Source: Actinoplanes subtropicus
GTDB taxonomy: Bacteria; Actinomycetota; Actinomycetes; Mycobacteriales; Micromonosporaceae
Assembly (NCBI RefSeq): GCF_000721705.1
Contig: NZ_JOJL01000011.1
Coordinates: 124,001-188,000, forward strand
Direction of reading: 5' to 3'
Length of the DNA stretch: 64,000 nucleotides
The notes beneath the pieces were generated by a model. The model was given only the letters and a program-made list of their open reading frames with translations, was not told the DNA's origin and ran no database searches. This document shows, in pieces, positions 1 to 64,000 of this stretch. How positions within the stretch are numbered: position 1 is the first letter of the stretch; each line of letters opens with the position of its first letter. Position numbers and translations under genes: made by a program.

Positions 1-934
1 GCTTGTCCGAGTAGATCGTGACGACCGTGAACTGCTGCTGGTAGAGAGACCAGAACGCGGCGCTCGCGATGAACAGCGGGATGAAGGCGAACACCCGGCG
101 GCGTTCCGTGCCATCGACCCGGTGGCTGGACAGGATCACCGCGAAGTAGGCGATCGCCACCAGGATGCTCAGCAGCACGACGATCGTGGACAGGTGCGCG
201 GCGGGCAGCAGCCCGGTCAGCGCGAGCACGGCGATCAGCACGATCGCCACCCCGGCGAGCGCCACGACCAGGGGCAGCCGGCGGCGGGGGAGCGGGTTGG
301 CGACCGTACGCGCGGAGCCGGGCAGGTTGCGGCGGCTCAGCGCGTACTGGGTGAGCCCGATCGCCATGCCCACCGCGGCGGCGCCGAAGCCGTAGTGGAA
401 GCCGGCGTCCTGCTGGAGCAGGCCGGTGAGCAGCGGGCCGAGCAGTGCCCCGAGGTTGATGCCGAGGTAGAACAGGGAGAACCCGGCGTCCCGGCGCGGG
501 TCGTGCTCGCCGTAGAGGGTGCCGACGATACTGGTCGCGGTGGCCTTCACGCCGCCGCTGCCGAGAGCGATCAGGATCAGTCCGATCGCGACCCCGGTCA
601 GCCCGGGGATCAGCGCGAGCGCGAGGTGACCGCACATGACCAGGATCGCGCTGCCGAACAGCACCCGCTCGGGGCCGAACATCCGGTCGGCGAGCCATGC
701 GCCGATCACGGTGGCCAGATAGACCGACCCGCCGTACGCGCCGACGATGCTGGTCGCGGTGTCCTGATCGATGCCGAGGCCGCCGCGGCCGGCCTCGTAG
801 TACAGGTAGATCAGCAGGATGCCCTGCATGCCGTAGAACGAGAACCGTTCCCAGAGCTCGACGCCGAACAGGTTGGCGAGCGCCCGCGGCTGCCCGAAGA
901 AGGTCTTCTCCCGCTTCTCCACCGTCACCGTCAT
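1..934 (-). CDS. POT-family peptide MFS transporter (partial)
   Basis: Proton-coupled di/tripeptide symporter of the POT/PTR2 family (DtpT-like) in the cytoplasmic membrane. The reading frame starts at ATG 934 and is still open at base 1, so about 311 N-terminal residues are visible of the roughly 450-500 usual for the family. The PTR2 signature ELWERFSFYGMQGILLIYL is near residue 26, followed by alternating hydrophobic helices and a GGVKATATSIVGTLYGE-type segment. It lies 28 bp downstream of the acyltransferase gene on the same strand. The family call is firm; the substrate is inferred. Confidence 0.85.
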   Translation of the reverse strand, partial: MTVTVEKREKTFFGQPRALANLFGVELWERFSFYGMQGILLIYLYYEAGRGGLGIDQDTATSIVGAYGGSVYLATVIGAWLADRMFGPERVLFGSAILVMCGHLALALIPGLTGVAIGLILIALGSGGVKATATSIVGTLYGEHDPRRDAGFSLFYLGINLGALLGPLLTGLLQQDAGFHYGFGAAAVGMAIGLTQYALSRRNLPGSARTVANPLPRRRLPLVVALAGVAIVLIAVLALTGLLPAAHLSTIVVLLSILVAIAYFAVILSSHRVDGTERRRVFAFIPLFIASAAFWSLYQQQFTVVTIYSDK

Positions 935-962
935 GACTCACGCTTACCCCGGATCGCCGGGT

Positions 963-2921
963 TCATTGCTGCTCGGCGATGCGCGCCAGCCTCGGCAGCA
1001 ACCAGGGCGCGATGAGCCGCTGGACCGCCTCCGGGGTGTAGTGCAGGCCGTCGCTGCGGACCCGCAGGCCGCCGATCCGCCAGGTGAACCTGCCGCCGGG
1101 GCAGACCAGCGGGTCGATGTCCAGGACGGACACCTGATCGGGGCGCTCCGCCGCGACCGTACGGAGCAGGCGGTTCCACGCGTCGACGCGCTGCGGCTGG
1201 TCCTCGGGGTAGAGGCTGCCGTCGGGCCGCTCGGCGCGATGGGTGTACGCGGCGGTCAGCAGCACCACGGCGGCCCCGCGCGAGCCGGCGATCCCGATCG
1301 CGGCGCGCAACTGCCCGATCAGGTAGGCGTCGTAGCCCGGCTCGCCGACGTGCTGGTAGCTGCCCTGGTAGCGACGGTCCATCAGCTCCCACCGGTTGAG
1401 TTCGATGACCGCCACATCGGGCCGGTCCTGATCGATACCGCGCTGCCAGCGGGCCGGCCACGACGTACAGCCGGGGTAGTTGGTGTGCGGTGTGCCCTGC
1501 TCGAGGATGTCCGGCAGGGTCGCGATGCCGCAGCCCTGGATGGCGCGGACGCTGGTCCACAGGCCGGGGTGGGCGGGCAGATACGTGCCGATCACCCAGG
1601 AGACCGAGTCGCCGAAGAAGGTGACCCGTGGCTCGTGCGGCCGCTCGGTCAGGTCGTCGCGGGCCTCGATCGGATTGACCTTCCGGTTCGCCGCGGCCGG
1701 CTGCCGGGCGACGCTCGGCGGCTCGACGACCACCGGCGGCGCGGCGGCGACCGGCCGCGCGGGCGGCGGCGGGGTGGCGGCGACGGCGATGACCGCGACC
1801 ATCGCGGCCAGCGCGCTCGCGGTGACGGCGCTCGGCACCAGCCGGGGGAGGTGGCGCCCGAGCGCGCCGCGGCGGATCGGCTGCTCGATCGCGTAGTAGC
1901 TGACGAGCGCGACGGCCAGCGTGCCGCCCAGCCGCACGGCCAGCAGCGGCCAGCGGGACAGCCCGGTGCGATCCGCGGTGACGAAACAGAACAACGGCCA
2001 ATGCCAGAGATAGACGCCGTACGAGATCCGCCCGAGCCCGGCCAGCGGCGGCACGCTCAGCGCGCGGGCGATCGGGGCGTGCGGCTCGGCGATCACATGC
2101 GCGACCACCACGGCGGTGGCCAGCGCGGCGACGGTCAGCCCGCCGTGGTACAGCCAAGCGGCGTGGTCGTCGGCGGCGTGCCACAGCCAGAGGGTGAGCC
2201 CGGCGGCGAGGGCGGCCGGGAGGCCGAGCCGCCGGGGGAGGGACGCGCCGCCGAGCGCGGCGAGAGCGGCGCCGATCAGCAGGGCCTGCGCCCGGGTGTC
2301 GGTGCCGTAGTAGTCGCGGCCGATCGCGTCCGGGCGGTACAGGACGACGCAGAGCACCTGCGACCCGGCCGCGCCGGCCAGGCAGAACGCCAGCAGCGCC
2401 GCGCGCGCCCGGCGGGCCGCGAGCCAGGTCAGCAGGCCGGCCACCAGCAGGGGCCAGAGCAGGTAGAACTGCTCCTCGATGCCGAGCGACCAGGTGTGCT
2501 GCAGGGGCGAGGCGGTCGCCGTGGCGGCGGCGTACCCGGTGCCGCGGAACATCATCCGCCAGTTCGCGGCATAGCCGAGGGCGGCGAACGCGTCGGTGCG
2601 CAGCAGGCCCAGCGCGTCCGGGTCGCCGGCCAGCAGGAACCGCCCGGCGACCACGGTGGCGAGCAGGGTCGCCAGCAGGGCGGGCAGCAGGCGGCGCGCT
2701 CGGCGTACCCAGAAGGTGGTGATTTTCGATCGGTCCGCGAGCAGCAGGGACGTGATCAGGAAGCCGGAGAGGACGAAGAACGTGTCCACGCCGAGGAAAC
2801 CGCCGCCGACGCCGCCGACCCCGGCGTGGAACAGCACGACGGCGGCGACGGCGAAGGCCCGGAGACCATCGAGCGCCGGGCGGTAACCGAGAGCCGACCG
2901 GGATCGGTTCAAATCAGACAT
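963..2921 (-). CDS. Acyltransferase 3 (OafA/YrhL type) with SGNH domain
   Basis: A 652-residue membrane O-acyltransferase. The N-terminal half (about residues 10-350) is a multi-helix acyltransferase-3 domain opening with RPALDGLRAFAVAAVVLFHAG and a GFLGVDTFFVLSGFLI segment. The C-terminal part (about 430-650) is an SGNH hydrolase-like domain with a GDS block (FFGDSVSW). Proteins of this architecture acetylate cell-surface polysaccharides or lipids at the extracytoplasmic face; the acceptor here is unknown. Between the domains is an Ala/Pro-rich linker. ATG 2921 is chosen because it directly precedes the conserved N terminus. Confidence 0.9.
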   Translation of the reverse strand: MSDLNRSRSALGYRPALDGLRAFAVAAVVLFHAGVGGVGGGFLGVDTFFVLSGFLITSLLLADRSKITTFWVRRARRLLPALLATLLATVVAGRFLLAGDPDALGLLRTDAFAALGYAANWRMMFRGTGYAAATATASPLQHTWSLGIEEQFYLLWPLLVAGLLTWLAARRARAALLAFCLAGAAGSQVLCVVLYRPDAIGRDYYGTDTRAQALLIGAALAALGGASLPRRLGLPAALAAGLTLWLWHAADDHAAWLYHGGLTVAALATAVVVAHVIAEPHAPIARALSVPPLAGLGRISYGVYLWHWPLFCFVTADRTGLSRWPLLAVRLGGTLAVALVSYYAIEQPIRRGALGRHLPRLVPSAVTASALAAMVAVIAVAATPPPPARPVAAAPPVVVEPPSVARQPAAANRKVNPIEARDDLTERPHEPRVTFFGDSVSWVIGTYLPAHPGLWTSVRAIQGCGIATLPDILEQGTPHTNYPGCTSWPARWQRGIDQDRPDVAVIELNRWELMDRRYQGSYQHVGEPGYDAYLIGQLRAAIGIAGSRGAAVVLLTAAYTHRAERPDGSLYPEDQPQRVDAWNRLLRTVAAERPDQVSVLDIDPLVCPGGRFTWRIGGLRVRSDGLHYTPEAVQRLIAPWLLPRLARIAEQQ

Positions 2922-2996
2922 AAGGGCGGCAGGATACCCGATGTGGATGGAGGTAAACGGGGTTTGCCCGTCCGTGCGGTGGGCACCTCGAATCTC

Positions 2997-3404
2997 GTGA
3001 CTACATCTACTTCAACGCCGACCTCGGAACTGGTCAATCAGGCCACCGCGCAGATAGCGACACTTGTGCGCGATGAGCTGGCCCTGGCCAAGTCCGAGCT
3101 CGCCGAGAAGGGGAAGCGTGCCGGGCTCGGCGGCGGCCTGTTCGGGGCCGCCGCGGTGCTGGCGCTCTACGGGCTCGCGCTGCTGCTGACCCTCGCGGTC
3201 GTTCTGCTCGATCTGGCCTGGCCGCTGTGGCTGTCCGTGCTGGTCGTGATGGCGGTGGTCGTCGCGGCCGCCGGTGTGGCCGCGCTGATCGGCCGCGGTC
3301 AGCTCAAGCGCGCGACGCCGCCGCTGCCCGAGCAAGCGATTGGTGAGGTGCAGGCGGACGTACGAACGGTGCGGGCCGCGGCCCAGGAGGGACGGCGCTC
3401 ATGA
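2997..3404 (+). CDS. Holin-X/phage-holin-family-like membrane protein
   Basis: About 135 residues from GTG 2997. A Thr/Ser-rich start is followed by an amphipathic segment (TAQIATLVRDELALAKSEL), a Gly-rich turn and two long hydrophobic helices (about residues 45-95). This is the layout of the actinobacterial putative holin-X family, usually found with DUF3618 and YtxH-like genes as here. A TTG at 2964 has a better ribosome site (GGAGG at 2949-2953) and would add 11 residues, so the start is uncertain. It overlaps the next gene by 4 bp (ATGA). The function is probably envelope related; lysis has not been shown. Confidence 0.7.
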   Translation: MTTSTSTPTSELVNQATAQIATLVRDELALAKSELAEKGKRAGLGGGLFGAAAVLALYGLALLLTLAVVLLDLAWPLWLSVLVVMAVVVAAAGVAALIGRGQLKRATPPLPEQAIGEVQADVRTVRAAAQEGRRS

Positions 3405-3670
3405 GCATCGAGCCGGAGTTGCGGGCGGAGATCGAGCGGACCCGCGCGGAGTTGGGCGAGACGGTCGAGGCGCTGGCCGCCAAGGCCGACCTGCGGGCGC
3501 GGCTCCAAGACAGCGTGGCCGACGTGCGGGCCCGGCTGCGGGACAGCGCGACCGACGTGTGGACCCGGCTGCGGGACAGCGCGGCCGTGCGCCGGGCCGC
3601 GCCGCCGGCCGTCGCCGCGGTGGCGCTGGCGACCGGCATCGTCCTGGTGGTTCGCGGTCGCCGACGCTGA
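3401..3670 (+). CDS. DUF3618 membrane-anchored protein
   Basis: 89 residues, translationally coupled to the preceding gene by an ATGA overlap. The N terminus (SIEPELRAEIERTRAELGET) matches the DUF3618 signature of an acidic/arginine coiled segment. The middle repeats an R-x-R-L-x-D-S heptad-like block three times, and a single C-terminal membrane helix ends in RGRRR. Such proteins sit beside holin-X and YtxH-like proteins in actinobacteria and are thought to act at the membrane, but no biochemical role is established. Confidence 0.75.
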   Translation: MSIEPELRAEIERTRAELGETVEALAAKADLRARLQDSVADVRARLRDSATDVWTRLRDSAAVRRAAPPAVAAVALATGIVLVVRGRRR

Positions 3671-3695
3671 ACAGTTTCGAGGGGAAGGACCCATC

Positions 3696-3953
3696 ATGCG
3701 GATCGTCAAGTTCGCCGCCGGATTCGCGGCGGGTTACGTGCTCGGCTCCAAGGCCGGGCGGGAGAAGTACGAGCAGATCGCCGAGGCGGCCCGCCGGATG
3801 CGCGGCAACCCGACCGTCCAGCAGGCCCAGCACAAGGCCAAGGACGTGGTGGGCGCCGGCGTGGACACGGCCAAGGCGAAGATGGACCGCCGGCGGCCCA
3901 GGCCCAAGCCGGTGGAACCGGTGGAGCCGGTCGACCTCACGTCGCCGGTGTGA
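3696..3953 (+). CDS. YtxH-like small membrane protein
   Basis: 85 residues with a good ribosome site (GGGGAAGGA about 10 bp upstream of ATG). The first 20 residues form a Gly/Ala-rich membrane segment (KFAAGFAAGYVLGSKAGREK) typical of YtxH-domain proteins, followed by a charged helix and a Pro/Val/Glu tail. It is the third gene of an apparent operon (2997-3953) and is followed directly by a strong hairpin. No enzymatic function is suggested. Confidence 0.7.
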   Translation: MRIVKFAAGFAAGYVLGSKAGREKYEQIAEAARRMRGNPTVQQAQHKAKDVVGAGVDTAKAKMDRRRPRPKPVEPVEPVDLTSPV

Positions 3954-3960
3954 TCCGGGC

Positions 3961-3988
3961 CCGGCCGGCCGTGTGGGCGGCCGGCCGG
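3961..3988. terminator. GC-rich bidirectional hairpin
   Basis: CCGGCCGGCCG and CGGCCGGCCGG form a perfect 11-bp stem around a 6-base loop (TGTGGG). It sits between the convergent ends of the YtxH-like gene (3953) and the flavin oxidase (3996), where a shared terminator is expected. There is no T-run, as is common in actinobacterial terminators. Confidence 0.7.
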
Positions 3989-3995
3989 ACGCCGG

Positions 3996-5384
3996 TCAGA
4001 TCGCCTTCGAGGGCGCGATGTTCTGGTTGAGGCGGAACAGGTTGGTCGGGTCGTACTCGTCCTTGACCGTCACCAGACGCTCATAGGTGGTCTTCGGGTA
4101 GGCGGCCCGGACCCGCTCCTCGGTGCCCTCGCCGGTGAAGTTCACATAGGTCGCGGCGTCCGCGCCGAGCGCGTCGGTCGCGCCGCGGGCCCAGGCGACC
4201 GCCGGCGGGAACGAGTCGGCGTCGGCCGAGCGGGCCACCACGTTCAGGATGAACTCGCGGTCCCGGGTGCCGAACGCGGTCGCGTCGCCGGGGACGCGGC
4301 CCATCGCCCCGCCGAGGTGGTGGATGTGGATCTCGGTGATCGGGTTCGGGATCCGGTGGAACTCCTCGACGATCCGGCCGGCCGCGTCGTCCAGGTCGTC
4401 GAAGAACGCCGACCGGAAGTAGTTCCACATGCCGCGCGGGTAGAGCGGGTCGAGCAGGGCCTGCTGCGCCGCGTACGGCATCGGTCCGAAGAGATCGGTC
4501 ACCACCGGGGCGAGACCCCGCAGCGACCGGGTGGCCGCGTCGCCGTCCTCGGGGCGGCCCGCCCACATCGCGCCGACCGCCACGATCGGCTTGCCGTGCA
4601 CCTCCTCGGGGAGGAACGGGGCCGGCGGCGCGGTGGTCATGTTGATCAGCGCGGTCAGGTCGTCCGGCGCATTCGCGGTGGCCGCGCGGAACCCGTGCAG
4701 GATCTGCTCGGCGTGCTCGCCGGGGTAGAAGACCAGGCCGCCGAAGATGGTCGGGCCGACCTCGTGCAGGCGCAGCTCGAGCGAGGTGACCACGCCGAAG
4801 TTCCCGCCGCCGCCGCGCAGCGACCAGAGCAGTTCCGGTCGTTCCTGCTCGCTGGTGTGCAGATACTGGCCGTCCGCGGTCACGATGTCCGCGGCGATCA
4901 GGTTGTCGCAGGTCAGACCGCACTTGCGGACCAGCCAGCCGATGCCGCCGCCGAGCGTGAAGCCGCCGATGCCGGTCGAGGAGATGATGCCGCCTGTCAC
5001 CGCAAGCCCGAACGCCTGCGTCTCGGCGTCAACGTCGCGCCACAGGCAGCCACCCTGCGCCACGACGGTGCCGCGGCCGGGGTCGACCCGGATGCCGTTC
5101 ATCGGGGAGAGGTCGAGCACGAGGCCGCCGTCCACGGTCGAGAAGCCGGGAATGCTGTGCCCGCCGCCGCGGACCGCGAGCGGCAGGCCCTCGCTGCGGG
5201 CGAACTCGACCCCCTTGAGCACGTCCGCCACCCCTTGGCAGCGGAGGATCAGGGCCGGTCGCCGGTCGTGCGCGCCGTTCCAGATCGACCGCGCCTCGTC
5301 GTAACCCGGGTCGTCCGGGCGGATCAGATCGCCCCGCAGGGCCTGCGCCAGCTCGCCGAGCGTGGCTTCGCCAAAGGTGTTCAT
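3996..5384 (-). CDS. FAD-binding oxidoreductase, BBE/PCMH type
   Basis: A 462-residue flavoprotein oxidase of the berberine-bridge-enzyme/glucooligosaccharide-oxidase class. The PCMH FAD domain spans about residues 35-210, and the histidine of VRGGGHSIPG is the expected 8-alpha covalent FAD ligand. The BBE C-terminal motif is present (TYVNFTGEG and a YDPTNLFRLNQNI end). Bicovalent members carry a Cys in a G-x-C-P-T-x-G loop, whereas here the loop reads GIISSTGIGG, so probably a single FAD link. No signal peptide is seen. It begins 25 bp after the SARP regulator ends on the same strand. The substrate is unknown. Confidence 0.85.
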   Translation of the reverse strand: MNTFGEATLGELAQALRGDLIRPDDPGYDEARSIWNGAHDRRPALILRCQGVADVLKGVEFARSEGLPLAVRGGGHSIPGFSTVDGGLVLDLSPMNGIRVDPGRGTVVAQGGCLWRDVDAETQAFGLAVTGGIISSTGIGGFTLGGGIGWLVRKCGLTCDNLIAADIVTADGQYLHTSEQERPELLWSLRGGGGNFGVVTSLELRLHEVGPTIFGGLVFYPGEHAEQILHGFRAATANAPDDLTALINMTTAPPAPFLPEEVHGKPIVAVGAMWAGRPEDGDAATRSLRGLAPVVTDLFGPMPYAAQQALLDPLYPRGMWNYFRSAFFDDLDDAAGRIVEEFHRIPNPITEIHIHHLGGAMGRVPGDATAFGTRDREFILNVVARSADADSFPPAVAWARGATDALGADAATYVNFTGEGTEERVRAAYPKTTYERLVTVKDEYDPTNLFRLNQNIAPSKAI

Positions 5385-5409
5385 GCCGACCGACGCTAGG
5401 AACGCGCTC

Positions 5410-8400
5410 TTAGCCGCCGCTTAGCAACGCCTCAGCGCGCGGTGAGCCGATCCGGCAGCCGAGGCGGCCGAACAGCGCGTGCGCCGCCCGCAGGTGCTCG
5501 CCGGGGGCGCCCAGCTCGGCGGCGAGCAGCCGGGACCAGGCCTCGAGCCGGAGGAAGCCCTGCGGCTCGAACGCCGCGACCGCCCGCTCGGTGAGCACTC
5601 GCGCGCGGTGCCGGTCGCCGCCGTACAGCTCGATCACCGCGAGGTCGAGCAGCGCGCCGCCGACGCCCGGCGCGTCGTCGACCGCCGTGCTGCGGTCGAG
5701 GGCCATCCGGGCGTACCGGCGGCCCCCGGCGACATCGCCGGCCGCGGCGGCGAGCAGGCCGAGGTTGGCCAGGCTGAGGTTCTCGCCGCGGCGGTCGCCG
5801 AGCTGCTCGCGCAGGCGCAGCGCCTCGCGCAGGTGCTTGTCGGCGGCGTCGAACAGCCGCGCGTCCCGCTCGACGCAGCCGAGGTGGTTGAGGGCGTGGG
5901 CTAGCCCCGCGGTGTCGTCGATCCGGGCGAACCCGTCGGCGGCGCGTTCGACGGTGTCCCGGGCGGCGGTCAGGTCCCCGGCCAGCCGGTGGGCGTAGCC
6001 GGCGGCCGACAGCGCGTAGGCGTGCCCCTGTACCGCGCCGACCCGGCGGCCGAGCAGCCACGACTCCTCGAAGACCGGCACGGTGGTGTCGCCGATCGGG
6101 GCGAGCGGCAGGCACACGGTCACGGCCGGCAGGAACGGCCCGGCCGCGGCGTCGACCCGGCCGAGCGCCCGCAGGCACTCCGCGAAGCGCTCGCGGGCGA
6201 GACCGGTGTCCTCGCGGAACAGCGCGGCCAGGGCGGCCAGCCAGCGGGCGGTGGCGGTCAGCGGCGGGTCCGGCGTGGGCGCGGTCAGCGCGATCCGCTC
6301 GGCCTCGTCCACCTCGGCCACGCCGACCAGCAGGATGCCGCGCATGAGCCAGGCCCGGGCCACGTCGACGGCCGTGCCCGACCGTTCCGCGTCCGCCACT
6401 CCGGCGTCGCCCAGCTCGGACAGCCGCCGGCCGATGCCGAGCCGGCCCGTCAGCACGGCGAGCGCGAAGACCGCCCGCGATCGCTCCGGCGACGGGGCGG
6501 CGGCGGCCGCGAGGGCGCGTTCCAGCCAGCCGGCGCCCTCGACGAAGTGACCGCGGGAGAGCCAGTACCGCCACAGGCTGACCGTCAGCTGCAGCGCCCG
6601 CGCCGGGTCGTGCCGCAGCGCCCAGGTCAGCGCGGCCCGTAGGTTGTCGTGATCGATGTCGAGCAGTTGTGGCCGCTCGGCCACGATGCCCGGGGCGTCG
6701 TCCGGGTCGCTCTCGGCCGCCAGCCGGGCGAAGTACCGGCTGTGCGCGGCCTCGAACGCCGCCTCCTCGCCGGCGGCGGCCAGGCGCTCCCGGGCGAGCT
6801 GCCGGATCGTCTCGAGCAGCCGGTACCGGGAGCGATCGCCGGCCGGCTCGATCTGGACCAGCGACTTGTCGACGATCCGGCCCAGGCAGTCGAGAACGTT
6901 CACGTCGTCGCCGGCGCAGACCCGCTCGGCCGCGGTCAGCGAGAAGCTGCCGGCGAAGACCGCGAGCCGGCGCAGCAGGATCTGCTCGTCCGGGTCGAGC
7001 AGGGCGTGGCTCCACTCCAGCGCGGCCCGCAGCGTGGCGTGCCGGGTGACCTCGCCGCGGCGGCCCAGCAGCGACAGCGCGCCGGTCAGCCGCTCGGCGA
7101 TCTCGGCCGGTTCCAGGTGCGACATCCGGGCCGCGGCGAGCTCCAGGGCCAGCGGGATGCCGTCGAGCCGGCGGCAGATCTCGGCGATCGCGGGCGCGTT
7201 GGTGTCGTCGAGGGCGAACCCGGGGCGTACGTCCCGGGCCCGCTCCACGAACAGCCGCACCGAGGACAGCGCGGCCGGCCGGTCGTCGTCGGCCGGCACC
7301 TCCAGCGACGGCACCCGGAAGGTGACCTCGCCCGGGACGTGCAGCGGCTCCCGGCTGGTGGCCAGCAGGGTCACGCCCGGGCAGGACCGGCGGACCGCGA
7401 CGGCCAGGGCGGCGCAGGCGGTGAGCAGGTGCTCGCAGTTGTCCAGGATCAGCAGCAGGGTCCCGGTGGCCAGGCGGCCGACCAGCGTACGCAGCGGATC
7501 GGAGCCCGCCGCCGGTTCCAGGCCCAGGGCGGCGGCGACCGTGTCGGCGACCAGGTGCGGGTCGGTGACCCGGGCCAGGTCGGCGAACCAGACCCCGTCG
7601 GGATAGGAGCCGATCAGCCGGCGGGCGGCCTCCTCGGCGAGCCGCGTCTTGCCGGCGCCGCCGACCCCGGTGAAGGTCAGCAGGCCGCCGCGGACGAGCA
7701 GGCGGTGCACGTCGGCGATCTCCCGCTCCCGGCCGACGAAACTGGTCAGCGGCGATCCGAGGTTGTTGCCCGGCGTGCCCGGCTCGTCGGTCAGCATCCT
7801 GCGGTAGAGCCGCCGGGTCTCCGGGTCGGGGTCGGTGCCGAAATCGGCGAGCAGATCGTCGCGGAGCCGTTCGTAGCGGGCGAGCGCCTCCGATCGGCGG
7901 CCGGCGGCGGCGAGATGACGCATGACGACCCGCACCGCGCCCTCGTGCCGCGCGTCGATCGCGAGCGCTCGTTCCGCGGCGTCCAGGTCGTCGAGGTCGA
8001 CCAGCGCCGCGCAGAAAAGCGATCTCAACTGCTCACGCCGCTCGGTCGCCCAATCCTCGAACCGGTCCTCGGGCAGCAGGTCACCGGTGTAGGCGGCCAC
8101 GGCGGCCCGGGACCGGCCCTCGCGGGCCAGCCGCTCGAACTCGAGCACGTCGACCTCGACCGGCCCGAGCGTGACCACGTCCTCCCGCAACGTGAGCACG
8201 TCGCCCAGCACCCGGCGGGCGACGTGCAGGGCCTGGTGCAGGTTGTTCGCCGCCGACGCGGGATCACGCCCCGGCCACAGCAGCTCCAGCAGCACGTCCC
8301 GGTGCATCTGCCGGCCGGGCGCGAGGGCGAGGAGTTTCACCAGCGTACGGGCCTTGCGCAGGCGCCACTCGCGGGCGGGGACGGGCGCCCCGTCCCGGTC

Positions 8401-8433
8401 CACCTCGAAGCCGCCGAGCAGGCGGATGAGCAC
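5410..8433 (-). CDS. SARP/AfsR-type transcriptional regulator 1
   Basis: A 1007-residue regulator from GTG 8433. An OmpR-like winged-helix DNA-binding domain spans about residues 1-90 (MLIRLLGGFEVDRDG), then a bacterial transcriptional activation domain to about 240. An NB-ARC/STAND ATPase follows, with Walker A GVGGAGKTRL, Walker B LLLILDNCEHLL and a LATSREPL sensor motif, and TPR-like helical repeats run to the C terminus. Relatives switch on secondary-metabolite or local metabolic genes upon nucleotide binding. Its direct downstream neighbour is the flavin oxidase, a plausible but unproven target. Two more SARPs are in the window. Confidence 0.9.
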   Translation of the reverse strand: MLIRLLGGFEVDRDGAPVPAREWRLRKARTLVKLLALAPGRQMHRDVLLELLWPGRDPASAANNLHQALHVARRVLGDVLTLREDVVTLGPVEVDVLEFERLAREGRSRAAVAAYTGDLLPEDRFEDWATERREQLRSLFCAALVDLDDLDAAERALAIDARHEGAVRVVMRHLAAAGRRSEALARYERLRDDLLADFGTDPDPETRRLYRRMLTDEPGTPGNNLGSPLTSFVGREREIADVHRLLVRGGLLTFTGVGGAGKTRLAEEAARRLIGSYPDGVWFADLARVTDPHLVADTVAAALGLEPAAGSDPLRTLVGRLATGTLLLILDNCEHLLTACAALAVAVRRSCPGVTLLATSREPLHVPGEVTFRVPSLEVPADDDRPAALSSVRLFVERARDVRPGFALDDTNAPAIAEICRRLDGIPLALELAAARMSHLEPAEIAERLTGALSLLGRRGEVTRHATLRAALEWSHALLDPDEQILLRRLAVFAGSFSLTAAERVCAGDDVNVLDCLGRIVDKSLVQIEPAGDRSRYRLLETIRQLARERLAAAGEEAAFEAAHSRYFARLAAESDPDDAPGIVAERPQLLDIDHDNLRAALTWALRHDPARALQLTVSLWRYWLSRGHFVEGAGWLERALAAAAAPSPERSRAVFALAVLTGRLGIGRRLSELGDAGVADAERSGTAVDVARAWLMRGILLVGVAEVDEAERIALTAPTPDPPLTATARWLAALAALFREDTGLARERFAECLRALGRVDAAAGPFLPAVTVCLPLAPIGDTTVPVFEESWLLGRRVGAVQGHAYALSAAGYAHRLAGDLTAARDTVERAADGFARIDDTAGLAHALNHLGCVERDARLFDAADKHLREALRLREQLGDRRGENLSLANLGLLAAAAGDVAGGRRYARMALDRSTAVDDAPGVGGALLDLAVIELYGGDRHRARVLTERAVAAFEPQGFLRLEAWSRLLAAELGAPGEHLRAAHALFGRLGCRIGSPRAEALLSGG

Positions 8434-8480
8434 GCGGCCCAGCGTAACGACGCACGCCCGGCCGGTCCGTCAGGTGCGCG

Positions 8481-9187
8481 TCACTGATCGGATGCCGAGC
8501 CGGGCTCGGCCATCCGGCGGTGCATCTCGGCCTTCGCCTTGTCCGGCAGCACCTTTCCCGCCACCCCCTGTGCCCTGGTCCTGGCCGAGCCGGCGACCAC
8601 TTTCTGCTTGTCCTTCATCAGCGCCCGGAAACCCTGCTCGGCGACGAGCGCCGGGTCGTCCTTCGGGCCCGCGCCGACCTTCGTGTCGTCCATCTCGGCG
8701 CGGTGGAAGAAGTTCGTGTCGGTCGGGCCGGGCATCAGCGAGCTGACGGTCGCGCCGGTGCCCTTCAGCTCGGCCCGCAACGCCTCGGCGAACGACTGCA
8801 CGAACGACTTCGACGCGTTGTGGACGGCCTGGTACATGCCGGGCATGGTGGACGCGATCGACGACGTGAACAGCACCGGCCCGGTGGCCCGGTCCACCAT
8901 GTCCGGCAGCACCCGCTTGGCGAGGTGCACGGTGGAGGTGACGTTCACCGCGATCACATTCAGTTCGTCGTCCAGATCGGTCCCGGTCGTGAAGTCGCCG
9001 CCGATCCCCCGGCCCGCGTTGAGCGCGATCGCGTCGACCGGCCGGCCGGTCTCCAGGATCGACGCGTACACCTGCTCCACGCCCTGGTAGGTCGCGAGGT
9101 CCGCGCGGACCGCGACCACCGAGGTCCCGCCGTCCCGCCGCAGGCCGGCGGCGGCCTGCTCGACCGCCGCGTCCTCGGTCAGATGTA
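8481..9187 (-). pseudogene. SDR-family oxidoreductase, 5' end missing
   Basis: The frame from about 9187 to the stop at 8481 encodes the C-terminal 230 or so residues of a short-chain dehydrogenase: NAG (ALNAGRG), the catalytic Ser region LFTSSIASTMPG, then YxxxK in a degenerate form (VHNASKSF, with His in place of the usual Tyr) and a MPGPTDT cofactor loop. The N-terminal TGxxxGIG dinucleotide-binding motif is absent and the frame runs straight into GC-only sequence at 9190-9280. The gene therefore lost its start by deletion, or the assembly is wrong. In-frame extension upstream gives only Arg/Pro-rich sequence that is not protein-like. Confidence 0.7.
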
Positions 9188-9934
9188 GCGGCGGGGCGCC
9201 GCGGGGCCGCGGGGGGGGTCCAGCGGGGCCAGCCGGGGCCCGACCCCGCGCGGGCGGGGGCGCCCGGGGGGGAGCGTGTTGCGCAGGCCGTCGCGCCGGC
9301 GCCTCGAGCGGTCCCGCACCGGCGACGCGGCGTGGTGCACGACCAGGTCGGCCCGGTAGCAGAGCTCCCAGCCGGCGGCGAGCAGATCGGTCGCGAGCAG
9401 TTCCTCCTCGCCGCCGAGCCACAGCCGGGCGCTGAACCCGCCGGCCGCGCGGAAGGCCTCCCGCCGTACGACGGACGCGCCGGCCAGGAAGCTGCCGAGC
9501 GCCGGTCCGGGCAGCCAGCCCGGGCCCGGAACGGGGGAGTCGCGCAGTTCGGCGACGATCGGATCGTCCTCGCCGCCCGGCTCGACGACGATCCGGGCGT
9601 TCAGCACGGCCAGCCGCGGGTGCGCGTCCAGCAGGGCGGCCGCGCGGGCCAGACTGCCCGGCTCCCACCAGGTGTCGTCGTCGCAGAAGGCGACGTAGGG
9701 CGTCCGGAGCCGCTCGACGCCCAGGTTGCGGCCGACCGCGCCGGCGTTGCGATCGAGGGCGAGCACCTCGACTTCGGGAAACCTTTTCCGGACGGCGTCG
9801 GCCGTGCCGTCGGTGGAGCCGTTGTCGACCAGCACGATCGGCGGCCGCTCGGGCAGTTCCACGAGGCGGGCGACCGCGCCGAGCGCCTCCGGCCGGCGTT
9901 CATGAGTGATCACGACGACTCCGATCCGCTCCAC
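9179..9934 (-). CDS. GT-A glycosyltransferase family 2, damaged 3' end
   Basis: About 251 residues from GTG 9934 (ATG 9979 is an alternative). Family 2 features are clear: an N-terminal strand RIGVVVITHERRP, VDNGSTDGT, and the acceptor/metal motif FCDDDTWWEPGSL, then a GGEEELLATDLLAAGW block. After RNTL (about base 9283) the protein turns into a Pro/Arg/Gly run encoded by nearly pure G+C, and the normal C-terminal helix is lost just where the SDR N terminus is also lost. It probably transfers a sugar to a surface or natural-product acceptor. It is divergent from the radical SAM gene, and the alternative ATG 9979 would overlap that gene's start. Confidence 0.7.
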   Translation of the reverse strand: MERIGVVVITHERRPEALGAVARLVELPERPPIVLVDNGSTDGTADAVRKRFPEVEVLALDRNAGAVGRNLGVERLRTPYVAFCDDDTWWEPGSLARAAALLDAHPRLAVLNARIVVEPGGEDDPIVAELRDSPVPGPGWLPGPALGSFLAGASVVRREAFRAAGGFSARLWLGGEEELLATDLLAAGWELCYRADLVVHHAASPVRDRSRRRRDGLRNTLPPGRPRPRGVGPRLAPLDPPRGPAAPRRYI

Positions 9935-9977
9935 GAAGCGTGGTGTACCCCGCGGCTCCCGTGGTACTCGGCCCGGC

Positions 9978-10973
9978 ATGGACCACGCGCCGGTGACCGG
10001 CCCGCCGCTGCCCGAACATCTGCAGGTCGAAATCACCTCGGCCTGCAACCTGCGCTGCACGATGTGTCTTGTCCGCTACCGCCCGCCGGTGAACAAGCTG
10101 GCCGGGGCGATGCGGCCGGAGCTGTTCCGGCGGCTGGTCGACGAGGTGCCGGTGCGCCGGCTCACCCTGCAGGGCCTCGGCGAGCCGCTGCTGTCGCCGT
10201 ACCTGCCGGAAATGATCGCGACCGCCGTCGGCCGCGGCATCCGGGTCGGCTTCAACTCCAACGCCACGCTGCTGACCGGCCGGCGCGCCCGCGAACTGGT
10301 CGAGTCGGGTCTCGACTGGCTGCACGTCTCGCTCGACGGCGCCGGTCCGGCCGTCTACGAGGCGATCCGCGAGGGCGCGTCGTTCGATCGGGTGGTCGGC
10401 AACCTGGCGGGCCTGGTGCGGGCCAAGCGGGAGCTCGGCAGCGCGACGCCGTGGATCCGGGTGGTGTTCGTGGCGATGCGTGACAACGTCGCCGACCTGC
10501 CGGGGCTGGCCCGGCTGCTGGCCCGGATCGGGGTGGACGAGTTGCGCGTGCAGAATCTCTCGCACGACTTCGCCGACACCGATCCGGCCGGCGCCTACCG
10601 GGAGATCCGCGAGTTCACCGCCGGCCAGGCACTGTGGAGCGACCAGGACACCGAGCGGGCCCGCTCGATGTTCGCCGAGGCCGCCCGGGTCGCGGCGCCG
10701 GCCGGCCTGAGGCTGCGGGTGCCCGCCCTGGCCGACGAGGGCGGCGGCAACTGCACGTGGCCCTGGGACGCGGCGTATGTGACCAGCGCCGGCCTGGTGC
10801 AGCCGTGCTGCATGGTGATGGGCGACGACCGGGTCGTTCTCGGCGATCTGAACCGATCGAGTTTCGCCGAGATCTGGTGCGGCGAGGCGTACCAGGACTT
10901 CCGCCGCCGGCTCGACAGCGCCGACCCGCCCGACGTCTGCCGCGGCTGCTCCCTCTACCGCCACACCTTCTAG
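9978..10973 (+). CDS. Radical SAM/SPASM protein
   Basis: About 331 residues from ATG 9978. The radical SAM cluster motif C23-N-L-R-C27-T-M-C30 follows the typical start VEITSACNLRC. The barrel continues with LQGLGEPLLSP (GGEP-like) and DWLHVSLDGAG. The C-terminal SPASM region supplies cysteines for auxiliary clusters (GNCTWPWDAAYV, VQPCCMVMG and CRGCSLYRHTF). Relatives modify peptides or act as maturases for alcohol dehydrogenase-like partners. No precursor peptide is obvious next to it. The upstream frame to 9906 lacks a convincing ribosome site, so the ATG nearest the conserved start is used. Confidence 0.85.
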   Translation: MDHAPVTGPPLPEHLQVEITSACNLRCTMCLVRYRPPVNKLAGAMRPELFRRLVDEVPVRRLTLQGLGEPLLSPYLPEMIATAVGRGIRVGFNSNATLLTGRRARELVESGLDWLHVSLDGAGPAVYEAIREGASFDRVVGNLAGLVRAKRELGSATPWIRVVFVAMRDNVADLPGLARLLARIGVDELRVQNLSHDFADTDPAGAYREIREFTAGQALWSDQDTERARSMFAEAARVAAPAGLRLRVPALADEGGGNCTWPWDAAYVTSAGLVQPCCMVMGDDRVVLGDLNRSSFAEIWCGEAYQDFRRRLDSADPPDVCRGCSLYRHTF

Positions 10974-11028
10974 AACCCATGCGGGCGTACGGGTGAGAAA
11001 AGCGCCGCGACGGGGGTAGAGGACCGGT

Positions 11029-11943
11029 ATGGGCGCTGCCGGACCGCTCCTGATCGTCTATGTCGTCTGGGGATCGACCTACCTGGGGCTCAAGGTCGGA
11101 CTCGAGACGTTCCCGCCGTTCACCCTCAACGCGGCCCGGTTCCTGGTCGCGGGCGCGCTGCTGTTCGCCTACTGCCGCTACCGGCGCTGGACGATGCCGG
11201 ACCGGCGGGAATGGCGGGCCGGCGCGATCCAGGGGCTGCTCCTGCCGGCCGCGGGCACCGGCGGGGCGTGCTGGGCCGAGCAGACCCTGCCGTCCGGCAC
11301 GACCGCGCTCTTCCTGGCCACGATCCCGCTGTGGATCGTGCTCGGCCGGCGCGTGATCGATCGTGAGCGCATCACCGTCCCGATCGGCATCGGCCTGGTC
11401 GCGGGCATCGCCGGGGTGGCCGTCCTGGTCCGGCCGGGCGGCGCGAACGACGCGCTCGCCACCGCGGTCGCGCTGGGCGGGGCGATGTGCTGGGGACTCG
11501 GCTCGGTCTACGCGGTGCACGCGCCCCGGCCGTCGCACGCCCTGCTGGCGAGCGCGGTGGAGATGGTGAGCGCGGGAGCGATCCTGGCGGCGCTGGCCGG
11601 GGTCGCCGGGGAGTACGGGCGGATCGGGGTGTCCGGCCGATCGCTGCTGGCCCTCGGCTACCTGATCGTGTTCGGCAGTGTGATCGCGTACACCGCGTAC
11701 ACCTGGCTGCTCGATCACGTCGCGCCGCGGGTCGCCGGCACGTACGCGTTCGTCAACCCGGTCGTCGCCGTGCTGCTCGGCTGGTGGCTGCTCGGCGAGC
11801 GGCTGGACGCCCGCGTCCTGATCGGCACCGCGGTCATCGCCGCCGGGGTCGCCCTGATCGTGCTGTTCCCCGCCCGTACCGGCGAGTCCGATTCATCGGA
11901 CGAACCGGCGGTGCCGGCCCCGGCGCGGGGCAGGGGACGGTGA
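11029..11943 (+). CDS. EamA/DMT-family transporter
   Basis: 304 residues with about ten hydrophobic helices in two EamA repeats. The first repeat starts YVVWGSTYLGLKVGLETFPP; the second ends AFVNPVVAVLLGWWLLGERL, a typical EamA motif. Members export metabolites or amino acids across the cytoplasmic membrane. It stands alone on the plus strand, 55 bp after the radical SAM gene, so co-transcription is possible. The C terminus is a short acidic/Pro tail. The substrate cannot be told. Confidence 0.88.
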   Translation: MGAAGPLLIVYVVWGSTYLGLKVGLETFPPFTLNAARFLVAGALLFAYCRYRRWTMPDRREWRAGAIQGLLLPAAGTGGACWAEQTLPSGTTALFLATIPLWIVLGRRVIDRERITVPIGIGLVAGIAGVAVLVRPGGANDALATAVALGGAMCWGLGSVYAVHAPRPSHALLASAVEMVSAGAILAALAGVAGEYGRIGVSGRSLLALGYLIVFGSVIAYTAYTWLLDHVAPRVAGTYAFVNPVVAVLLGWWLLGERLDARVLIGTAVIAAGVALIVLFPARTGESDSSDEPAVPAPARGRGR

Positions 11944-12047
11944 GGCGGAGTCCCGCTCAGATTTGACACCGCTGGCCACGCTGACGTTTGCGGGGGTCGC
12001 CGATCCGGGAATCGGGGCGGTGATGTCGGGTGGACCTGGGAGGTTTC

Positions 12048-12368
12048 GTGAGCGCTCACGACTACGTGGCGGCCGTCGTGTTCGGGGCGGTCATCGGGGT
12101 GGTGGCCCGGATCCTGCTGCCCGGGCGGCAGGGGATCGGGATCATCCTGACCGTCCTGATCGGGATGGGAGCGGCGGTCGCCGGCACCTGGGCCGCCGAT
12201 CGGTGGGACCTGCGCAGCGGAAAGATGCTCACGGTGTGGCATCACCGGTACGACTGGGAGGTGCTCGCGGTGCAGCTCGGGATCGCCGTGGTGGGCATCG
12301 CGATCGCGGCGATGCTGGCCAAGGCGTTCTCGACCGAACCCGCGGAGGGCGAGCGGCGCCGCCGGTGA
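12048..12368 (+). CDS. GlsB/YeaQ/YmgE-family stress membrane protein
   Basis: 106 residues from GTG 12048, preceded by GGGAGG; an upstream GTG at 12030 is in frame. Three hydrophobic helices with a conserved GAVIGVVARILLPGRQG first helix match the transglycosylase-associated (GlsB/YeaQ) family, although the linker between helices ([16 protein letters not shown]) is longer than usual. The role is general envelope stress; no enzymatic activity is known. Its 3' end overlaps the shifted tail of ku on the other strand. Confidence 0.75.
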   Translation: MSAHDYVAAVVFGAVIGVVARILLPGRQGIGIILTVLIGMGAAVAGTWAADRWDLRSGKMLTVWHHRYDWEVLAVQLGIAVVGIAIAAMLAKAFSTEPAEGERRRR

Positions 12369-13323
12369 CGCTCAGGAGGCCTTCTTCCTCGCCGGCGCTT
12401 TCTCGGCCGCGGCTTTCTTTGGCCGGTGTCTTCTTGGCCGCGGCTTTCTTGGCCGGTGTCTTCTTGGCCGCGGCCTTCTTGGCGGGCGCTTTCTTGGCGG
12501 GCGTCTCCTTCGCCGGGGACTTCCGCGACGGGGCCGAGCGGCGCTTCTGCGCGTTCTCGACGCTGCGCTTGAGCACCTCGAACAGGTCGGTGACGTTCGT
12601 CGGCTCGGGCGCCGGCTCGGCGACCGTGACCTTCCTGCCGGCCCGCTTCTGCTTGATCAGCTCGTTGACCCGGTCGGTGTAGGTGTCCCGGAAGTCCCGC
12701 GGGCGCCACGGGCCGGCCATCGAGTCGATCAGCTGCTGGGCCATGCTCAGCTCGTTCTTCCTGGCGGCGCCCGGGCGCGGCAGCCCCTCGATCTCCTCCT
12801 TCGGGTCGCGCACCTCGTCGGCGAAGAACATCGTCTGCAGCACCAGGAGGTCGCCGTCGGGACGGATCGCCGCCAGATACTCCTTGCCGCGCATCACCAG
12901 GGTGCCGATCGCGGCCCGGTTGGCGTCGGTCATCGCGTCCCGCAGCAGCCCGTACACCTTGGCGGTGTCCTCGCCGCCCGGGCAGAGATAGTAGGTCTTC
13001 TGGTAGTAGATCGGATCGATGTCGTCCAGGTCGACGAAGCGGTCGATCGCCAGGCTGCGGGAGCGCCCCGGCGCCACCGCGTCCAGTTCGTCCTGGTCGA
13101 GCAGGACGTACTCGCCGCCGCCGACGTCCGCGCCCTTGACGATGTCGTCGTAGTCGACCTCCTTGCCGGTGCGCTCGTTGACCCGCCGGTATCGGATGCG
13201 ATCGGACGTGTCCCGCTCGAACTGGTGGAACGACACCTCGTGCTCGTGGGTCGCGGAATACATCGCGACCGGCACGGAGACCAGGCCGAAGGTGATCGCC
13301 CCGGTCCAGATCGGTCGTGCCAT
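12229..13323 (-). CDS. ku: Ku-type DNA end-binding protein for NHEJ, tail frameshifted
   Basis: Bacterial Ku homodimer that binds double-strand ends and recruits ligase D. Start [19 protein letters not shown] is the family signature, and the Ku core covers about residues 1-255. A lysine-rich tail of repeated [10 protein letters not shown] (10 residues, 30 bp) follows. In the last copy the DNA reads TTCTTT where sister copies have TTCTT, one extra T near 12418-12420. Without it the tail would continue [16 protein letters not shown] and stop at 12372. As written it runs on in a foreign frame to 12229, over the GlsB-like gene. It sits downstream of the phosphoesterase gene in the same unit. Confidence 0.9.
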
Positions 13324-13369
13324 GGCTCCCCCCTCTCGGTTACGACTGGATACGACCGGTTACGACTGG

Positions 13370-13960
13370 CTACGACGCTCGATCCGGATCGGCCTGCACC
13401 TCGTCGTTGGTGCGGTCGCTCAGAACCGATCGCGGGTGCTCCTCCGGGTCCCAGCCGCTGACCGCGAACTGATCGCGTTTGTGCAGCAGCAGCCATTCCT
13501 CCTTGCCGCGCGCGTCGACCCGGGTGCGCACGAGAACGAACCGGCCGCGCAACTTAGCTCCGAACAGATCGAAATGGAGCTCACCGGCGGCGAGAGAGGC
13601 GTCCGGGTCCGCCGCGGAGGCCGGCTGCCAGGTCCCGTTGTCCCAGACGATCACGTCGCCGCTGCCGTACTGGCCGCCCGGGATCACGCCCTCGAAGCCG
13701 GCGTAGTCGAGCGGATGGTCCTCGACGTGGTAGGCGGCGCGGCGCACCTTCGGGTCCAGGGTCGGGCCCTTCGGCACCGCCCAGCTCGCCAGGACGCCGC
13801 CGACCTCGAGGCGGAAGTCGTAGTGCAGCCGCCGCGCCCGGTGCCGCTGGACCACGAACCGGCGGGTGGCGGTCTCGCCGCCGCCGGCGCCGGCCGGTTC
13901 GGGCGTACGAGCGAAGTCACGCTTGTCGCGGTACCGGCCGAGCGGATCAGCGGACGCCAT
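13370..13960 (-). CDS. Stand-alone LigD-type 3'-phosphoesterase
   Basis: 196 residues matching the phosphoesterase (PE) domain normally fused inside ligase D. It trims 3'-phosphates or ribonucleotides at broken DNA ends. The metal and catalytic residues are all visible: H40, H46, D48 and R50 in QRHRARRLHYDFRLE, and H82 in VEDHPLDYAGFEG, equivalent to H42/H48/D50/R52/H84 of Pseudomonas LigD. There is no polymerase or ligase domain on either side. It lies 46 bp upstream of ku on the same strand, which supports a joint NHEJ role. Confidence 0.88.
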   Translation of the reverse strand: MASADPLGRYRDKRDFARTPEPAGAGGGETATRRFVVQRHRARRLHYDFRLEVGGVLASWAVPKGPTLDPKVRRAAYHVEDHPLDYAGFEGVIPGGQYGSGDVIVWDNGTWQPASAADPDASLAAGELHFDLFGAKLRGRFVLVRTRVDARGKEEWLLLHKRDQFAVSGWDPEEHPRSVLSDRTNDEVQADPDRAS

Positions 13961-14004
13961 GCCGCCGGTATACCCGCTCCTCGTCGTCTTTCACCAGCGG
14001 CGCC

Positions 14005-14892
14005 TCAGCGGGCGGCCAGGCCGGCGACGATGCCGGCGACCCGGTGGACGGCCGGGGACGTCTCGCCCGAGCGGGTGGCCAGGGCCAGATCGATGGTGGC
14101 GGCGTCGGTGAGCTCGACATACGCGACGCCGGCCAGGGCCAGGCTGCGCACCGGCGACGGCACCAGCGCCACGCCCAGGCCGGCCGCGACGAACACGACC
14201 AGCGTCGCCGTCTCGCCCACCTCGGTGATCGACGGCGGCCGGAACCCGGCCGCCGCACACGCCGCCAGCACGCGCTCGTGCATCGACGACCGGTGCCCGG
14301 AATAGTGCATCACGAACGGCTCCCCGGCCAGCTCCGCCAGGTCGATCCGGGCCCGCCCGGCCAGCGGGTGATGGTCGGGCAGCACCGCGACCATCCGCTC
14401 GGTGCGCAGCACCCGCAGGTCGACCGCGGGCCGTGCGAGGCCGTCCGGCCGCAGCACCACCAGGTCGTAAGACCCGTCCAGCAGCCCGTCGAGCAGCGCC
14501 GGGCTGAGCAGCTCGCCGTGCAGCTCGAGCCGCACCCCCGGCAACGCGTCGCGCACTTGGCGGGCGGCGAGCGGCAACAGGTCGTACGTCGCCGTGCCGA
14601 TGAAGCCGACCGACACCCGCCCGGCCTGCCCCGACGCGACCTGCGCCATGTCGGTCGAGGCCCGGTCGACCGACCCGAGCACCGCATGGCAGTGCTCGGC
14701 GAAGCGCCGGCCCGCCCCGGTCAGCTCCACCCGGCGCGTGGTGCGGCTGACCAACTCCACGCCGAACTCCCGTTCCAGCTGCTTGACCTGCTGGGAGAGC
14801 GCAGGCTGGGCGATGTGCAGGCGCTCGGCCGCCCGCCCGAAATGTCCCTCCTCGGCGAGGGCGGCGAAGGCACGCAGGTGACGCAGTTCCAT
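14005..14892 (-). CDS. LysR-family transcriptional regulator
   Basis: 295 residues. The N-terminal winged HTH (MELRHLRAFAALAEEGHFGRAAERLHIAQPALSQQVKQLE) is the LysR signature, followed by a substrate-binding domain of about 200 residues. It is divergent from the thiolase-CoA transferase operon with a 70-bp AT-rich gap, the classic arrangement for a LysR regulator of beta-ketoadipate genes (PcaQ/CatR-like). The inducer is probably a pathway intermediate, which is inference. Confidence 0.9.
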   Translation of the reverse strand: MELRHLRAFAALAEEGHFGRAAERLHIAQPALSQQVKQLEREFGVELVSRTTRRVELTGAGRRFAEHCHAVLGSVDRASTDMAQVASGQAGRVSVGFIGTATYDLLPLAARQVRDALPGVRLELHGELLSPALLDGLLDGSYDLVVLRPDGLARPAVDLRVLRTERMVAVLPDHHPLAGRARIDLAELAGEPFVMHYSGHRSSMHERVLAACAAAGFRPPSITEVGETATLVVFVAAGLGVALVPSPVRSLALAGVAYVELTDAATIDLALATRSGETSPAVHRVAGIVAGLAAR

Positions 14893-14910
14893 AATCGGAC
14901 ATTATCAATC

Positions 14911-14926
14911 ATAGGCAATTCAGTAT
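14911..14926. promoter_or_regulatory. Candidate LysR-type binding site
   Basis: ATAGGCAATTCAGTAT carries ATA and TAT arms ten bases apart, inside the only AT-rich stretch (14891-14935) between the divergent lysR and thiolase genes. LysR proteins bind interrupted dyads of this kind. It is weakly supported by one copy. Confidence 0.35.
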
Positions 14927-14962
14927 TGGAACCAATCGGTCCGCGAAACGTAGGGTGGGAAC

Positions 14963-16143
<1,181 letters not shown>

Positions 16144-16147
<4 letters not shown>

Positions 16148-16803
16148 GCGCGACCATTTGCGATTCGGCGGCCGAGGCGGTCGCCGGGATCGAGGACGGC
16201 TCGACGATCCTGGTCGGCGGGTTCGGCATGGCCGGCATGCCGGTCGAACTGGTGGACGCGCTGATCGAGCAGGGCGCCAAGGACCTCACCGTGGTCTCCA
16301 ACAACGCCGGGAACGGCGACACCGGCCTTGCCGCCCTGCTGGCCAAGGGACGCGTACGCAAGATGGTGTGTTCCTTTCCGCGGCAGTCGGATTCCTGGGT
16401 CTTCGACGGGCTGTACCGGGCCGGGAAGATCGAGCTCGACCTGGTGCCGCAGGGAAACCTCGCCGAGCGGATGCGGGCGGCCGGCGCGGGCATCGGCGCG
16501 TTCTTCTGCCCGACCGGCGCCGGCACGTCGCTCGCCGAGGGCAAGGAGGTGCGCGAGATCGACGGCCGCACCTACGTGCTCGAGTACCCGATCCGGGGGG
16601 ACGTGGCACTGATCGGCGCGCACGTTTCCGATCGGATGGGCAACCTCGTCTACCGCAAGACCGCCCGCAACTTCGGGCCGGTGATGGCGACCGCCGCCAA
16701 GCTGGTCATCGCCCAGGTGAGCGAGGTGGTCGACACGGGCCGGCTCGATCCCGAAGCGATCGTGACGCCGAGCATCTACGTGGACCGGGTGGTGGCGGTA
16801 TGA
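16144..16803 (+). CDS. pcaI: 3-oxoacid CoA-transferase subunit A
   Basis: 219 residues. The alpha subunit of a family I CoA-transferase begins with a Rossmann-like GGFGMAGMPVELVDAL loop and has the conserved GNLAERMRAAGAGIGAFFCPTG and EYPIRGDVALIGAHVSDRMGN-type segments. It is translated by coupling to the thiolase stop. It forms a heterodimer with the product of 16931-17569, using succinyl-CoA as CoA donor for beta-ketoadipate (PcaIJ) or acetoacetate (SCOT). Confidence 0.85.
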
Positions 16804-16930
16804 CCGCCTGCACCGAGCGGCACCCAGCCCGAGTAGACAAGCCTTCAGTCCGTCTTTGGGCGGCGGGCGGGGCGGTTGGATGGGGCATCGCAGGCGAGGG
16901 CCAGAAGGGCATGCCAGAGGAGGGCGCAGC

Positions 16931-17569
16931 ATGAGCCTCGACAAGCACGCGATGGCCGAACTGATCGCGAACGACATCCCGCGCGGCGCGTACGTGAACC
17001 TCGGGATCGGCCAGCCCACGCTGGTCGCCGACCACCTGCCGGCCGACTCGGGCGTGGTGCTGCACACCGAGAACGGGATGCTCAACATGGGCCCGGCCGC
17101 CACGGGCGACCAGATCGATCCCGACCTGATGAACGCCGGGAAGATCCCGGTGACCGAGCTGCCCGGGTCGTCGTACTTCCACCACGCCGACTCGTTCGCG
17201 ATGATGCGCGGCGGCCACCTCGACGTGTGCGTGCTCGGCGCGTTCCAGGTCTCGGCCGCCGGCGACCTGGCCAACTGGCACACCGGCGAGCCGGAGGCGA
17301 TCCCGGCGGTCGGCGGCGCGATGGACCTGGCGATCGGCGCGAAGAGCGTTTTCGTGATGATGACGCTGTTCGCGAAGGACGGCTCGGCCAAACTGGTCGA
17401 GAAGTGTTCGTATCCGCTCACCGGCGTCGGCTGCGTCGACCGCGTCTACACGGACCACGCGACATTTCTGATCACGCCGGACGGCGTCGTGGTGCGGGAG
17501 ACGTTCGGCATCTCGTTCGACGAACTCGCCGCGCGAGTTCCGGTCAAACTGCTCGCCCCAGCACGCTGA
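16931..17569 (+). CDS. pcaJ: 3-oxoacid CoA-transferase subunit B
   Basis: 212 residues from ATG 16931, preceded by GGAGG-like sequence (AGAGGAGGGCGC). The glutamate of HTENGMLNMGP is the family's catalytic residue that carries CoA. A GIGQPTLVADHL nucleotide loop and EKCSYPLTGVGCVDRVYTD follow. Unusually, 127 bp separate it from subunit A, with no clear gene in between. Its 3' end overlaps the convergent hydroxylase gene by 26 bp. Confidence 0.85.
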   Translation: MSLDKHAMAELIANDIPRGAYVNLGIGQPTLVADHLPADSGVVLHTENGMLNMGPAATGDQIDPDLMNAGKIPVTELPGSSYFHHADSFAMMRGGHLDVCVLGAFQVSAAGDLANWHTGEPEAIPAVGGAMDLAIGAKSVFVMMTLFAKDGSAKLVEKCSYPLTGVGCVDRVYTDHATFLITPDGVVVRETFGISFDELAARVPVKLLAPAR

Positions 17570-19295
17570 TCAGGGCCTCGCGCAACACGTCGGCCGGCGC
17601 GCCGGGCAGGGCCGCGCTGCGGTAGCAGACGTGGTTGTCCGGCCGGACCAGCACGCAGCCGCTGTCGCCGACCTCGCGCAGCCGTGCCCAGTCGCCGTAG
17701 ACGTCCTCGTACGAAGCGCCCGGCCCGATCGTCACCGCTGCCAGTGGCACGCCCAGGTCGGCCGCGACCGACGAGACGGCCGAGACCCACGGCTCCCCGC
17801 CGACCCCGGTGAAGAGCGTGAACCGGCCCTGCCCGCCGAGGTCCAGCGTGGACACCGAACGCCGGTCGCGGACCACCCAGGCGTGCGGGATCTTCGCGCC
17901 CGGCGTGGTGGTGGCGTGGTGGTAGAGCTCGTCGTCGCGCGGGTTCATGGCGGGGGCGGACCCGTCGGGGAGGACGGCGCTCGACTCGTACCGCTGATTG
18001 AGCTCGACGCCGTGGGTGTTGAACTCGTAGTTCTTGAACTCGATCGCCTCGCGCAACGCCGCCCGCTGCTTCTCCGCCTCGGGCCCGGCGTCCTTGCGCT
18101 TGGCCATGTTGCGGCGCAGCTCCGACGGGTCCTCGGTGGAGAGCATCCCGAGCGCCTCGAAGATGCGGGTGGTCTCGCCGATGCTGCGGTTGGCCCGGTC
18201 GACGATCTGCTTGCCGATCGGCGCCCGCTCGGCGGTGTAGGTGTCCAGCAGCTCCGGGCCGGCCACCCCGCGCAGCACCAGGGCCAGCTTCCAGGCCAGG
18301 TTGTAGGCGTCCTGGATGGACGTGTTCGAGCCGAGACCGTTGGACGGCGGATGCCGGTGCACCGCGTCGCCCGCGCAGAACACCCGGCCCTTCTGGTACG
18401 CCTCGGCGTAGAGGTGGTTGACCGTCCACGCCGAGGACGACTTGATGGTCACCGGCACCGAGTCGTCCCCGATCAGATGGTGGGCGATCCGCCGGGCGTA
18501 CTCCTCGGTCAGGTCCGGGGGTTCGCCGTTGATGTCGTAACCCCACACGATCAGCCACTCGTGCCACGGCCGCACGCAGCGGACCAGGCCCATCCCGATC
18601 CCGCCGATGTCCGACCCGGTCTGCAGCACCCAGTACAGCGTGCTCGGCCGGTACGCGACGTACTTGCTGAGGTCGGCCTCGAAGACGATGTTGATGCTGC
18701 CCGCGACGCCCATCCTGCCGACCATCGGCAGCCCGATGTCCTCGGCCACCTTGCTGCGCCCGCCGTCCGCGCCGATCAGATACTTCGCCCGGATCCGGTA
18801 CTCGTCGCCGCGCAACCGATCGCGAACGGTCGCCGTGACGCCGGACGCATCCTGCTCGAGCGACAGGTATTCCGTTTCGTAGCGGAACGACGTGCCCCGG
18901 GCGATCGCGTTGTCCACCAGCACCGGCTCCATCAGGTGCTGCGGCATGTCGCAGATGCTCGACGGCGAGGCCAGGTCGTGGTCGGCCTGCCGGGACGGAT
19001 GGGTGTACCAGGTGTGCAGCCGGCCCAGCTCCTCGCCGGCCAGGCTCGAGCAGAACGGCGTGTCGCCCATCAGCCGCTGCGGCGTGGCCTGGGCGATCAC
19101 CTGGTCCTCGAGGCCGGCGTCGCGCAGCACCTCCATCGTGCGCTGGTTGGTGATGTGCGCCCGCGGCGTGTCCGACAACCGGCCGTACTTGGTCACCACG
19201 ATGTTCGGTACGCCATAGGTGCTCAGCAACAGCGCGGCGGCCCCACCGGCCGGCCCGCTGCCGACGATCAGCACATCGGTCTCGACATCCGTCAT
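17544..19295 (-). CDS. FAD aromatic monooxygenase, TfdB-like
   Basis: 583 residues, class A flavoprotein hydroxylase. It has the N-terminal GSGPAGGAAALLL FAD loop, DTPRAHITNQRTMEVLRD as in 2,4-dichlorophenol 6-monooxygenase, LIGADGGRSKVAEDIG (DG motif) and GDAVHRHPPSNGLGSNTSIQDAYNLAWK-type FAD/ribityl motifs, then a thioredoxin-like C-terminal domain. It uses NAD(P)H and O2 to ortho-hydroxylate a phenolic ring to a catechol. It shares the block with the CoA-transferase/thiolase genes, though no ring-cleavage dioxygenase is present here. The exact substrate is unknown. Confidence 0.82.
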   Translation of the reverse strand: MTDVETDVLIVGSGPAGGAAALLLSTYGVPNIVVTKYGRLSDTPRAHITNQRTMEVLRDAGLEDQVIAQATPQRLMGDTPFCSSLAGEELGRLHTWYTHPSRQADHDLASPSSICDMPQHLMEPVLVDNAIARGTSFRYETEYLSLEQDASGVTATVRDRLRGDEYRIRAKYLIGADGGRSKVAEDIGLPMVGRMGVAGSINIVFEADLSKYVAYRPSTLYWVLQTGSDIGGIGMGLVRCVRPWHEWLIVWGYDINGEPPDLTEEYARRIAHHLIGDDSVPVTIKSSSAWTVNHLYAEAYQKGRVFCAGDAVHRHPPSNGLGSNTSIQDAYNLAWKLALVLRGVAGPELLDTYTAERAPIGKQIVDRANRSIGETTRIFEALGMLSTEDPSELRRNMAKRKDAGPEAEKQRAALREAIEFKNYEFNTHGVELNQRYESSAVLPDGSAPAMNPRDDELYHHATTTPGAKIPHAWVVRDRRSVSTLDLGGQGRFTLFTGVGGEPWVSAVSSVAADLGVPLAAVTIGPGASYEDVYGDWARLREVGDSGCVLVRPDNHVCYRSAALPGAPADVLREALISVLGRAV

Positions 19296-19379
19296 CGGCC
19301 CAGTCTCGGCGTCCCGCCCGGGGTCACGCCTGCACGTTCACGCTGCACAAACCGAGCGCGGCACAAAGCAAGCGCACGT

Positions 19380-20267
19380 TCACGGTGCAAGAAATGCGCG
19401 CCGGAGCGCCGCCGGCGTGGTACGCAGGTGTGCCCGCAACACCCGGGTCAGGTGCTCCTGGTGCGAGAACCCGCACCGAGCCGCCACCTCGACGATCGGC
19501 AACGGGCTGTGCCGCAGCAACCGGCACGCCTCGTCCACCCGCAGCTGGATCAGGAACTGATGCGGCGACTGCCCCGTGCGCGCCTTGAACTGCCGCCCGA
19601 ACTGGCTCACGCTCAGCCCCGCCGCCGCGGCCAGATCGCGCAGCGGCAGCGGCTCGGCCAGCCGCGCCTCGATCAGCTCCCGCACGGCGGTCAGTTGCCG
19701 GTCGGTCAGCCCGCTGCGGGTTCCGGAAAGAGCAAGCGCGGGCACCGGGCGCACGCTGTGCCGCCGGGCCAGCTGCGCGGCCAGGGCCTGACCGAGATGA
19801 TCCACGTACGTGCGGGCGGACGGCTCCCAGCCGCGCAGCACCCCGTCCAGGGTCAGCATCAGCTGCTCGACCAGCGGATCGAGGGCGCCCAGCTCCTCGG
19901 CCAGTTCCACCGGCGCGCCGTCGTGCGCCTCGCGCAGCGCGTCGTCGGTGAGATAGGCGTGCACGGTGTCCAGCGGCCCGCCCAGCTCGACGGTCAGGTC
20001 CTTGCCGGCCGGGTGCACGAACAGCCCGCCGGGCGGGACCACCCGCGACCGGGTCAGGCCGAGGTGCCCGCGGCGGACGGTGACCGGGCCGTCGAGGTGC
20101 AGGATCACCAGGTGGCTGGCGGCGCCCCCGAAGGACGCCTGGTAGGCCCGCTCGCTCTGGGTGGATACGTAGAGGCGCTCCCAGCCGAGCCCGCGGCTGG
20201 TCCGCTCGGGCCGCACCCATGGCTGCCGGAGGATGCCATTGGTGTCGGCGACCGTCAGCTCCGCCAT
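19380..20267 (-). CDS. AraC-family transcriptional regulator
   Basis: 295 residues from ATG 20267 (an upstream TTG at 20303 is possible). The C-terminal double HTH is typical: LRDLAAAAGLSVSQFGRQFKARTGQSPHQFL and PIVEVAARCGFSHQEHLTRVLRA. The N terminus is a cupin-like effector domain. It lies immediately upstream of the TfdB-like hydroxylase on the same strand, so it probably controls that gene. Its start faces the ten 8-bp repeats and the divergent SARP gene. Confidence 0.88.
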   Translation of the reverse strand: MAELTVADTNGILRQPWVRPERTSRGLGWERLYVSTQSERAYQASFGGAASHLVILHLDGPVTVRRGHLGLTRSRVVPPGGLFVHPAGKDLTVELGGPLDTVHAYLTDDALREAHDGAPVELAEELGALDPLVEQLMLTLDGVLRGWEPSARTYVDHLGQALAAQLARRHSVRPVPALALSGTRSGLTDRQLTAVRELIEARLAEPLPLRDLAAAAGLSVSQFGRQFKARTGQSPHQFLIQLRVDEACRLLRHSPLPIVEVAARCGFSHQEHLTRVLRAHLRTTPAALRRAFLAP

Positions 20268-20321
20268 CGCCACGTCATATCCCCGGACCGGCCGCGCGGT
20301 CAAGGGCCAGCCGACGATCTC

Positions 20322-20401
20322 GATGCGGCGATGCGGCGATGCGGCGATGCGGCGATGCGGCGATGCGGCGATGCGGCGATGCGGCGATGCGGCGATGCGG
20401 C
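20322..20401. repeat. Ten tandem 8-bp repeats (GATGCGGC)
   Basis: Ten uninterrupted identical copies of GATGCGGC fill 80 bp between the divergent araC-type start (20267) and the SARP start (20462). The unit is not a multiple of three and the tract is not in a convincing coding frame. It sits where promoters of both genes should lie, so copy-number change by slippage would alter promoter spacing. Confidence 0.97.
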
Positions 20402-20461
20402 GCGATGCCGCGTGATGCCGCCGGACACGCCGGGATTGCCGCCCGTGGCAAAATCTGCGGC

Positions 20462-23400
20462 GTGCGGATCGGGATGCTGGGCTCGTTCGAGGTACGTACG
20501 GACGACGGCGGCCTCGCCGATGTGCCGGGCGCCCGCCTGCGCGCGCTGCTGATCGCGCTCGCCCTCGAGCCCGGCCGGGTCGTCGGCAAGGCGACCCTGG
20601 TCGACTGGATCTGGGGCGAGCAGCCGCCGGCCGACGCCGCCAACGCGCTGCACCGGCTGGTGTCCCGGCTGCGCAAGGCCCTGCCGGCCGGCTCGATCGA
20701 GGGCCACACCGACGGCTACCGGCTGGCCGTCCCGCCGGAGGCGGTCGACGCCGTCCGGTTCGAGCGCCTGGTCGCCGCCGGCCGGCCGGGGGAGGCCCTC
20801 GGGCTGTGGCGCGGCCCGGCCCTGCAGGATGTCGGCCTCACCGACAGCGCCGCCTTCGACGCGGCCGTCACCCGGCTTGAGGAGCTGCGGCTGAGCGCCC
20901 AGGAGCAGTGGTACGACGCGGAGGCCCGGCTCGGCCGCGGCGCGGAGCTGGTCACCGAGCTGTCCGCGCTGGTGGCGGCGCATCCGCTGCGCGAACGGCT
21001 GACCGTCGCCCTGATGCGGGCGCTGGCCGCCGCCGGTCGGCAGGCCGAGGCGTTGCTGGCGTACGAGCGCACCCGCGAGGCCCTCGCCGACGCGCTCGGC
21101 GCCGACCCGTCGCCGGAGCTCTCCGCCCTGCACGTCGCTCTGCTGCGCGGCGAGGGCGGCCCGCGCAAGGAGGAACGGGCCACCAACCTGCGGGCCGAGC
21201 TGACCAGCTACGTCGGCAAGGAGGCGGACGTCGGCGCGGTCCGCGACCTGATCGGCGGGCACCGGCTGACCACGCTGACCGGGCCGGGCGGCACCGGCAA
21301 GACCCGGCTGGCCACCGAGGCCGGGCGGACCCTCGTAGGCGACGTGCCGGACGGGGTGTGGCTGGTGGAGCTGGCCCCCACGGGGCCCGGATTCTCCGCG
21401 CCGTCCGGAGGACCAGGCGCCGGCGGCGGCAGAGACTCCGACGTGGCGCTGGCGACGCTCGGCGCGCTGCGGCTGCGCGACTCGCTGCTCGGCGAGGCGC
21501 CGGACGCCGAGCCGATCGACCGGGTGATCGCCGCCCTCCGCGACCGGGAGGCGCTGCTCATCCTGGACAACTGCGAGCATGTGATCGAGGCGGCGGCCGC
21601 CTTCGCGCACCGCGTGCTCGGCGAGTGCCGGCGGCTGCGGATCCTGGCCACCAGCCGGGAGCCGCTCGGTATCACCGGCGAGGCCCTGTGGCCGGTCGTC
21701 CCGCTGGTCCTGCCCGATCCGGCCGCCGACCCGATCAAGATCGAGGCGGCGCCGGCCGTCCGGCTGCTGATCGACCGGGCCTCGGCCGTACGCCCGGATC
21801 TCGTCACCGACGCGGCCGCGCTCGCCACCATGGCCCGCATCTGCCGGGCCCTGGACGGGATGCCCCTCGCCATCGAACTGGCCGCCGCCCGGCTGCGCAC
21901 GATGACCCTGGACCAGCTGGCCAACCGGCTCGACGACCGGTTCCGCCTGCTCACCGGCGGCAGCCGGACCGCGCTGCCCCGGCACCGCACGCTGCGCGCG
22001 GTGATCGACTGGAGCTGGGGGCTGATCACCGACGCCGAGCGGACCGTGCTGCGCCGGCTCTCCATCTTCTCCGGCGGCGCGAGCCTGGAGGCCGCCGAGC
22101 GGGTCTGCGGCGGGGACGACTCCGCGGAGGTGCTGGACCTGCTCACCGCGCTGACCGAGAAATCCCTGGTGGTCGCCGTGGGCGAGCGCTATCGCATGCT
22201 CGGCACCATCAAGGAGTACGCCCAGCAGCGCCTCGCCGAGGCCGGGGAGACCGAGCACGCCCGCCGGGCCCACCTCGCCTACTTCACCGAGCTGGCCGCG
22301 ACCGCCGAGCCGCACCTGCGCCGGGCCGAGCAGCTGGAGTGGCTCGCCGTGCTGGAGGCCGAGCACGACAACATCGCCGCCGCCATGCGTGGCGCCCTCG
22401 CGGCCGGCGAGGCGGGCGCGGCGATGCGCCTGGCGGCCGAGGCCGGCTGGTACTGGTGGCTCGGCGGGCACAAGACCGAGGGCAACGAGCTCATCATGGC
22501 CGCCGCTGCCCTCCCCGGTGCGGTCGCCGACGAGACCCGGGCCGTGGTCTACGCCTTCGTCACCATGTTCCTCACCTCCGGGCATGCCGACCAGTACAGG
22601 GCGCAGGAGTGGATCCATCGGGCGTACGAGCTCGGCCGGCGGATCGAGGGCGCCCATCCGGCGGTCCGGTTCATCGCCGCGCTGGAACGCATGCTGCGCG
22701 CGCCGGCCGAGGCACTGAGCGCGTACGAGCCGCTGCTCACCGACGACGACCCGTGGGCCCGCGCGCTCGCCCGGCTGCAGATGGGCAAGATGCGGGTGAT
22801 CACCGGACAGGGCGGCGCCGGGACGGACGCCTTCCTGGAGGCGGCCCTGGCCGAGTTCGGCGCGCTCGGCGAACGGTGGGGGATCTCCTTCGCGCTGACC
22901 GAGCTGGCCGGCCGCCTGGCCACCCGGGGCGAGTTCGGCGCCGCGTGCGCGCGCCTGGACCGGGCCTGCGCCGTGGTCACCGAGGTCGGCGCGATCGAGG
23001 ACGTGGTGCCGATCCGCTCGCGGCAGGCGCAGCTGTACTGGCTGGCCGGGGACGGGCCGGCGAGCGTGGCTGCGATGGCGCAGGCCCAGCGGTACGCCGA
23101 GCGGGTCGCCTGGCCGGCCTCGCTGGCCGAGCTGGCCCTGGCGAAGGCGGAGCTCGCCCGGTGGCGGGGCGAGGCCGGCGAGGCTCGCCGGCAGGTCACC
23201 GCCGCCGCCGCGATGCTGGGGGAGGAGGCGAACTCCCGCGCCCTGCTGGAGGACCTGCTCGGCTACCTCACCGAGGACCTGGACGAGTCCCGCCGGCACC
23301 GGGCCGCCGCCTTCCGGGCGGCGACCGAGGCCGGGCACGCGCCGACCGTCGCCCGGGCGCTCGTCGGGGTGGCCGACCTGGCTCTGCGGTCGGCCGACTT

Positions 23401-23587
23401 CGCGCAGGCGGCGCGCTTGATCGCGGCGGCCCGCGGCGTACGCGGCCTGCGGGATCTCGCTCTTCCGGACGAGGACCGGATCGATCGCGAAACGCGCGAC
23501 CGCCTCGGCGCCGGATACGCCGAGGCAGTCGCGGAGGGGGAGCGGACCGGCTGGGATCAGCTGGCCGGGGTCACGCTCGCTTCTTGA
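20462..23587 (+). CDS. SARP/AfsR-type transcriptional regulator 2
   Basis: About 1041 residues from GTG 20462 (RIGMLGSFEVRTDDG), where the conserved winged-helix begins; the open frame upstream is only the 8-bp repeat tract. Winged helix about 1-85, BTAD to about 230, NB-ARC ATPase with GPGGTGKTRLATEAG, LLILDNCEHVIE and LATSREPLG, then helical repeats. It ends convergently with the DrrB-like permease with a 17-bp overlap, the same layout as SARP 3 at 52.5 kb. It is a likely controller of the linked exporter. Confidence 0.9.
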   Translation: MRIGMLGSFEVRTDDGGLADVPGARLRALLIALALEPGRVVGKATLVDWIWGEQPPADAANALHRLVSRLRKALPAGSIEGHTDGYRLAVPPEAVDAVRFERLVAAGRPGEALGLWRGPALQDVGLTDSAAFDAAVTRLEELRLSAQEQWYDAEARLGRGAELVTELSALVAAHPLRERLTVALMRALAAAGRQAEALLAYERTREALADALGADPSPELSALHVALLRGEGGPRKEERATNLRAELTSYVGKEADVGAVRDLIGGHRLTTLTGPGGTGKTRLATEAGRTLVGDVPDGVWLVELAPTGPGFSAPSGGPGAGGGRDSDVALATLGALRLRDSLLGEAPDAEPIDRVIAALRDREALLILDNCEHVIEAAAAFAHRVLGECRRLRILATSREPLGITGEALWPVVPLVLPDPAADPIKIEAAPAVRLLIDRASAVRPDLVTDAAALATMARICRALDGMPLAIELAAARLRTMTLDQLANRLDDRFRLLTGGSRTALPRHRTLRAVIDWSWGLITDAERTVLRRLSIFSGGASLEAAERVCGGDDSAEVLDLLTALTEKSLVVAVGERYRMLGTIKEYAQQRLAEAGETEHARRAHLAYFTELAATAEPHLRRAEQLEWLAVLEAEHDNIAAAMRGALAAGEAGAAMRLAAEAGWYWWLGGHKTEGNELIMAAAALPGAVADETRAVVYAFVTMFLTSGHADQYRAQEWIHRAYELGRRIEGAHPAVRFIAALERMLRAPAEALSAYEPLLTDDDPWARALARLQMGKMRVITGQGGAGTDAFLEAALAEFGALGERWGISFALTELAGRLATRGEFGAACARLDRACAVVTEVGAIEDVVPIRSRQAQLYWLAGDGPASVAAMAQAQRYAERVAWPASLAELALAKAELARWRGEAGEARRQVTAAAAMLGEEANSRALLEDLLGYLTEDLDESRRHRAAAFRAATEAGHAPTVARALVGVADLALRSADFAQAARLIAAARGVRGLRDLALPDEDRIDRETRDRLGAGYAEAVAEGERTGWDQLAGVTLAS

Positions 23588-24332
23588 AGGTGGCGATCGC
23601 CCACAGGTAGCCGACCACGCCGATCCCTACGCACCAGGCGATCGCGGCGATCGCGTCGCCGGCGTGCACCGAGCCGGTCAGCAGCCCGCGGAAGGTCTCG
23701 ATGATCGGGGTGAACGGCTGGTACTCGGCGAACTGCTTGGCGCCCGGGCCCATCTTGCCGGCCGGCACGATCGCGGTGCTCAGGAACGGCAGCATGATCA
23801 GCGGTACGGTGGCCAGGCCGGCCGTCTCCACGCTCTTGGCCGACAGGCCCAGCGCCACGGTGAACCAGCCGATCGAGAAGCCCACGAGCACCACCATCCC
23901 GGCCACGCCGAGCCAGTCCAGCGGGCTCGCCGACGGGCGGAAGCCGAGCGCGAACGCGGTGCCGGCGATGGCCGCCACGGCGATCACGTTGTTCAGCAGG
24001 CTGGCGATGACCTGGCCGGTCAGCACCGCGCCCCGGGAGACGTCCATGACCTTGAACCGGTTGATGATGCCCTTGGTCATGTCCGAGTTCACCGCGGTGG
24101 CGGTCGACCCGAGCCCGTAGCAGATGGCGAGGACGATCATGCCGGGCGTCGCGTAGTCCACGTACTTGACGCCGACGCTGAACGCGTCACCCAGCAGGTA
24201 CACGAACATCAGCATGATCACGACCGGGAAGAGCACCGCGTTGAAGACGGCGGTCGGGTTCCGGAGGGTGTGCTTGAAGTTGCGGCGCAGCATGATCGCC
24301 GAGTCGCCGAGCGGGGATGCGATCGTGCTCAT
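23571..24332 (-). CDS. ABC-2 exporter permease, DrrB-like
   Basis: 253 residues with six hydrophobic helices, including ABC-2 signature regions (LRNPTAVFNAVLFPVVIMLMF; TKGIINRFKVMDVSRGAVLTGQ; YQPFTPIIETFRGLLTG). Start ATG 24332 overlaps the ATPase stop (ATGA). With the ATPase it forms a daunorubicin-resistance-type exporter of hydrophobic compounds. It is related to the permease at 55821-56648. Confidence 0.88.
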   Translation of the reverse strand: MSTIASPLGDSAIMLRRNFKHTLRNPTAVFNAVLFPVVIMLMFVYLLGDAFSVGVKYVDYATPGMIVLAICYGLGSTATAVNSDMTKGIINRFKVMDVSRGAVLTGQVIASLLNNVIAVAAIAGTAFALGFRPSASPLDWLGVAGMVVLVGFSIGWFTVALGLSAKSVETAGLATVPLIMLPFLSTAIVPAGKMGPGAKQFAEYQPFTPIIETFRGLLTGSVHAGDAIAAIAWCVGIGVVGYLWAIATFKKRA

Positions 24333-25264
24333 TTGGCGGAGACCTCCGTGTCGTGTCCGGTGAGGGCGAGGAAGACGTCGTCGAGGTCCGGCGTGTGCAC
24401 GGAGAGTTCCTCGGCGTCGAGCGAGTACTCGGCGAGGCGGTCCAGCAGCGAGCGCAGCGACCTGGTGCCGCCGTCGCTCGCCACCCGCAGGGTGAGCGCC
24501 TCGTCGTCGCGGGCGGCGCCGGTCAGCACCCGGGCGGCGGCGTCGAGGGTGGCCGGGTCGGCGAAGCGCAGCCGCACGTGGCTGCCCGGGATCTGCCGCT
24601 TGAGCTCGGCCGCGGTGCCCTGCGCGACCAGGCGGCCCCGGTCCAGCACGGCGATCCGGTCGGCCAGCTGGTCGGCCTCCTCGAGGTACTGGGTGGTGAG
24701 GAAGACGGTGACCCCGCCGGCCACCAGCTCCCGGATGATGCCCCACATGGTGCGCCGGCTGCGCGGGTCGAGGCCGGTGGTCGGCTCGTCCAGGAAGATG
24801 ATCCGCGGGTCGCCGACCAGGGTCATCGCCAGGTCCAGCTTGCGCCGCATGCCGCCGGAGTAGGTCGAGGTCAGCTTGCCGGCCGACTCGGTCAGCTCGA
24901 ACCGCGCCAGCAGCTCGCCGATCAGCCGGGCGGCGCCGGGGCCGGCCCGGTGCAGGTCGGCCATCAGCCGCAGGTTCTCCTCGCCGGTCAGCAGCTCGTC
25001 GACGGCGGCGAACTGGCCGGTGACGCCGATCGCGGCGCGCACCGCCTTCGCCTCGGCGGCGGCGTCGTGGCCGGCGACCCGCACCGAGCCGCCGTCCGCC
25101 TGGATCAGCGTGGTCAGCACGTTCACCGTGGTGGTCTTGCCCGCGCCGTTCGGGCCGAGCAGGGAGAAGATCGTGCCGGTGGGCACCTCGAGATCGATGC
25201 CGTCGAGAACCGTCTTGTCCCCGAAGGCCTTGCGCAACTGCGAAACCTCAATCGCTGAACTCAT
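24329..25264 (-). CDS. ABC exporter ATPase, DrrA-like
   Basis: About 311 residues from ATG 25264. Walker A GPNGAGKTTTVNVL, the DrrA-typical VTGQFAAVDELLTGEENL Q-loop, signature TYSGGMRRKLDLAM, Walker B RIIFLDEPTTGLDP, and a C-terminal extension ending in DLDDVFLALTGHD. It energises the adjacent permease for drug or metabolite export. The start lies inside the 3' end of the GH32 gene on the same strand (17-bp overlap), so expression may be partly coupled to the fructan operon. Confidence 0.9.
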   Translation of the reverse strand: MSSAIEVSQLRKAFGDKTVLDGIDLEVPTGTIFSLLGPNGAGKTTTVNVLTTLIQADGGSVRVAGHDAAAEAKAVRAAIGVTGQFAAVDELLTGEENLRLMADLHRAGPGAARLIGELLARFELTESAGKLTSTYSGGMRRKLDLAMTLVGDPRIIFLDEPTTGLDPRSRRTMWGIIRELVAGGVTVFLTTQYLEEADQLADRIAVLDRGRLVAQGTAAELKRQIPGSHVRLRFADPATLDAAARVLTGAARDDEALTLRVASDGGTRSLRSLLDRLAEYSLDAEELSVHTPDLDDVFLALTGHDTEVSAK

Positions 25265-26642
25265 GGGTGCAACGATCGGCGGCGGCCCTGTCACCGCTCT
25301 GACACGCCTCTGACACGACGGGGCCGCGGAGCTCCCAGGCCTCGGCGGTGACGTGTCCCGGGCCGGTGGCGCTCAGCCGCCAGGGCGCCCGGCCGGTCGG
25401 GTAGAAGCGCAGCGTGAGTACCCGGCCGGAGGACAGGTAGACCTCGGCGATCGAGCCGTCCACGATGATCCGCAGATCGTCGGCGGACGGGCAGGGCAGG
25501 GCATAGCTGCCCCGGGCGGCCCGGGGGTCGCGGGAGGCGTGGTCACGGTCGACGAGCAGCCGGCCGGACGCCGCGTCCCACCGGATGTCCAGGTGCTCGG
25601 TGCCGTCCGGCGACGTGTCGAGCCGCAAGCCGGCGCCGGCGGTCAGGGTGGCGGTGAGGTCGAAGGCGGGGCCGACCTCGCCCAGGTCGCCCGCCGGGCC
25701 GGTGCGGTGCACGATCCGCCTCGCGCGCAGGGCGAGCAGCTCGCGGGCTGGGCGCTGGTGGACGGCGCCGTCCGCGGTGAGGGTCACCTCGCGGGGCACG
25801 GTGAGGGCGCCCGCCCAGCCGGCCTCGTGCACCCAGTCGCCGCTTCGGGCCTCCGGGGTCCAGCCCCAGAGCAGCCAGCGGCCGTCCGGGGCGGGCAGCA
25901 GGGCCGGTGCGTAGAAGTCGGGCCCGTGGTCGAGCGGCACCGGCTCGGCGCCGGCCAGCCGCCCGTCCCGCTCGCGGCCGGGGTAGGCGACCACGTTCTG
26001 CGGTCCCCGCTCGGGATGCCACTGGCTGACGATCAGCAGGCCGCGGTCGCCGAAGGTCGCGTACTGCGGGCACTCCCAGCCGGTCGGGCCGGTGTGCAGC
26101 GGCCCGCGCGGGGCCCAGGAGCGCAGGTCGGGCGACTCGTAGAGGAACGCCGCGCCGCGCCCGTCGGCCAGGGCCGAGCCGACCAGCATCCGCCAGCGGC
26201 CGCCCTGCCGCCAGACGTACGGGTCGCGGAACATCGTGGTGCCCGCCGGTGGCTGGGCGAGCAGCGGCAGCGGCCGCTTGGCCCAGGTGTGCCCGCCGTC
26301 GCGGGACTCGGCCGTGGTGACCGGCTGCCACCAGCGGTCGTCGCGCCGGGCCGAGTAGAAGGCGAGGATCCGGCCGTCGTCGGAGATCGCGTTGCCGGAC
26401 CAGCAGCCGTCCGCGTCGTCGCCGCCGGGCGTCGGCGCCAGCGCGACCGGCAGCAGCTCCCAGCGGACCAGGTCCCGGCTGCGGAAGTGGCCCCAATGGA
26501 CGTCCCGGTGCTCGGGGCCGTTCGGGTTGTACTGGAAGAACACGTGGTAGAAGCCGTCGTGGAAGACCAGGCCGTTGGGGTCGTTGACCCAGTTCCGGGG
26601 CGGTCGCAGGTGGACGGCGGGCAGGTGCGGATCGGTGGACAA
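25248..26642 (-). CDS. Cytosolic GH32 beta-fructosidase
   Basis: About 464 residues. GH32 enzymes hydrolyse sucrose or fructo-oligosaccharides. The nucleophile D21 sits in NWVNDPNG, the transition-state stabiliser in MFRDPYVW, and the acid/base Glu in WECPQYA. No signal peptide is present, so it acts on imported sugar. TTG 26642 has AAAGG seven bases upstream; GTG 26657 is an alternative. It is the last gene of the ABC import operon, and its final codons overlap the drrA-like start. Confidence 0.88.
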   Translation of the reverse strand: MSTDPHLPAVHLRPPRNWVNDPNGLVFHDGFYHVFFQYNPNGPEHRDVHWGHFRSRDLVRWELLPVALAPTPGGDDADGCWSGNAISDDGRILAFYSARRDDRWWQPVTTAESRDGGHTWAKRPLPLLAQPPAGTTMFRDPYVWRQGGRWRMLVGSALADGRGAAFLYESPDLRSWAPRGPLHTGPTGWECPQYATFGDRGLLIVSQWHPERGPQNVVAYPGRERDGRLAGAEPVPLDHGPDFYAPALLPAPDGRWLLWGWTPEARSGDWVHEAGWAGALTVPREVTLTADGAVHQRPARELLALRARRIVHRTGPAGDLGEVGPAFDLTATLTAGAGLRLDTSPDGTEHLDIRWDAASGRLLVDRDHASRDPRAARGSYALPCPSADDLRIIVDGSIAEVYLSSGRVLTLRFYPTGRAPWRLSATGPGHVTAEAWELRGPVVSEACQSGDRAAADRCTHEFSD

Positions 26643-26671
26643 GCGGGGGCCTTTCACAAAGATGGAGGGGC

Positions 26672-27490
26672 TCAGCGGAAGGAGCCGGCCACGATGCCCT
26701 CGACGAAGTACCGCTGGGCGGCGGCGAAGATGAGCACACTGGGGATCAGCGCGATGACCACGCCGGCCAGGACGATCGAGACGCTGCCGGTGCCGAAGTA
26801 GCCCCGCAGCGACACCAGGCCGAGCGGCAGGGTGAACTTGGAGCTGGTCTGCAGGAAGATCAACGGCCGGAAGAACTCGTTCCAGTACGCGGCGTAGGTC
26901 AGCACCGCGAGCGTCGCCATCGGCGCGAACGCCATCCGGGCGTAGATCCGGGAGAACACCTGCCAGTGGCTGGCGCCGTCGACCCGCGCGGCCTCGCCGA
27001 GCTCGCGCGGCATCTGCAGGAAGTACTGCCGCATCAGGAAGGTGCCGAACGCGCCGGCCACCGCGGGCAGCACGAGCGACAGCCGGCTGTCGGTCAGGCC
27101 GAAGTACCTGATCAGCAGGAACACCGGGATGATGGTGGTCTGCAGCGGCACCATCATGGTGGCCAGGATGATCGCGAAGAGCGCCTTCTGCCCGCGGAAG
27201 CGCACCATCGCGAAGGCGTAGCCGCTCATCGTCGAGGTGATCAGCTGGCCGGCCACGATGAGCCCGGTGACCACGACGCTGTTCCCGATGAAGGTCGCCA
27301 GCGGCACCTTCTCGAAGGCGTCCCGGTAGTTGGACCACACCGGGTGGGTGGGTATCCAGTGCGGCGGCAGGTCGAACGAGCTCGCCGGGGTGCGCAGCGA
27401 GGTGCTGACGGCCCAGGCGATCGGGGCCACGACCAGCAGCGCGGCGACGGTCAGGACGAGCACGGAGAGCGCGGCTCGGATGCGGCTCAC
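26672..27490 (-). CDS. Sugar ABC permease, MalG-type
   Basis: 272 residues from GTG 27490, which overlaps the previous stop (GTGA). Six helices and the EAA loop EAARVDGASHWQVFSRIYARM are characteristic of CUT1 inner-membrane subunits. The pair of permeases imports fructo-oligosaccharides delivered by the lipoprotein, judged from the flanking GH32 genes. No ATPase gene lies in the operon, so a shared MsiK-type ATPase elsewhere is likely. Confidence 0.9.
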   Translation of the reverse strand: MSRIRAALSVLVLTVAALLVVAPIAWAVSTSLRTPASSFDLPPHWIPTHPVWSNYRDAFEKVPLATFIGNSVVVTGLIVAGQLITSTMSGYAFAMVRFRGQKALFAIILATMMVPLQTTIIPVFLLIRYFGLTDSRLSLVLPAVAGAFGTFLMRQYFLQMPRELGEAARVDGASHWQVFSRIYARMAFAPMATLAVLTYAAYWNEFFRPLIFLQTSSKFTLPLGLVSLRGYFGTGSVSIVLAGVVIALIPSVLIFAAAQRYFVEGIVAGSFR

Positions 27491-28437
27491 GAGTAGAACA
27501 CCCACTTCCGGCTCACCGTGAACTGCACGGCGGTGATGAGCAGCAGGATCAGGAACAGCAGCACGGAGATCGCCGAGGCGTAGCCGAACTGGAGGTTCTG
27601 GAAGGCGGTCTGGTAGACGACCAGCACGGTGGTGTAGGTGGCGTCGCCGGGGCCGCCCTTGGTCATCACGTACGGCTGGTCGAACAGCTGCATCGCGTTG
27701 ATCAGGCCGACCACGCTCGCGAAGAGCACCGTCGGGCTGATCAGCGGGAGTTTGATCCGCCAGAACAGCCGGGTGGGGGTGGCCCCGTCCACCCGCGCCG
27801 CCTCCAGGATGTCCGGCGGCACGGCGCCGAGCGCGGCGACGAACAGGATGAACGTGAAGCCCAGCTGCTGCCACACGGCGACCAGCACGATCGTCGCGGT
27901 GGCGCCGCCGGTCGAGCTCAGCCACGGCACGGCCGGCAGGTGCAGCATCGTGAGGTAGTAGTTGATCACCCCGAAGTGCTGGTCGAACAGGTAGCTCATC
28001 ACGATCGAGATCGACGCGGCGGAGGCGAGCAGGGGCAGGAAGAACGCCGTACGGAAGATGGTCCGGGCGATCTTCGAGCGGCGCTGGGCGACGAGCAGCG
28101 CCAGGCCGAGGCCGAGGCCGACCTGCAGGGCCACGATGGCCACCGCCAGGCCGAGGGTCACCGCGAGCGACTTGGTGACCGTCTGGTCGTGCGCCAGCGT
28201 CCGGAAGTTGCGCAGGCCGACGAACTCGGGGCTGCTGATGACGTCCCACTTGAACAGCGCCAGGACGAACGAGGCGACGATCGGGCCGGCGGTGAAGACG
28301 AACACGGCGATCAGGGACAGCGAGGCCATCGCGTAGCCGAAGGCGGCCTCCCGGCGGGCGGCGCGCCGCCGGGAGGTGCCCGGGGTGGCCCGCGCGCCGC
28401 TGGTGTGCGGCGCGCGGACCGGGGTGACCGTGGACAT
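27487..28437 (-). CDS. Sugar ABC permease, MalF-type
   Basis: 316 residues. After a basic cytoplasmic start come six helices and the EAA loop EAARVDGATPTRLFWRIKLP. Its ATG overlaps the binding-protein stop by one base (TGATG), and its stop overlaps the next permease start. It is the partner of the MalG-type subunit in the fructan-sugar importer. Confidence 0.9.
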   Translation of the reverse strand: MSTVTPVRAPHTSGARATPGTSRRRAARREAAFGYAMASLSLIAVFVFTAGPIVASFVLALFKWDVISSPEFVGLRNFRTLAHDQTVTKSLAVTLGLAVAIVALQVGLGLGLALLVAQRRSKIARTIFRTAFFLPLLASAASISIVMSYLFDQHFGVINYYLTMLHLPAVPWLSSTGGATATIVLVAVWQQLGFTFILFVAALGAVPPDILEAARVDGATPTRLFWRIKLPLISPTVLFASVVGLINAMQLFDQPYVMTKGGPGDATYTTVLVVYQTAFQNLQFGYASAISVLLFLILLLITAVQFTVSRKWVFYS

Positions 28438-29813
28438 CAGCCGGCCTTCGCGGCGGTCTCGAGGTCGGCCTGCAGCCCGTCGAGCGCGGACTGTGCGTTG
28501 CCCGAGGCCATGGCCTGCGTGGTGCGCTTGTTCAGGGCGATGGCCATGGCGTTGTAGTACGGCGGGGCCGGGATCGGCGCGGTGTTGTCGAACTTGGTCA
28601 GCGTGTCGTAGAAGACGTGCCAGTTCTTGGGGCCGGTATCGGCGTACTTCTGCGGGGTCATCATCGACTTGCGGGTCGGCGTGCTGGCGTTGCCGGGGAT
28701 CAGCAGGTCGATGGTGGCCGGCTGGACCAGCGTCTTGAGGAACTCCCAGGCCAGGTCCTTGTTCTTGGACGACTGGAAGATGCCGTAGCCGGCCGTGCCG
28801 AACAGGTGCCGCTGGGTCTTCCACTTCGGGAAGTACTGCACGTCGAAGGAGCCGTCGGCCATGCCGGCGTTGTGCAGGCCGCCGGCCCAGAACCCGCCGC
28901 CGATCGCCGCGCCGATCTTGTTGCTCGCGAACAGGCCCTGCAGGGTGTCGCCGCCGCCGACGTCGGGCTGCGGCGACAGGCCCTGCTTCTGCAGCTCGAT
29001 CATGAAGTCGAGGGCCTCCACGGTGGCGGCCGAGTTCGCGGTCGGGTCGCCCCACTTCCAGCCGCCGCCGCGGCCGGCCGCCGCCGGGTCGCCGGGGTAG
29101 AAGGTGTTCCACAGCCAGTCGCCGCCGTCCCATTTGCCCTCGGTCAGCAGGTTGCCGCCGTTGGCGTACATCCAGGAGGTCCAACTGCCCCACAGCCGGA
29201 CGACCCAGTCCCAGCCGACCACCCCGCCGCCCTTCGCGGAGATCTTCCGGGCGATGGCGGTGAAGTCGTCCTTGGTCCAGGTTTCGGCCGGCTGGTCCAC
29301 GCCCGCGGCCTTGAACAGCGAGGTGTTGTAGAACATGTTGCCGGCGTTGAAGTCGGTCGGCAGCTCGAACAGGTGCCCCTGGTACATCATCGCCTCGATC
29401 AGCGACGGATGGACGTCGGCGAAGAACGGCTTGAGCTCGCTCGCGTCCCGTTTCACGTACTCGTCGAGCGGCTGGGCGAGGCCCTTCGCGGCGAACAACT
29501 GGAGGCCCTCGGTCGCGACGCAGGCGATGTCCGGGGCGTTTCCGGCGGCGATCTGGGTGAGCAGCTTGCTGAAGAAATCGTTCCAGTCCGTACCGGAGGT
29601 CCCGGTGAACTTCACCGTGACGCCCGGATGCGCCGCCAGGAACGGTCCGGCCGCCTTGGCCGCCTTGTCGGCCGCGCTCTGGTCGCCGAAGAACGCGACG
29701 TTCAGCGTCTTGCCGCCGGACGAGCCCGACGACGATCCGGAGGAACAACCGGCCAGCAGGGCCGAGGCGGCGCCGGCCTGCAACAACAGGCGCCGGGAGA
29801 TCTTTGCGGTCAT
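28437..29813 (-). CDS. Sugar-binding lipoprotein of ABC importer
   Basis: 458 residues. A twin-Arg-containing signal (SRRLLLQAGAASALLAGC) ends in a lipobox with C23, then a Ser/Gly linker and a family 1 extracellular solute-binding fold. It captures oligosaccharide outside the membrane and hands it to the two permeases downstream. It is the first gene of the operon, with the LacI regulator 87 bp upstream on the same strand. Specificity for fructo-oligosaccharides is inferred from context. Confidence 0.9.
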   Translation of the reverse strand: MTAKISRRLLLQAGAASALLAGCSSGSSSGSSGGKTLNVAFFGDQSAADKAAKAAGPFLAAHPGVTVKFTGTSGTDWNDFFSKLLTQIAAGNAPDIACVATEGLQLFAAKGLAQPLDEYVKRDASELKPFFADVHPSLIEAMMYQGHLFELPTDFNAGNMFYNTSLFKAAGVDQPAETWTKDDFTAIARKISAKGGGVVGWDWVVRLWGSWTSWMYANGGNLLTEGKWDGGDWLWNTFYPGDPAAAGRGGGWKWGDPTANSAATVEALDFMIELQKQGLSPQPDVGGGDTLQGLFASNKIGAAIGGGFWAGGLHNAGMADGSFDVQYFPKWKTQRHLFGTAGYGIFQSSKNKDLAWEFLKTLVQPATIDLLIPGNASTPTRKSMMTPQKYADTGPKNWHVFYDTLTKFDNTAPIPAPPYYNAMAIALNKRTTQAMASGNAQSALDGLQADLETAAKAG

Positions 29814-29900
29814 GCGTGTACCCTTTTCGTATCTCTCGGGAATCGCAGGAGGACGACCGGTGCTGACGGTCGCCTGGGTGAGAGCTTCGCCGTCCCGAGG

Positions 29901-30914
29901 TCAGAGTCGGGGCGGCGGAGCAACCGATGCCCTTGTCACCAAGGGGCACCGCAACAGTTCGTGCGCGGCGGGGGAGACCTTGCCGAGCAGCAGTTCGACC
30001 GCTCGCGCCCCCATTTCGTAATGTGGCAGGGCGACCGTGGTCAACGCGGGAAAAACGCCCTCACAAATCAGTTCCTGATTGTCGAATCCGATGACCGACA
30101 GGTCGGTGGGAATGGCGAGCCCGAGCTCGGCCGCGGCTCGATAGGCGCCCATCGCCATCCGGTCGTTGAAGCAGAACAGCGCGGTCGGCCGCGGGTCCCG
30201 CCGGAGGATCTCGCGCGCCGCGCGGTAGCCGCCGGCCGTGTCGCACAGGTCGGTCACCACCAGGCCCGGGTCGAAGGCGACGCCCGCCTCGGCCAGGGCC
30301 CGCCGGTAACCCGCCAGCCGGCCGCCGGTGGCCGGGATCGGCTCCGCGTTGTTGACCAGCCCGACCCGGCGGTGGCCGTGGTCGAGCACCGCCCGGGTCG
30401 CGGTGTAGCCGCCCTGCTCCTCGTCGGGCACCACGGACGACACCGCCAGATCGTCGGAGCGGCAGTCCAGCAGCACCGTCGGCACCGCGCCGAGCCCGTC
30501 GGGGACCCGCACCACCCGGTGCGACATCGCCGCGTACAGCACGCCGTCGACCTGGCGCTGCAGCAGCACCTCGATCTCCTTGCGCTCCAGCTCGGGATCG
30601 CCGCCGGTGTTCAGCATCAGCAGCAGCAGGCCGCGCGCAGCGGCCGCCTCCTGCGCGCCGAGGATGATGCGCCCGGCGAACGGCGTGGTGGCTATCTCGT
30701 CGCTGACGAACCCGATCGTGTTCGACCGCTGCAGCCGCAGGCCCCGGGCCAGGTCGTTGGGGGCGTAGCCGAGCCGCTTGGCGGTGTCGACCACCCGCCG
30801 CCGGGTCTCCGGACTGATCCGCTTGCCCGCCACTTCGTTGAGGATGTGCGACACGGTCGTCACGGAGACGGCGGCCGCCTCCGCCACGTCCTTGATCGTC
30901 ACCCGCCCGGCCAT
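29901..30914 (-). CDS. LacI-family regulator of the fructan locus
   Basis: 337 residues. The LacI HTH with hinge (TIKDVAEAAAVSVTTVSHILN; RLGYAPNDLARGLR) is followed by a periplasmic-binding-like sensor domain. It is divergent from the secreted GH32 gene and upstream of the importer, and the gap holds three matching operator-like sites. It is likely a repressor released by sucrose or fructo-oligosaccharide. Confidence 0.92.
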   Translation of the reverse strand: MAGRVTIKDVAEAAAVSVTTVSHILNEVAGKRISPETRRRVVDTAKRLGYAPNDLARGLRLQRSNTIGFVSDEIATTPFAGRIILGAQEAAAARGLLLLMLNTGGDPELERKEIEVLLQRQVDGVLYAAMSHRVVRVPDGLGAVPTVLLDCRSDDLAVSSVVPDEEQGGYTATRAVLDHGHRRVGLVNNAEPIPATGGRLAGYRRALAEAGVAFDPGLVVTDLCDTAGGYRAAREILRRDPRPTALFCFNDRMAMGAYRAAAELGLAIPTDLSVIGFDNQELICEGVFPALTTVALPHYEMGARAVELLLGKVSPAAHELLRCPLVTRASVAPPPRL

Positions 30915-30920
30915 CGCCTG

Positions 30921-30935
30921 CCCAATCGTTTTGCC
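30921..30935 (-). promoter_or_regulatory. LacI-type operator 1
   Basis: On the minus strand it reads GGCAAAACGATTGGG, just upstream of the lacI-type start. It shares the core AAAACG(A/T)TT with two more sites at 30997-31012 and 31039-31054. The core resembles LacI-family operators centred on CG. Confidence 0.6.
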
Positions 30936-30972
30936 AATCCGTTGCGACGAGATTGCACCGTCCGGCCGCGCC

Positions 30973-31000
30973 TGTCAACAGCCGTTAACGGCCGTTGACA
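30973..31000. promoter_or_regulatory. 28-bp near-perfect palindrome
   Basis: A dyad with TGTCAACAGCCGTT as left arm and AACGGCCGTTGACA as right arm; 13 of 14 base pairs match. It is centred in the divergent gap between the LacI and GH32 genes. It could be a second regulator's operator or a cruciform; it differs from the AAAACG sites. Confidence 0.6.
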
Positions 31001-31012
31001 AAACGATTTGCC
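30997..31012 (+). promoter_or_regulatory. LacI-type operator 2
   Basis: GACAAAACGATTTGCC, sharing the AAAACG(A/T)TT core with the other two sites, overlaps the right edge of the 28-bp palindrome and lies about 55 bp before the secreted GH32 start. Confidence 0.6.
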
Positions 31013-31038
31013 ACGTTCACAGTGTGACGCACTCCACT

Positions 31039-31054
31039 GAAAAAACGTTTGGGC
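31039..31054 (+). promoter_or_regulatory. LacI-type operator 3
   Basis: GAAAAAACGTTTGGGC sits 11-26 bp upstream of the GH32 ATG (31065), where a bound repressor would block initiation. It matches the other two sites at the AAAACG(A/T)TT core. Confidence 0.6.
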
Positions 31055-31064
31055 AGGTGTACGC

Positions 31065-33038
31065 ATGAGGACAGCTCTCTTCGCGGCGGCCGTGCTGCTG
31101 CTCCCGTCGGTGCCGGCGCCGGCCGTCGCGGCGGCGGCGACCACCACCAGCTATCGGGCGGTGTACCACAACACCGTCCCCGGCTACTGGATGAACGACC
31201 CGCAGCGCCCGGTCTACCTCAACGGCCAGTTCCAGTACTACTACCTGTACAACGACGACTACCCGGCCACCGACCACACCAGCTGGCGGCGGGCCACGAG
31301 CACCGACCTCGTGCACTTCACCGACCAGGGCGTCGCGGTCCCCAAGGACACCACCGTCAACGGCAGCATCTGGTCCGGCTCGCCCGTGGTGGACACCGCC
31401 GGCACCGCCGGTTTCGGCAAGAACGCGGTCGTCGCGCTGGCCACCCAGCTGGACGCGACGAACAACGCCCAGGCCCAGTTCCTCTGGTACTCCACCGACG
31501 GCGGCGCCAGCTTCCGCCCGTACGGGACGGCGCCGGTCATCCCCAACCCCGGCCGGGCCGACTTCCGCGATCCCAAGATCATCTGGGACGCCGCCCGGAG
31601 CCGCTGGGTCGCCGTGCTGGCCGAGAACGACCGGCTCGGCTTCTACACCTCCACCAACCTCAAGACCTGGCAGAGCGTCGGGGAGTGGGTGATGCCCGGG
31701 TACGGCGTCCTGGAGTGCCCCGACCTGTTCGCCATCACCGCCGGCGACGGGACCACCAAGTGGGTCCTCGCCGCCTCCGCCAACGGCAAGGCGATCGGCC
31801 AGCCGAACACGTACGCGTACTGGACCGGCACCTTCACCGGGAGCGGCTTCCAGCCGGACAACGCGGCGCCGCAGTGGCTCGACCACGGCTGGGACTGGTA
31901 TGCCGCCGTCACCTGGGAGAACCCCGCCAAGCCGAAGACCAGCCGGTACGCCATCGGCTGGATGAACGACTGGGACTACGCCGCGAACACGCCCACCTGG
32001 GCCAACGACGGTTTCAACGGCACCGATTCGGTCGTCCGGGAGATCCAGCTCGAGCATCAGGCCGACGGCAGCTACAGCCTGGTCTCCCAGCCGGTCGCCG
32101 GACTCGACAGCCTCGCCACCAGCACCACCGACCTGGGCACCGTCCAGGTCAACGGAAACGTCCCGCTGAGCTACTCGGGCGACGCCTACGAGCTCACCGC
32201 GGACGTCAGTTGGACGCAGCTCGACAACGTCGGGCTCCAGCTACGCCGCTCCGCCGACGGCACCCGGCATGCCGACACCGGCGTCTACCACGACTACGCG
32301 TACCTCAACCGCGGTAACACCGGCAACCCCGACACCTCCGGGCGCTACCTGGAGAGCCGGACCCCCGTCGACCCCGGGCGCAAAAATGTCAAGCTGCGCA
32401 TCCTCGTCGACCGCACCACCGCCGAGGTCTTCCTCGACGACGGCCGCTACGTGCACTCCAGCGAGGTCTTCGCCCCGGCCGGCGACAACGGCATCGCCCT
32501 GTACACCGACGGCGGCAGCGCCACCTTCAGCAACCTGACCATCAAGACCCTCGGCCCGATCAGCACGCCGGCCACCCCGACCGGAACCGTCCTCGGCGAC
32601 TTCGAGAACGGCAGCTACGGCGGCTGGACCAGCACCGGCACCGCGTTCGGCACCGCGCCCGCCACCGGAACCCTCCCCGGCCAGCAACTGGTCAGCGGCT
32701 ATCTGGGCAGCGGCCTGGTCGACAGCTACCTCGGCGGCGACGCCGGCACCGGCACCCTCACCTCGCCCGCCTTCACGATCAGCCGCCGCTACCTGAAATT
32801 CCTCCTCGGCGGCGGGAACCACCCCAACAGCGCCGGCAACGCGACCACCGTCAACCTCATCGTCGGCAACCAGATCGCCCGCACCGCCACCGGCCGCAAC
32901 GAGGAATACCTGCGCTGGACCACCTGGGACCTCGCCGACCTGCGCGGCAGGAGCGCCCGGATCGAGCTGATCGACAACAACACCGGCAGCTGGGGCCACC
33001 TCAACGCCGACCAGTTCCTCCTGACCACCTCGCCCTGA
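31065..33038 (+). CDS. Secreted GH32 levanase/fructanase with C-terminal module
   Basis: 657 residues. A cleavable signal peptide (about 1-25, ending PAVAAAA) precedes the GH32 five-bladed propeller: nucleophile D45 in YWMNDPQRP, R167-D168-P169, and acid/base E216 in VLECPDL. A beta-sandwich follows to about 500. The last 150 residues (from LGDFENGSYGGWTSTG) form an extra beta-rich module of the type found in levanases. It degrades levan, inulin or sucrose outside the cell and so feeds the ABC importer encoded divergently. GGCAGG precedes the ATG. Confidence 0.9.
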   Translation: MRTALFAAAVLLLPSVPAPAVAAAATTTSYRAVYHNTVPGYWMNDPQRPVYLNGQFQYYYLYNDDYPATDHTSWRRATSTDLVHFTDQGVAVPKDTTVNGSIWSGSPVVDTAGTAGFGKNAVVALATQLDATNNAQAQFLWYSTDGGASFRPYGTAPVIPNPGRADFRDPKIIWDAARSRWVAVLAENDRLGFYTSTNLKTWQSVGEWVMPGYGVLECPDLFAITAGDGTTKWVLAASANGKAIGQPNTYAYWTGTFTGSGFQPDNAAPQWLDHGWDWYAAVTWENPAKPKTSRYAIGWMNDWDYAANTPTWANDGFNGTDSVVREIQLEHQADGSYSLVSQPVAGLDSLATSTTDLGTVQVNGNVPLSYSGDAYELTADVSWTQLDNVGLQLRRSADGTRHADTGVYHDYAYLNRGNTGNPDTSGRYLESRTPVDPGRKNVKLRILVDRTTAEVFLDDGRYVHSSEVFAPAGDNGIALYTDGGSATFSNLTIKTLGPISTPATPTGTVLGDFENGSYGGWTSTGTAFGTAPATGTLPGQQLVSGYLGSGLVDSYLGGDAGTGTLTSPAFTISRRYLKFLLGGGNHPNSAGNATTVNLIVGNQIARTATGRNEEYLRWTTWDLADLRGRSARIELIDNNTGSWGHLNADQFLLTTSP

Positions 33039-33579
33039 CCCTCAGCCGGGCGGGGCGCAGCCGGCCGCGCGGTCCAGCAGCAGGGTCCGCTCCCGCTCGT
33101 TGCGGGTCAGCGACGCCGCCCGCTCGAACTCCACCCGCGCCTCGGCGGGCCGGCCCAGCCTGGCCAGCAGGTCGCCGCGCACGCTGGACGGCAGGTGGTA
33201 GTTGCGCAGGGCCGGCAGGGCGACCAGTTGGTCCAGCAGACCGCCGGATCTCGATGTTGGTCGGCGCGGCGCCCGGCGGCTGGATCGGGCAGCGCTTGAA
33301 CCACTCGACGCACTCCTCGAGCGTCTTGGTTTCGACCAGGAAGAAGCCGCCGACGAGCTCCTTGGTCTCGGCGAACGGCCCGTCCACCACGGTCTTCTTC
33401 TCGCCGTCGAAGTAGATCCGGGCGCCCTTGGCGCTGAGGTGGATGCCCTCGGCGGCCAGGAGCACCCCGGCGTCCGTCAGCTCCTGGAGGAAGCCGCCCA
33501 TCGTGGCGATTTCCTCGGTGCTCGCGGGGCGACCCGCCTCGCTGTCCGCCGTGGCCTTGGTGATAACCATGAAGCGCAT
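33001..33579 (-). CDS. YCII-domain protein fused to foreign tail
   Basis: The first 113 or so residues are a YCII (DGPF-type) small protein: MRFMVITKATADSEAG, a GIHLSAKGARIYFDG block and GFFLVETKTLEECVEWFKRCP. YCII proteins often form an operon with an ECF sigma factor having a DUF6596 tail. After TNIEIR (about 33240) the frame turns into Arg/Ala/Gly-rich sequence because it enters the sigma-factor remnant out of frame, running over the GH32 3' end. It is probably a deletion product. Confidence 0.6.
   Translation of the reverse strand: MRFMVITKATADSEAGRPASTEEIATMGGFLQELTDAGVLLAAEGIHLSAKGARIYFDGEKKTVVDGPFAETKELVGGFFLVETKTLEECVEWFKRCPIQPPGAAPTNIEIRRSAGPTGRPAGPAQLPPAVQRARRPAGQAGPARRGAGGVRAGGVADPQRAGADPAAGPRGRLRPARLRVRARWSGGTGRR
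33042..33240 (-). pseudogene. C-terminal remnant of ECF sigma factor (DUF6596 type)
   Basis: In a frame different from the YCII gene, the DNA encodes LLDQLVALPALRNYHLPSSV, then a GDLLARLGRPAEARVEFERA block and a TRNERERTLLLDR-like end with TGA at 33042-33044. This matches the last helices of the large ECF sigma factors that normally follow YCII genes. The sigma-2 and sigma-4 regions are missing, so roughly a kilobase seems to be deleted at 33240. Confidence 0.6.
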
Positions 33580-33734
33580 TGCTGTCTCCTCGGATCGGGA
33601 TGCCTCTCACCTAGGCGTCGATCGGCGGCCGGCCCACTCGACACCCTGCCAGAAAGTTTTCCGGCGCGATCGGGGTCGGGCGTACGGAGGAGGATCGGTG
33701 CCGTTCCGGATGGATCCCGGCACCCGCCGTGCAA

Positions 33735-33746
33735 ATGCACGTGCAT
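33735..33746. promoter_or_regulatory. 12-bp palindrome ATGCACGTGCAT
   Basis: A perfect palindrome about 40 bp upstream of the small gene at 33787, surrounded by further GTGCA half-sites (33730 and 33771). It is a possible operator, but no regulator is adjacent. Confidence 0.35.
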
Positions 33747-33786
33747 CCGCCTGTGCCGACGCACGTCCCGGTGCAATGCTGTTCCC

Positions 33787-34023
33787 ATGGCGCGGGATGA
33801 TGCGGAACGGCGGGTGTGGACGTTCGACGAGAACGACTATCTCTACGGCGCCGGTGCGCTGTTGATGATCGTCGAGAGTGTGGACTGGTCCCGCCCGCGG
33901 GTCCGGGACGGCGAGACCTGGTACGACGTGCAGGGGGTCGAGGTCACCTCCGACGGCCGGGTGGTCGGTCCGCGCCTGACCACCGTGAAGGCCAGCCGGC
34001 TGCGGACCACCAAGCACCACTAG
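33787..34023 (+). CDS. Hypothetical protein, 78 residues
   Basis: It starts ATG 33787 (MARDDAERRVWTFDENDYLY) and ends TTKHH. It is acidic at the N terminus, has a central ALLMIVESVDW strand-like segment and a basic C terminus. No known domain is recognised. Codon use fits the genome (high GC at third positions). It stands upstream of a quinone reductase gene but 50 bp apart. Confidence 0.55.
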   Translation: MARDDAERRVWTFDENDYLYGAGALLMIVESVDWSRPRVRDGETWYDVQGVEVTSDGRVVGPRLTTVKASRLRTTKHH

Positions 34024-34073
34024 GGTCTGGACTCCGCGCGCGGCGGAGCGCGAACCTGCGTACCCTGCGACGG

Positions 34074-35087
34074 ATGAGAGCCATCGTCTACCGCGACAAC
34101 GGCGGCCCCGAGGTGCTCGAGCTGGTCGATCGCGAGCCGGCCGAGCCCGGCCCCGGCCAGGTGCGGGTGCGGGTCGCGGTGTCCGGGGTGAACCCGACCG
34201 ACTGGAAGACCCGCTCCGGCGCCACCAACCCGAAGCTGTACGCCGAGGTCACCCCCGGCCTGGACGGCGCCGGCGTGATCGACGCGGTCGGCCCCGGCGA
34301 GGACCGGAGCCGGATCGGCGAGCGGGTGTGGCTGTTCCTGGCCGGCGCCGCCCTCCAGTTCGGCACGGTCGCCGAGGCCGTCGTGGTGCCCAGCGACCGC
34401 GCCGTGCCGCTGCCCGCCGGCGCGAGCTACGAGCTGGGCGCGGCGCTGGGCGTGCCCGCGCTCACCGCGCACCGGGCGCTCACCGTCGCCGAGGGCGGGC
34501 CGAGCCGGCTGCGGCCGGGCGCGCTCGACGGCAAGGTGGTGCTGGTCGCCGGCGGCGCCGGGGCGGTCGGCCACGCCGCGATCCAGCTCGCCCGCTGGGC
34601 CGGCGCCACCGTGCTCACCACGATCAGCGGCCCGGAGAAGGCCCGGCTGGCCACCGCCGCCGGCGCCCACCACGTGCTCAACTACCGTGAGGGCGACCCG
34701 GCCGCCGAGATCCGCAAGATCGCGCCGGGCGGGGTCGACCTGATCGCCGAGGTCGCGCTGGGTGCGAATCTGGCCCTCGACCTGGCGGTGCTGCGGACGA
34801 GAGGGACCATTTCCACGTACGCGAACGACGGCGCCAAACGCGTCGAGCTGGACGTGCGGCAGAACATGACGCTGAACACCCGCTTCCAGTTCCTGGTGCT
34901 CTACACGCTCGGGTCGGAGGCGCTGGCGTTCGGCGCCGAGGACGTGGCCGCCGCGGTCGCCGACGGGGCGCTGCCGGTCGGCGAGGAGCACGGGCTGCCG
35001 CTGGTGCGCTTCCCCCTTGCCCGCACCGCCGACGCGCACCGCGCCGTGGAGAACGGCGCCGTCGGCAAGGTGCTGATCGAGACCTGA
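34074..35087 (+). CDS. NADPH:quinone reductase-type MDR oxidoreductase
   Basis: 337 residues, medium-chain dehydrogenase without structural zinc cysteines (zeta-crystallin class). It has the N-terminal MRAIVYRDNGGPEVLEL and SGVNPTDWKTRSG motifs, the NADPH loop VLVAGGAGAVGHAAIQLARWAGA, and a C-terminal GAVGKVLIE. It reduces quinones or enals with NADPH in the cytosol. The start is set at ATG 34074, which begins the conserved region; the frame is open further upstream without homology. Confidence 0.85.
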   Translation: MRAIVYRDNGGPEVLELVDREPAEPGPGQVRVRVAVSGVNPTDWKTRSGATNPKLYAEVTPGLDGAGVIDAVGPGEDRSRIGERVWLFLAGAALQFGTVAEAVVVPSDRAVPLPAGASYELGAALGVPALTAHRALTVAEGGPSRLRPGALDGKVVLVAGGAGAVGHAAIQLARWAGATVLTTISGPEKARLATAAGAHHVLNYREGDPAAEIRKIAPGGVDLIAEVALGANLALDLAVLRTRGTISTYANDGAKRVELDVRQNMTLNTRFQFLVLYTLGSEALAFGAEDVAAAVADGALPVGEEHGLPLVRFPLARTADAHRAVENGAVGKVLIET

Positions 35088-35088
35088 A

Positions 35089-35421
35089 TCAGGACCTGGG
35101 GGCGTACATGATGACGGCCACCCCGGCCAGGCAGATCAGCGCGCCGATCAGGTCGTAGCGGTCGGGGTGGTAGCGGTCGACGGCCATCGCCCAGCCGAGC
35201 GAGCCGGCCACGAAGACGCCACCGTACGCGGCGAGGATCCGGCCGAAGTTCGCGTCCGGCTGCAGGGTGGCGACGAAGCCGTACGCCCCGAGGGCGGCGA
35301 CGCCGGCGCCGATCCACCAGAGGCCGCGATGCTCCCGGACGCCCTGCCAGACCAGCCAGGCGCCGCCGATCTCGGCCACGGCGGCGACCACGAACAGCAG
35401 CAGGGACCGGATGATCGTCAT
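35089..35421 (-). CDS. YnfA/UPF0060-family membrane protein
   Basis: 110 residues, four hydrophobic helices, with [12 protein letters not shown], a [28 protein letters not shown] core, and [20 protein letters not shown], all typical of UPF0060. Relatives may work as small efflux pumps. It is last in a four-gene overlapping set with a MerR regulator (35089-36393), so a metal-resistance role is inferred. Confidence 0.85.
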
Positions 35422-35681
35422 GCCTCATGGGAGCACACGGTTCCCTGGCAACCGCAGCCGCAGGTGGCCGCCGCCCCGGCCGAGCAGCGGCGGTGCAGCC
35501 ACCAGAGGCCGAGCGCGACGACGGCGAGCCCGGCCGCGACCGCGATCAGCGTCTGGCGCAGGAGCGCCGCCCCGGTGGTCGTGACCACGCCGGCCGCGAT
35601 CAGCGGCGGCAGGGCGCAGCAGGCCGCGCAGGCCAGGCCGGCCAGCGCCCCGGTGATCCGGCCGGCGACGGGTGCGCTCAT
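35418..35681 (-). CDS. Cys-rich membrane protein, MerT-like
   Basis: 87 residues with two or three helices. [10 protein letters not shown] motif sits in the first helix and a [13 protein letters not shown] cluster at the C terminus, suggesting thiol metal binding and transport as in mercuric ion carriers. It overlaps both neighbours by ATGA. No exact family is recognised. Confidence 0.65.
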
Positions 35682-36091
35682 CGGGGCGCCCCGATGGTCA
35701 GGACCGGGATGGGGCAGTCGGCGCAGGTGCAGTTGGTCAGGCTGTCGCAGCGCGCGTCGACCACGGCGGTCAGCGTGCCCCGGATCGCGGTCAGGTCCGC
35801 TATCCGGGCGTCGATCTCGGCGATCTTGTCGATCGCCCGTTGCCTCAGGTCCGGGGTGGGGTGCCGGCGGCCGGCGGCGAGCAGGTCGGCCACCTCGTCG
35901 AGGGTGAAGCCGAGCCGCTGCGCCGCCTTGATCACGGTGAGCAGGGCGACCGTGTCCGGCGGGTAGAGCCGGTGGCCCCCGTTCGACCGGGCCGGCTCGG
36001 CGACCAGGCCGCGCCGCTCGTAGTACCGCAGCGTCTGGATGTTGACGCCGGCCCGCTCGGCGACCTCGCCGGTGCGCAGACCGCCGGGCAT
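35678..36091 (-). CDS. MerR-family metal-responsive regulator
   Basis: 137 residues. The MerR winged helix (LRTGEVAERAGVNIQTLRYYERRGLV; RSNGGHRLYPP) is followed by a dimerisation helix. The C-terminal CDSLTNCTCADCP cysteines are a probable thiolate metal site. It is start-coupled to the upstream gene (TGATG). It probably twists the 19-20-bp-spaced promoter at 36402-36432 when metal is bound. Confidence 0.88.
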   Translation of the reverse strand: MPGGLRTGEVAERAGVNIQTLRYYERRGLVAEPARSNGGHRLYPPDTVALLTVIKAAQRLGFTLDEVADLLAAGRRHPTPDLRQRAIDKIAEIDARIADLTAIRGTLTAVVDARCDSLTNCTCADCPIPVLTIGAPR

Positions 36092-36393
36092 CAGGCCGGC
36101 ACCGCCCGCGCGACCAGGGCGGCCAGGATCTCGGCGTACCGGTCGGGCACCCGGACGTCGAGCGTCAGGTCGTCGCCGTCGGTCGTGATCGTGAAGGCGA
36201 AGAACGAGCAGCACTCGGTCTCGCGGGCGGTCAGGTCGCGTACGGTCGCCTCGAGGCCGGCCGGCCCGCTCAGGTGCAGCCGGGCGTGCGCCGGGCCGAG
36301 GGTCTCGACCCGGCGCACGGCCGCGGCGAACAGGTTGTCGAACTCGGCGAGCCGGAACGGCCGCTCGGCGGTGGGCAGGGTGCAGGGGTCCAT
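36091..36393 (-). CDS. Small protein of the merR-type operon
   Basis: 100 residues from ATG 36393, which follows GAGGGC. It contains ARLHLSGPAGLEATVRDLT and RETECCSFFAF with a conserved-looking Glu-Cys-Cys. The N terminus MDPCTLPTAERPFRLAEFD resembles proteins encoded beside MerR-type regulators. No biochemical function is known; the vicinal cysteines suggest metal binding. Confidence 0.6.
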   Translation of the reverse strand: MDPCTLPTAERPFRLAEFDNLFAAAVRRVETLGPAHARLHLSGPAGLEATVRDLTARETECCSFFAFTITTDGDDLTLDVRVPDRYAEILAALVARAVPA

Positions 36394-36401
36394 GCCCTCG
36401 A

Positions 36402-36432
36402 CGGTAAGCCTGTACCCAGGTACCGGATGCAA
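36402..36432 (-). promoter_or_regulatory. MerR-type promoter with GTACC/GGTAC dyad
   Basis: On the minus strand a TTGCAT (-35) is followed by a spacer of about 19-20 bases that holds the inverted repeat GTACCTGGGTAC (36412-36423) and a weak -10 (TTACCG/TACCGT). An over-long spacer with a central dyad is the hallmark of MerR-activated promoters. The transcript would start almost at ATG 36393, perhaps leaderless. Confidence 0.55.
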
Positions 36433-36435
36433 CCC

Positions 36436-36858
36436 CTATCGGACGCGGTGGAGCGCCAGGACCGGGATGGTGCGGACGCCGGCGGTCTTCTGCGCGTACT
36501 CGGCGAAGCCCGGATACCGCCGGGCCTGCTCGGCGTAGCGCTCGTCGCGCTCGGCGCCGGTCAGCTCGCGGACCTTGACCGGGTAGGTCTCGGTGCCGCG
36601 CTCGACGGTGCCCTCGCCGGCCGCGAGCAGGTTGTGGTACCAGTCCGGGTGGGTCGGCGCGCCGCCCTTGGAGGCGAAGATGTACATGATGTCGTCGTCG
36701 TCCTCGTCCGGGAGGTACATCAGCGGGCTGACCAGCTCGCGCCCGCTCTTCCGGCCGCGATGGTGGATCAGCACCATGGGGGCGCCGTCGAAGTTCCCGC
36801 CGACGCGGCCGTCGTTCGCCCGGAACTCGGCGATGATGGTCGTGTTCCAGTCGCTCAT
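36436..36858 (-). CDS. F420-type deazaflavin-dependent nitroreductase family protein
   Basis: 140 residues, split beta-barrel of the Ddn family: NFDGAPMVLIHHRGRKSGRE then PLMYLPDEDDDDIMYIFASKGG and HPDWYHNLLA. These enzymes reduce quinones or nitro compounds with F420H2, a cofactor made by actinobacteria. It is divergent from a MarR gene with an 82-bp gap; GTTC (36885) and GAAC (36912) half-sites there may bind that regulator. Confidence 0.82.
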   Translation of the reverse strand: MSDWNTTIIAEFRANDGRVGGNFDGAPMVLIHHRGRKSGRELVSPLMYLPDEDDDDIMYIFASKGGAPTHPDWYHNLLAAGEGTVERGTETYPVKVRELTGAERDERYAEQARRYPGFAEYAQKTAGVRTIPVLALHRVR

Positions 36859-36940
36859 GAGATGATCTCTCCGGTTCTGGTGTAGTTCATGCCCTAGATA
36901 GTACAGATCACGAACCTTACTTCGGCGGTACGATGGCGCC

Positions 36941-37441
36941 ATGCCCGCGAGCAGTCCATCCGAGCCGGAGGCCGACGCCCTCGCGCTCATCCAGCTCTCC
37001 GGGCTGGTGCAGGAGACGTTCGCGCGGGTGGCCGACAAGCACGAGTTGACCCCGGTGCAGGGCCGCATGCTGTGCGTGCTGGCGCGAAAGCCGTACGGGA
37101 TGGCCGAGCTGGCCCGGGTCTTCGGCGTCGGCAAGGCGAATCTGACCGGCCTGATCGACCGCGCCGAGTCGCGCGGGCTGGTCGCCCGCTCGCTGGTGCC
37201 GGGCGACCGGCGGGCGATCCAGGTGCTGCTCACCGACGACGGCCGCCGCGCGGCGCGGGCCTTCCACCAGGAGGTCACCGCGGAGCTGGCGGCCTACCTG
37301 GACCCGCTGCCCTCCTGCGAGCGGGCGGCGTTCCGGGCCGCCGCGACCACCGTCGCCGGGGCGGCCGGCCACTGCGCCGCCTGGGATCCCGCCACGCCGA
37401 CGCCGCGAGCCGACCCGGTCACGGGTTCAGCACGACCTTGA
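36941..37441 (+). CDS. MarR-family regulator
   Basis: 166 residues with a typical MarR winged helix (ELTPVQGRMLCVLARKPYGM; VGKANLTGLIDRAESRGLV; PGDRRAIQVLLTDDG). It probably represses itself and the divergent Ddn-like gene. The 3' end overlaps the remnant of an alcohol dehydrogenase by 23 bp on the other strand. Confidence 0.88.
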   Translation: MPASSPSEPEADALALIQLSGLVQETFARVADKHELTPVQGRMLCVLARKPYGMAELARVFGVGKANLTGLIDRAESRGLVARSLVPGDRRAIQVLLTDDGRRAARAFHQEVTAELAAYLDPLPSCERAAFRAAATTVAGAAGHCAAWDPATPTPRADPVTGSARP

Positions 37442-37782
37442 CGCGGCCGTCCTGCTTGCGCTTGAAGATCTCGTCCGCGTGCGCCGCCTCCTCCAGCGGC
37501 AGCCGATGGGTCACCGGATCGCCGACCCCGCACCTTGATCGGGCCGAAGTGGGCCTGCGGCACCCGCAGGTACTCGGCCTGACCGCCGGGGACCTGGCCG
37601 TAGAGCTTGGTATAGCCGAACAGCGCGGCGCCCTTGTGCTGCCCGTACACCTGGGTGGTCTCGCACTGCGCGAAATAGCCGCGCGCGCACATCCAGCAGT
37701 CGCCGCAAGAGATGTTGAACGGGATCACCACCCGGTCGGCCGGCTTGATGTGGGTCACTCCGGTGCCGACCTCCTCGACGAT
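37419..37782 (-). pseudogene. Zinc alcohol dehydrogenase, two pieces joined
   Basis: The 37540-37782 part encodes the catalytic-domain stretch IVEEVGTGVTHIKPADRVVI, CGDCWMCARGYFAQC (structural zinc cysteines) and GGQAEYLRVPQAH. At about 37535 it jumps, in another frame, to the last 30 residues (LPLEEAAHADEIFKRKQDGR, ending KVVLNP). The NAD-binding domain, about 250 residues, and the first 60 residues are missing. It is of the formaldehyde dehydrogenase/threonine dehydrogenase-like subgroup, non-functional. Confidence 0.75.
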
Positions 37783-37784
37783 CG

Positions 37785-37882
37785 CGTCGATGGCGATCCT
37801 CTCGATCTACCTGCGGCAGCGCGGCTCGTCGCAGTCCAAGGCGGTCGGCGCGGCGAACGCCGTGACCGGCGACGAGGACTGA
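37785..37882 (+). pseudogene. C-terminal fragment of an unidentified gene
   Basis: A plus-strand frame ends ILSIYLRQRGSSQSKAVGAA, then NAVTGDED and TGA at 37880-37882. The hydrophobic start and polar end look like the last membrane helix and tail of a transporter. Nothing upstream continues it because the dehydrogenase remnant begins there on the other strand. The parent family is not recognised. Confidence 0.4.
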
Positions 37883-37883
37883 A

Positions 37884-38207
37884 TCAGCGGGCCAGCGCGC
37901 GCTCCAGCTCCGCCTTGGTCATCGACGAGCGGCCCTGGATGTTGCGCTTCTTCGCCTCGTTGTACAGCTGCTCCTTGGTGCGTCCCTGGGCGCCGGTGTG
38001 CGACCGCTTGCCGCCCCGGTGCCCGGACGACACGTCCTTGAGCGAGGACCGGCTGGCCGTCTTCGACTCGCCGGCCCGCGCCCGCTCCTTGTTCACGGTG
38101 CGCGCGGCGATCTCCTTGGCCCGCTTGGTGGAGCCGCCCCGCTCCTCGACGCTGTCCTTGATGTGCTCGTACTGCCGCTCCCGCTTGGGGCTGGATCCCG
38201 CTGGCAT
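37884..38207 (-). CDS. Plasmid-stabilisation-like protein with Rho-N motif
   Basis: 107 residues, highly basic. It starts MPAGSSPKRERQYEHIKDS at ATG 38207. The C terminus RTKEQLYNEAKKRNIQGRSS and MTKAELERAL match the helix-extended-helix Rho N-terminal/SAP-like fold that binds nucleic acid. Actinobacterial relatives are annotated as plasmid stabilisation proteins. Function unproven. Confidence 0.65.
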   Translation of the reverse strand: MPAGSSPKRERQYEHIKDSVEERGGSTKRAKEIAARTVNKERARAGESKTASRSSLKDVSSGHRGGKRSHTGAQGRTKEQLYNEAKKRNIQGRSSMTKAELERALAR

Positions 38208-38391
38208 GACCGCCTCCCGGTTGTCTTGTCGTACGCCATCTGGATCCCCGGATCGGCTCGCCTGAAACGTCGATCGCCACCTGCGGCCGTGCCCGGTTGT
38301 CAAGACAATCGTCCGAGAGCCGCCAGAAAAGGGCGGTGGATTCGCGGCCTGGATAGCCTTGTCCGTCCCCAACTCAACGGTGAGGGTTTCG

Positions 38392-38703
38392 ATGACGGAG
38401 CTGATTCAGATCGAGTTGCCCGACGGCGACATCGTGTGGGCGAGGGTCGCGGCCGAGGGGCCGAGCGATGTGGGCATCGGGGACCGGGTGTTGCCGCTCA
38501 AGGGCCTGACCGAGACCGTACGGTCGGTGGTCTCGAATGTGCGGAAGGGTCTGGACGGCGTGCCGCCGGACGAGCTCACCGCCGAGTTCGCGGTGGAGCT
38601 GGCGCTGGCGGAGGGTGGCGTTGTCGCCGCGCTCGTCGGTCTGCAGGCCAACGCGTCGGTGAAGATCACCGCGACCTGGTCGGCGAACCCGCCACAGTCG
38701 TAA
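38392..38703 (+). CDS. Trypco1-domain (CU044_2847 family) protein
   Basis: 103 residues from ATG 38392 with GGTGAGGG upstream. The whole protein is a small alpha/beta domain (ELIQIELPDGDIVWARVAAE; GLTETVRSVVSNVRKGL; TAEFAVELALAEGGVVAALV) of the kind named trypsin-co-occurring domain 1. As the name says, it is found with trypsin-like proteases in NTP-dependent conflict systems. It is the first gene of the 38.4-44.8 kb operon, 13 bp before the protease gene. Confidence 0.8.
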   Translation: MTELIQIELPDGDIVWARVAAEGPSDVGIGDRVLPLKGLTETVRSVVSNVRKGLDGVPPDELTAEFAVELALAEGGVVAALVGLQANASVKITATWSANPPQS

Positions 38704-38716
38704 GACGGCGAGCCAC

Positions 38717-40561
38717 GTGGAGGCGTCCGACATCCCCGCACGGTTGCTGCTCGACTGCCTGGTGCGGATCACCGGCGAGAGGATGACGGGCAGCGGGTTC
38801 CTCGCGGCGCCCGGACTGGTGGTGACGTGCGCGCACGTGGTGGGCCGCCGCCGTACCGTCGCCGTCCGGCACGGCACGTCGGAGTGGGTGGGCGAGGTCC
38901 GGTACGCGTCCGCCCCGCCCGGACGCAACGAACTGTGGCCGTACCCGGACCTGGCGATCGTGGAGATACCGGCCGGCGCCGGCCCCCGAGCCTGCGCCTG
39001 GCTGGACCAACGGCTGCCGGCGATGCGATCGCATCTGCAGGTGGTGGGCTTCTCCGATGTCTATCAGCCGGAGCTGCGCCAGACCTCGGCGTCGCCGACG
39101 TTCGACGGACTGCACGATCTCGGTGGCCCGATGCTGATGCTGGGCGACCGCGAGATACCGGCGGGCATGTCGGGCGGGCCGGTGCTGAACCTGGCGACCG
39201 GCGGGGTGTGCGGTGTCGCCAAGGCCAGCCGGCTCAAGGGTGCCGCCATGGGTGGCCTGGCCGTGCCGATCTGGGCGCTGCGCGAGACCGACCCCGCGAT
39301 GTACCGGCGGTTGATCCGGGCACACGATCGCTTCTTCGCCGAGGAGCGGGAATGGTCTGCCGCCAGCGACAAGCTCGCGCCGGCGAAGTCGCACCGGCTG
39401 CACCAGGACGAGGAACGTCAGCTGCGCGGGATATTGGCCGGGCTGCCGGTGCCGCCGGATCATCAGGACCGGTTCGTTCGCGCGGTCGGCCGGGAGTGCT
39501 TCGCCCCGCAGCGGCGGCTGGTCGACAGCGCCGACGTGATCACCGAGCTGGCGGTTCAGCTTCCACCTCCGCGGGGAGAACTGCCCTACGTGCTCCGTTA
39601 CGCCGCCGATCTGGCCAGGGACCTGACCGGGAGGGACGCCCAGGCGATCCGCGACTGGGTTCTGCTCACGGCTGGACGGCTGCGGCTCGGGAAGGAGGCG
39701 ACCGCCCGGTTGGCCGACGGAGCCGAGTTCGACGGGCCGTCCTCCCTGATGGTCCGGATCCGGCCGGTGGGGTCGGACCACGCCCGGTTCGAGGTGCGGA
39801 TCTGGCGTTACTTCGACGCGTCGGCCGTGATCCCGGTGCCGCTGGAGAGCACGCCGCTCGGCATGACCGAGGCGATCCAGCTGGTGCGGGACGAACTGCC
39901 CCGGCAACTCGCGGCCATGGCACCGGACTGCGGCGACATCACGGTCGAGCTGTTCCTGCCCCCGGAACAGCTGGAGGAGGACTTCGAATCCCGGCCGCTC
40001 TGGCCGGAACAGCCCTGGTCCGCGCTGGGACGCAAGCACGCCGTCCTGGTCCGCGACCAGTCCCGCCTGGACAACGACCGGATCGCGCCGGAGTGGCAGA
40101 AGCGGTGGGCGGCGGGCGCCGGCCGCGACCTCGGGGCCGACGCCGACCAGGTGGCCTGCACCGACCGGCGCGGTCACGAGGCGGTGGAGGGCTGGCTGGC
40201 CGAGGACTATCGCCGCTGCGTCCTGGTGTTCGCCTCGTCCCCGTTCGGTTCCGGGAACCGGCCCGCGGTGGAGGTCGGTCTGCACAGCGGGGTTCCGGTG
40301 ATGATGTGGCGCCGCGGCCACTGTCCCGACTGCCCCGACGACGGCTGCCCCGGCGAGTCGTTCGTGCGCCGGCTTCGCGAGGCGCTGTCCGGCGTCGGTC
40401 TCGCCGAGCTTCCCGAACGTGTGCGCCGGCTGCGTGCCCAGGCCGCCGGCACGACGTCGGCCGACCATTGCGGGGCCGACCTGGTGCTGTTGTACGACGA
40501 CCCGTCGCGGCGGCCGCCGCGCGACCGGCTTGTCCGCCCTGAGGAGAACAATGACGACTGA
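38717..40561 (+). CDS. Trypsin-like protease fused to VMAP C-terminal region
   Basis: 614 residues from GTG 38717. Trypsin fold with H40 (VTCAHVV), D78 (YPDLAIVEI) and S152 (AGMSGGPV). A short helical linker domain (about 220-280, ERQLRGILAGLPVPP) leads to the vWA-MoxR-associated-protein (VMAP) C-terminal domain (about 285-600), with VELFLPPEQLEEDFE and a GRKHAVLVRDQSRL strand. No signal peptide, so it acts in the cytosol. The 3' end overlaps the MoxR gene by 11 bp. Likely a protease effector controlled by the ATPase; the target is unknown. Confidence 0.82.
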   Translation: MEASDIPARLLLDCLVRITGERMTGSGFLAAPGLVVTCAHVVGRRRTVAVRHGTSEWVGEVRYASAPPGRNELWPYPDLAIVEIPAGAGPRACAWLDQRLPAMRSHLQVVGFSDVYQPELRQTSASPTFDGLHDLGGPMLMLGDREIPAGMSGGPVLNLATGGVCGVAKASRLKGAAMGGLAVPIWALRETDPAMYRRLIRAHDRFFAEEREWSAASDKLAPAKSHRLHQDEERQLRGILAGLPVPPDHQDRFVRAVGRECFAPQRRLVDSADVITELAVQLPPPRGELPYVLRYAADLARDLTGRDAQAIRDWVLLTAGRLRLGKEATARLADGAEFDGPSSLMVRIRPVGSDHARFEVRIWRYFDASAVIPVPLESTPLGMTEAIQLVRDELPRQLAAMAPDCGDITVELFLPPEQLEEDFESRPLWPEQPWSALGRKHAVLVRDQSRLDNDRIAPEWQKRWAAGAGRDLGADADQVACTDRRGHEAVEGWLAEDYRRCVLVFASSPFGSGNRPAVEVGLHSGVPVMMWRRGHCPDCPDDGCPGESFVRRLREALSGVGLAELPERVRRLRAQAAGTTSADHCGADLVLLYDDPSRRPPRDRLVRPEENNDD

Positions 40562-41543
40562 CCGCTGGCGGATCTTCACCGGCACCGGCGATGTCCACGA
40601 CGGGATCGAGCGCCTGCCGGAACCCCCGCCGTGGCGCCGGTTCAACGGGGAGCCGGTGGCCGCGTTCGACCGGACCCCGACGACGCCGCACGGGCAGCGA
40701 CGCACCGCCCTGGCCACCACCTATCAGGCCGATCCCAGCACGATCGACCTGGTCAACACCGCGTTGTACCTGCGCCGGCCGCTGCTGGTCACGGGTGAGC
40801 CGGGCGTCGGGAAGTCCACCCTCGCCTACGCGGTGGCGCACGAGCTCCGGCTCGGCGCGGTGCTGCGCTGGCCCATCACCAGCCGGTCGACGCTGCGGGA
40901 CGGCCTCTACCGGTACGACGCGATCGGGCGGGTGGAGGACGCCAGCACCGGCGACGCGGCCGACGGCCACCTCGGGCGATACCTGCGACTCGGTCCGCTC
41001 GGCACCGCCCTCGTGCCCTATCCGATCCCCCGCGTACTGCTCGTCGATGAGATCGACAAGAGTGACTTCGACTTCCCCAACGACCTGCTGAACATCTTCG
41101 AGGAGGGTGAGTACGAGATTCCCGAGCTGGCCCGGGTCGCCGACACCACCCCGCAGGTCTGGTTGCAGCCCGCCGACCAGGGCCCGAAGGTTCTGGTCAA
41201 CCAGGGACTGGTGGCCTGCCGGGAGTTCCCGCTGATCATCATGACGAGCAACCAGGAACGCGAGTTCCCGGCCGCGTTCCTGCGCCGGTGCGTGCGGCTG
41301 GACCTGCCGTCCCCGGACCACGCGCGACTCGGCGCGATCGTCGCCGCGCACCTGGGCCCCGACCGGGCCCGCAGCAGCGAGGACCTCATCGCCACGTTCC
41401 TCGCCCGCCGGGAGACCGGCGAGATGGCCACCGACCAGCTGCTCAACGCCGTCTACCTGCTCGACCGGGCGGCCGGCAACGACCACGGCGCCCGACGGCA
41501 CCTGGCCGACCTCATCCTGCGCCAACTGAACTCGACCGCCTGA
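40551..41543 (+). CDS. MoxR-family AAA+ ATPase
   Basis: 330 residues. Walker A GEPGVGKSTLAYAVA (about 80), Walker B VLLVDEIDKSDFDFPNDLLN, sensor 1 IIMTSNQEREFP, arginine-finger region AFLRRCVRLDLP, and a helical lid. MoxR ATPases pair with vWA proteins as remodelling chaperones, and here they are part of a VMAP ternary set. It starts inside the protease gene and ends 2 bp before the next ATG, showing tight co-translation. Confidence 0.9.
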   Translation: MTTDRWRIFTGTGDVHDGIERLPEPPPWRRFNGEPVAAFDRTPTTPHGQRRTALATTYQADPSTIDLVNTALYLRRPLLVTGEPGVGKSTLAYAVAHELRLGAVLRWPITSRSTLRDGLYRYDAIGRVEDASTGDAADGHLGRYLRLGPLGTALVPYPIPRVLLVDEIDKSDFDFPNDLLNIFEEGEYEIPELARVADTTPQVWLQPADQGPKVLVNQGLVACREFPLIIMTSNQEREFPAAFLRRCVRLDLPSPDHARLGAIVAAHLGPDRARSSEDLIATFLARRETGEMATDQLLNAVYLLDRAAGNDHGARRHLADLILRQLNSTA

Positions 41544-41545
41544 CG

Positions 41546-44365
41546 ATGTCGATCGACCAACTGCGGCTGGTCCTCGCCGCCGCCGGCCTCGAGCTGGACC
41601 CCTATCAGCTCAGCGACGCGCTCTGGCTCGCCGGGCACCTCCCGCGGACGGAGGCGGTCACCGCACCGCGAGGGCCCGGTGGCGTGGACGTGCCGCGGGC
41701 CGGCGGTGCCCAGCAGCCACCGGCGGCGACGGAGCCCCCGTCGCCGGCGGCCGATCCGGCCGGGCCCGACGATCCGGCCGACGCCGCGGCGTTGCATGCT
41801 CTGCTCCCGAGGCGCCCCCCGGAGGTCACCGGTGTCGGCGAGGAGCCGCCCTCCGAACAGGCGGACGCCGCGCCGGCGCACACCGTGCGGGTGTCCCCGC
41901 ACCGGACGAGCCTGTCCACGCTGGAGTTGTTGCGGGCGTTGCGGCCGCTCAAACGGACGGTGGTGGCGCGCGACGCCACGGAACTGGACGAGGACGCGAC
42001 CGCCCAGTGGTACGCCGAGCACCGCCGGTGGCGCCCGGTCACCCGGCCGACCGGCGACCGGGCGCTGGATCTGGCGCTCGTGGTGGAGAAGGACCCGGCC
42101 GGGCTCTGGACCGGCCTGAGCGCCGAGCTCGCCGAGCTGTGCCGCCGGCTCGGCGCGTTCCGCACGGTGTCCGTCCACACGCTGGTGGTGGATCCCACCG
42201 GGCACAGCCAGGTCACGCCGGACCGGCGTTCCGGCGCCGTGCACAGCCCACACCAGTTGCTCGACCCGGCCCGGCGCACCGTCGTCCTGGTGGTCAGCGA
42301 CTGCGTCGCAGCGGGATGGCAGCACCCCGGCATCCATCGGGTCCTGCGCCGGTGGGCGCGCCGGGGGCCGGTGGCGATCCTGCAGCCTCTGCCCGAACGG
42401 CTCTGGTCGCGCACCTGTCTGCCACCCGTTGCGACCCACGTCACCGCGACCGGGTTCGCCCGCCCCAACGGGGAACTCACCGTGCGGCGCCGGGACTACC
42501 CGTGGCGGCGGCCGCGCCGGGAGCGCTACGCCATCCCGGTACTGGAGATCAGCCCCTCCTGGTTGAACCCGTGGGCGAGGCTGGTCGCCGGCGTCGCCGA
42601 GGGCGGCGTCGACACCGCCGTGGCGATTGTCAAGCCGGCCGGCGGCAGCCTCGCCATCGCACCGCTGCCGGCGCCGCGGACGCCGCCCCTGCAGCGCGTC
42701 CTGCGGTTCCGCGCCGAGGCGTCGCCGGAGGCCTACAAACTCGCCGGGTACCTGGCCGCCGCCCCCTTGCACCCGGCGGTCATGCACCTGGTCCACGGCA
42801 TCATGCTGCCCGCGCCGGACCCCGCTCATCTCGCCGAGGTGCTCTACGGCGGCCTGGTCACGCCGGTGCCGTTCGCCGGCCCCGAGCCGATGTACGACTT
42901 CCTTCCCGGCGTACGCGACGTCCTGCTCGGGACGCTTCGCACCGACGAGGTGGCCCAGGTCCTCGACGACGTGTCGTCCTACATCGACAGGTCCGCGACC
43001 GACGCGCCGGCCATCGCGACACCCGGCCCGGACGGACCATTGCGGATCTCGCCGCTCAGCCGGCCCTTCGCCCGGGTCCGGGCGCAGGTTCTGCAGCGGC
43101 TCGACGGCAGGACGGAAGCCCAGGCCGCCGAGGAGGTGGCGGCCACACCGGAACGCCGGCCCGGGCCGCCGGTCACCAGCCTGCAGCACCCCGGCTCCCG
43201 CGTCCTGCTGATCGGCGACAGCGCGACGTATCCGCGGCTGCTGCCGGAGACGATGATCGAGCACGCGCAGGTCCGGCCGGAGGCGATCACCCAGTTGACC
43301 GGTCTCACCACGGCACAGCTCCTCGATCGCCTGCGCCGGGCGGCCCGCGAGACCTCGGGTCTGCTCTTCGTGCACTGGAGCGCACCGGCGGCGCACCAGG
43401 GCGACGGCCGCCGGCTGATCGCGACCAGTGACGGCTCGGCCGACTGGGACGAGGTGCTCGACGAGCTGGAACGAAGCGTCACCGGCGCCGCCGTCGTCAT
43501 GCACACCGGCGACGGCCTCCGGTTGCGCCCGGGCGGCGTCGTGTCCGGCAAGGTCTATCAGCTGTCCACGCGGCCGCACCACATCGCCGACTTCGAGCAC
43601 CTCCTGATCCACGGTCTGGCCGGCGGCCCGCCGCAGCTCTCGATCGAGGACATCTACAGCGGTCTGCACGGGGCTTCGCTGATCGGCGGCCGCGTGCCGC
43701 CGTCCCGGGTCGGTTCCGGGAACCGCATCGTCATCGTCCCCAACCGGGCGGAACAGCCGCCGGAACCGCCGGAGAGCCCGTCCGAGACGGTCTCCTGCAA
43801 GGTCACGATCTTGGGCGGATTCGGTGTGGGCAAGACCACGTCGATCGGCGCGATCTCCGAGATCACGCCGCTCACCACCGAGGCCGTCATGACCAACGCC
43901 TCCTACGGCATGGAAGACAATCGTCATGTGCCGGCCAAGGTGACCACTACGGTCGCGATGGATTTCGGCCGGTTGACCCTGGACCGCGACATCGTCGTCT
44001 ACCTTTTCGGCCTGCCCGGCTCGACCCGCTTCTGGTTCAGCTGGGACGAGATCATTCGCGGATGCCTGGGTGCGGTGGTTCTCGTCGACACCCGGCGACT
44101 GGCCGACTCCTTCCCCTTCATCGACTACGTGGAGCAGCGAAACCTGCCCTTCGCGATCGCCGTCAACTGCTTCGACGGCCGGCAGCTCCACACGCTCGAG
44201 GATGTCCGTGAGGCGCTGGCCATCACCCCGGAGGTCCCGGTGGTCGCCTTCGACGCCCGCGACCGGTCCGCGGTGCGGCGCGTGCTGATCACGCTGCTCC
44301 AGCACGTCCTGCGCCCGGTGCCGGTATCCGGCGATGTCACAGATCGGGGGCCTGTCCGGTCTTGA
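41546..44365 (+). CDS. SAV_2336-type vWA-like/pseudo-caspase/CvnD-like GTPase fusion
   Basis: 939 residues. (1) About 1-500: SAV_2336 N-terminal region; from residue 172 (ALDLALVVEKDPAGLW ... VVLVVSDCVAAGW ... VAILQPLPERLW) it reads like a vWA/Rossmann fold without the DxSxS metal site. (2) About 545-715: a caspase/CHAT-like layout (VLLIGDSATYPRLLPE, LLFVHWSAPA, VVMHTGDG, LSIEDIYSGLHG) lacking catalytic His and Cys. (3) About 750-935: MglA/CvnD GTPase with G1 GGFGVGKTTS, G3 FGLPGSTRF (Gln replaced by Ser) and G4 NCFD. Family calls for 1 and 3 are good; 2 is inference. It is probably the regulatory partner of the protease and ATPase. Confidence 0.75.
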   Translation: MSIDQLRLVLAAAGLELDPYQLSDALWLAGHLPRTEAVTAPRGPGGVDVPRAGGAQQPPAATEPPSPAADPAGPDDPADAAALHALLPRRPPEVTGVGEEPPSEQADAAPAHTVRVSPHRTSLSTLELLRALRPLKRTVVARDATELDEDATAQWYAEHRRWRPVTRPTGDRALDLALVVEKDPAGLWTGLSAELAELCRRLGAFRTVSVHTLVVDPTGHSQVTPDRRSGAVHSPHQLLDPARRTVVLVVSDCVAAGWQHPGIHRVLRRWARRGPVAILQPLPERLWSRTCLPPVATHVTATGFARPNGELTVRRRDYPWRRPRRERYAIPVLEISPSWLNPWARLVAGVAEGGVDTAVAIVKPAGGSLAIAPLPAPRTPPLQRVLRFRAEASPEAYKLAGYLAAAPLHPAVMHLVHGIMLPAPDPAHLAEVLYGGLVTPVPFAGPEPMYDFLPGVRDVLLGTLRTDEVAQVLDDVSSYIDRSATDAPAIATPGPDGPLRISPLSRPFARVRAQVLQRLDGRTEAQAAEEVAATPERRPGPPVTSLQHPGSRVLLIGDSATYPRLLPETMIEHAQVRPEAITQLTGLTTAQLLDRLRRAARETSGLLFVHWSAPAAHQGDGRRLIATSDGSADWDEVLDELERSVTGAAVVMHTGDGLRLRPGGVVSGKVYQLSTRPHHIADFEHLLIHGLAGGPPQLSIEDIYSGLHGASLIGGRVPPSRVGSGNRIVIVPNRAEQPPEPPESPSETVSCKVTILGGFGVGKTTSIGAISEITPLTTEAVMTNASYGMEDNRHVPAKVTTTVAMDFGRLTLDRDIVVYLFGLPGSTRFWFSWDEIIRGCLGAVVLVDTRRLADSFPFIDYVEQRNLPFAIAVNCFDGRQLHTLEDVREALAITPEVPVVAFDARDRSAVRRVLITLLQHVLRPVPVSGDVTDRGPVRS

Positions 44366-44400
44366 CGGGCGACGCAGCCCGTACCGAATGGAGACCGATC

Positions 44401-44808
44401 ATGAGTGACGTCCGCAAGCTCGCCACCCTGCTGGACGACCCCGAGGTGCGTGACCTGGTGCGCGGGCTGGCCGGCAACCGGCCGGCCCGGCTGCGGGCGA
44501 TCGTGCTGGAGCTGGCCGTGACCACGACTCCCGAGCAGTACCGCAGCTGGCTCGACGACGGCGAGCGGAACCACGCGATGACCACCGGCCAGGTGCGGGC
44601 GGCGGTCGGCGAGGAGCTGCTCGGCGACCTGGCCGACGCCGGCGGCAGCACGCCGGGCGCGGTCGCCTGGCAGCTCGCCGGGATCCTGCCCGACCTGGTC
44701 GACGCGGTCACCCCGGGCGGCCGGGTGCTGGAGGCCGACGTGCTGGCCCGGGAGCTCGGCCAGGTGACCGCCGAGGACGACCTCGAGGCGGGCGTCTTCG
44801 GCGAGTGA
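44401..44808 (+). CDS. YidB/DUF937-like protein
   Basis: 135 residues from ATG 44401. The core YRSWLDDGERNHAMTTGQVR, EELLGDLADAGGSTP and LPDLVDAVTPGGRVLE reproduces the YidB pattern (SWIGTGEN..., PxxVDxLTPxGxxP). YidB proteins are small cytoplasmic proteins of unknown action. It is 35 bp after the GTPase fusion, so probably in the same operon, and is immediately followed by the IS110 element. Confidence 0.7.
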   Translation: MSDVRKLATLLDDPEVRDLVRGLAGNRPARLRAIVLELAVTTTPEQYRSWLDDGERNHAMTTGQVRAAVGEELLGDLADAGGSTPGAVAWQLAGILPDLVDAVTPGGRVLEADVLARELGQVTAEDDLEAGVFGE

Positions 44809-45132
44809 GGGGAGCGCTCATGTAAGGAGCTCCGGTACTTGATCAGTCCGGGGTTCCAGGGTTGCATGAGCATCCCGGTTGGTCCGGTGGGTGGCGTCGC
44901 GTTGGGCTCTGAGGATTAAGCCTCGTTCGGCTGATTGCCACCGCTGGTCTGGCCACGGATGCCCCGGATGAGGGAAGTGGGCCGGTCCGTGAGAGGCCGG
45001 GCCCGGTTGCAGCACATGAGTGGGAGCCGTCGTCAGGCTGCTCTGCCTCCTTGGGACCGTGGCTGTGTGCGGTGTTGACCCGCGCGGGCGGCCGGGGCGT
45101 GTGGATGGGGTGCTGAGCTGGGGAGGCGGTAA
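44809..45132 (+). ncRNA. IS110 5' non-coding region, candidate bridge RNA
   Basis: These 324 bp between the YidB-like stop and the transposase GTG hold no convincing gene. In IS110-group elements this upstream region encodes the bridge RNA that specifies target and donor DNA. The sequence has hairpin potential (for example 44977-45006, CGGTCCGTGAGAGGCCGGGCCCGG). At the left edge, GGGGAGCGCTCATG looks like a ribosome site and start codon cut off by TAA, suggesting the element entered at a former gene start. No covariance was tested. Confidence 0.4.
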
Positions 45133-46587
45133 GTGCAGCGCAGGCTGGTAGGGATTGATCTGGGGATCGCGTCGGCGCACACGGTCCGGGTGCGTGATGA
45201 GGCCGGGCGGGAGGTGTGCCGGCGCCGGTGCGAGCCGACGGTGGAGAGTCTGAGCGTGGTCGAGCAGGCGGCGTTGGCTGGTGCGCAGGCGGGGACGCGG
45301 TTGGAGGTGGTGATCGAGCCGACCGGGCCGGCGTGGTTGCCGATCGCGGTGTTTTTCACCGCGCGGGGGCATCTGGTGTTCCGGGTCTCGAGTGCGAAGG
45401 CGGCGGATCTGCGCCGGTTTTTGTCCCGGCATGCGAAGTCCAACGGGATCGACGCGGACACCCTGGCGAGGTTGCCGTTGATCGATCCGGACGGGCTACG
45501 GCCGCTGGAGCTGCCGGACGCGGCCGCGGCGGCGCTGGACCGGCGGGTCCGGGCGTGTGACCGGCTGACCATGGCCGCGTCCGAGCACAAGGTGCGGATC
45601 AAGGACTTGGTCCGGCAGGTGCTGCCGTGCACCCCGCTGACCGGGGATCTGGGCAAGGCCGATCTGGCGGTGCTGGAACGCTACGCCGACCCGCGGGCGC
45701 TGCTGCGGCTCGGCCGGGCCCGGCTGACCACGCTGATCGGCAAGGCGTCCAACAACCACCAAGGCGCGGCGCGGGCCGAGCAGTGGCTGGCCGCCGCCCG
45801 GGCTGCGGTCGAGCTTTACGGCGAGCATCCAGCGGTCGCGTTCGCCGACCTGGCCGCGGAGATCGCGACCGAGGTGCGGCTGCTACGCGCTATCGACACC
45901 GAGCTGGCCGCGCACGCGGCCGAGCGGGAGTCCTGCTACCGGTGGGTCGACCCGCTGCAACTGGCCCGTAGCCTGCCCGGCCTGGCCGAGGTCGGCGGGC
46001 CGGCGATGACCGCGGTGATCGGTGACGCCGCCCGGTTCCCGAGCGCGGCGCACTTCAAGTCCTACCTCGGGCTCGCACCCCGGGCGTCGGAGACCGGGGA
46101 CACCGACCGCAAGGGCCAGCCGATGTCCAAGGCCGGTCCCCGGCTCGCCCGAGCCACCCTGGTCCGGGCCGCGGACTGGGCCCGCAAACAAGACCCCCAG
46201 CTCGCCCGGATCTACCACCAGCAGATGGCCGAACGCGGCGCGCAACACCTCAAGGCCAGCTGCGTGGTCGCCGCCCGGCTCGCCGAACGGCTCTGGACCG
46301 TGATGCGCCGCCGCATGCCGTATGTCATCTGCGACATCGACGGCACCCCGGTCACACCCGAGCAGGCGAAACAACTCATCGCGCAGCAGTGGACCGTGAC
46401 CGAGGACATCCGGCGCAGGCGACGCAGCAGTAAACACAGGGCGGGGAAGGCCCCTCAGCAAGCCCTCACGGGACATGACAAAGACGCTCGAAGCGTAACG
46501 AGGCGACCTTCCCCACGCCGATCCTCCGCGACGCCGCCGCGCAACGTCAAGCAACCAGCCCCTTGACAACCGATCCCCGATAGGGAA
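44821..46587 (+). mobile_element. IS110-family insertion sequence (ends approximate)
   Basis: The transposase gene plus its 5' and 3' flanks form a unit inserted between the YidB-like gene and the convergent esterase. IS110 elements lack long terminal inverted repeats, so exact ends cannot be read; the limits given are the neighbouring genes. A small imperfect hairpin (GATCCCC/GGGAATC, 46571-46588) lies at the right side. Confidence 0.55.
45133..46566 (+). CDS. IS110-family transposase (DEDD)
   Basis: 477 residues from GTG 45133. The N-terminal RuvC-like DEDD domain starts RLVGIDLGIASAHTVRV, with the Glu in VVIEPTGPAW and the Asp in SNGIDADTLARLPLI. The C-terminal IS116/IS110/IS902 domain has LPGLAEVGGPAMTAVIGDAA, FPSAAHFKSYLGLAPR and GPRLARATLVRAADWARK. 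The conserved serine of this second domain would be in KGQPMSKAGP. The length exceeds the common 400-420 because of a basic C-terminal tail. It appears intact. Confidence 0.93.
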   Translation: MQRRLVGIDLGIASAHTVRVRDEAGREVCRRRCEPTVESLSVVEQAALAGAQAGTRLEVVIEPTGPAWLPIAVFFTARGHLVFRVSSAKAADLRRFLSRHAKSNGIDADTLARLPLIDPDGLRPLELPDAAAAALDRRVRACDRLTMAASEHKVRIKDLVRQVLPCTPLTGDLGKADLAVLERYADPRALLRLGRARLTTLIGKASNNHQGAARAEQWLAAARAAVELYGEHPAVAFADLAAEIATEVRLLRAIDTELAAHAAERESCYRWVDPLQLARSLPGLAEVGGPAMTAVIGDAARFPSAAHFKSYLGLAPRASETGDTDRKGQPMSKAGPRLARATLVRAADWARKQDPQLARIYHQQMAERGAQHLKASCVVAARLAERLWTVMRRRMPYVICDIDGTPVTPEQAKQLIAQQWTVTEDIRRRRRSSKHRAGKAPQQALTGHDKDARSVTRRPSPRRSSATPPRNVKQPAP

Positions 46588-47541
46588 TCAGCCGAAGAGC
46601 TGGCGCAGCCAGCGCAGGCTCTCCGGGGGCTGGAAGGTGGCCCCGCCCTCGTGCCCGTTGTACGGCCAGACCAGCAACTCGGTCGGGCCGGGGCGGTGGT
46701 TGAACGCGGCGTACACCGTCGACGGCGGGCAGATCGCGTCCATCAGGCCGACCGTGTAGAGGGCCGGGCAGCGGCCGCGGGCGGCGAAGTTGACGCCGTC
46801 GAAGTAGCTCAGCGTGTCGAAGATCTGTTCGACCTTGTCCCGGTTGGTCGCGCAGAGGTCGGCGATCTCCCGGTACGGGTAGGCGTCGGAGATCTCGGTG
46901 GCCCGCCGGAAGTAGGTCAGGAACGGCACGTCGACGATCGCGCCGGCGATGTCGTGGCGCAGGCCCGCCACCGCCTGGGCGATGCCGCCGCCCTGCGAGC
47001 CGCCGGCCATCACGATCCGGGAGCGGTCCACCTCGGGACGGGTCGCGGCGGCGTCGACGGCCCGGACCGCGTCGGTGAACAGGCGCCGGTAGTAGTACTG
47101 CATCGGGTCGAGGACGCCGCGGGTGATCAGGCCCACGTGCTGCGGGCCGACGCCGGGCAGGTCGGGGGTGTCGCCGTCGCCCTGGCCGCGCGAGTCCATC
47201 ACCAGCACGGCGTACCCGGCGGCCGGCCAGAGCAGCCACTCGTGCGGGCGGCCGCGGCCCCCGCCGTACCCGATGAACTGCACGATGGTCGGCAGGGGAC
47301 CGGTGAGCTGGCGGGGGACCAGGAACCAGGCGGCCACCCGCTGGCCGCCGGAGCCGGTGAAGCGCACGTCGTAGATGGCGACGCCGGGCAGCATCGCGTC
47401 GTACGGCTCGAAGGTGGGCGCCAGGTCGTAGCCGGCCGCCTCCTCGATGGTCTTGCGCCAGAACTCGTCGAAATCCGCCGGCTCCGGCACGTCGGGCCGG
47501 TAGGTCGCGAGGTCGGCCGGGGAAAGATCGAACTGCGCCAT
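46588..47541 (-). CDS. Acetylxylan esterase/cephalosporin-C deacetylase (AXE1)
   Basis: 317 residues, alpha/beta hydrolase of the AXE1/CE7 family: VQFIGYGGGRGRPHEWLLWP, VMDSRGQGDGDTPD (family RGQ motif), nucleophile Ser in AGGSQGGG and His in NGHEGG. CE7 enzymes are cytosolic, and there is no signal peptide here. It removes acetyl groups from xylo-oligosaccharides or similar. It is divergent from the tripeptidase gene with a 222-bp gap that is less GC-rich than the genes. Confidence 0.9.
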   Translation of the reverse strand: MAQFDLSPADLATYRPDVPEPADFDEFWRKTIEEAAGYDLAPTFEPYDAMLPGVAIYDVRFTGSGGQRVAAWFLVPRQLTGPLPTIVQFIGYGGGRGRPHEWLLWPAAGYAVLVMDSRGQGDGDTPDLPGVGPQHVGLITRGVLDPMQYYYRRLFTDAVRAVDAAATRPEVDRSRIVMAGGSQGGGIAQAVAGLRHDIAGAIVDVPFLTYFRRATEISDAYPYREIADLCATNRDKVEQIFDTLSYFDGVNFAARGRCPALYTVGLMDAICPPSTVYAAFNHRPGPTELLVWPYNGHEGGATFQPPESLRWLRQLFG

Positions 47542-47763
47542 CAAGGCCTCGCATTCCTGTCCACGCCGGTGCGGTGGGGGCGGCGACTCGCCGACGAGCG
47601 TAGGAGAAGTGCTTCGGCGAATCAACACCCGCCGGGCAAAATTGTTCGTGAAATTGTCGACGAAATGGCGAGCGACATTGATGCATCGAGATGTGTTGCA
47701 TTCCTTTCCTACTATCCCGAATGCGGCGACGAAGCCGCGTCCGACCGACGGAAGGAATCGTGC

Positions 47764-49512
47764 ATGCCACGTCTCGGCAGAACCGTGCTGGTGACCGGAG
47801 TGGTCGCCGGCGTGCTCATCGCCGGGGCCGCGGCGCCGGCCGCGGCCGCCACCGCCGCCAAGAGCGATCAGACGTCCGCGCAGGAGCGCAAGCGGGTCGA
47901 CAGTGTGCCCACGCCGAGACTCGGCTGGTACGACTGCTACGACATCGCCCAGTGCGCGATCACTCAGCTCCCGCTCGACTACGACAACCCCAAGGGCCCG
48001 AAGACCGACGTCGCGCTGGTGCGGATCAAGGCCAAGGACCAGAAGCACAAGATCGGCAGCCTGTTCCTCAACCCGGGCGGCCCGGGCGGGTCCGGTGTGG
48101 ACATCGCGCTGTTCGCGCCGAACTTCCTCGACAAGTCGCTGCTCGACCGGTTCGACATCATCGGTTTCGACCCGCGCGGCATCGCCAGCAGCACCCAGAT
48201 CAGGTGCTTCAAGACGGTCAAGGACCAGACCCCGGTGCTGCGGGACCTGAATGTCGCGTTCCCGTGGGGCAGGACCGAGGAGCAGAAGTACGTCGGCGCG
48301 GCCAAGCGGCTCGGCCAGGCGTGCTCGACCACGGGCAAGCCGCTCTCCGGCTCGATGTCGACCGCCGAGGTGGTCCGGGACATGGACGTCCTGCGCCGCG
48401 CGGTCGGCGACAAGAAGCTGAGCTACCTCGGCTTCAGCTACGGCACCGCGATCGGCCAGTACTACGCGAACATGTTCCCGGACCGGTTCCGGGCGATCGT
48501 GGTCGACGGCGTGCTCGACCCGGAGCACTGGGTCGGCACCAAGGCGACCGCGAACCAGGAGCAGGACGAGCGGTTGCGATCGGCCGACGGCGCCTACCGG
48601 GCGCTGCGGGAGATCCTCAAGCGCTGCGACGCGGCGGGGGAGAAGTACTGCGCGTTCGCGGCCGGCGACACGGTGGCCAACTTCGACACGATCGCCCGGA
48701 AGCTGCGCCAGAAGCCGCTGGTGGTCACCAACGAGAACGGCACCTACACGATCACGTACGCGGACTTCGTCGCCACCATCCTCGGCGACCTGTACAACGT
48801 GGGCGCCGGCGACTTCGTCACCCAGGACTCGCAGTTCATCTGGACGCTGCTCACCTCGAGCAGCCCGGCGGCGCTGGCCAAGGCGAAGGCCGGCGTGATC
48901 GACCGGATCCGGCGGGCCCGGGCGAAGAAGCCGGCCCGGGACTTCCCGTACGACAACAGCGTGGAGACCTTCACGGGCGTGGACTGCACCGACGCGCTGC
49001 ACCCGCGGGACGCGGGCCAGTGGCCGGCGCTGATGGCGAAGGCCGACCAGCGGGCGCCGTACTTCGGCCGGGCGTGGGGCTGGGCGACCGCGCCCTGCGC
49101 GCGGAACACCTGGACCGTACGGGACGAGGACGCGTACACCGGGCCGTGGAACCGTAGGACCGCCGCACCGGTGCTGATCGTCGGCACCAAGTGGGACCCG
49201 GCAACCAACTACGACGACGCGGTGGCGGCCTCGAAGCTGCTGCCGAACAGCCGGCTGCTGTCGAACACGAACTGGGGGCACACCTCGTACGGCACGTCCG
49301 ACTGCGCCAGCAACGCGATCGACACCTACCTGCTGACCGTCGCCCTGCCGGCCAAGGGGACCCTCTGCGAGGGCGCCTACCAGCCGTTCCTCGAGCCGCT
49401 GCCGGACGGCTCCGGGCTGCGGGCGTCGTCGGTGCACGCAACCGCCGCGCAGAACCACACCGCGCCGGTGGCCCGCCCGCCGCTGCCGTCCACGCTCGAC
49501 GGCACCCGGTGA
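47764..49512 (+). CDS. Secreted alpha/beta hydrolase, tripeptidyl aminopeptidase type
   Basis: 582 residues. A signal peptide (about 1-28, LIAGAAAPAAAAT) precedes the hydrolase: oxyanion LNPGGPGGSG, IIGFDPRGIASS, nucleophile Ser in LGFSYGTAIGQYY, Asp in GTKWDPATN, His in NWGHTSYG, plus the C-terminal TAP domain. Streptomyces relatives cut tripeptides from protein N termini outside the cell. GAAGGAATC precedes the ATG, and a hairpin with T-run follows. Confidence 0.9.
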   Translation: MPRLGRTVLVTGVVAGVLIAGAAAPAAAATAAKSDQTSAQERKRVDSVPTPRLGWYDCYDIAQCAITQLPLDYDNPKGPKTDVALVRIKAKDQKHKIGSLFLNPGGPGGSGVDIALFAPNFLDKSLLDRFDIIGFDPRGIASSTQIRCFKTVKDQTPVLRDLNVAFPWGRTEEQKYVGAAKRLGQACSTTGKPLSGSMSTAEVVRDMDVLRRAVGDKKLSYLGFSYGTAIGQYYANMFPDRFRAIVVDGVLDPEHWVGTKATANQEQDERLRSADGAYRALREILKRCDAAGEKYCAFAAGDTVANFDTIARKLRQKPLVVTNENGTYTITYADFVATILGDLYNVGAGDFVTQDSQFIWTLLTSSSPAALAKAKAGVIDRIRRARAKKPARDFPYDNSVETFTGVDCTDALHPRDAGQWPALMAKADQRAPYFGRAWGWATAPCARNTWTVRDEDAYTGPWNRRTAAPVLIVGTKWDPATNYDDAVAASKLLPNSRLLSNTNWGHTSYGTSDCASNAIDTYLLTVALPAKGTLCEGAYQPFLEPLPDGSGLRASSVHATAAQNHTAPVARPPLPSTLDGTR

Positions 49513-49532
49513 CAACCGATCGGAAGTGAAAG

Positions 49533-49562
49533 CGCGGCGCCTGGAGACGGGCGCCGCGTTTT
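49533..49562 (+). terminator. Rho-independent terminator
   Basis: CGCGGCGCC and GGCGCCGCG form a perfect 9-bp stem with an 8-base loop, followed by TTTT (49559-49562). It lies 20 bp after the tripeptidase stop codon. Confidence 0.8.
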
Positions 49563-49886
49563 CGGTAATGACGACGGCCACCGATACGTCGTCCAGGGTG
49601 ACCCCGTCCCCCAGGGAAGGCCGATTTCATGTCCCCTCGACGTCCGCCGGCCGCCGTCAGCTGCTCGTCGGCGCCGGCCGGTCCGTTCACCGCGGTCGGC
49701 GGCGCCCTGCTGATCCGCCTGCGCAGCCGCCACCGGGGCGGCCATCGCGCCTGACGAGCTGCGACTTTCATCACGCGATCGGCTCTCCGGGCAGGGAGCC
49801 GATAGCCGTGTCCCCCGGCGGTGCCCGATCATGGGTCGACGCCGGGCGGGGTGACCGGGCCCCGAGCCGAGGAGTTGGCCGAACGA
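49563..49886. other. Intergenic stretch with no convincing gene
   Basis: Only a 41-codon frame (ATG near 49629, ending about 49754) with basic, low-complexity content is seen, probably noise. A weak dyad (GCTCTCCGGGCAGGGAGC, 49785-49801) is present. It may contain the promoter of the damaged sigma gene. Confidence 0.4.
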
Positions 49887-50564
49887 ATGCGCGGCACCGA
49901 GGCGCTCCTGCCGGTCGAGCGGGTGACGGCCGCCCAGCGCGGTGATCGCGAGGCGTTGCAGCGGCTGATCAGCGATCACCTGGCGATGCTGTACAACGTC
50001 GCCGGGCGGGCGCTCGGCGGGCACGCGGACGTCGACGACGTGGTGCAGGAAACGCTGCTGCGGGTGGTGGAGAACATCGGGCCGGTACGGGACCCGGCCC
50101 GATTCTCCGGCTGGATCCTCGCGATCCTGCACCGCCAGGTCGCCGACCGGATGCGCCGCCGGCACGCCTCGATCGCCCGGCTCAGCCCGCTGGACGCCGC
50201 CCGGGAGGTCGCCGACCCGGACGCCGACTTTGCCAAGGCGACCATCCTCCGGCTCGGGCTGTCCGGGCAGCGGCGCCAGGTCGTGGCGGCCGTCCGCTGG
50301 CTCGATCCCGCCGACCGGTTCGTGCTCTCGCTGTGGTGGCTGGGGATCGCCCGGACCCGGGCGGCGCCGGATCCGACCCGGACCGCCACCGCCCCCGCCC
50401 CGGTGGTCCGCTACGGCAGCGTGGTGGACAGCGTCGACGCCGCGCCGCCGGCCGGCCGCAAGCCGGGCAGACTGCCGGTCCGGCCCGAGGGCACGCTGAC
50501 CGTGACGGCCGGCGTGGACGAGGATCCGCGCCCCGACGTCGTCTCGCTGATCCGCCGCGGGTAG
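49887..50564 (+). pseudogene. ECF sigma factor, truncated and fused
   Basis: From ATG 49887 (GAGGAG upstream), about 150 residues are a sigma-70 ECF protein: VTAAQRGDREALQRLISDHL, DVDDVVQETLLRVVENIG, ARFSGWILAILHRQVADRMR (sigma-2) and the start of sigma-4 (VVAAVRWLDPADRFVLSLWW). The HTH that should follow is missing. From about 50340 the frame encodes unrelated sequence and ends at TAG 50562. It is unable to recognise a -35 element as it stands. Confidence 0.7.
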
Positions 50565-50917
50565 TACGCGACCTACCGGGGCCGCGGCTACCTGCGGGTC
50601 GATTGGCAGGTCGCCTACACCCAGCGGGTCGGCCCCATCGCGATGCCGGCCTGGACCGGGCTGACCGGCAAGCTGTTCCACGTCGCCTCCGGCGGCGGCC
50701 GGCGCCTCGACGACCCGATCCCGGGCGCCTCTACGTGCACATCGTCGACCGGGCGAGCATCGACGCCGACCTGCGCGCCGCGCCGGTGCCGGGCGGGCTG
50801 CCGATCCGGTACGGGCTGGTCCGCGACCCCGGAACCGACGCGTGCCCGGTCCCGCAGTACGCCACCCGCGCGAACGCCGACCCGCTCACCGTCCCCCAGC
50901 GGAGTCACCTGGACTGA
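50340..50917 (+). pseudogene. Remnant of an unidentified protein gene
   Basis: The protein-like sequence VRYGSVVDSVDAAPPAGRKP continues through an in-frame TAG (50562-50564) as YATYRGRGYLRVDWQVAYTQ, then at about 50730 must shift one frame to keep going as LYVHIVDRASIDADLRAAPV and PIRYGLVRDPGTDACPVPQY up to TGA 50917. Start, one codon and one base are wrong. The family is not recognised. Its end overlaps the convergent LRR gene by 13 bp. Confidence 0.5.
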
Positions 50918-52350
50918 ACCGGCAGCGACGGGTTGCCGGCGGGCACGAATCCGGACCAGGCGCCGGTGTGGTAGATCGTGGCGTGGTCGGTGCCGGCGAA
51001 CACGTCCGCCTTCTGCGCCGGGGGACGGGCGCCGAAGACGATCTGCCGAAGCGCCGGGTTGCCGCGCAGCGCCCGCGCATCGAGTTCGGCGGCCCGGGGC
51101 AGGTAGACCGAGCGCAGCACCGGGTTGTCGGTCACCGCGTCGTCGCGCAGGGTCGACAGGCTCGGCGCGTACAGCCAGCGGAGGTTGCCGAACCGGCTGA
51201 TCGCGCTCTTGTCGACGGTGACCATGGCGGGCAGGCGCAGCCCGGTCAGCAGCCCGTTGAGGCTGTTGATGCCCATGTACCGCAGCTTCGGGAAGTTGAC
51301 CGAGAGCAGGGCGCCGCTGTCGTTGAGCCCGTTGCGGCCCAGGCGGGTCAGCTGCGGCGCGGTGAAGTACTTCAGGCTGGAGGCGTCGTCGAACCCGTAG
51401 TCGTCGATCGTCGTGGCCCGGGGCAGCACGACCTTGGTCAGCCCCTGGTTGCGGCGGAAGGCGTCGTGCGCGATCGTCCGGACGCTGGGCAGGTAGAGGA
51501 CGCTCAGCTTGGCGTGTGGGGCGTGCCCGAAACCCATCACCCCGACCGTACGGACCGAGCGCAGGCTGACGTCGGCGAAGTTGTGGTTGCTGAAGGCCCC
51601 GTCCGGGACCGCGGTCAGGTCGTCCAGGATCAGGTGCCGGACCCAGGTGTCCCACCAGCCGTTGAACCACAGGTACGGGAACAGGCCGCCGCGCGCGGTC
51701 TGCCCGGCGCAGGCCAGCCCGGAGTCCGGGGTGCACTCCCGGCCGCCCTGGATGGTGCGCAGGTTGTAGACGTACAGCCGGGACAGGTTCGGCAGCGCCA
51801 GGTCCCGGCCCGCGGTCTGCAGGGCGCTCAGGTCCGCGTCGGCGAGCGCGGTCCCGCCGGTCAGGTACAGCGCGATGCCGCTCGCCGAGGCCAGCTTCCC
51901 CTTCCGGGCGGCCAGCCGGTCTTTGAGCGCGTGGGTGGTCACGTCGTACTGGAAGGCGTAGGTGCCGGCCGCCAGCGGCTGGTCGCCCGGCCTGGAGATC
52001 CGGGAGACATAGCTCTCGGTACGCCGGAGATCCGGGTCGCTCGCGAAGATCGGGTCCGGTCCCGGGTCGGCGGCCGGATCGGCCAGGACGGCGTTCGCCG
52101 CGTACGGATTCCCCGCCCGGCTCGACGGCCGCGCCGTGGCCGACGGGGAGGGTGACGGTGCGGAGGACGCCGTCACCGTGGGTGACGACGCCGGCGGGCT
52201 GCCGGTCGCCCAGGAGGCGGCGGCGGTCGGGGACGGCGAGCCCGTGTGGGACGAATTGCGCAGTGCGCCGAACGCGATCCCGCCCAGACCCGCCGCCACG
52301 AGCACGACCGCGCCGCCGATGACGGCGGCACGACGATGAGGTGAGGCCAT
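50905..52350 (-). CDS. BspA-like leucine-rich-repeat surface protein
   Basis: About 481 residues from ATG 52350 (GTG 52371 possible). A membrane anchor (AAVIGGAVVLVAAGLGGIAFG) is followed by a Ser/Thr/Pro linker (about 35-85), then a globular part and BspA-type LRR_5 repeats (about 255-460), recognisable as LxxVxLPxAxxI units, for example LTKVVLPRATTIDDYGF and LSVNFPKLRYMGINSLNG. It faces the outside; adhesion or ligand binding is the usual suggestion. It is divergent from SARP 3. Confidence 0.75.
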   Translation of the reverse strand: MASPHRRAAVIGGAVVLVAAGLGGIAFGALRNSSHTGSPSPTAAASWATGSPPASSPTVTASSAPSPSPSATARPSSRAGNPYAANAVLADPAADPGPDPIFASDPDLRRTESYVSRISRPGDQPLAAGTYAFQYDVTTHALKDRLAARKGKLASASGIALYLTGGTALADADLSALQTAGRDLALPNLSRLYVYNLRTIQGGRECTPDSGLACAGQTARGGLFPYLWFNGWWDTWVRHLILDDLTAVPDGAFSNHNFADVSLRSVRTVGVMGFGHAPHAKLSVLYLPSVRTIAHDAFRRNQGLTKVVLPRATTIDDYGFDDASSLKYFTAPQLTRLGRNGLNDSGALLSVNFPKLRYMGINSLNGLLTGLRLPAMVTVDKSAISRFGNLRWLYAPSLSTLRDDAVTDNPVLRSVYLPRAAELDARALRGNPALRQIVFGARPPAQKADVFAGTDHATIYHTGAWSGFVPAGNPSLPVQSR

Positions 52351-52536
52351 GTTCGAGAAGACGCCGCGCACCGCGGCAGATTACCGAAACAAGATCGAGG
52401 GGAACAGCCCAGGTTCCTAGGAAGCTCGACGGCCTGTGACGGCGCTGAGCGGGCACCGGGCCGGGCCGGGTTGGGCGGCCGGGCCGTGGCGCGAGAGGAT
52501 CGGCGTGTGGTGGGGCACGGGGAGACGGCGGGGCGG

Positions 52537-55500
52537 ATGCGGGTCCGGGTGCTGAGCGCCTTCGAGGTGACTCGCGGTGACGCCGCCGTGCCGGTGCCCG
52601 GGGCCCGCGCCCGCGGCCTGCTGGTCCGGCTGGCGCTGGCCGGCGGCGCCCCGGTCGAGGCCGGCGCGCTGGTCGACGCCCTCTGGCCGGAGGAGCGCCC
52701 GGCCGACCCGGCCAACGCGCTGCAGTCGCTGGTCTCCCGGCTGCGCAAGATGCTGGGCGCGGCCGGCGCGGTGACCCCGACCGAGGGCGGCGGCTACCGG
52801 CTCGACGTGACCGCCGACGACGTGGATGCGCTGCGCTTCGAACGGCTGGCCGCCGAGGGCCGGGCCCGGCTGCGCGCCGGCGACCCGGGCGCGGCCGCCG
52901 ACGGCCGCGACTCGCTGCGGGCCGGCGACCTAGCTGCGGCCGCCGAGCTACTGCGAGCGGCGGCGGCCTGCTGGGCCGGCCAGCCGGGCGGCGAGCCGGC
53001 CGTGGTCGCCGCCGTCGCGCCGGCCGTCGCCACCCGGCTCGCCCAGGCGCGGGCCGAGACCGAGGCCGACCTGGGCGAGGCCGAGCTGGCCCTGGGCCGG
53101 CCCGCCGTGGCCGCGACCGTGCTGTCCGCGTTGCTCGCCGAAAGCCCGGTGGACGAGCGCGCGGCCGGCCTGCTGATGGACGCGCTCGCCGCGCAGGGCC
53201 GGCAGGCCGAGGCCCTGGCGCTGTTCGAGCGGGTCCGGGAGGCGCTGGCCGACCGGCTCGGCGTCGACCCGGGTGTCGCGCTGCGCGAGCGGCACCTGCG
53301 CATCCTGCGTACGCCGGAGCCCGGCCCGACGCCCGCCGAGCCGGCGCCGGCCCCGGTCAAGAGCAACCTGCCCGCGGCCGTCACCAGCTTCGTCGGCCGG
53401 GACGACGACCTGGCCCGGATCGACACGCTGCTGGCCGGCGGGCGGCTGGTCACCGTGCTCGGGCCGGGCGGGGCCGGCAAGACCCGGCTCGCGCTGGAGG
53501 CGGCCCGGCGGCGCCGGCACGAGTTCCGCGACGGCGTCTGGCTGGTCGACCTCGCCGCGGTCACCGAGCCCGCCAAGGTCAGCGGGGCGGTGCTGGCCGC
53601 GATCGGGTTGCGCGGCGCCGCGATGTTCGAGGCCTCCGGCAAGCTCCGGGTCGAGGGCGACGACCTCGACGTGCTGGTCGACGAGCTCAACGGCCGGGAG
53701 AACCTGCTGCTGGTGGACAACTGCGAGCACCTGATCGACGCGGTCGCGCATCTGATCGCGGCGCTGCTGCCGCGCTGCTCCGAGCTGCGGGTGCTGGCCA
53801 CCAGCCGGGAGCCGCTGGCCGTCGACGGGGAGGCGCTGGTGCCGCTCGGGCCGCTGACCGTGCCCGAGCCCGAGGACGACGTGACCGAGGCGAGGCGTAC
53901 GGCGTCGGTCCGGTTGTTCACCGAGCGGGCCGCGGCGGTCCGGCCCGGTTTCGACGTCGAGCCGGAGACGCTGGGCGACATCGTCCGGGTGGTGCGGGGG
54001 CTGGACGGCATGCCGCTGGCCCTGGAGCTGGCCGCCGCCCGGCTGCGGACGTTGTCGCTGGCCGAGCTGGCAGCCGGGCTCTCCGACCGGTTCCGGCTGC
54101 TCACCACCGGCAGCCGGACGGCGTATCCGCGGCACCGGACGCTGCGAGCGGTGATCGCCTGGAGCTGGGATCTGCTGGGGGAGGACGAGCGTACGGTCGC
54201 CGAATGGGTCTCGGTCCTGCCCGGCGGTGTCACGGAGGCCTCGGCCACCGCGCTCTGCGCCGGGCGGGTGCCGGCGGCCGAGGTCCCGGAGCTGCTGGCC
54301 GCGCTGGTCGACAAGTCGCTGCTGCAGCTGGGCGCGGAGGCGGGCCGCTACCGGATGCTGGAAACCCTTCGGGAGTACGGGATCGAGCGCCTCGCCGAGC
54401 AGGGCACGTTGCGGACCGCCCGGGATCTCGCGGCCGGTTACCTGGCCGGGCTGGTCGCCGAGCTCGACCCGCGGCTGCGTGGCTCGGGTCAGCTGGTCGC
54501 GCTCGCCGAGCTGAGCGCCGAGTACGACAACGCGCTGGCCGCCCTGCGGCACCTGATCGAGACCGGTGAGGGCGACGCCGCCGTGGGCCTGGGCTTGAAT
54601 CTCGGCTGGTACTGGCAGATGTTCGGCCGGCACGCCGAGGCCGCGTCCTGGCTGGAGGAGGCCCTGGCGCTGCCCGGTGAGCCGTCGCTGGACCGGGACT
54701 GCGCCGAGGCGATCATGCTGCTGAACCAGATCAGTTTCCGCGGCTCGGCGATGGACGAGGTGAACAGGGCCCGCGAGGCCGAGCTGCGGGCGCTGGCCGA
54801 CCGGCTGAGCGGGTATCCGGACCTGGTCGGTATGCCGGCCGCGCTGGCCGCGATGACGCTGGTCTTCCTGGACCGGTTCGACGACGCGCTGGCGATCATC
54901 GACCGGCTGGTCGGCGGGGCGGACTTGTGGGCGACCGGTCTGGCCCGGCTGTTCCGGGCCCAGTTCGCCGAGAACAACGGCGACGTCGGCCAGTTGCGGG
55001 TGGATGTGGAGGGCGCGCTGGCGGTGTTCGGCCGGGTCGGCGATCGCTGGGGGCTGGCGACCGCGCTGCCGATGCGCGCCATGCTGCGGCAGTACGACGG
55101 CGACCTGGACGGCGCGCTCGCCGACCTGCGCCGGGCCCGGTCGCTGGCCCGGGAGTTCGGGCAGCTCAGCCTCAGCGACGAGATCTTCATCGACCTGCGC
55201 TGGGTCGACCTGTACATGCGGCGGGGCGAGACCGAGGCGGCGATCGAGATGCTCGCCGGGACCCGGGACCGGGCGGCGCGCGCCGGCTCGCCCGAGATGA
55301 TCATCCTGGTGGACGCGCTGGAGGGCGGGCTGTGGCTGCGGATCGGCGATCTGGACCGGGCCCGGGAGCTGGTCGAGGTGGCCGAGGCGGGGCTGGCGGC
55401 CGGGCTGCCGTTCGCCGGTGATCACGGGACGGCGCTGATCGGCGGCGTCCGGGCGATGTTGTGCATCAAGCTCAAGGACGCCGACGGGGCGGCAGTGGCG

Positions 55501-55839
55501 TTGGAGCGGGCGTACGCGGCGGCGCTGGAGAGCAAGGACATGCCGATCCTGTCGATGGTCGCGGTGACCGCCGCCGCGCTGGCCGAGCTGCGTGGCCGGC
55601 CCCGCGAGGTGGCGCTGCTGCTCGGTGCGGCGTCCCGGCTGCGCGGCACGCACGACCGGACCGATCCGCAGGCGAACGAACTCGCCCAGCGCGGCCGGGA
55701 GGCGCTGGGCGAGGACGGTTTCGCCGAGGCGTACGACATCGGTTGGCAGTTGGAACCGCAATCGGCCTCGGCCCGGGTGGACCCGGCCCGGCTGCGCCAG
55801 GAGGCTTTGCCGGCGCCGGATCAGGCCCGCCGGGCGTAG
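52537..55839 (+). CDS. SARP/AfsR-type transcriptional regulator 3
   Basis: About 1100 residues from ATG 52537 (RVRVLSAFEVTRGDAAVPVP). Winged helix about 1-90, BTAD to about 270 with an internal near-duplicate of RLRAGDP/SLRAGDL, NB-ARC ATPase with GPGGAGKTRLALEAA, LLLVDNCEHLID and LATSREPLAVDG, then helical repeats. It closely parallels SARP 2 in order and motif spelling. It ends convergently with a DrrB-like gene (19-bp overlap) and is probably a regulator of that exporter. Confidence 0.9.
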   Translation: MRVRVLSAFEVTRGDAAVPVPGARARGLLVRLALAGGAPVEAGALVDALWPEERPADPANALQSLVSRLRKMLGAAGAVTPTEGGGYRLDVTADDVDALRFERLAAEGRARLRAGDPGAAADGRDSLRAGDLAAAAELLRAAAACWAGQPGGEPAVVAAVAPAVATRLAQARAETEADLGEAELALGRPAVAATVLSALLAESPVDERAAGLLMDALAAQGRQAEALALFERVREALADRLGVDPGVALRERHLRILRTPEPGPTPAEPAPAPVKSNLPAAVTSFVGRDDDLARIDTLLAGGRLVTVLGPGGAGKTRLALEAARRRRHEFRDGVWLVDLAAVTEPAKVSGAVLAAIGLRGAAMFEASGKLRVEGDDLDVLVDELNGRENLLLVDNCEHLIDAVAHLIAALLPRCSELRVLATSREPLAVDGEALVPLGPLTVPEPEDDVTEARRTASVRLFTERAAAVRPGFDVEPETLGDIVRVVRGLDGMPLALELAAARLRTLSLAELAAGLSDRFRLLTTGSRTAYPRHRTLRAVIAWSWDLLGEDERTVAEWVSVLPGGVTEASATALCAGRVPAAEVPELLAALVDKSLLQLGAEAGRYRMLETLREYGIERLAEQGTLRTARDLAAGYLAGLVAELDPRLRGSGQLVALAELSAEYDNALAALRHLIETGEGDAAVGLGLNLGWYWQMFGRHAEAASWLEEALALPGEPSLDRDCAEAIMLLNQISFRGSAMDEVNRAREAELRALADRLSGYPDLVGMPAALAAMTLVFLDRFDDALAIIDRLVGGADLWATGLARLFRAQFAENNGDVGQLRVDVEGALAVFGRVGDRWGLATALPMRAMLRQYDGDLDGALADLRRARSLAREFGQLSLSDEIFIDLRWVDLYMRRGETEAAIEMLAGTRDRAARAGSPEMIILVDALEGGLWLRIGDLDRARELVEVAEAGLAAGLPFAGDHGTALIGGVRAMLCIKLKDADGAAVALERAYAAALESKDMPILSMVAVTAAALAELRGRPREVALLLGAASRLRGTHDRTDPQANELAQRGREALGEDGFAEAYDIGWQLEPQSASARVDPARLRQEALPAPDQARRA

Positions 55840-56648
55840 GCCCGGAGCGCGAGCGGCACGAAGATCACCAGCAGGGCGGCCATCCAGACCACGGTCCAGA
55901 GCAGGTGACCGGCGACCGGGCCGCCGACCAGCAGGCCGCGGATCGTGCCGACCAGCGGGGTGATCGGGTTGACGTGCACGAAGGCCTGCAGCCAGCCGGG
56001 CAGCGTGCTGGTCTGTACGAACACGTTGCTGCCGAAGGACAGCGGGAAGACCAGCAGGAACATCACGCCCTGCACGGCGCCGGAGGTGCGCACCAGCATG
56101 CCGACCCAGACCGAGATCCAGCAGAAGCACAGGCCGAAGCCGATGGACAGCGCGACCGCGGCGACGGCCGGCAGGAAGCCGGTCTCCACCCGGAAGCCCA
56201 TCACCATGCCGAAGCCGAGCATCACCACGCACACCGTCAGGTAGCGGACGACGTCGGCGGCGACCGCGCCGACCAGCGGTGCCGAGCGGGCCACCGGCAG
56301 CGACCGGAACCGGTCGAAGACGCCCTTCTCGATGTCGGCGTTGAGGTTCTGGCCGAGCGCGATGCCGCCCATCGCGAGCGACTGGGCGAGCATGCCGGGC
56401 AGCAGGAACTGCAGGTAGCCGTGCCGGTCGCCGCCGGAGATGGCGCCGCCGAGCAGGTAGGTGAACAGGAGCAGGAAGATCACCGGCTGCAGCGTCACGT
56501 CGATCAGCGCCTCCGGGGTGCGGATCGTCTTGATCAGACTTCGCCGGGCCAGCGCGACGCTGTGCCTCGCCAGCGCCGCCAGCGCGCCGCCGCGCGGCTT
56601 GTCGATGTCGCCGACGATGTTGCGAACGGGTACGTCAAGGGTCGTCAT
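55821..56648 (-). CDS. ABC-2 exporter permease, DrrB-like
   Basis: 275 residues, six helices, with the DrrB pattern LIDVTLQPVIFLLLFTYLLGG, NADIEKGVFDRFRSLPVARSA and HVNPITPLVGTIRGLLVGGP. ATG 56648 overlaps the ATPase stop (ATGA). With the ATPase it exports drugs or an antibiotic. It is the second such pair in the window, next to a second SARP. Confidence 0.9.
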   Translation of the reverse strand: MTTLDVPVRNIVGDIDKPRGGALAALARHSVALARRSLIKTIRTPEALIDVTLQPVIFLLLFTYLLGGAISGGDRHGYLQFLLPGMLAQSLAMGGIALGQNLNADIEKGVFDRFRSLPVARSAPLVGAVAADVVRYLTVCVVMLGFGMVMGFRVETGFLPAVAAVALSIGFGLCFCWISVWVGMLVRTSGAVQGVMFLLVFPLSFGSNVFVQTSTLPGWLQAFVHVNPITPLVGTIRGLLVGGPVAGHLLWTVVWMAALLVIFVPLALRAYARRA

Positions 56649-57634
56649 ACGAGCTCAGCCTCCTTGGCCGGGGTGTCGTCGGTGTGGTCGCCGGTGAGGG
56701 CGTGGAAGACCTCGTCGAGGCTGGGCAGCTGCAGCCCGAGGTCGACGACCTCGATGCCGGCCCGGCGCAGCGCCGGCAGCGCCTCGTCGAGGGCGGTGTC
56801 CCCGGTGACGGGCACTAGGACGGCGCCGGGGCGGGCGCCGGCCGTCGCGTCGGCCGAGGCGTTGGTGCCGGGGGCGGCCACCCGGTCCAGCACGGCGAGG
56901 GTGTCCGGCACCCGGGCCGGGTCGGCCGGGCGCACCCGCAGGGTCAGGCCGCCGACGCGGCGCTTGAGCCCGTCCGGGGTGTCGTGCGCGATCACCCGGC
57001 CCTTGTTGATCACCACGATCTCGTCGGCGAGGGCGTCCGCCTCCTCCAGGTACTGGGTGGTGAGCAGCACGCTGGCGCCCTGGGTGACCTGGGTGCGCAC
57101 GACGCCCCACATGTCCTCGCGCTTGGCCGGGTCGAGGCCGGTGGTCGGCTCGTCCAGGAAGATCACCTCAGGGTGGCCGACCAGGCTCGCGGCCAGGTCG
57201 AGCCGGCGCCGCATGCCGCCGGAGTAGGTCTTGGCCGGCCGCCCGGCCGCGTCGGCGAGGTCGAACCACTCCAGCAGTTCGGCGGCGCGCTTCCTGGCGT
57301 CCTTGGTGGTCAGGTCGAGCAGCTGGCCGATCAGCACCAGGTTCTGGGTACCGGTCAGGTCCTCGTCGACGCTGGCGTACTGGCCGGTGAGCCCGATCCG
57401 CCGCCGGACCCGCTGCGGCTCCTTGAGCACGTCGATGCCGGCCACCTCCGCGTGGCCGGCGTCCGGGCGCAGCAGCGTGGCGAGCACCCGCACCGCCGTG
57501 GTCTTCCCGGCGCCGTTGGGCCCGAGCACGCCGAGCACGGTGCCGCGGCGCATCGACAGGTCCACCCCGTCCAGCGCCTGCGTCGTCTTGAATCGCTTGC
57601 GGAGCCCTTCGGCCCGCACCACTAGATCTGTCAT
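56645..57634 (-). CDS. ABC exporter ATPase, DrrA-like
   Basis: 329 residues from ATG 57634, preceded by AAGG-poor sequence. Walker A GPNGAGKTTAVRVL, LTGQYASVDEDLTGTQNL, signature TYSGGMRRRLDLAA, Walker B VIFLDEPTTGLDP and the DrrA-specific C-terminal part ending LDEVFHALTGDHTDD. It drives the DrrB-like permease. The gap beyond its start is a 1.2-kb region rich in repeats. Confidence 0.92.
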   Translation of the reverse strand: MTDLVVRAEGLRKRFKTTQALDGVDLSMRRGTVLGVLGPNGAGKTTAVRVLATLLRPDAGHAEVAGIDVLKEPQRVRRRIGLTGQYASVDEDLTGTQNLVLIGQLLDLTTKDARKRAAELLEWFDLADAAGRPAKTYSGGMRRRLDLAASLVGHPEVIFLDEPTTGLDPAKREDMWGVVRTQVTQGASVLLTTQYLEEADALADEIVVINKGRVIAHDTPDGLKRRVGGLTLRVRPADPARVPDTLAVLDRVAAPGTNASADATAGARPGAVLVPVTGDTALDEALPALRRAGIEVVDLGLQLPSLDEVFHALTGDHTDDTPAKEAELV

Positions 57635-57930
57635 GGGAAGGAGCATGGACAGTGGCGCTGACAGACCGCGCACACGACGCTGATACGCCGCTGACAGCGC
57701 TTCGGCGGCCGGCAAATTCCAGATCAACTTCCGGTTCCCGTACGAGGATCGGCCAAGTCCCCGCCTACCAAGGCGATCTCGCTGCCGTCCCGGCCCCGTG
57801 CCGCCACCATCCGGGCTGAGACTGCAACTCGGGCGGGCCGGCCTGAGCGACACCCGAGCACGCTGCCGCCGCTCACGGCCGCGACCCCGGCCGCCAACCC
57901 AGCCGCTCGGTGCGATCCCAGGTCAGCCCC

Positions 57931-58061
57931 ACCTACCCCGCGCCGCGCAGCCCCGAAACGGCCGGCACGGCTTTGCTCTGCGCACCCATACGCACCTACC
58001 CCGCGCCGGGGCAGCTCCGAAACGGCCGGCACGGCTTTGCTCTGCGCACCCATACGCACCT
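57931..58061 (+). repeat. Two direct repeats of 63-64 bp
   Basis: A unit starting ACCTACCCCGCGCC at 57931 recurs at 57994. Both contain CCGAAACGGCCGGCACGG and the GCTTTGCTCTGCGCACCC stretch. The copies differ by a few bases and a one-base insertion. The second copy forms the left arm of the inverted repeat. Confidence 0.85.
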
Positions 58062-58111
58062 AAATCGAATAGCCGTTCGATTTAGGTGCGTCCTTGTGCG
58101 CAGAGCAAAGC
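58034..58111. repeat. 78-bp interrupted inverted repeat
   Basis: Two perfect 15-bp stems are stacked: GCTTTGCTCTGCGCA with TGCGCAGAGCAAAGC (outer), and CGCACCTAAATCGAA with TTCGATTTAGGTGCG (inner), with a 6/6 internal loop and a 6-base apical loop (TAGCCG). It would fold into a strong hairpin in RNA or DNA. It lies 10 bp outside the left end of the candidate mobile segment. Confidence 0.92.
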
Positions 58112-58132
58112 GCCCACCCGGTGTGACTTTCA

Positions 58133-58241
58133 GCCGTAGTTGTCACCTTTCGGAGATACTTGTCACCGCAGGTTGATTCGGCTTGCGACTGGCGGTGAGC
58201 AGAAGCACGGTAGTTGTCGCCTTGGCAGGCTTGTTGTCACC
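58133..58241 (+). repeat. Left-end cluster of TAGTTGTCACC-like sites
   Basis: Four plus-oriented copies: GCCGTAGTTGTCACC (58133), GATACTTGTCACC (58155), GCACGGTAGTTGTCGCC (58205) and GGCTTGTTGTCACC (58228). The shared core is (A/C/G)TTGTC(A/G)CC. Equivalent copies in the opposite direction are at 61475-61569. Confidence 0.8.
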
Positions 58242-58782
58242 TGCGCGATCAGGAGCCGATGGGATTGCGACCCCGGCAATAGATGGGTTCCCCGACTTTC
58301 TTGGCGGCTGCGGATCGACAGCAGTGTCGATCGTTTGGGCCCTCGCGTGCCGCGTCGCAGGCGAGGGCCGTAGATCGCGCTGCAGGTAGCTGGCCTGCCT
58401 TCTATCCACCGCTGTAGCGAGGAGCCGGCCGTGGACGAATGCGACGATCAACGCCCACGGTTCGACTGGATGCTCGAACCGACGGCGGTGAGCCAGGACC
58501 GTGCCCCGCGAGGGCCTGCACCGCATTACCCCGCGGGCTGGCCTCCGCGACTGGGCCGGTCAGGAGGTCCGGGTCGAGGCTGTGAGCGTGGTGGATACCG
58601 CGGCGGTGTAGCCAGCTCACGTGCTCACCGCTAACCCCAGCGCAGCCCAGCGGCGCGCGGTCGAGATCGGCCCGTGCAGCTCAGCGGCGGTACGGCGGGT
58701 GCAACGCCCGGACGCCTTGGCCACCGGCACAGCGAGGAGCGCCACACCCCAAATAGTTGGCTAGCCACACATCTGACGCTAC
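58242..58782. other. Gene-free left part of the candidate element
   Basis: About 540 bp without a convincing coding frame. Short frames on both strands (up to 127 codons on the minus strand) have no recognisable motif. Nothing resembling an IstA, IstB or TniA remnant was identified. Confidence 0.45.
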
Positions 58783-58804
58783 GTTATGTGTCTAGCCACA
58801 TAAC
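58783..58804. promoter_or_regulatory. MarR-type operator
   Basis: GTTATGTG and CACATAAC form a perfect 8-bp dyad around TCTAGC, 29 bp before the quinone reductase ATG. A related half-site, CTAGCCACACAT, lies at 58761-58772. The size and position fit autoregulation by the MarR protein encoded at 60896. Confidence 0.65.
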
Positions 58805-58832
58805 TGCTGTCGTCGAAGGCTGAGGAGTCATC

Positions 58833-59738
58833 ATGAAAGCCATCCAGTTCGACCGTTTCGGCGGTCCGGAGGTGCTGCACGAGGCGGACATCGAGGTCCC
58901 GCGGCCCGGCCCAGGCCAGGTCCGGGTCCGGGTGAAGGCGGCCGGGCTGAACGCGGTGGACGGCAAGATCCGCTCCGGGATGATGGAGGCTGTCCGCCCG
59001 ACGGCCCTGCCCGCCGTCCCCGGTGGCGAGCTCGCCGGTGTGGTCGACGCCCTGGGTGAGGGCGTGCTCGAGGTGCAGGTCGGCGATGAGGTGCTGGGCT
59101 GGTCGGACACCGGCTCGTACGCCCAATACGCGCTGGCCACCACCGTGGCCGTCAAGCCCGCCGACCTCGACTGGCAGCACGCGGCCGCGCTGCCGGTCGC
59201 CAGCGAGACGGCCGAGCGTGTCCTGAACCTGCTAGGCGTCGCCGCCGGGGAGACCGTGCTGATGCACGGCGCGTCCGGAGCGGTCGGCACGGTGGCGATC
59301 CAGCTCGCCACGGCCCGCGGAGCACGCGTGATCGCCACCGCGGGCGCCGCCAACCAGGACTACCTCACCGCGCTCGGCGCCACCGCGACCCTTTACGGCG
59401 AGGGCCTGGTCGAGCGCGTGCAGGCGCTGGCCCCCGACGGCGTGGACGCGGTGTTCGACCTGGCCGGGAAGGGAGCCCTGGAGGACTCCATCGCCCTGCG
59501 GGGCGGTACCGAGCGGATCGTCACCATCGCCGACTTCGGCGCACGGCAGCTGGGTATCACCTTCTCCCAGGGGTCCCCGCAACGCTCGGCGGTCCGGCTG
59601 GCCGCTGTGGCCCAGGACGCCGCGACCGGCAAGCTCGTCACCACCGTCACCGCCTACCCGCTCGACCAGGCGGCCACCGCCCAGCAGGTCAGCGACGCCG
59701 GGCACGTGCGGGGCAAGCTCGTCCTGACCGTCGACTGA
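58833..59738 (+). CDS. NADP-dependent MDR oxidoreductase (quinone reductase type)
   Basis: 301 residues, zinc-free medium-chain dehydrogenase: MKAIQFDRFGGPEVLHEAD, AAGLNAVDGKIRSG, and NADPH loop VLMHGASGAVGTVAIQLATARGA. It probably reduces quinones or alpha,beta-unsaturated carbonyls. First gene of a three-gene unit with OYE and MarR, preceded by a palindromic operator. It is related to, but clearly different from, the 34074-35087 gene. Confidence 0.87.
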   Translation: MKAIQFDRFGGPEVLHEADIEVPRPGPGQVRVRVKAAGLNAVDGKIRSGMMEAVRPTALPAVPGGELAGVVDALGEGVLEVQVGDEVLGWSDTGSYAQYALATTVAVKPADLDWQHAAALPVASETAERVLNLLGVAAGETVLMHGASGAVGTVAIQLATARGARVIATAGAANQDYLTALGATATLYGEGLVERVQALAPDGVDAVFDLAGKGALEDSIALRGGTERIVTIADFGARQLGITFSQGSPQRSAVRLAAVAQDAATGKLVTTVTAYPLDQAATAQQVSDAGHVRGKLVLTVD

Positions 59739-59822
59739 GCAGCCCTGCCCACCGCCTCCCCACTACCACCTGCTGCCCTTTGGCGGTGGCCGGCCCGGTC
59801 ACCGCCCTATGGAAGGACCCTC

Positions 59823-60884
59823 ATGCTGGAATCCCTGTGGACGCCGACCACTCTGGGCGGCATATCTCTGCCGCACCGCCTGGTCATGGCCCCCATGACC
59901 CGTGACCGCTCCACACCAGAAGGCGTACCGACCGAGCTGAACGCCGAGTACTACGCCCAGCGGGCCTCGCACGCGCTCATCATCACCGAGGGAACCCAGC
60001 CGTCGGCCGATGGCCAGGGCTACCTCCTGACCCCCGGCATCCACAATGACGACCAGATCGCCGGATGGCGCAAGATCACCGACGCCGTGCACTCAGCCGA
60101 CGGCCGGATCGTCATCCAGCTCATGCACACCGGACGCATCGCACACCCCGACAACACCCCCCACGGGCGCCAGCCGGTCGCCCCATCAGCGATCCAGCCG
60201 CAGGGCGTGATGTTCACCGCCACTGAACCCCAACAGATGCCGACCCCCCGCGCGCTGTCGGCGCAGGAGGTCGCGGAGACCGTCGACGACTTCCGCCGCG
60301 CCGCGGCGGCCGCCGTCGAGGCAGGCGCAGACGGCGTGGAGATCCACGGCGCCAACGGCTACCTGGTGCACCAGTTCCTGTCCGACAACACCAATCAGCG
60401 CACCGATGGCTATGGCGGCTCGATCGAGGGTCGCATCCGCTTCGCCGTCGAGGTCGCCGCCGCGGTGGCTGGCGAGATCGGCGCCGGCCGCACCGGCCTG
60501 CGTATTTCCCCTGGAAACCCCTACAACGACATCGCCGAGTCCGACACCGCGCAGCTGTATCCGGCTCTCCTGGACGCCCTGCGCCCCCTGGACCTGGCCT
60601 ACCTTCACGTGATGCACACGGGTGACGAGGCACTGCTGAACCACCTGCGCGCGCTGTGGCCCAGCACGCTGATCCTCAACCGGGCCGGGACCGACCTGCC
60701 CGTCCGCGCCAAGGACATCGAGAACGGCACGGCCGATCTCGTCTCTGTCGGCGCCCTCTCGCTCGCCAACCCGGATCTGGTCGAGCGGCTACGCTCGGAC
60801 GCGCCGCTCAACACCCCCGATCCAGCGACCTTCTACGGCGGCGGAGTGGCCGGCTACACCGACTACCCCACCCACACCGCCTGA
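59823..60884 (+). CDS. Old Yellow Enzyme-family alkene reductase
   Basis: 353 residues, FMN TIM barrel. It has LPHRLVMAPMTRDRSTPEGV, ITEGTQPSADGQGY, WRKITDAVHSADGRIVIQL, the active-site EIHGANGYLVHQFLSDNTNQ and the TDGYGGSIEGR motif. It reduces activated C=C bonds or nitro groups with NAD(P)H. It shares an operon with the quinone reductase and a MarR regulator, suggesting an electrophile-stress module. GGAAGGACC precedes the ATG. Confidence 0.92.
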   Translation: MLESLWTPTTLGGISLPHRLVMAPMTRDRSTPEGVPTELNAEYYAQRASHALIITEGTQPSADGQGYLLTPGIHNDDQIAGWRKITDAVHSADGRIVIQLMHTGRIAHPDNTPHGRQPVAPSAIQPQGVMFTATEPQQMPTPRALSAQEVAETVDDFRRAAAAAVEAGADGVEIHGANGYLVHQFLSDNTNQRTDGYGGSIEGRIRFAVEVAAAVAGEIGAGRTGLRISPGNPYNDIAESDTAQLYPALLDALRPLDLAYLHVMHTGDEALLNHLRALWPSTLILNRAGTDLPVRAKDIENGTADLVSVGALSLANPDLVERLRSDAPLNTPDPATFYGGGVAGYTDYPTHTA

Positions 60885-60895
60885 GGAACCTCACC

Positions 60896-61375
60896 ATGCC
60901 CGTCCCCACACCCCGCATCCCCACCACAGCCGGCGACGGGCCGGTGAGTTACGCGATCTTCCAGCTCGCCCGCGCCCACCGCGGTTACGCCGCCGCCATG
61001 CTCCGCGAGATGGACCTGCACCCCGGACAGGAACTACTGCTGATGCACCTGCTCGACCGGGACGCTCAAACCCAATCCGAACTGCTCGAAAGCGTCGGCC
61101 TGGACCACTCCACCGTCTCCAAGTCCCTGCGCCGCATGCAGGACGCCGGTCTGATCGTCCGCGAGCCGGCCCCACACGACCGGCGGGTCCTGGTCGTCCG
61201 CCTCACCGACAAAGGCCGCGCCATGCGCGAGCCCTTGGCGACCATGTGGCGGGCCCTGGAGGAGGTCTCCGTGCGGAACCTGTCGGCACAGCGGGCAGAG
61301 TCCTTCCTCGACACCGCCTGCGCCATAACCGACGCGATCAACAACCGCTCGTCCTCCGCAGACCGGTCCCGGTAA
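60896..61375 (+). CDS. MarR-family regulator of the reductase operon
   Basis: 159 residues from ATG 60896, 11 bp after the OYE stop. MarR winged helix: GQELLLMHLLDRDAQTQSEL, GLDHSTVSKSLRRMQDAGLI, HDRRVLVVRLTDKG. No cysteine is present, so sensing by ligand binding rather than thiol oxidation is likely. It probably binds the dyad at 58783-58804. Confidence 0.9.
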   Translation: MPVPTPRIPTTAGDGPVSYAIFQLARAHRGYAAAMLREMDLHPGQELLLMHLLDRDAQTQSELLESVGLDHSTVSKSLRRMQDAGLIVREPAPHDRRVLVVRLTDKGRAMREPLATMWRALEEVSVRNLSAQRAESFLDTACAITDAINNRSSSADRSR

Positions 61376-61474
61376 CGCAGCCGAAGCCTGCGGAAGTGTC
61401 GGGAGCCACCGCCGACCCTCCGCACACGTCAGGCGGACAAGGGACCGCGCCAACCGGCGTGCTTCGGCGGCGCT

Positions 61475-61569
61475 GGTGACAAGCAGCGCGCCCAAACGAT
61501 GACAACTACCGTGCCTTGACGCGGCCAGAAGCCCAGGTCAGCTGGCGCCAGCGGTCACAACTATCGTAC
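61475..61569 (-). repeat. Right-end cluster of TAGTTGTCACC-like sites
   Basis: On the minus strand: GTACGATAGTTGTGACC (61569-61553), GCACGGTAGTTGTCATC (61514-61498) and GCTGCTTGTCACC (61487-61475). They are oriented oppositely to the left cluster, as expected for the two ends of one element. Confidence 0.8.
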
Positions 61570-61616
61570 TTCGGCACAGGCGTTTTGAGACCCCGGGTGG
61601 CCATCCGCTGGGCTGA

Positions 61617-62192
61617 TTAGAGATCCACGGAAGCCAGCAGATCCAGCAGTAGATCGGTGTTGCTGATCGCCGCCTGCAGTGTCTTTCGTGCTTCACGGAG
61701 CTTGCCGCCGTGGGCGGCGAGCGTGGCGACGTCGCCGGCCGCGACGGCTCCGTGGGTTGCTGCGGCAACGGCGAGGAGGGTCTGTAGTCCTTCGGCGGCC
61801 TGTCCGGCGGCCAGTGGGATGGGATCGGTCCGGCTTTCCTGAGCTATCGCCGGCAGCGGCGCGCAGGCTTTGCGTACTTGCCATCGGATGAGTTCGGCGC
61901 GCGCTGCGGGGTCGGCGGCGACGTCTGCGGCGCTCAGCAGCTTTTGCCAGACGGTGTAACGGGCTTCTCGGCTCAAGGGCAGGCTGTCGGCGGTCATCGC
62001 TTCGGATTGTGCTGCGCCGAGCAACGCGCTCGAGAGCCATGCCTGGTAGGCGTTCACGCCGCCGAGTTCCTCGATCGCGGCGGCTTGCTCGGCTGCTCCG
62101 TGCGGAACGTCGTCGAGGCCGAGTGCGTGCAGCGCCGCGAGGAGACGCTGTGCGGGAGGCTCCGTTCCATCTGCTCTGCCAGCCAGTTCCAT
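61617..62192 (-). CDS. Hypothetical helical protein beside TniQ-like gene
   Basis: About 191 residues from ATG 62192 (GTG 62219 possible). Almost entirely helical in appearance, Ala/Leu-rich, e.g. RLLAALHALGLDDVPHGAAE and LIRWQVRKACAPLPAIAQES, ending DLLLDLLASVDL. No family is recognised. It follows the 62258-62980 gene by 65 bp on the same strand and may be the third gene of a TniQ-like operon. Confidence 0.5.
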   Translation of the reverse strand: MELAGRADGTEPPAQRLLAALHALGLDDVPHGAAEQAAAIEELGGVNAYQAWLSSALLGAAQSEAMTADSLPLSREARYTVWQKLLSAADVAADPAARAELIRWQVRKACAPLPAIAQESRTDPIPLAAGQAAEGLQTLLAVAAATHGAVAAGDVATLAAHGGKLREARKTLQAAISNTDLLLDLLASVDL

Positions 62193-62257
62193 GGGGGCAA
62201 CGTATCGATGAACGGCCACCAGGTGTGGTAGCCACGCCTTCCGGTCTTCTGGTGGGT

Positions 62258-62980
62258 TCAGCGGAACCGGTCGACGGTGACGGGGATCATTCCCTGCTGC
62301 CGCATCTGCGTGGTCAGGCCGCGCAGCAGAACGCCGATCGCTTCGTCATGGTGTCCCACCAGATCACAGGTCACGTCCAAGCTCCAGGCGGCGCCTGCGG
62401 CGACACGGCGCAGATCCCAGCGGAAGGTGTCGCCGGAGACCTGGCGGCGGACCGCGCCGAGGACGCGGATCTCGGGATCCGCGAGGTCGCCGAGGACGGG
62501 CATTTGCCATGCCTCGCTGAGTGCCGCGAGACCGTCCGGGCTCAACTCGTCGGCGAACAGGATCCGGTAGATGCGCGTTTCGCGGAATCCGGGCGTGGCC
62601 TCGGACCCGCTCAACCGCAACGGGGCTGGTGGCTGGTCGGGAGGGGCACCGAAGCATGCCCGCAGGGCGGTCTCGTCCGGCAGGTCGGTGCCGCAAAGGT
62701 CCCGGTAAAGCGCCGCCGCCGTTGTTCGGCCGACGGGCGTCACTCGCTCACGCAGCGCGGCGTCGATGCGTAAACGTCGGCTGGTGGCCGACGCGTCGCG
62801 CCAGCGGCCCTCCGACCGGCTCCAGCCGCCACTTACCAGCCCGGCGGAGGAGTAGTCCTCCGCGAGCAGGAACTCTTCGGCCAACAGCCCTTCCAGCTCG
62901 CCGGCATGGTCGTGGACCACGTAGTAGTGCAGTGCGGGAGGGGAATCGGCTGTCCGCTGCGCAAGGGAAGTCGTCGTCAC
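62258..62980 (-). CDS. Hypothetical protein coupled to TniQ-like gene
   Basis: 240 residues from GTG 62980, whose GTGA overlaps the stop of the TniQ-like frame, indicating co-translation. Features: LHYYVVHDHAGELEGLLAEE, a DLCGTDLPDETALRACFG loop, FRETRIYRILFADELSPDGL and a C-terminal RRVAAGAAWSLDVTCDLVGH. The conserved tone suggests a soluble alpha/beta protein, but no domain is recognised. Possibly a transposon accessory factor. Confidence 0.5.
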   Translation of the reverse strand: MTTTSLAQRTADSPPALHYYVVHDHAGELEGLLAEEFLLAEDYSSAGLVSGGWSRSEGRWRDASATSRRLRIDAALRERVTPVGRTTAAALYRDLCGTDLPDETALRACFGAPPDQPPAPLRLSGSEATPGFRETRIYRILFADELSPDGLAALSEAWQMPVLGDLADPEIRVLGAVRRQVSGDTFRWDLRRVAAGAAWSLDVTCDLVGHHDEAIGVLLRGLTTQMRQQGMIPVTVDRFR

Positions 62981-63921
62981 ACGTCGATTTTCGAGCAGGA
63001 CGGGGTGCTGCCGTTGTCCGGCTCGCCGGAGGTGCCGTTGTGACAATCCAGGGCTTCGATCGTCCGCTGGACCTGGCGGTTGATGATGTCGCGAAGTTCA
63101 GCGTGATGAGCCCAGGGGCGGCGGTGGAATATGTACCACTCAAAGACGAAACTCGTCCGGAAGCGATTGTCGGCTCCGGGCCTGACCGGCGGCAGGATAC
63201 TGCCGGGTGCGAGCAGGTGCTCGCTGCTGGTCATGACGGTCCAGGCGACCCATGAGGCGAACCGTCGTTTGCGGTCTCCGCAGTCGGGGATGCCGGGCGG
63301 CAACGGTCGGGGCCGGTAGCGGTCTGCGACCAAGGCTCGCCAGTCATCGGGTGGGATGGACCAGTCGGCCAGCTGCCGCCGGCGGTTGCCGTAGTCGATC
63401 AGATCGGTGGTGACGTCGAGTTCGTCGGCGAGGTTGTTGAGTGCAGCGGTGAACGCCTGGGCGTTCGTGCTGTTCTTGAACCATTGGTTGAGCAGGGCGA
63501 AGGTGCCCCTGGCCATGCCGTCAGATAGTCCGAGGAGGTGGCCGGCTTGGGCATAGGTGCCGCCTTCGACCATGAGGACCAGGCGGATAGCGGCGGCGCG
63601 GCGCAGGAGTCGGCTGCCTGCCGGCAGCTGGCCGAAGAAGCGGTCGAACCAGGTGTCGGGTAGCCGTTGTGGAATGTGCCGGTGGTCGAAGTTCGCGCGG
63701 CGGGTGGGGAGAAAGCTGTGTATGCGGCTGGCCTTCGGAGACGGCGTGAACCTCAACAGGACAGGCTGCAGGGCCATGGTCAGGCCGGGCGAGACGTAGT
63801 GCTGGATCGCGGTGACCCGGCGGAACCAGGCCAGGCCGACGGGCGCGGCATCGACCATGGTGTGCATGTGCCGGGTGGCTGCGTCGGTGTCGTCGAGCGT
63901 GAGGAGGTGGTCGGCTGCGGC
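62977..63921 (-). pseudogene. TniQ-like C-terminal region, N terminus lost
   Basis: From about 63921 to TGA 62977 the frame reads DHLLTLDDTDAATRHMHTMV, HIPQRLPDTWFDRFFGQLPA, RLLRRAAAIRLVLMVEGGTY and LLGLSDGMARGTF, a pattern resembling the central and C-terminal part of actinobacterial TniQ target-site proteins. The zinc-binding N terminus is missing; upstream the homology switches by one base to a TniA-like fragment. ATG 63867 could still start a 296-residue protein. Confidence 0.5.
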
Positions 63922-64000
63922 GTGACGTCCACCGACCGGTCGGACACCAGCGTCAACCGGAACCCGACCAGCGAGTGCGTGTAGACATCCAACGCCAGCG
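63922..64000 (-). pseudogene. TniA/Mu-type DDE integrase fragment
   Basis: The frame entering from beyond the window reads LALDVYTHSLVGFRLTLVSD and RSVDV; LALD is the usual surrounding of the first catalytic Asp of Mu/TniA/IS-type integrases. It shifts frame near 63922 into the TniQ-like sequence, so the rest of the integrase (two more acidic residues) is absent here. Confidence 0.5.

What the first reader, a model, noticed from the sequence alone, without database searches (positions are those of the whole stretch)
38392..44808. VMAP-type conflict operon with a fused GTPase
Five tightly packed genes (gaps 13, -11, 2 and 35 bp) encode Trypco1, trypsin-VMAP, MoxR AAA+ and a 939-residue protein that joins a SAV_2336/vWA-like region to a CvnD/MglA-like GTPase, then a YidB-like protein. 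VMAP, MoxR and vWA triads with trypsin effectors are known as NTP-dependent conflict systems. The fused small GTPase in the vWA-like subunit, linking it to the conservon (CvnABCD) world, is the unusual part and may define a subtype in which two NTPases gate one protease.
Basis: partly seen in the sequence, partly recalled or inferred. Interest (0 to 1): 0.82.

Follow-up and report, generated by a model that had tools for sequence, protein, structure and literature searches.

The report
Conflict operon carrying crippled Ras-like GTPase
A soil bacterium's predicted immune operon (a protease, a molecular motor and a scaffold) carries on its scaffold a copy of the cell's own Ras-like signalling switch whose 'off' chemistry appears lost, which suggests that such systems borrow and disable host signalling proteins as bait or weapons.

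Summary
Five packed genes (gaps 13, -11, 2, 35) encode Trypco1, trypsin-VMAP, MoxR, a 939-aa vWA-type protein and a YidB-like protein. This is a VMAP ternary conflict system (Kaur 2020), not a new class.

A degenerate caspase-like domain lies between scaffold and GTPase. The GTPase is conservon (CvnD) type, but its catalytic Gln is Ser826.

The fusion recurs: 15 SAV_2336 proteins, window included, carry a CvnD-like domain, in two scaffold clades. The three with known neighbourhoods keep Trypco1, trypsin-VMAP and MoxR. Seven of 15 also carry CvnC (DUF742), whose mycobacterial homologue is reported as a likely exchange factor.

In 15 of 15 the G3 Gln (13) or the P-loop (the other two) is lost, against 0 of 67 free-standing CvnD controls. 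So 'two NTPases gate one protease' is not supported.

Best reading: a protease/AAA+-gated scaffold presents or releases a hydrolysis-dead mimic of the host's conservon G protein, mostly with intact P-loop, acting dominantly or as bait. Deployment is untested. The YidB-like gene was not found in 100 related loci. New variant of a known kind.

The parts
38392..38703 (+). Trypco1 (trypsin-co-occurring domain 1) gene, 103 aa
   Evidence: Pfam PF19493 E 2.8e-11; NCBIfam CU044_2847; homologues in L060 (66% id) and L019 (37%)
38717..40561 (+). VMAP gene, 614 aa: trypsin-like protease + VMAP-M0 + VMAP-C
   Evidence: triad-like motifs CAHV at 38, YPDLAIV at 76, GMSGGPV at 150 (assignment as catalytic triad is recalled knowledge)
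38789..39217 (+). trypsin-like domain (residues 25-167), motifs intact
   Evidence: Trypsin_2 E 1.3e-11
39785..40504 (+). VMAP-C domain (residues 357-596)
   Evidence: PF20028 E 9.8e-43
40551..41543 (+). MoxR AAA+ ATPase, 330 aa, with the VMAP-system N-terminal motifs WRIFTG and PPWRRF, Walker A GEPGVGKS, Walker B LLVDEID
   Evidence: AAA_5 E 9.3e-9; motif positions; N-terminal motif definition from PMC7159879; Walker names recalled
41546..44365 (+). vWA component, 939 aa: SAV_2336 + caspase-like + CvnD-like GTPase domain without the G3 Gln
41600..42997 (+). SAV_2336_NTERM / vWA scaffold (residues 19-484)
   Evidence: NF041121 400 bits; MIDAS-position Asp is Glu in the window (81 of 84 aligned have Asp)
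43178..43750 (+). degenerate caspase-like domain (about residues 545-735); His and Cys motifs of two relatives absent (FVHWSAPA, AVVMHTGDG)
   Evidence: profile comparison with relatives that match NF047832: prob 97.7, E 1.4e-12; those matches are below the model's cut-off; the window itself has no NF047832 match
43778..44320 (+). CvnD-like Ras-superfamily GTPase domain (residues 745-925): P-loop GGFGVGKT at 757, NCFD at 874, DAR at 903 kept; G3 GLPGS lacks the Gln
44021..44023 (+). codon of Ser826 at the position of the catalytic G3 Gln
   Evidence: alignment with 59 free-standing CvnD-like domains, 59 Gln
44401..44808 (+). YidB-like gene, 135 aa (alternative TTG start at 44362); perhaps co-transcribed, not a conserved part
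   Evidence: PF20159 E 8.7e-8; no hit in 100 related loci

Best explanation
The operon is a VMAP ternary conflict system. Its vWA scaffold carries as cargo a captured, hydrolysis-deficient copy of the host's conservon G protein (CvnD), behind a dead caspase-like domain. SHOWN by sequence: gene order, domains, intact protease and AAA+ motifs, loss of the G3 Gln with the P-loop and guanine motifs kept in the window, at least two captures of a CvnD domain by such scaffolds, and loss of the Gln or P-loop in 15 of 15 of them. INFERRED: the complex idles in an off state; an invader cue is sensed through VMAP or the cargo; MoxR remodels the vWA scaffold; the VMAP trypsin cuts the linkers or is itself unleashed. 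The CvnD-like module then acts by binding, not catalysis: with Gln lost and P-loop intact it would stay GTP-bound and engage or titrate conservon partners, forcing or blocking that signalling state and so arresting or reprogramming the infected hyphal compartment.
For: VMAP-system features: with definitions read. Cargo is conservon-like: its nearest free-standing kin is a CvnD gene of the same genome (59% id to L117), which lies in a complete NIT-kinase / Robl_LC7 / DUF742 / GTPase operon. Hydrolysis deficiency: 0 of 15 scaffold-fused domains keep both the P-loop and the G3 Gln, against 59 of 59 plus 8 of 8 free-standing ones. Among 58 columns conserved in the 59, the most-lost is that Gln (13 of 15), then a Thr of the TTT motif (12 of 15, kept in the window), while 40-55 of the 58 are kept: this looks like targeted loss rather than general decay. 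Seven of the 15 also carry DUF742/CvnC (precomputed Pfam; for P0013), whose homologue MfpC is reported as a likely GEF (PMC13343842 introduction). Repeated capture: one origin of all 15 domains rejected, AU p 1.2e-6; two scaffold clades. The second VMAP system of the genome carries unrelated cargo (NB-ARC/TPR).
Against: No experiment links this or any VMAP system to phage defence here. Three of 15 domains have broken P-loops (P0006, P0007, P0021), so 'GTP-locked' cannot hold for all. In 8 of 15 the G4 Asp is His, though some free-standing CvnD vary there too (L141, L154 His). Two of five CvnD-like domains fused to other proteins (P0008, P0019) also lost the Gln, so the loss is not special to these scaffolds. 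Neighbourhoods are known for only 3 of 15. Members within a clade are related, and at least 11 of the 59 controls are one ortholog group, so the counts are not independent events. The effect of Gln loss in MglA-type proteins is inferred from Ras. Cleavage of the scaffold by the trypsin is a prediction.
Confidence: 0.55

Rival explanations
1. Sensor/bait model: the CvnD-like domain is an integrated decoy. Invader proteins that manipulate conservon G proteins hit it, and the vWA-MoxR pair then switches on the VMAP trypsin, which is the real effector.
For: The reverse polarity is proposed for VMAP systems by PMC10907252 (passages). Inactive cargo and decoys are discussed by PMC7159879 (section 35 part 1). 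Broken P-loops in 3 of 15, and high similarity to living CvnD (P0006 70%, P0021 69%), fit bait. A STAND protein (P0008) also carries a dead CvnD-like domain.
Against: 12 of 15 keep the P-loop, 15 of 15 keep N and F of NxFD and 14 of 15 keep DAR, which pure bait may not need. CvnC in cis in 7 proteins points to nucleotide exchange. No invader protein acting on conservons is known to me; 'conservon' with 'phage' returned 4 papers, of which I read the abstract and introduction of one (PMC13343842) and saw three in the listing only, and none of that speaks of it.
Confidence: 0.25
2. Active switch model: the fused GTPase cycles GTP/GDP and, with MoxR, gates the protease.
For: P-loop, NCFD and DAR are intact in the window.
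Against: G3 Gln replaced by Ser; 13 of 15 fused domains lack the Gln and the other two have altered P-loops. None of the five operon proteins matches the roadblock (GAP) family.
Confidence: 0.07
3. Neutral leftovers: the caspase-like and GTPase domains are decaying passengers in a highly variable C-terminal region and have no role.
For: The C-terminal cargo of these proteins turns over fast (PMC7159879 section 9); the caspase-like domain lacks the His/Cys motifs in 4 of 6 aligned proteins.
Against: Frames are open, 50 of 58 conserved CvnD columns are kept in the window and 40-55 across the 15, and the two most-lost columns are the G3 Gln and a Thr of the TTT motif. The cargo type persists within two scaffold clades.
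Confidence: 0.1

Closest known systems
VMAP-type MoxR-vWA ternary conflict system (Kaur et al. 2020, PMC7159879)
   Same: Trypco1, trypsin-VMAP-M0-VMAP-C, MoxR with the special N-terminal motifs, vWA-type protein with variable C-terminal domains, order VMAP-MoxR-vWA, a paralogous system with other cargo in the same genome
   Different: Conservon-type (MglA group 2) GTPase cargo is not named in the parts of the text that I read or searched; a caspase-like vWA domain sits with a trypsin VMAP, where the paper nearly always finds a caspase VMAP. The list of 86 effector domains in the supplement was not seen.
Conservon / actinobacterial G protein system (CvnABCD)
   Same: GTPase domain 59% identical to a CvnD of the same genome, with P-loop, NxFD and DAR; in seven other SAV_2336 proteins DUF742 (CvnC) is fused too
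   Different: no histidine kinase or roadblock gene among the five operon genes, catalytic Gln lost, domain tethered to a vWA-type scaffold
AP-GTPase (Roc-COR) cargo of cyanobacterial/verrucomicrobial VMAP systems
   Same: a GTPase in the cargo position of a vWA component (described in PMC7159879)
   Different: the window domain matches ATP_bind_1, no Roc or COR match at E up to 1; actinobacterial; conservon-like
EACC1-associated caspase systems (PMC7159879 System 4)
   Same: the middle domain of four relatives matches NF047832
   Different: below that model's cut-off in all four; no match and no His/Cys motif in the window; no EACC1 match among the five operon proteins

Membership tests
VMAP ternary system | VMAP-C domain in the third component | tested here: met
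   PF20028 E 9.8e-43
VMAP ternary system | gene order VMAP - MoxR - vWA | tested here: met
   window coordinates; same in L060 and L019
VMAP ternary system | MoxR N-terminal motifs WxhapG and PsWRxa | tested here: met
   WRIFTG at 6, PPWRRF at 26 (definition)
VMAP ternary system | vWA domain in the third gene | tested here: inconclusive
   SAV_2336_NTERM strong, Pfam VWA_CoxE only E 0.034, below cut-off; a MoxR-like gene lies in 100 of 100 SAV_2336 loci
VMAP ternary system | Trypco1 or 2 beside trypsin VMAPs | tested here: met
   PF19493
VMAP ternary system | acts against invaders | not testable with these tools
   no experiment
Conservon (CvnABCD) | four-gene operon kinase-roadblock-DUF742-GTPase | tested here: not met
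   only the GTPase domain is present among the five genes; control operon L117 has all four
MglA group 2 GTPase (CvnD) | P-loop, NxFD (G4), DAR (G5) | tested here: met
   GGFGVGKT, NCFD, DAR; definition PMC4316618 passages
MglA group 2 GTPase (CvnD) | G3 GTPGQ with catalytic Gln | tested here: not met
   GLPGS in the window; Gln in 67 of 67 free-standing controls
Caspase (Peptidase_C14 / EACC1-type) | His-Cys dyad | tested here: not met
   FVHWSAPA and AVVMHTGDG in place of the GHG and DC-type motifs kept in P0006 and P0021 (role of the motifs recalled)
AP-GTPase (Roc-COR) | Roc domain with C-terminal COR | tested here: not met
   no such Pfam match at E up to 1

The most novel reading that the evidence does not exclude
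Bacterial immune scaffolds have repeatedly captured the host's own Ras-like conservon switch and made it hydrolysis-dead, in one lineage with its exchange factor (CvnC) in cis. Upon infection the protease/AAA+ machine would release a constitutively GTP-loaded, oncogene-like G protein that seizes the conservon network and drives the compartment into arrest or death: a bacterial analogue of killing by a locked-on Ras.
Probability: 0.3. Interest if true: 0.82.

Novelty: new variant of a known kind. Interest (0 to 1): 0.62.

Why it matters
It ties two poorly understood actinobacterial systems together: VMAP conflict operons, whose cargo logic is unproven, and conservons, whose outputs are largely unknown. 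The cargo is a specific, testable protein with a well-understood class of change (loss of the Ras-type Gln), so the two rival polarities for VMAP systems (cargo as effector, cargo as bait) become directly testable with one GTPase and its reported GAP and GEF partners.

Tried and rejected
Rejected: an active GTPase switch (motif loss). Rejected: YidB-like gene as core (no hit in 100 related loci; L060's vWA gene is followed by a DUF4132 gene). Rejected: AP-GTPase identity. Not settled: repeated replacement of the GTPase inside scaffold clade A. The AU test gives p 0.024 for all seven and 0.003 for the six with caspase-like domains, but smaller sets are not rejected (P0001+P0020 0.25, P0021+P0006 0.37, a five-member subset 0.36). 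The independent-pairs test on well-supported branches found only 2 pairs, both in the expected direction, too few for significance. The link of the fusion to trypsin+Trypco1 (3 of 3 against 14 of 98, Fisher p 0.004) rests on related rows and single-sequence detection.

Led nowhere: PDB sequence searches gave nothing useful; one named genome-contig scan gave one locus (L018, Solihabitans fulvus, no GTPase); viral contigs none; plasmids no match covering 80% of the query. PADLOC gave AAA- and protease-domain matches only, best E 3.6e-9 to an RT-protease model.

Dropped rows: P0018 (13% coverage) from the motif table; P0012 from the scaffold tree (its scaffold match is partial, 75 bits, below cut-off); of the rows, G116:C441 (contig edge) and the rows ranking below the 98 or so best (mostly partial profile matches) were not fetched, and further matches were not listed there.
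Full report
WHAT IS THERE. Pfam and NCBIfam confirm Trypco1, Trypsin_2 + VMAP-M0 + VMAP-C, AAA_5, SAV_2336_NTERM (400 bits) with a C-terminal ATP_bind_1 domain, and a YidB-like protein. ATP_bind_1 is also what the CvnD of L117 hits. No sigma-70-like promoter was found, and the one terminator-like site lies inside the vWA gene, at chance level. The window is part of an unnamed 11.3-Mb genome. Its family is probably Micromonosporaceae, because genome G150, listed as same family, has a contig of exactly the length of the Phytohabitans houttuyneae contig of P0008 (an inference).

A MISSED DOMAIN. Between scaffold and GTPase lies a region of about 190 residues. The window itself has no caspase match, but its relatives P0006, P0021, P0010 and P0007 match the NCBIfam model 'caspase, EACC1-associated type' (83, 73, 41 and 21 bits, all below the cut-off of 140), and 2 of 6 aligned proteins match Pfam Peptidase_C14 weakly (best E 0.005). 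Profile comparison of the window and P0020 region with those four gives probability 97.7 and E 1.4e-12; with P0006 and P0021 alone 89.0 and 2.3e-6. In P0006 and P0021 GHG and DC-type motifs remain; in the window, P0020, P0007 and P0010 they do not (that these are the catalytic His and Cys is recalled knowledge). So this domain looks inactive in 4 of 6.

SYSTEM IDENTITY. The operon meets the features of the VMAP ternary system of Kaur et al. 2020 that I could test: VMAP-C, order VMAP-MoxR-vWA, MoxR N-terminal motifs, trypsin with Trypco1 (definitions from sections 9, 10 and 19 and passages). The vWA fold itself is only weakly supported by Pfam. The genome has a second VMAP system with different cargo: phosphorylase-type VMAP, and NB-ARC and TPR on the vWA protein, as that paper describes for paralogous systems.

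CENSUS. In 350 genomes of the family, drawn from a larger group, 124 have a SAV_2336 match, 97 over the cut-off; only 4 candidates per genome were scored. I fetched 97 of the best-scoring loci plus G004:C19, the second own-genome locus and one Solihabitans locus: 100 loci. A MoxR-like gene was found in 100 of 100, VMAP-C in 59, trypsin in 25, Trypco1 in 17, both of the last two in 16, YidB-like in 0, by single-sequence phmmer, so these are lower bounds. The GTPase fusion is in 2 of 100 (L019, L060) plus the window, each with Trypco1, trypsin-VMAP and MoxR in the same order. The window and L060 share 81% (MoxR), 55% (scaffold), 32% (caspase-like) and 55% (GTPase) identity.

MORE FUSIONS. Three protein searches (in 26 only the 7992 best candidates were scored) gave 18 distinct long proteins with a CvnD-like match; 12 of 18 carry SAV_2336 (partial in P0012). 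With the window, P0020 (L060) and P0021 (L019) that makes 15. Architectures: SAV-caspase-like-GTPase (window, P0020, P0021, P0006, P0007, P0010); SAV-GTPase (P0022, P0024); SAV-DUF742-GTPase (P0012-P0015, P0017, P0025), and P0011 with a cytidylate-kinase-like insert as well. DUF742 is CvnC; its mycobacterial homologue MfpC is reported as a likely exchange factor and MfpD (CvnB) as a GAP (PMC13343842, abstract and introduction). The six others: STAND (P0008), TPP-enzyme (P0009), TPR (P0016), LRR (P0019), DUF2169 (P0023), and P0018 (13% coverage, set aside).

THE GTPASE IS CRIPPLED. Group 2 MglA proteins (CvnD) have a P-loop, GTPGQ, NxFD and DAR (PMC4316618, passages). The 59 CvnD-like domains from 59 loci outside SAV_2336 genes all have an intact P-loop and the G3 Gln (at least 11 of them are one ortholog group), and so do 8 of 8 from named plasmid records of Nonomuraea, Nocardia, Streptomyces, Embleya and Euzebya. 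Of the 15 SAV-fused domains none has both. Thirteen lack the Gln: Ser826 in the window, Thr in P0020 and P0010, Ala in P0022, Glu in P0021, Pro in P0012, Val in the other seven. P0006 (GKD) and P0007 (GVT) keep the Gln but have an altered P-loop; P0021 lost both. The G4 Asp is kept in 7 of 15 and is His in 8, a change also seen in some free-standing CvnD (L141, L154). Of five non-SAV fusions three are intact (P0009, P0016, P0023) and two lost the Gln (P0008, P0019; P0008 also the P-loop Lys), so fusion alone does not force the loss, and the loss is not confined to these scaffolds. Among the 58 columns that are at least 95% constant in the 59, the Gln is the most often lost (13 of 15), then a Thr of the TTT motif (12 of 15; kept in the window); the window keeps 50 of 58 and the 15 keep 40-55. 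Eight of the 15 share their changes by descent, so this is a pattern, not a test.

ORIGINS. In a tree of the GTPase domains (G1 and central G3 columns removed) the SAV label needs 7 changes, at least 3 forced by well-supported branches, though many branches are weak. One clade for all 15 is rejected (AU p 1.2e-6); one clade for the seven of scaffold clade A is weakly rejected (p 0.024), smaller sets are not. In the scaffold tree (quick method) GTPase-bearing proteins fall into two clades, A (window, P0020, P0021, P0006, P0007, P0010, P0022; SH-aLRT 96) and B (P0011, P0013-P0015, P0017, P0024, P0025; 100), with none of the 98 other loci inside. Nearly all of those 98 are from one family, so clade B might be broken up by a wider sample. 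So at least two captures. The own genome keeps the likely model intact: L117 is a full conservon, and its CvnD is the nearest free-standing relative of the window domain (59%); P0021 and P0006 reach 69-70% to CvnD genes of the same group.

MECHANISM. Protease and AAA+ ATPase keep their motifs, while both cargo domains look catalytically dead: the pattern that Kaur et al. describe for effector-position domains (sections 10 and 35 part 1). Which way the signal runs is open. They propose that VMAP senses and its protease frees the cargo; PMC10907252 (passages) proposes the reverse. I favour a binding-type effector because 12 of 15 domains keep the P-loop and 7 carry the exchange-factor-type domain in cis, which fits a GTP-locked G protein better than inert bait. 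The bait model stays alive, above all for the three with broken P-loops. No step of deployment has been shown.

LITERATURE. Searches for VMAP/MoxR/vWA, SAV_2336/Trypco1/EACC1, conservon/CvnD, DUF742 with vWA, GTPase or MoxR, MoxR-vWA, decoy with conservon, family names, and conservon with phage (the lists of 36, 83 and 109 were capped at 15 of 1,442, 10 of 439 and 8 of 31 papers) showed no title or abstract start on CvnD-type cargo in VMAP systems. In PMC7159879 the words conservon, MglA, roadblock, Arf and YidB do not occur in the main text; its supplement was not seen. Of PMC8195603 and PMC10907252 I saw passages. Subscription papers are mostly not in this library.

Noticed in passing
window 45133-46566 (+): IS110-type transposase gene 324 bp downstream of the operon (Pfam DEDD_Tnp_IS110 and Transposase_20)
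   Followed up: no
L005 (G000:C2:10000-29000): Second VMAP system of the genome: phosphorylase-type VMAP, MoxR, and a 1428-aa vWA protein with NB-ARC and TPR
   Followed up: partly
window 42068-42109, scaffold MIDAS region: The Asp that 81 of 84 aligned SAV_2336 scaffolds have is Glu in the window (EKDPAG), so the vWA metal site may be degenerate too
   Followed up: partly
P0008 (Phytohabitans houttuyneae, 1114 aa): STAND-type protein whose C-terminus is a CvnD-like domain with P-loop Lys and G3 Gln both lost: a second immune-type scaffold with crippled conservon cargo
   Followed up: no
P0011 (1096 aa): A cytidylate-kinase-like domain (residues 540-700) follows SAV_2336 in a protein that also has DUF742 and the GTPase
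   Followed up: no
L060 241-3897 (-): The GTPase-bearing vWA gene of G163 is followed directly by a DUF4132 gene
   Followed up: no
L074 1105-1770 (+): A separate CvnD-like gene lies about 4 kb upstream of a SAV_2336 gene on the same strand
   Followed up: no
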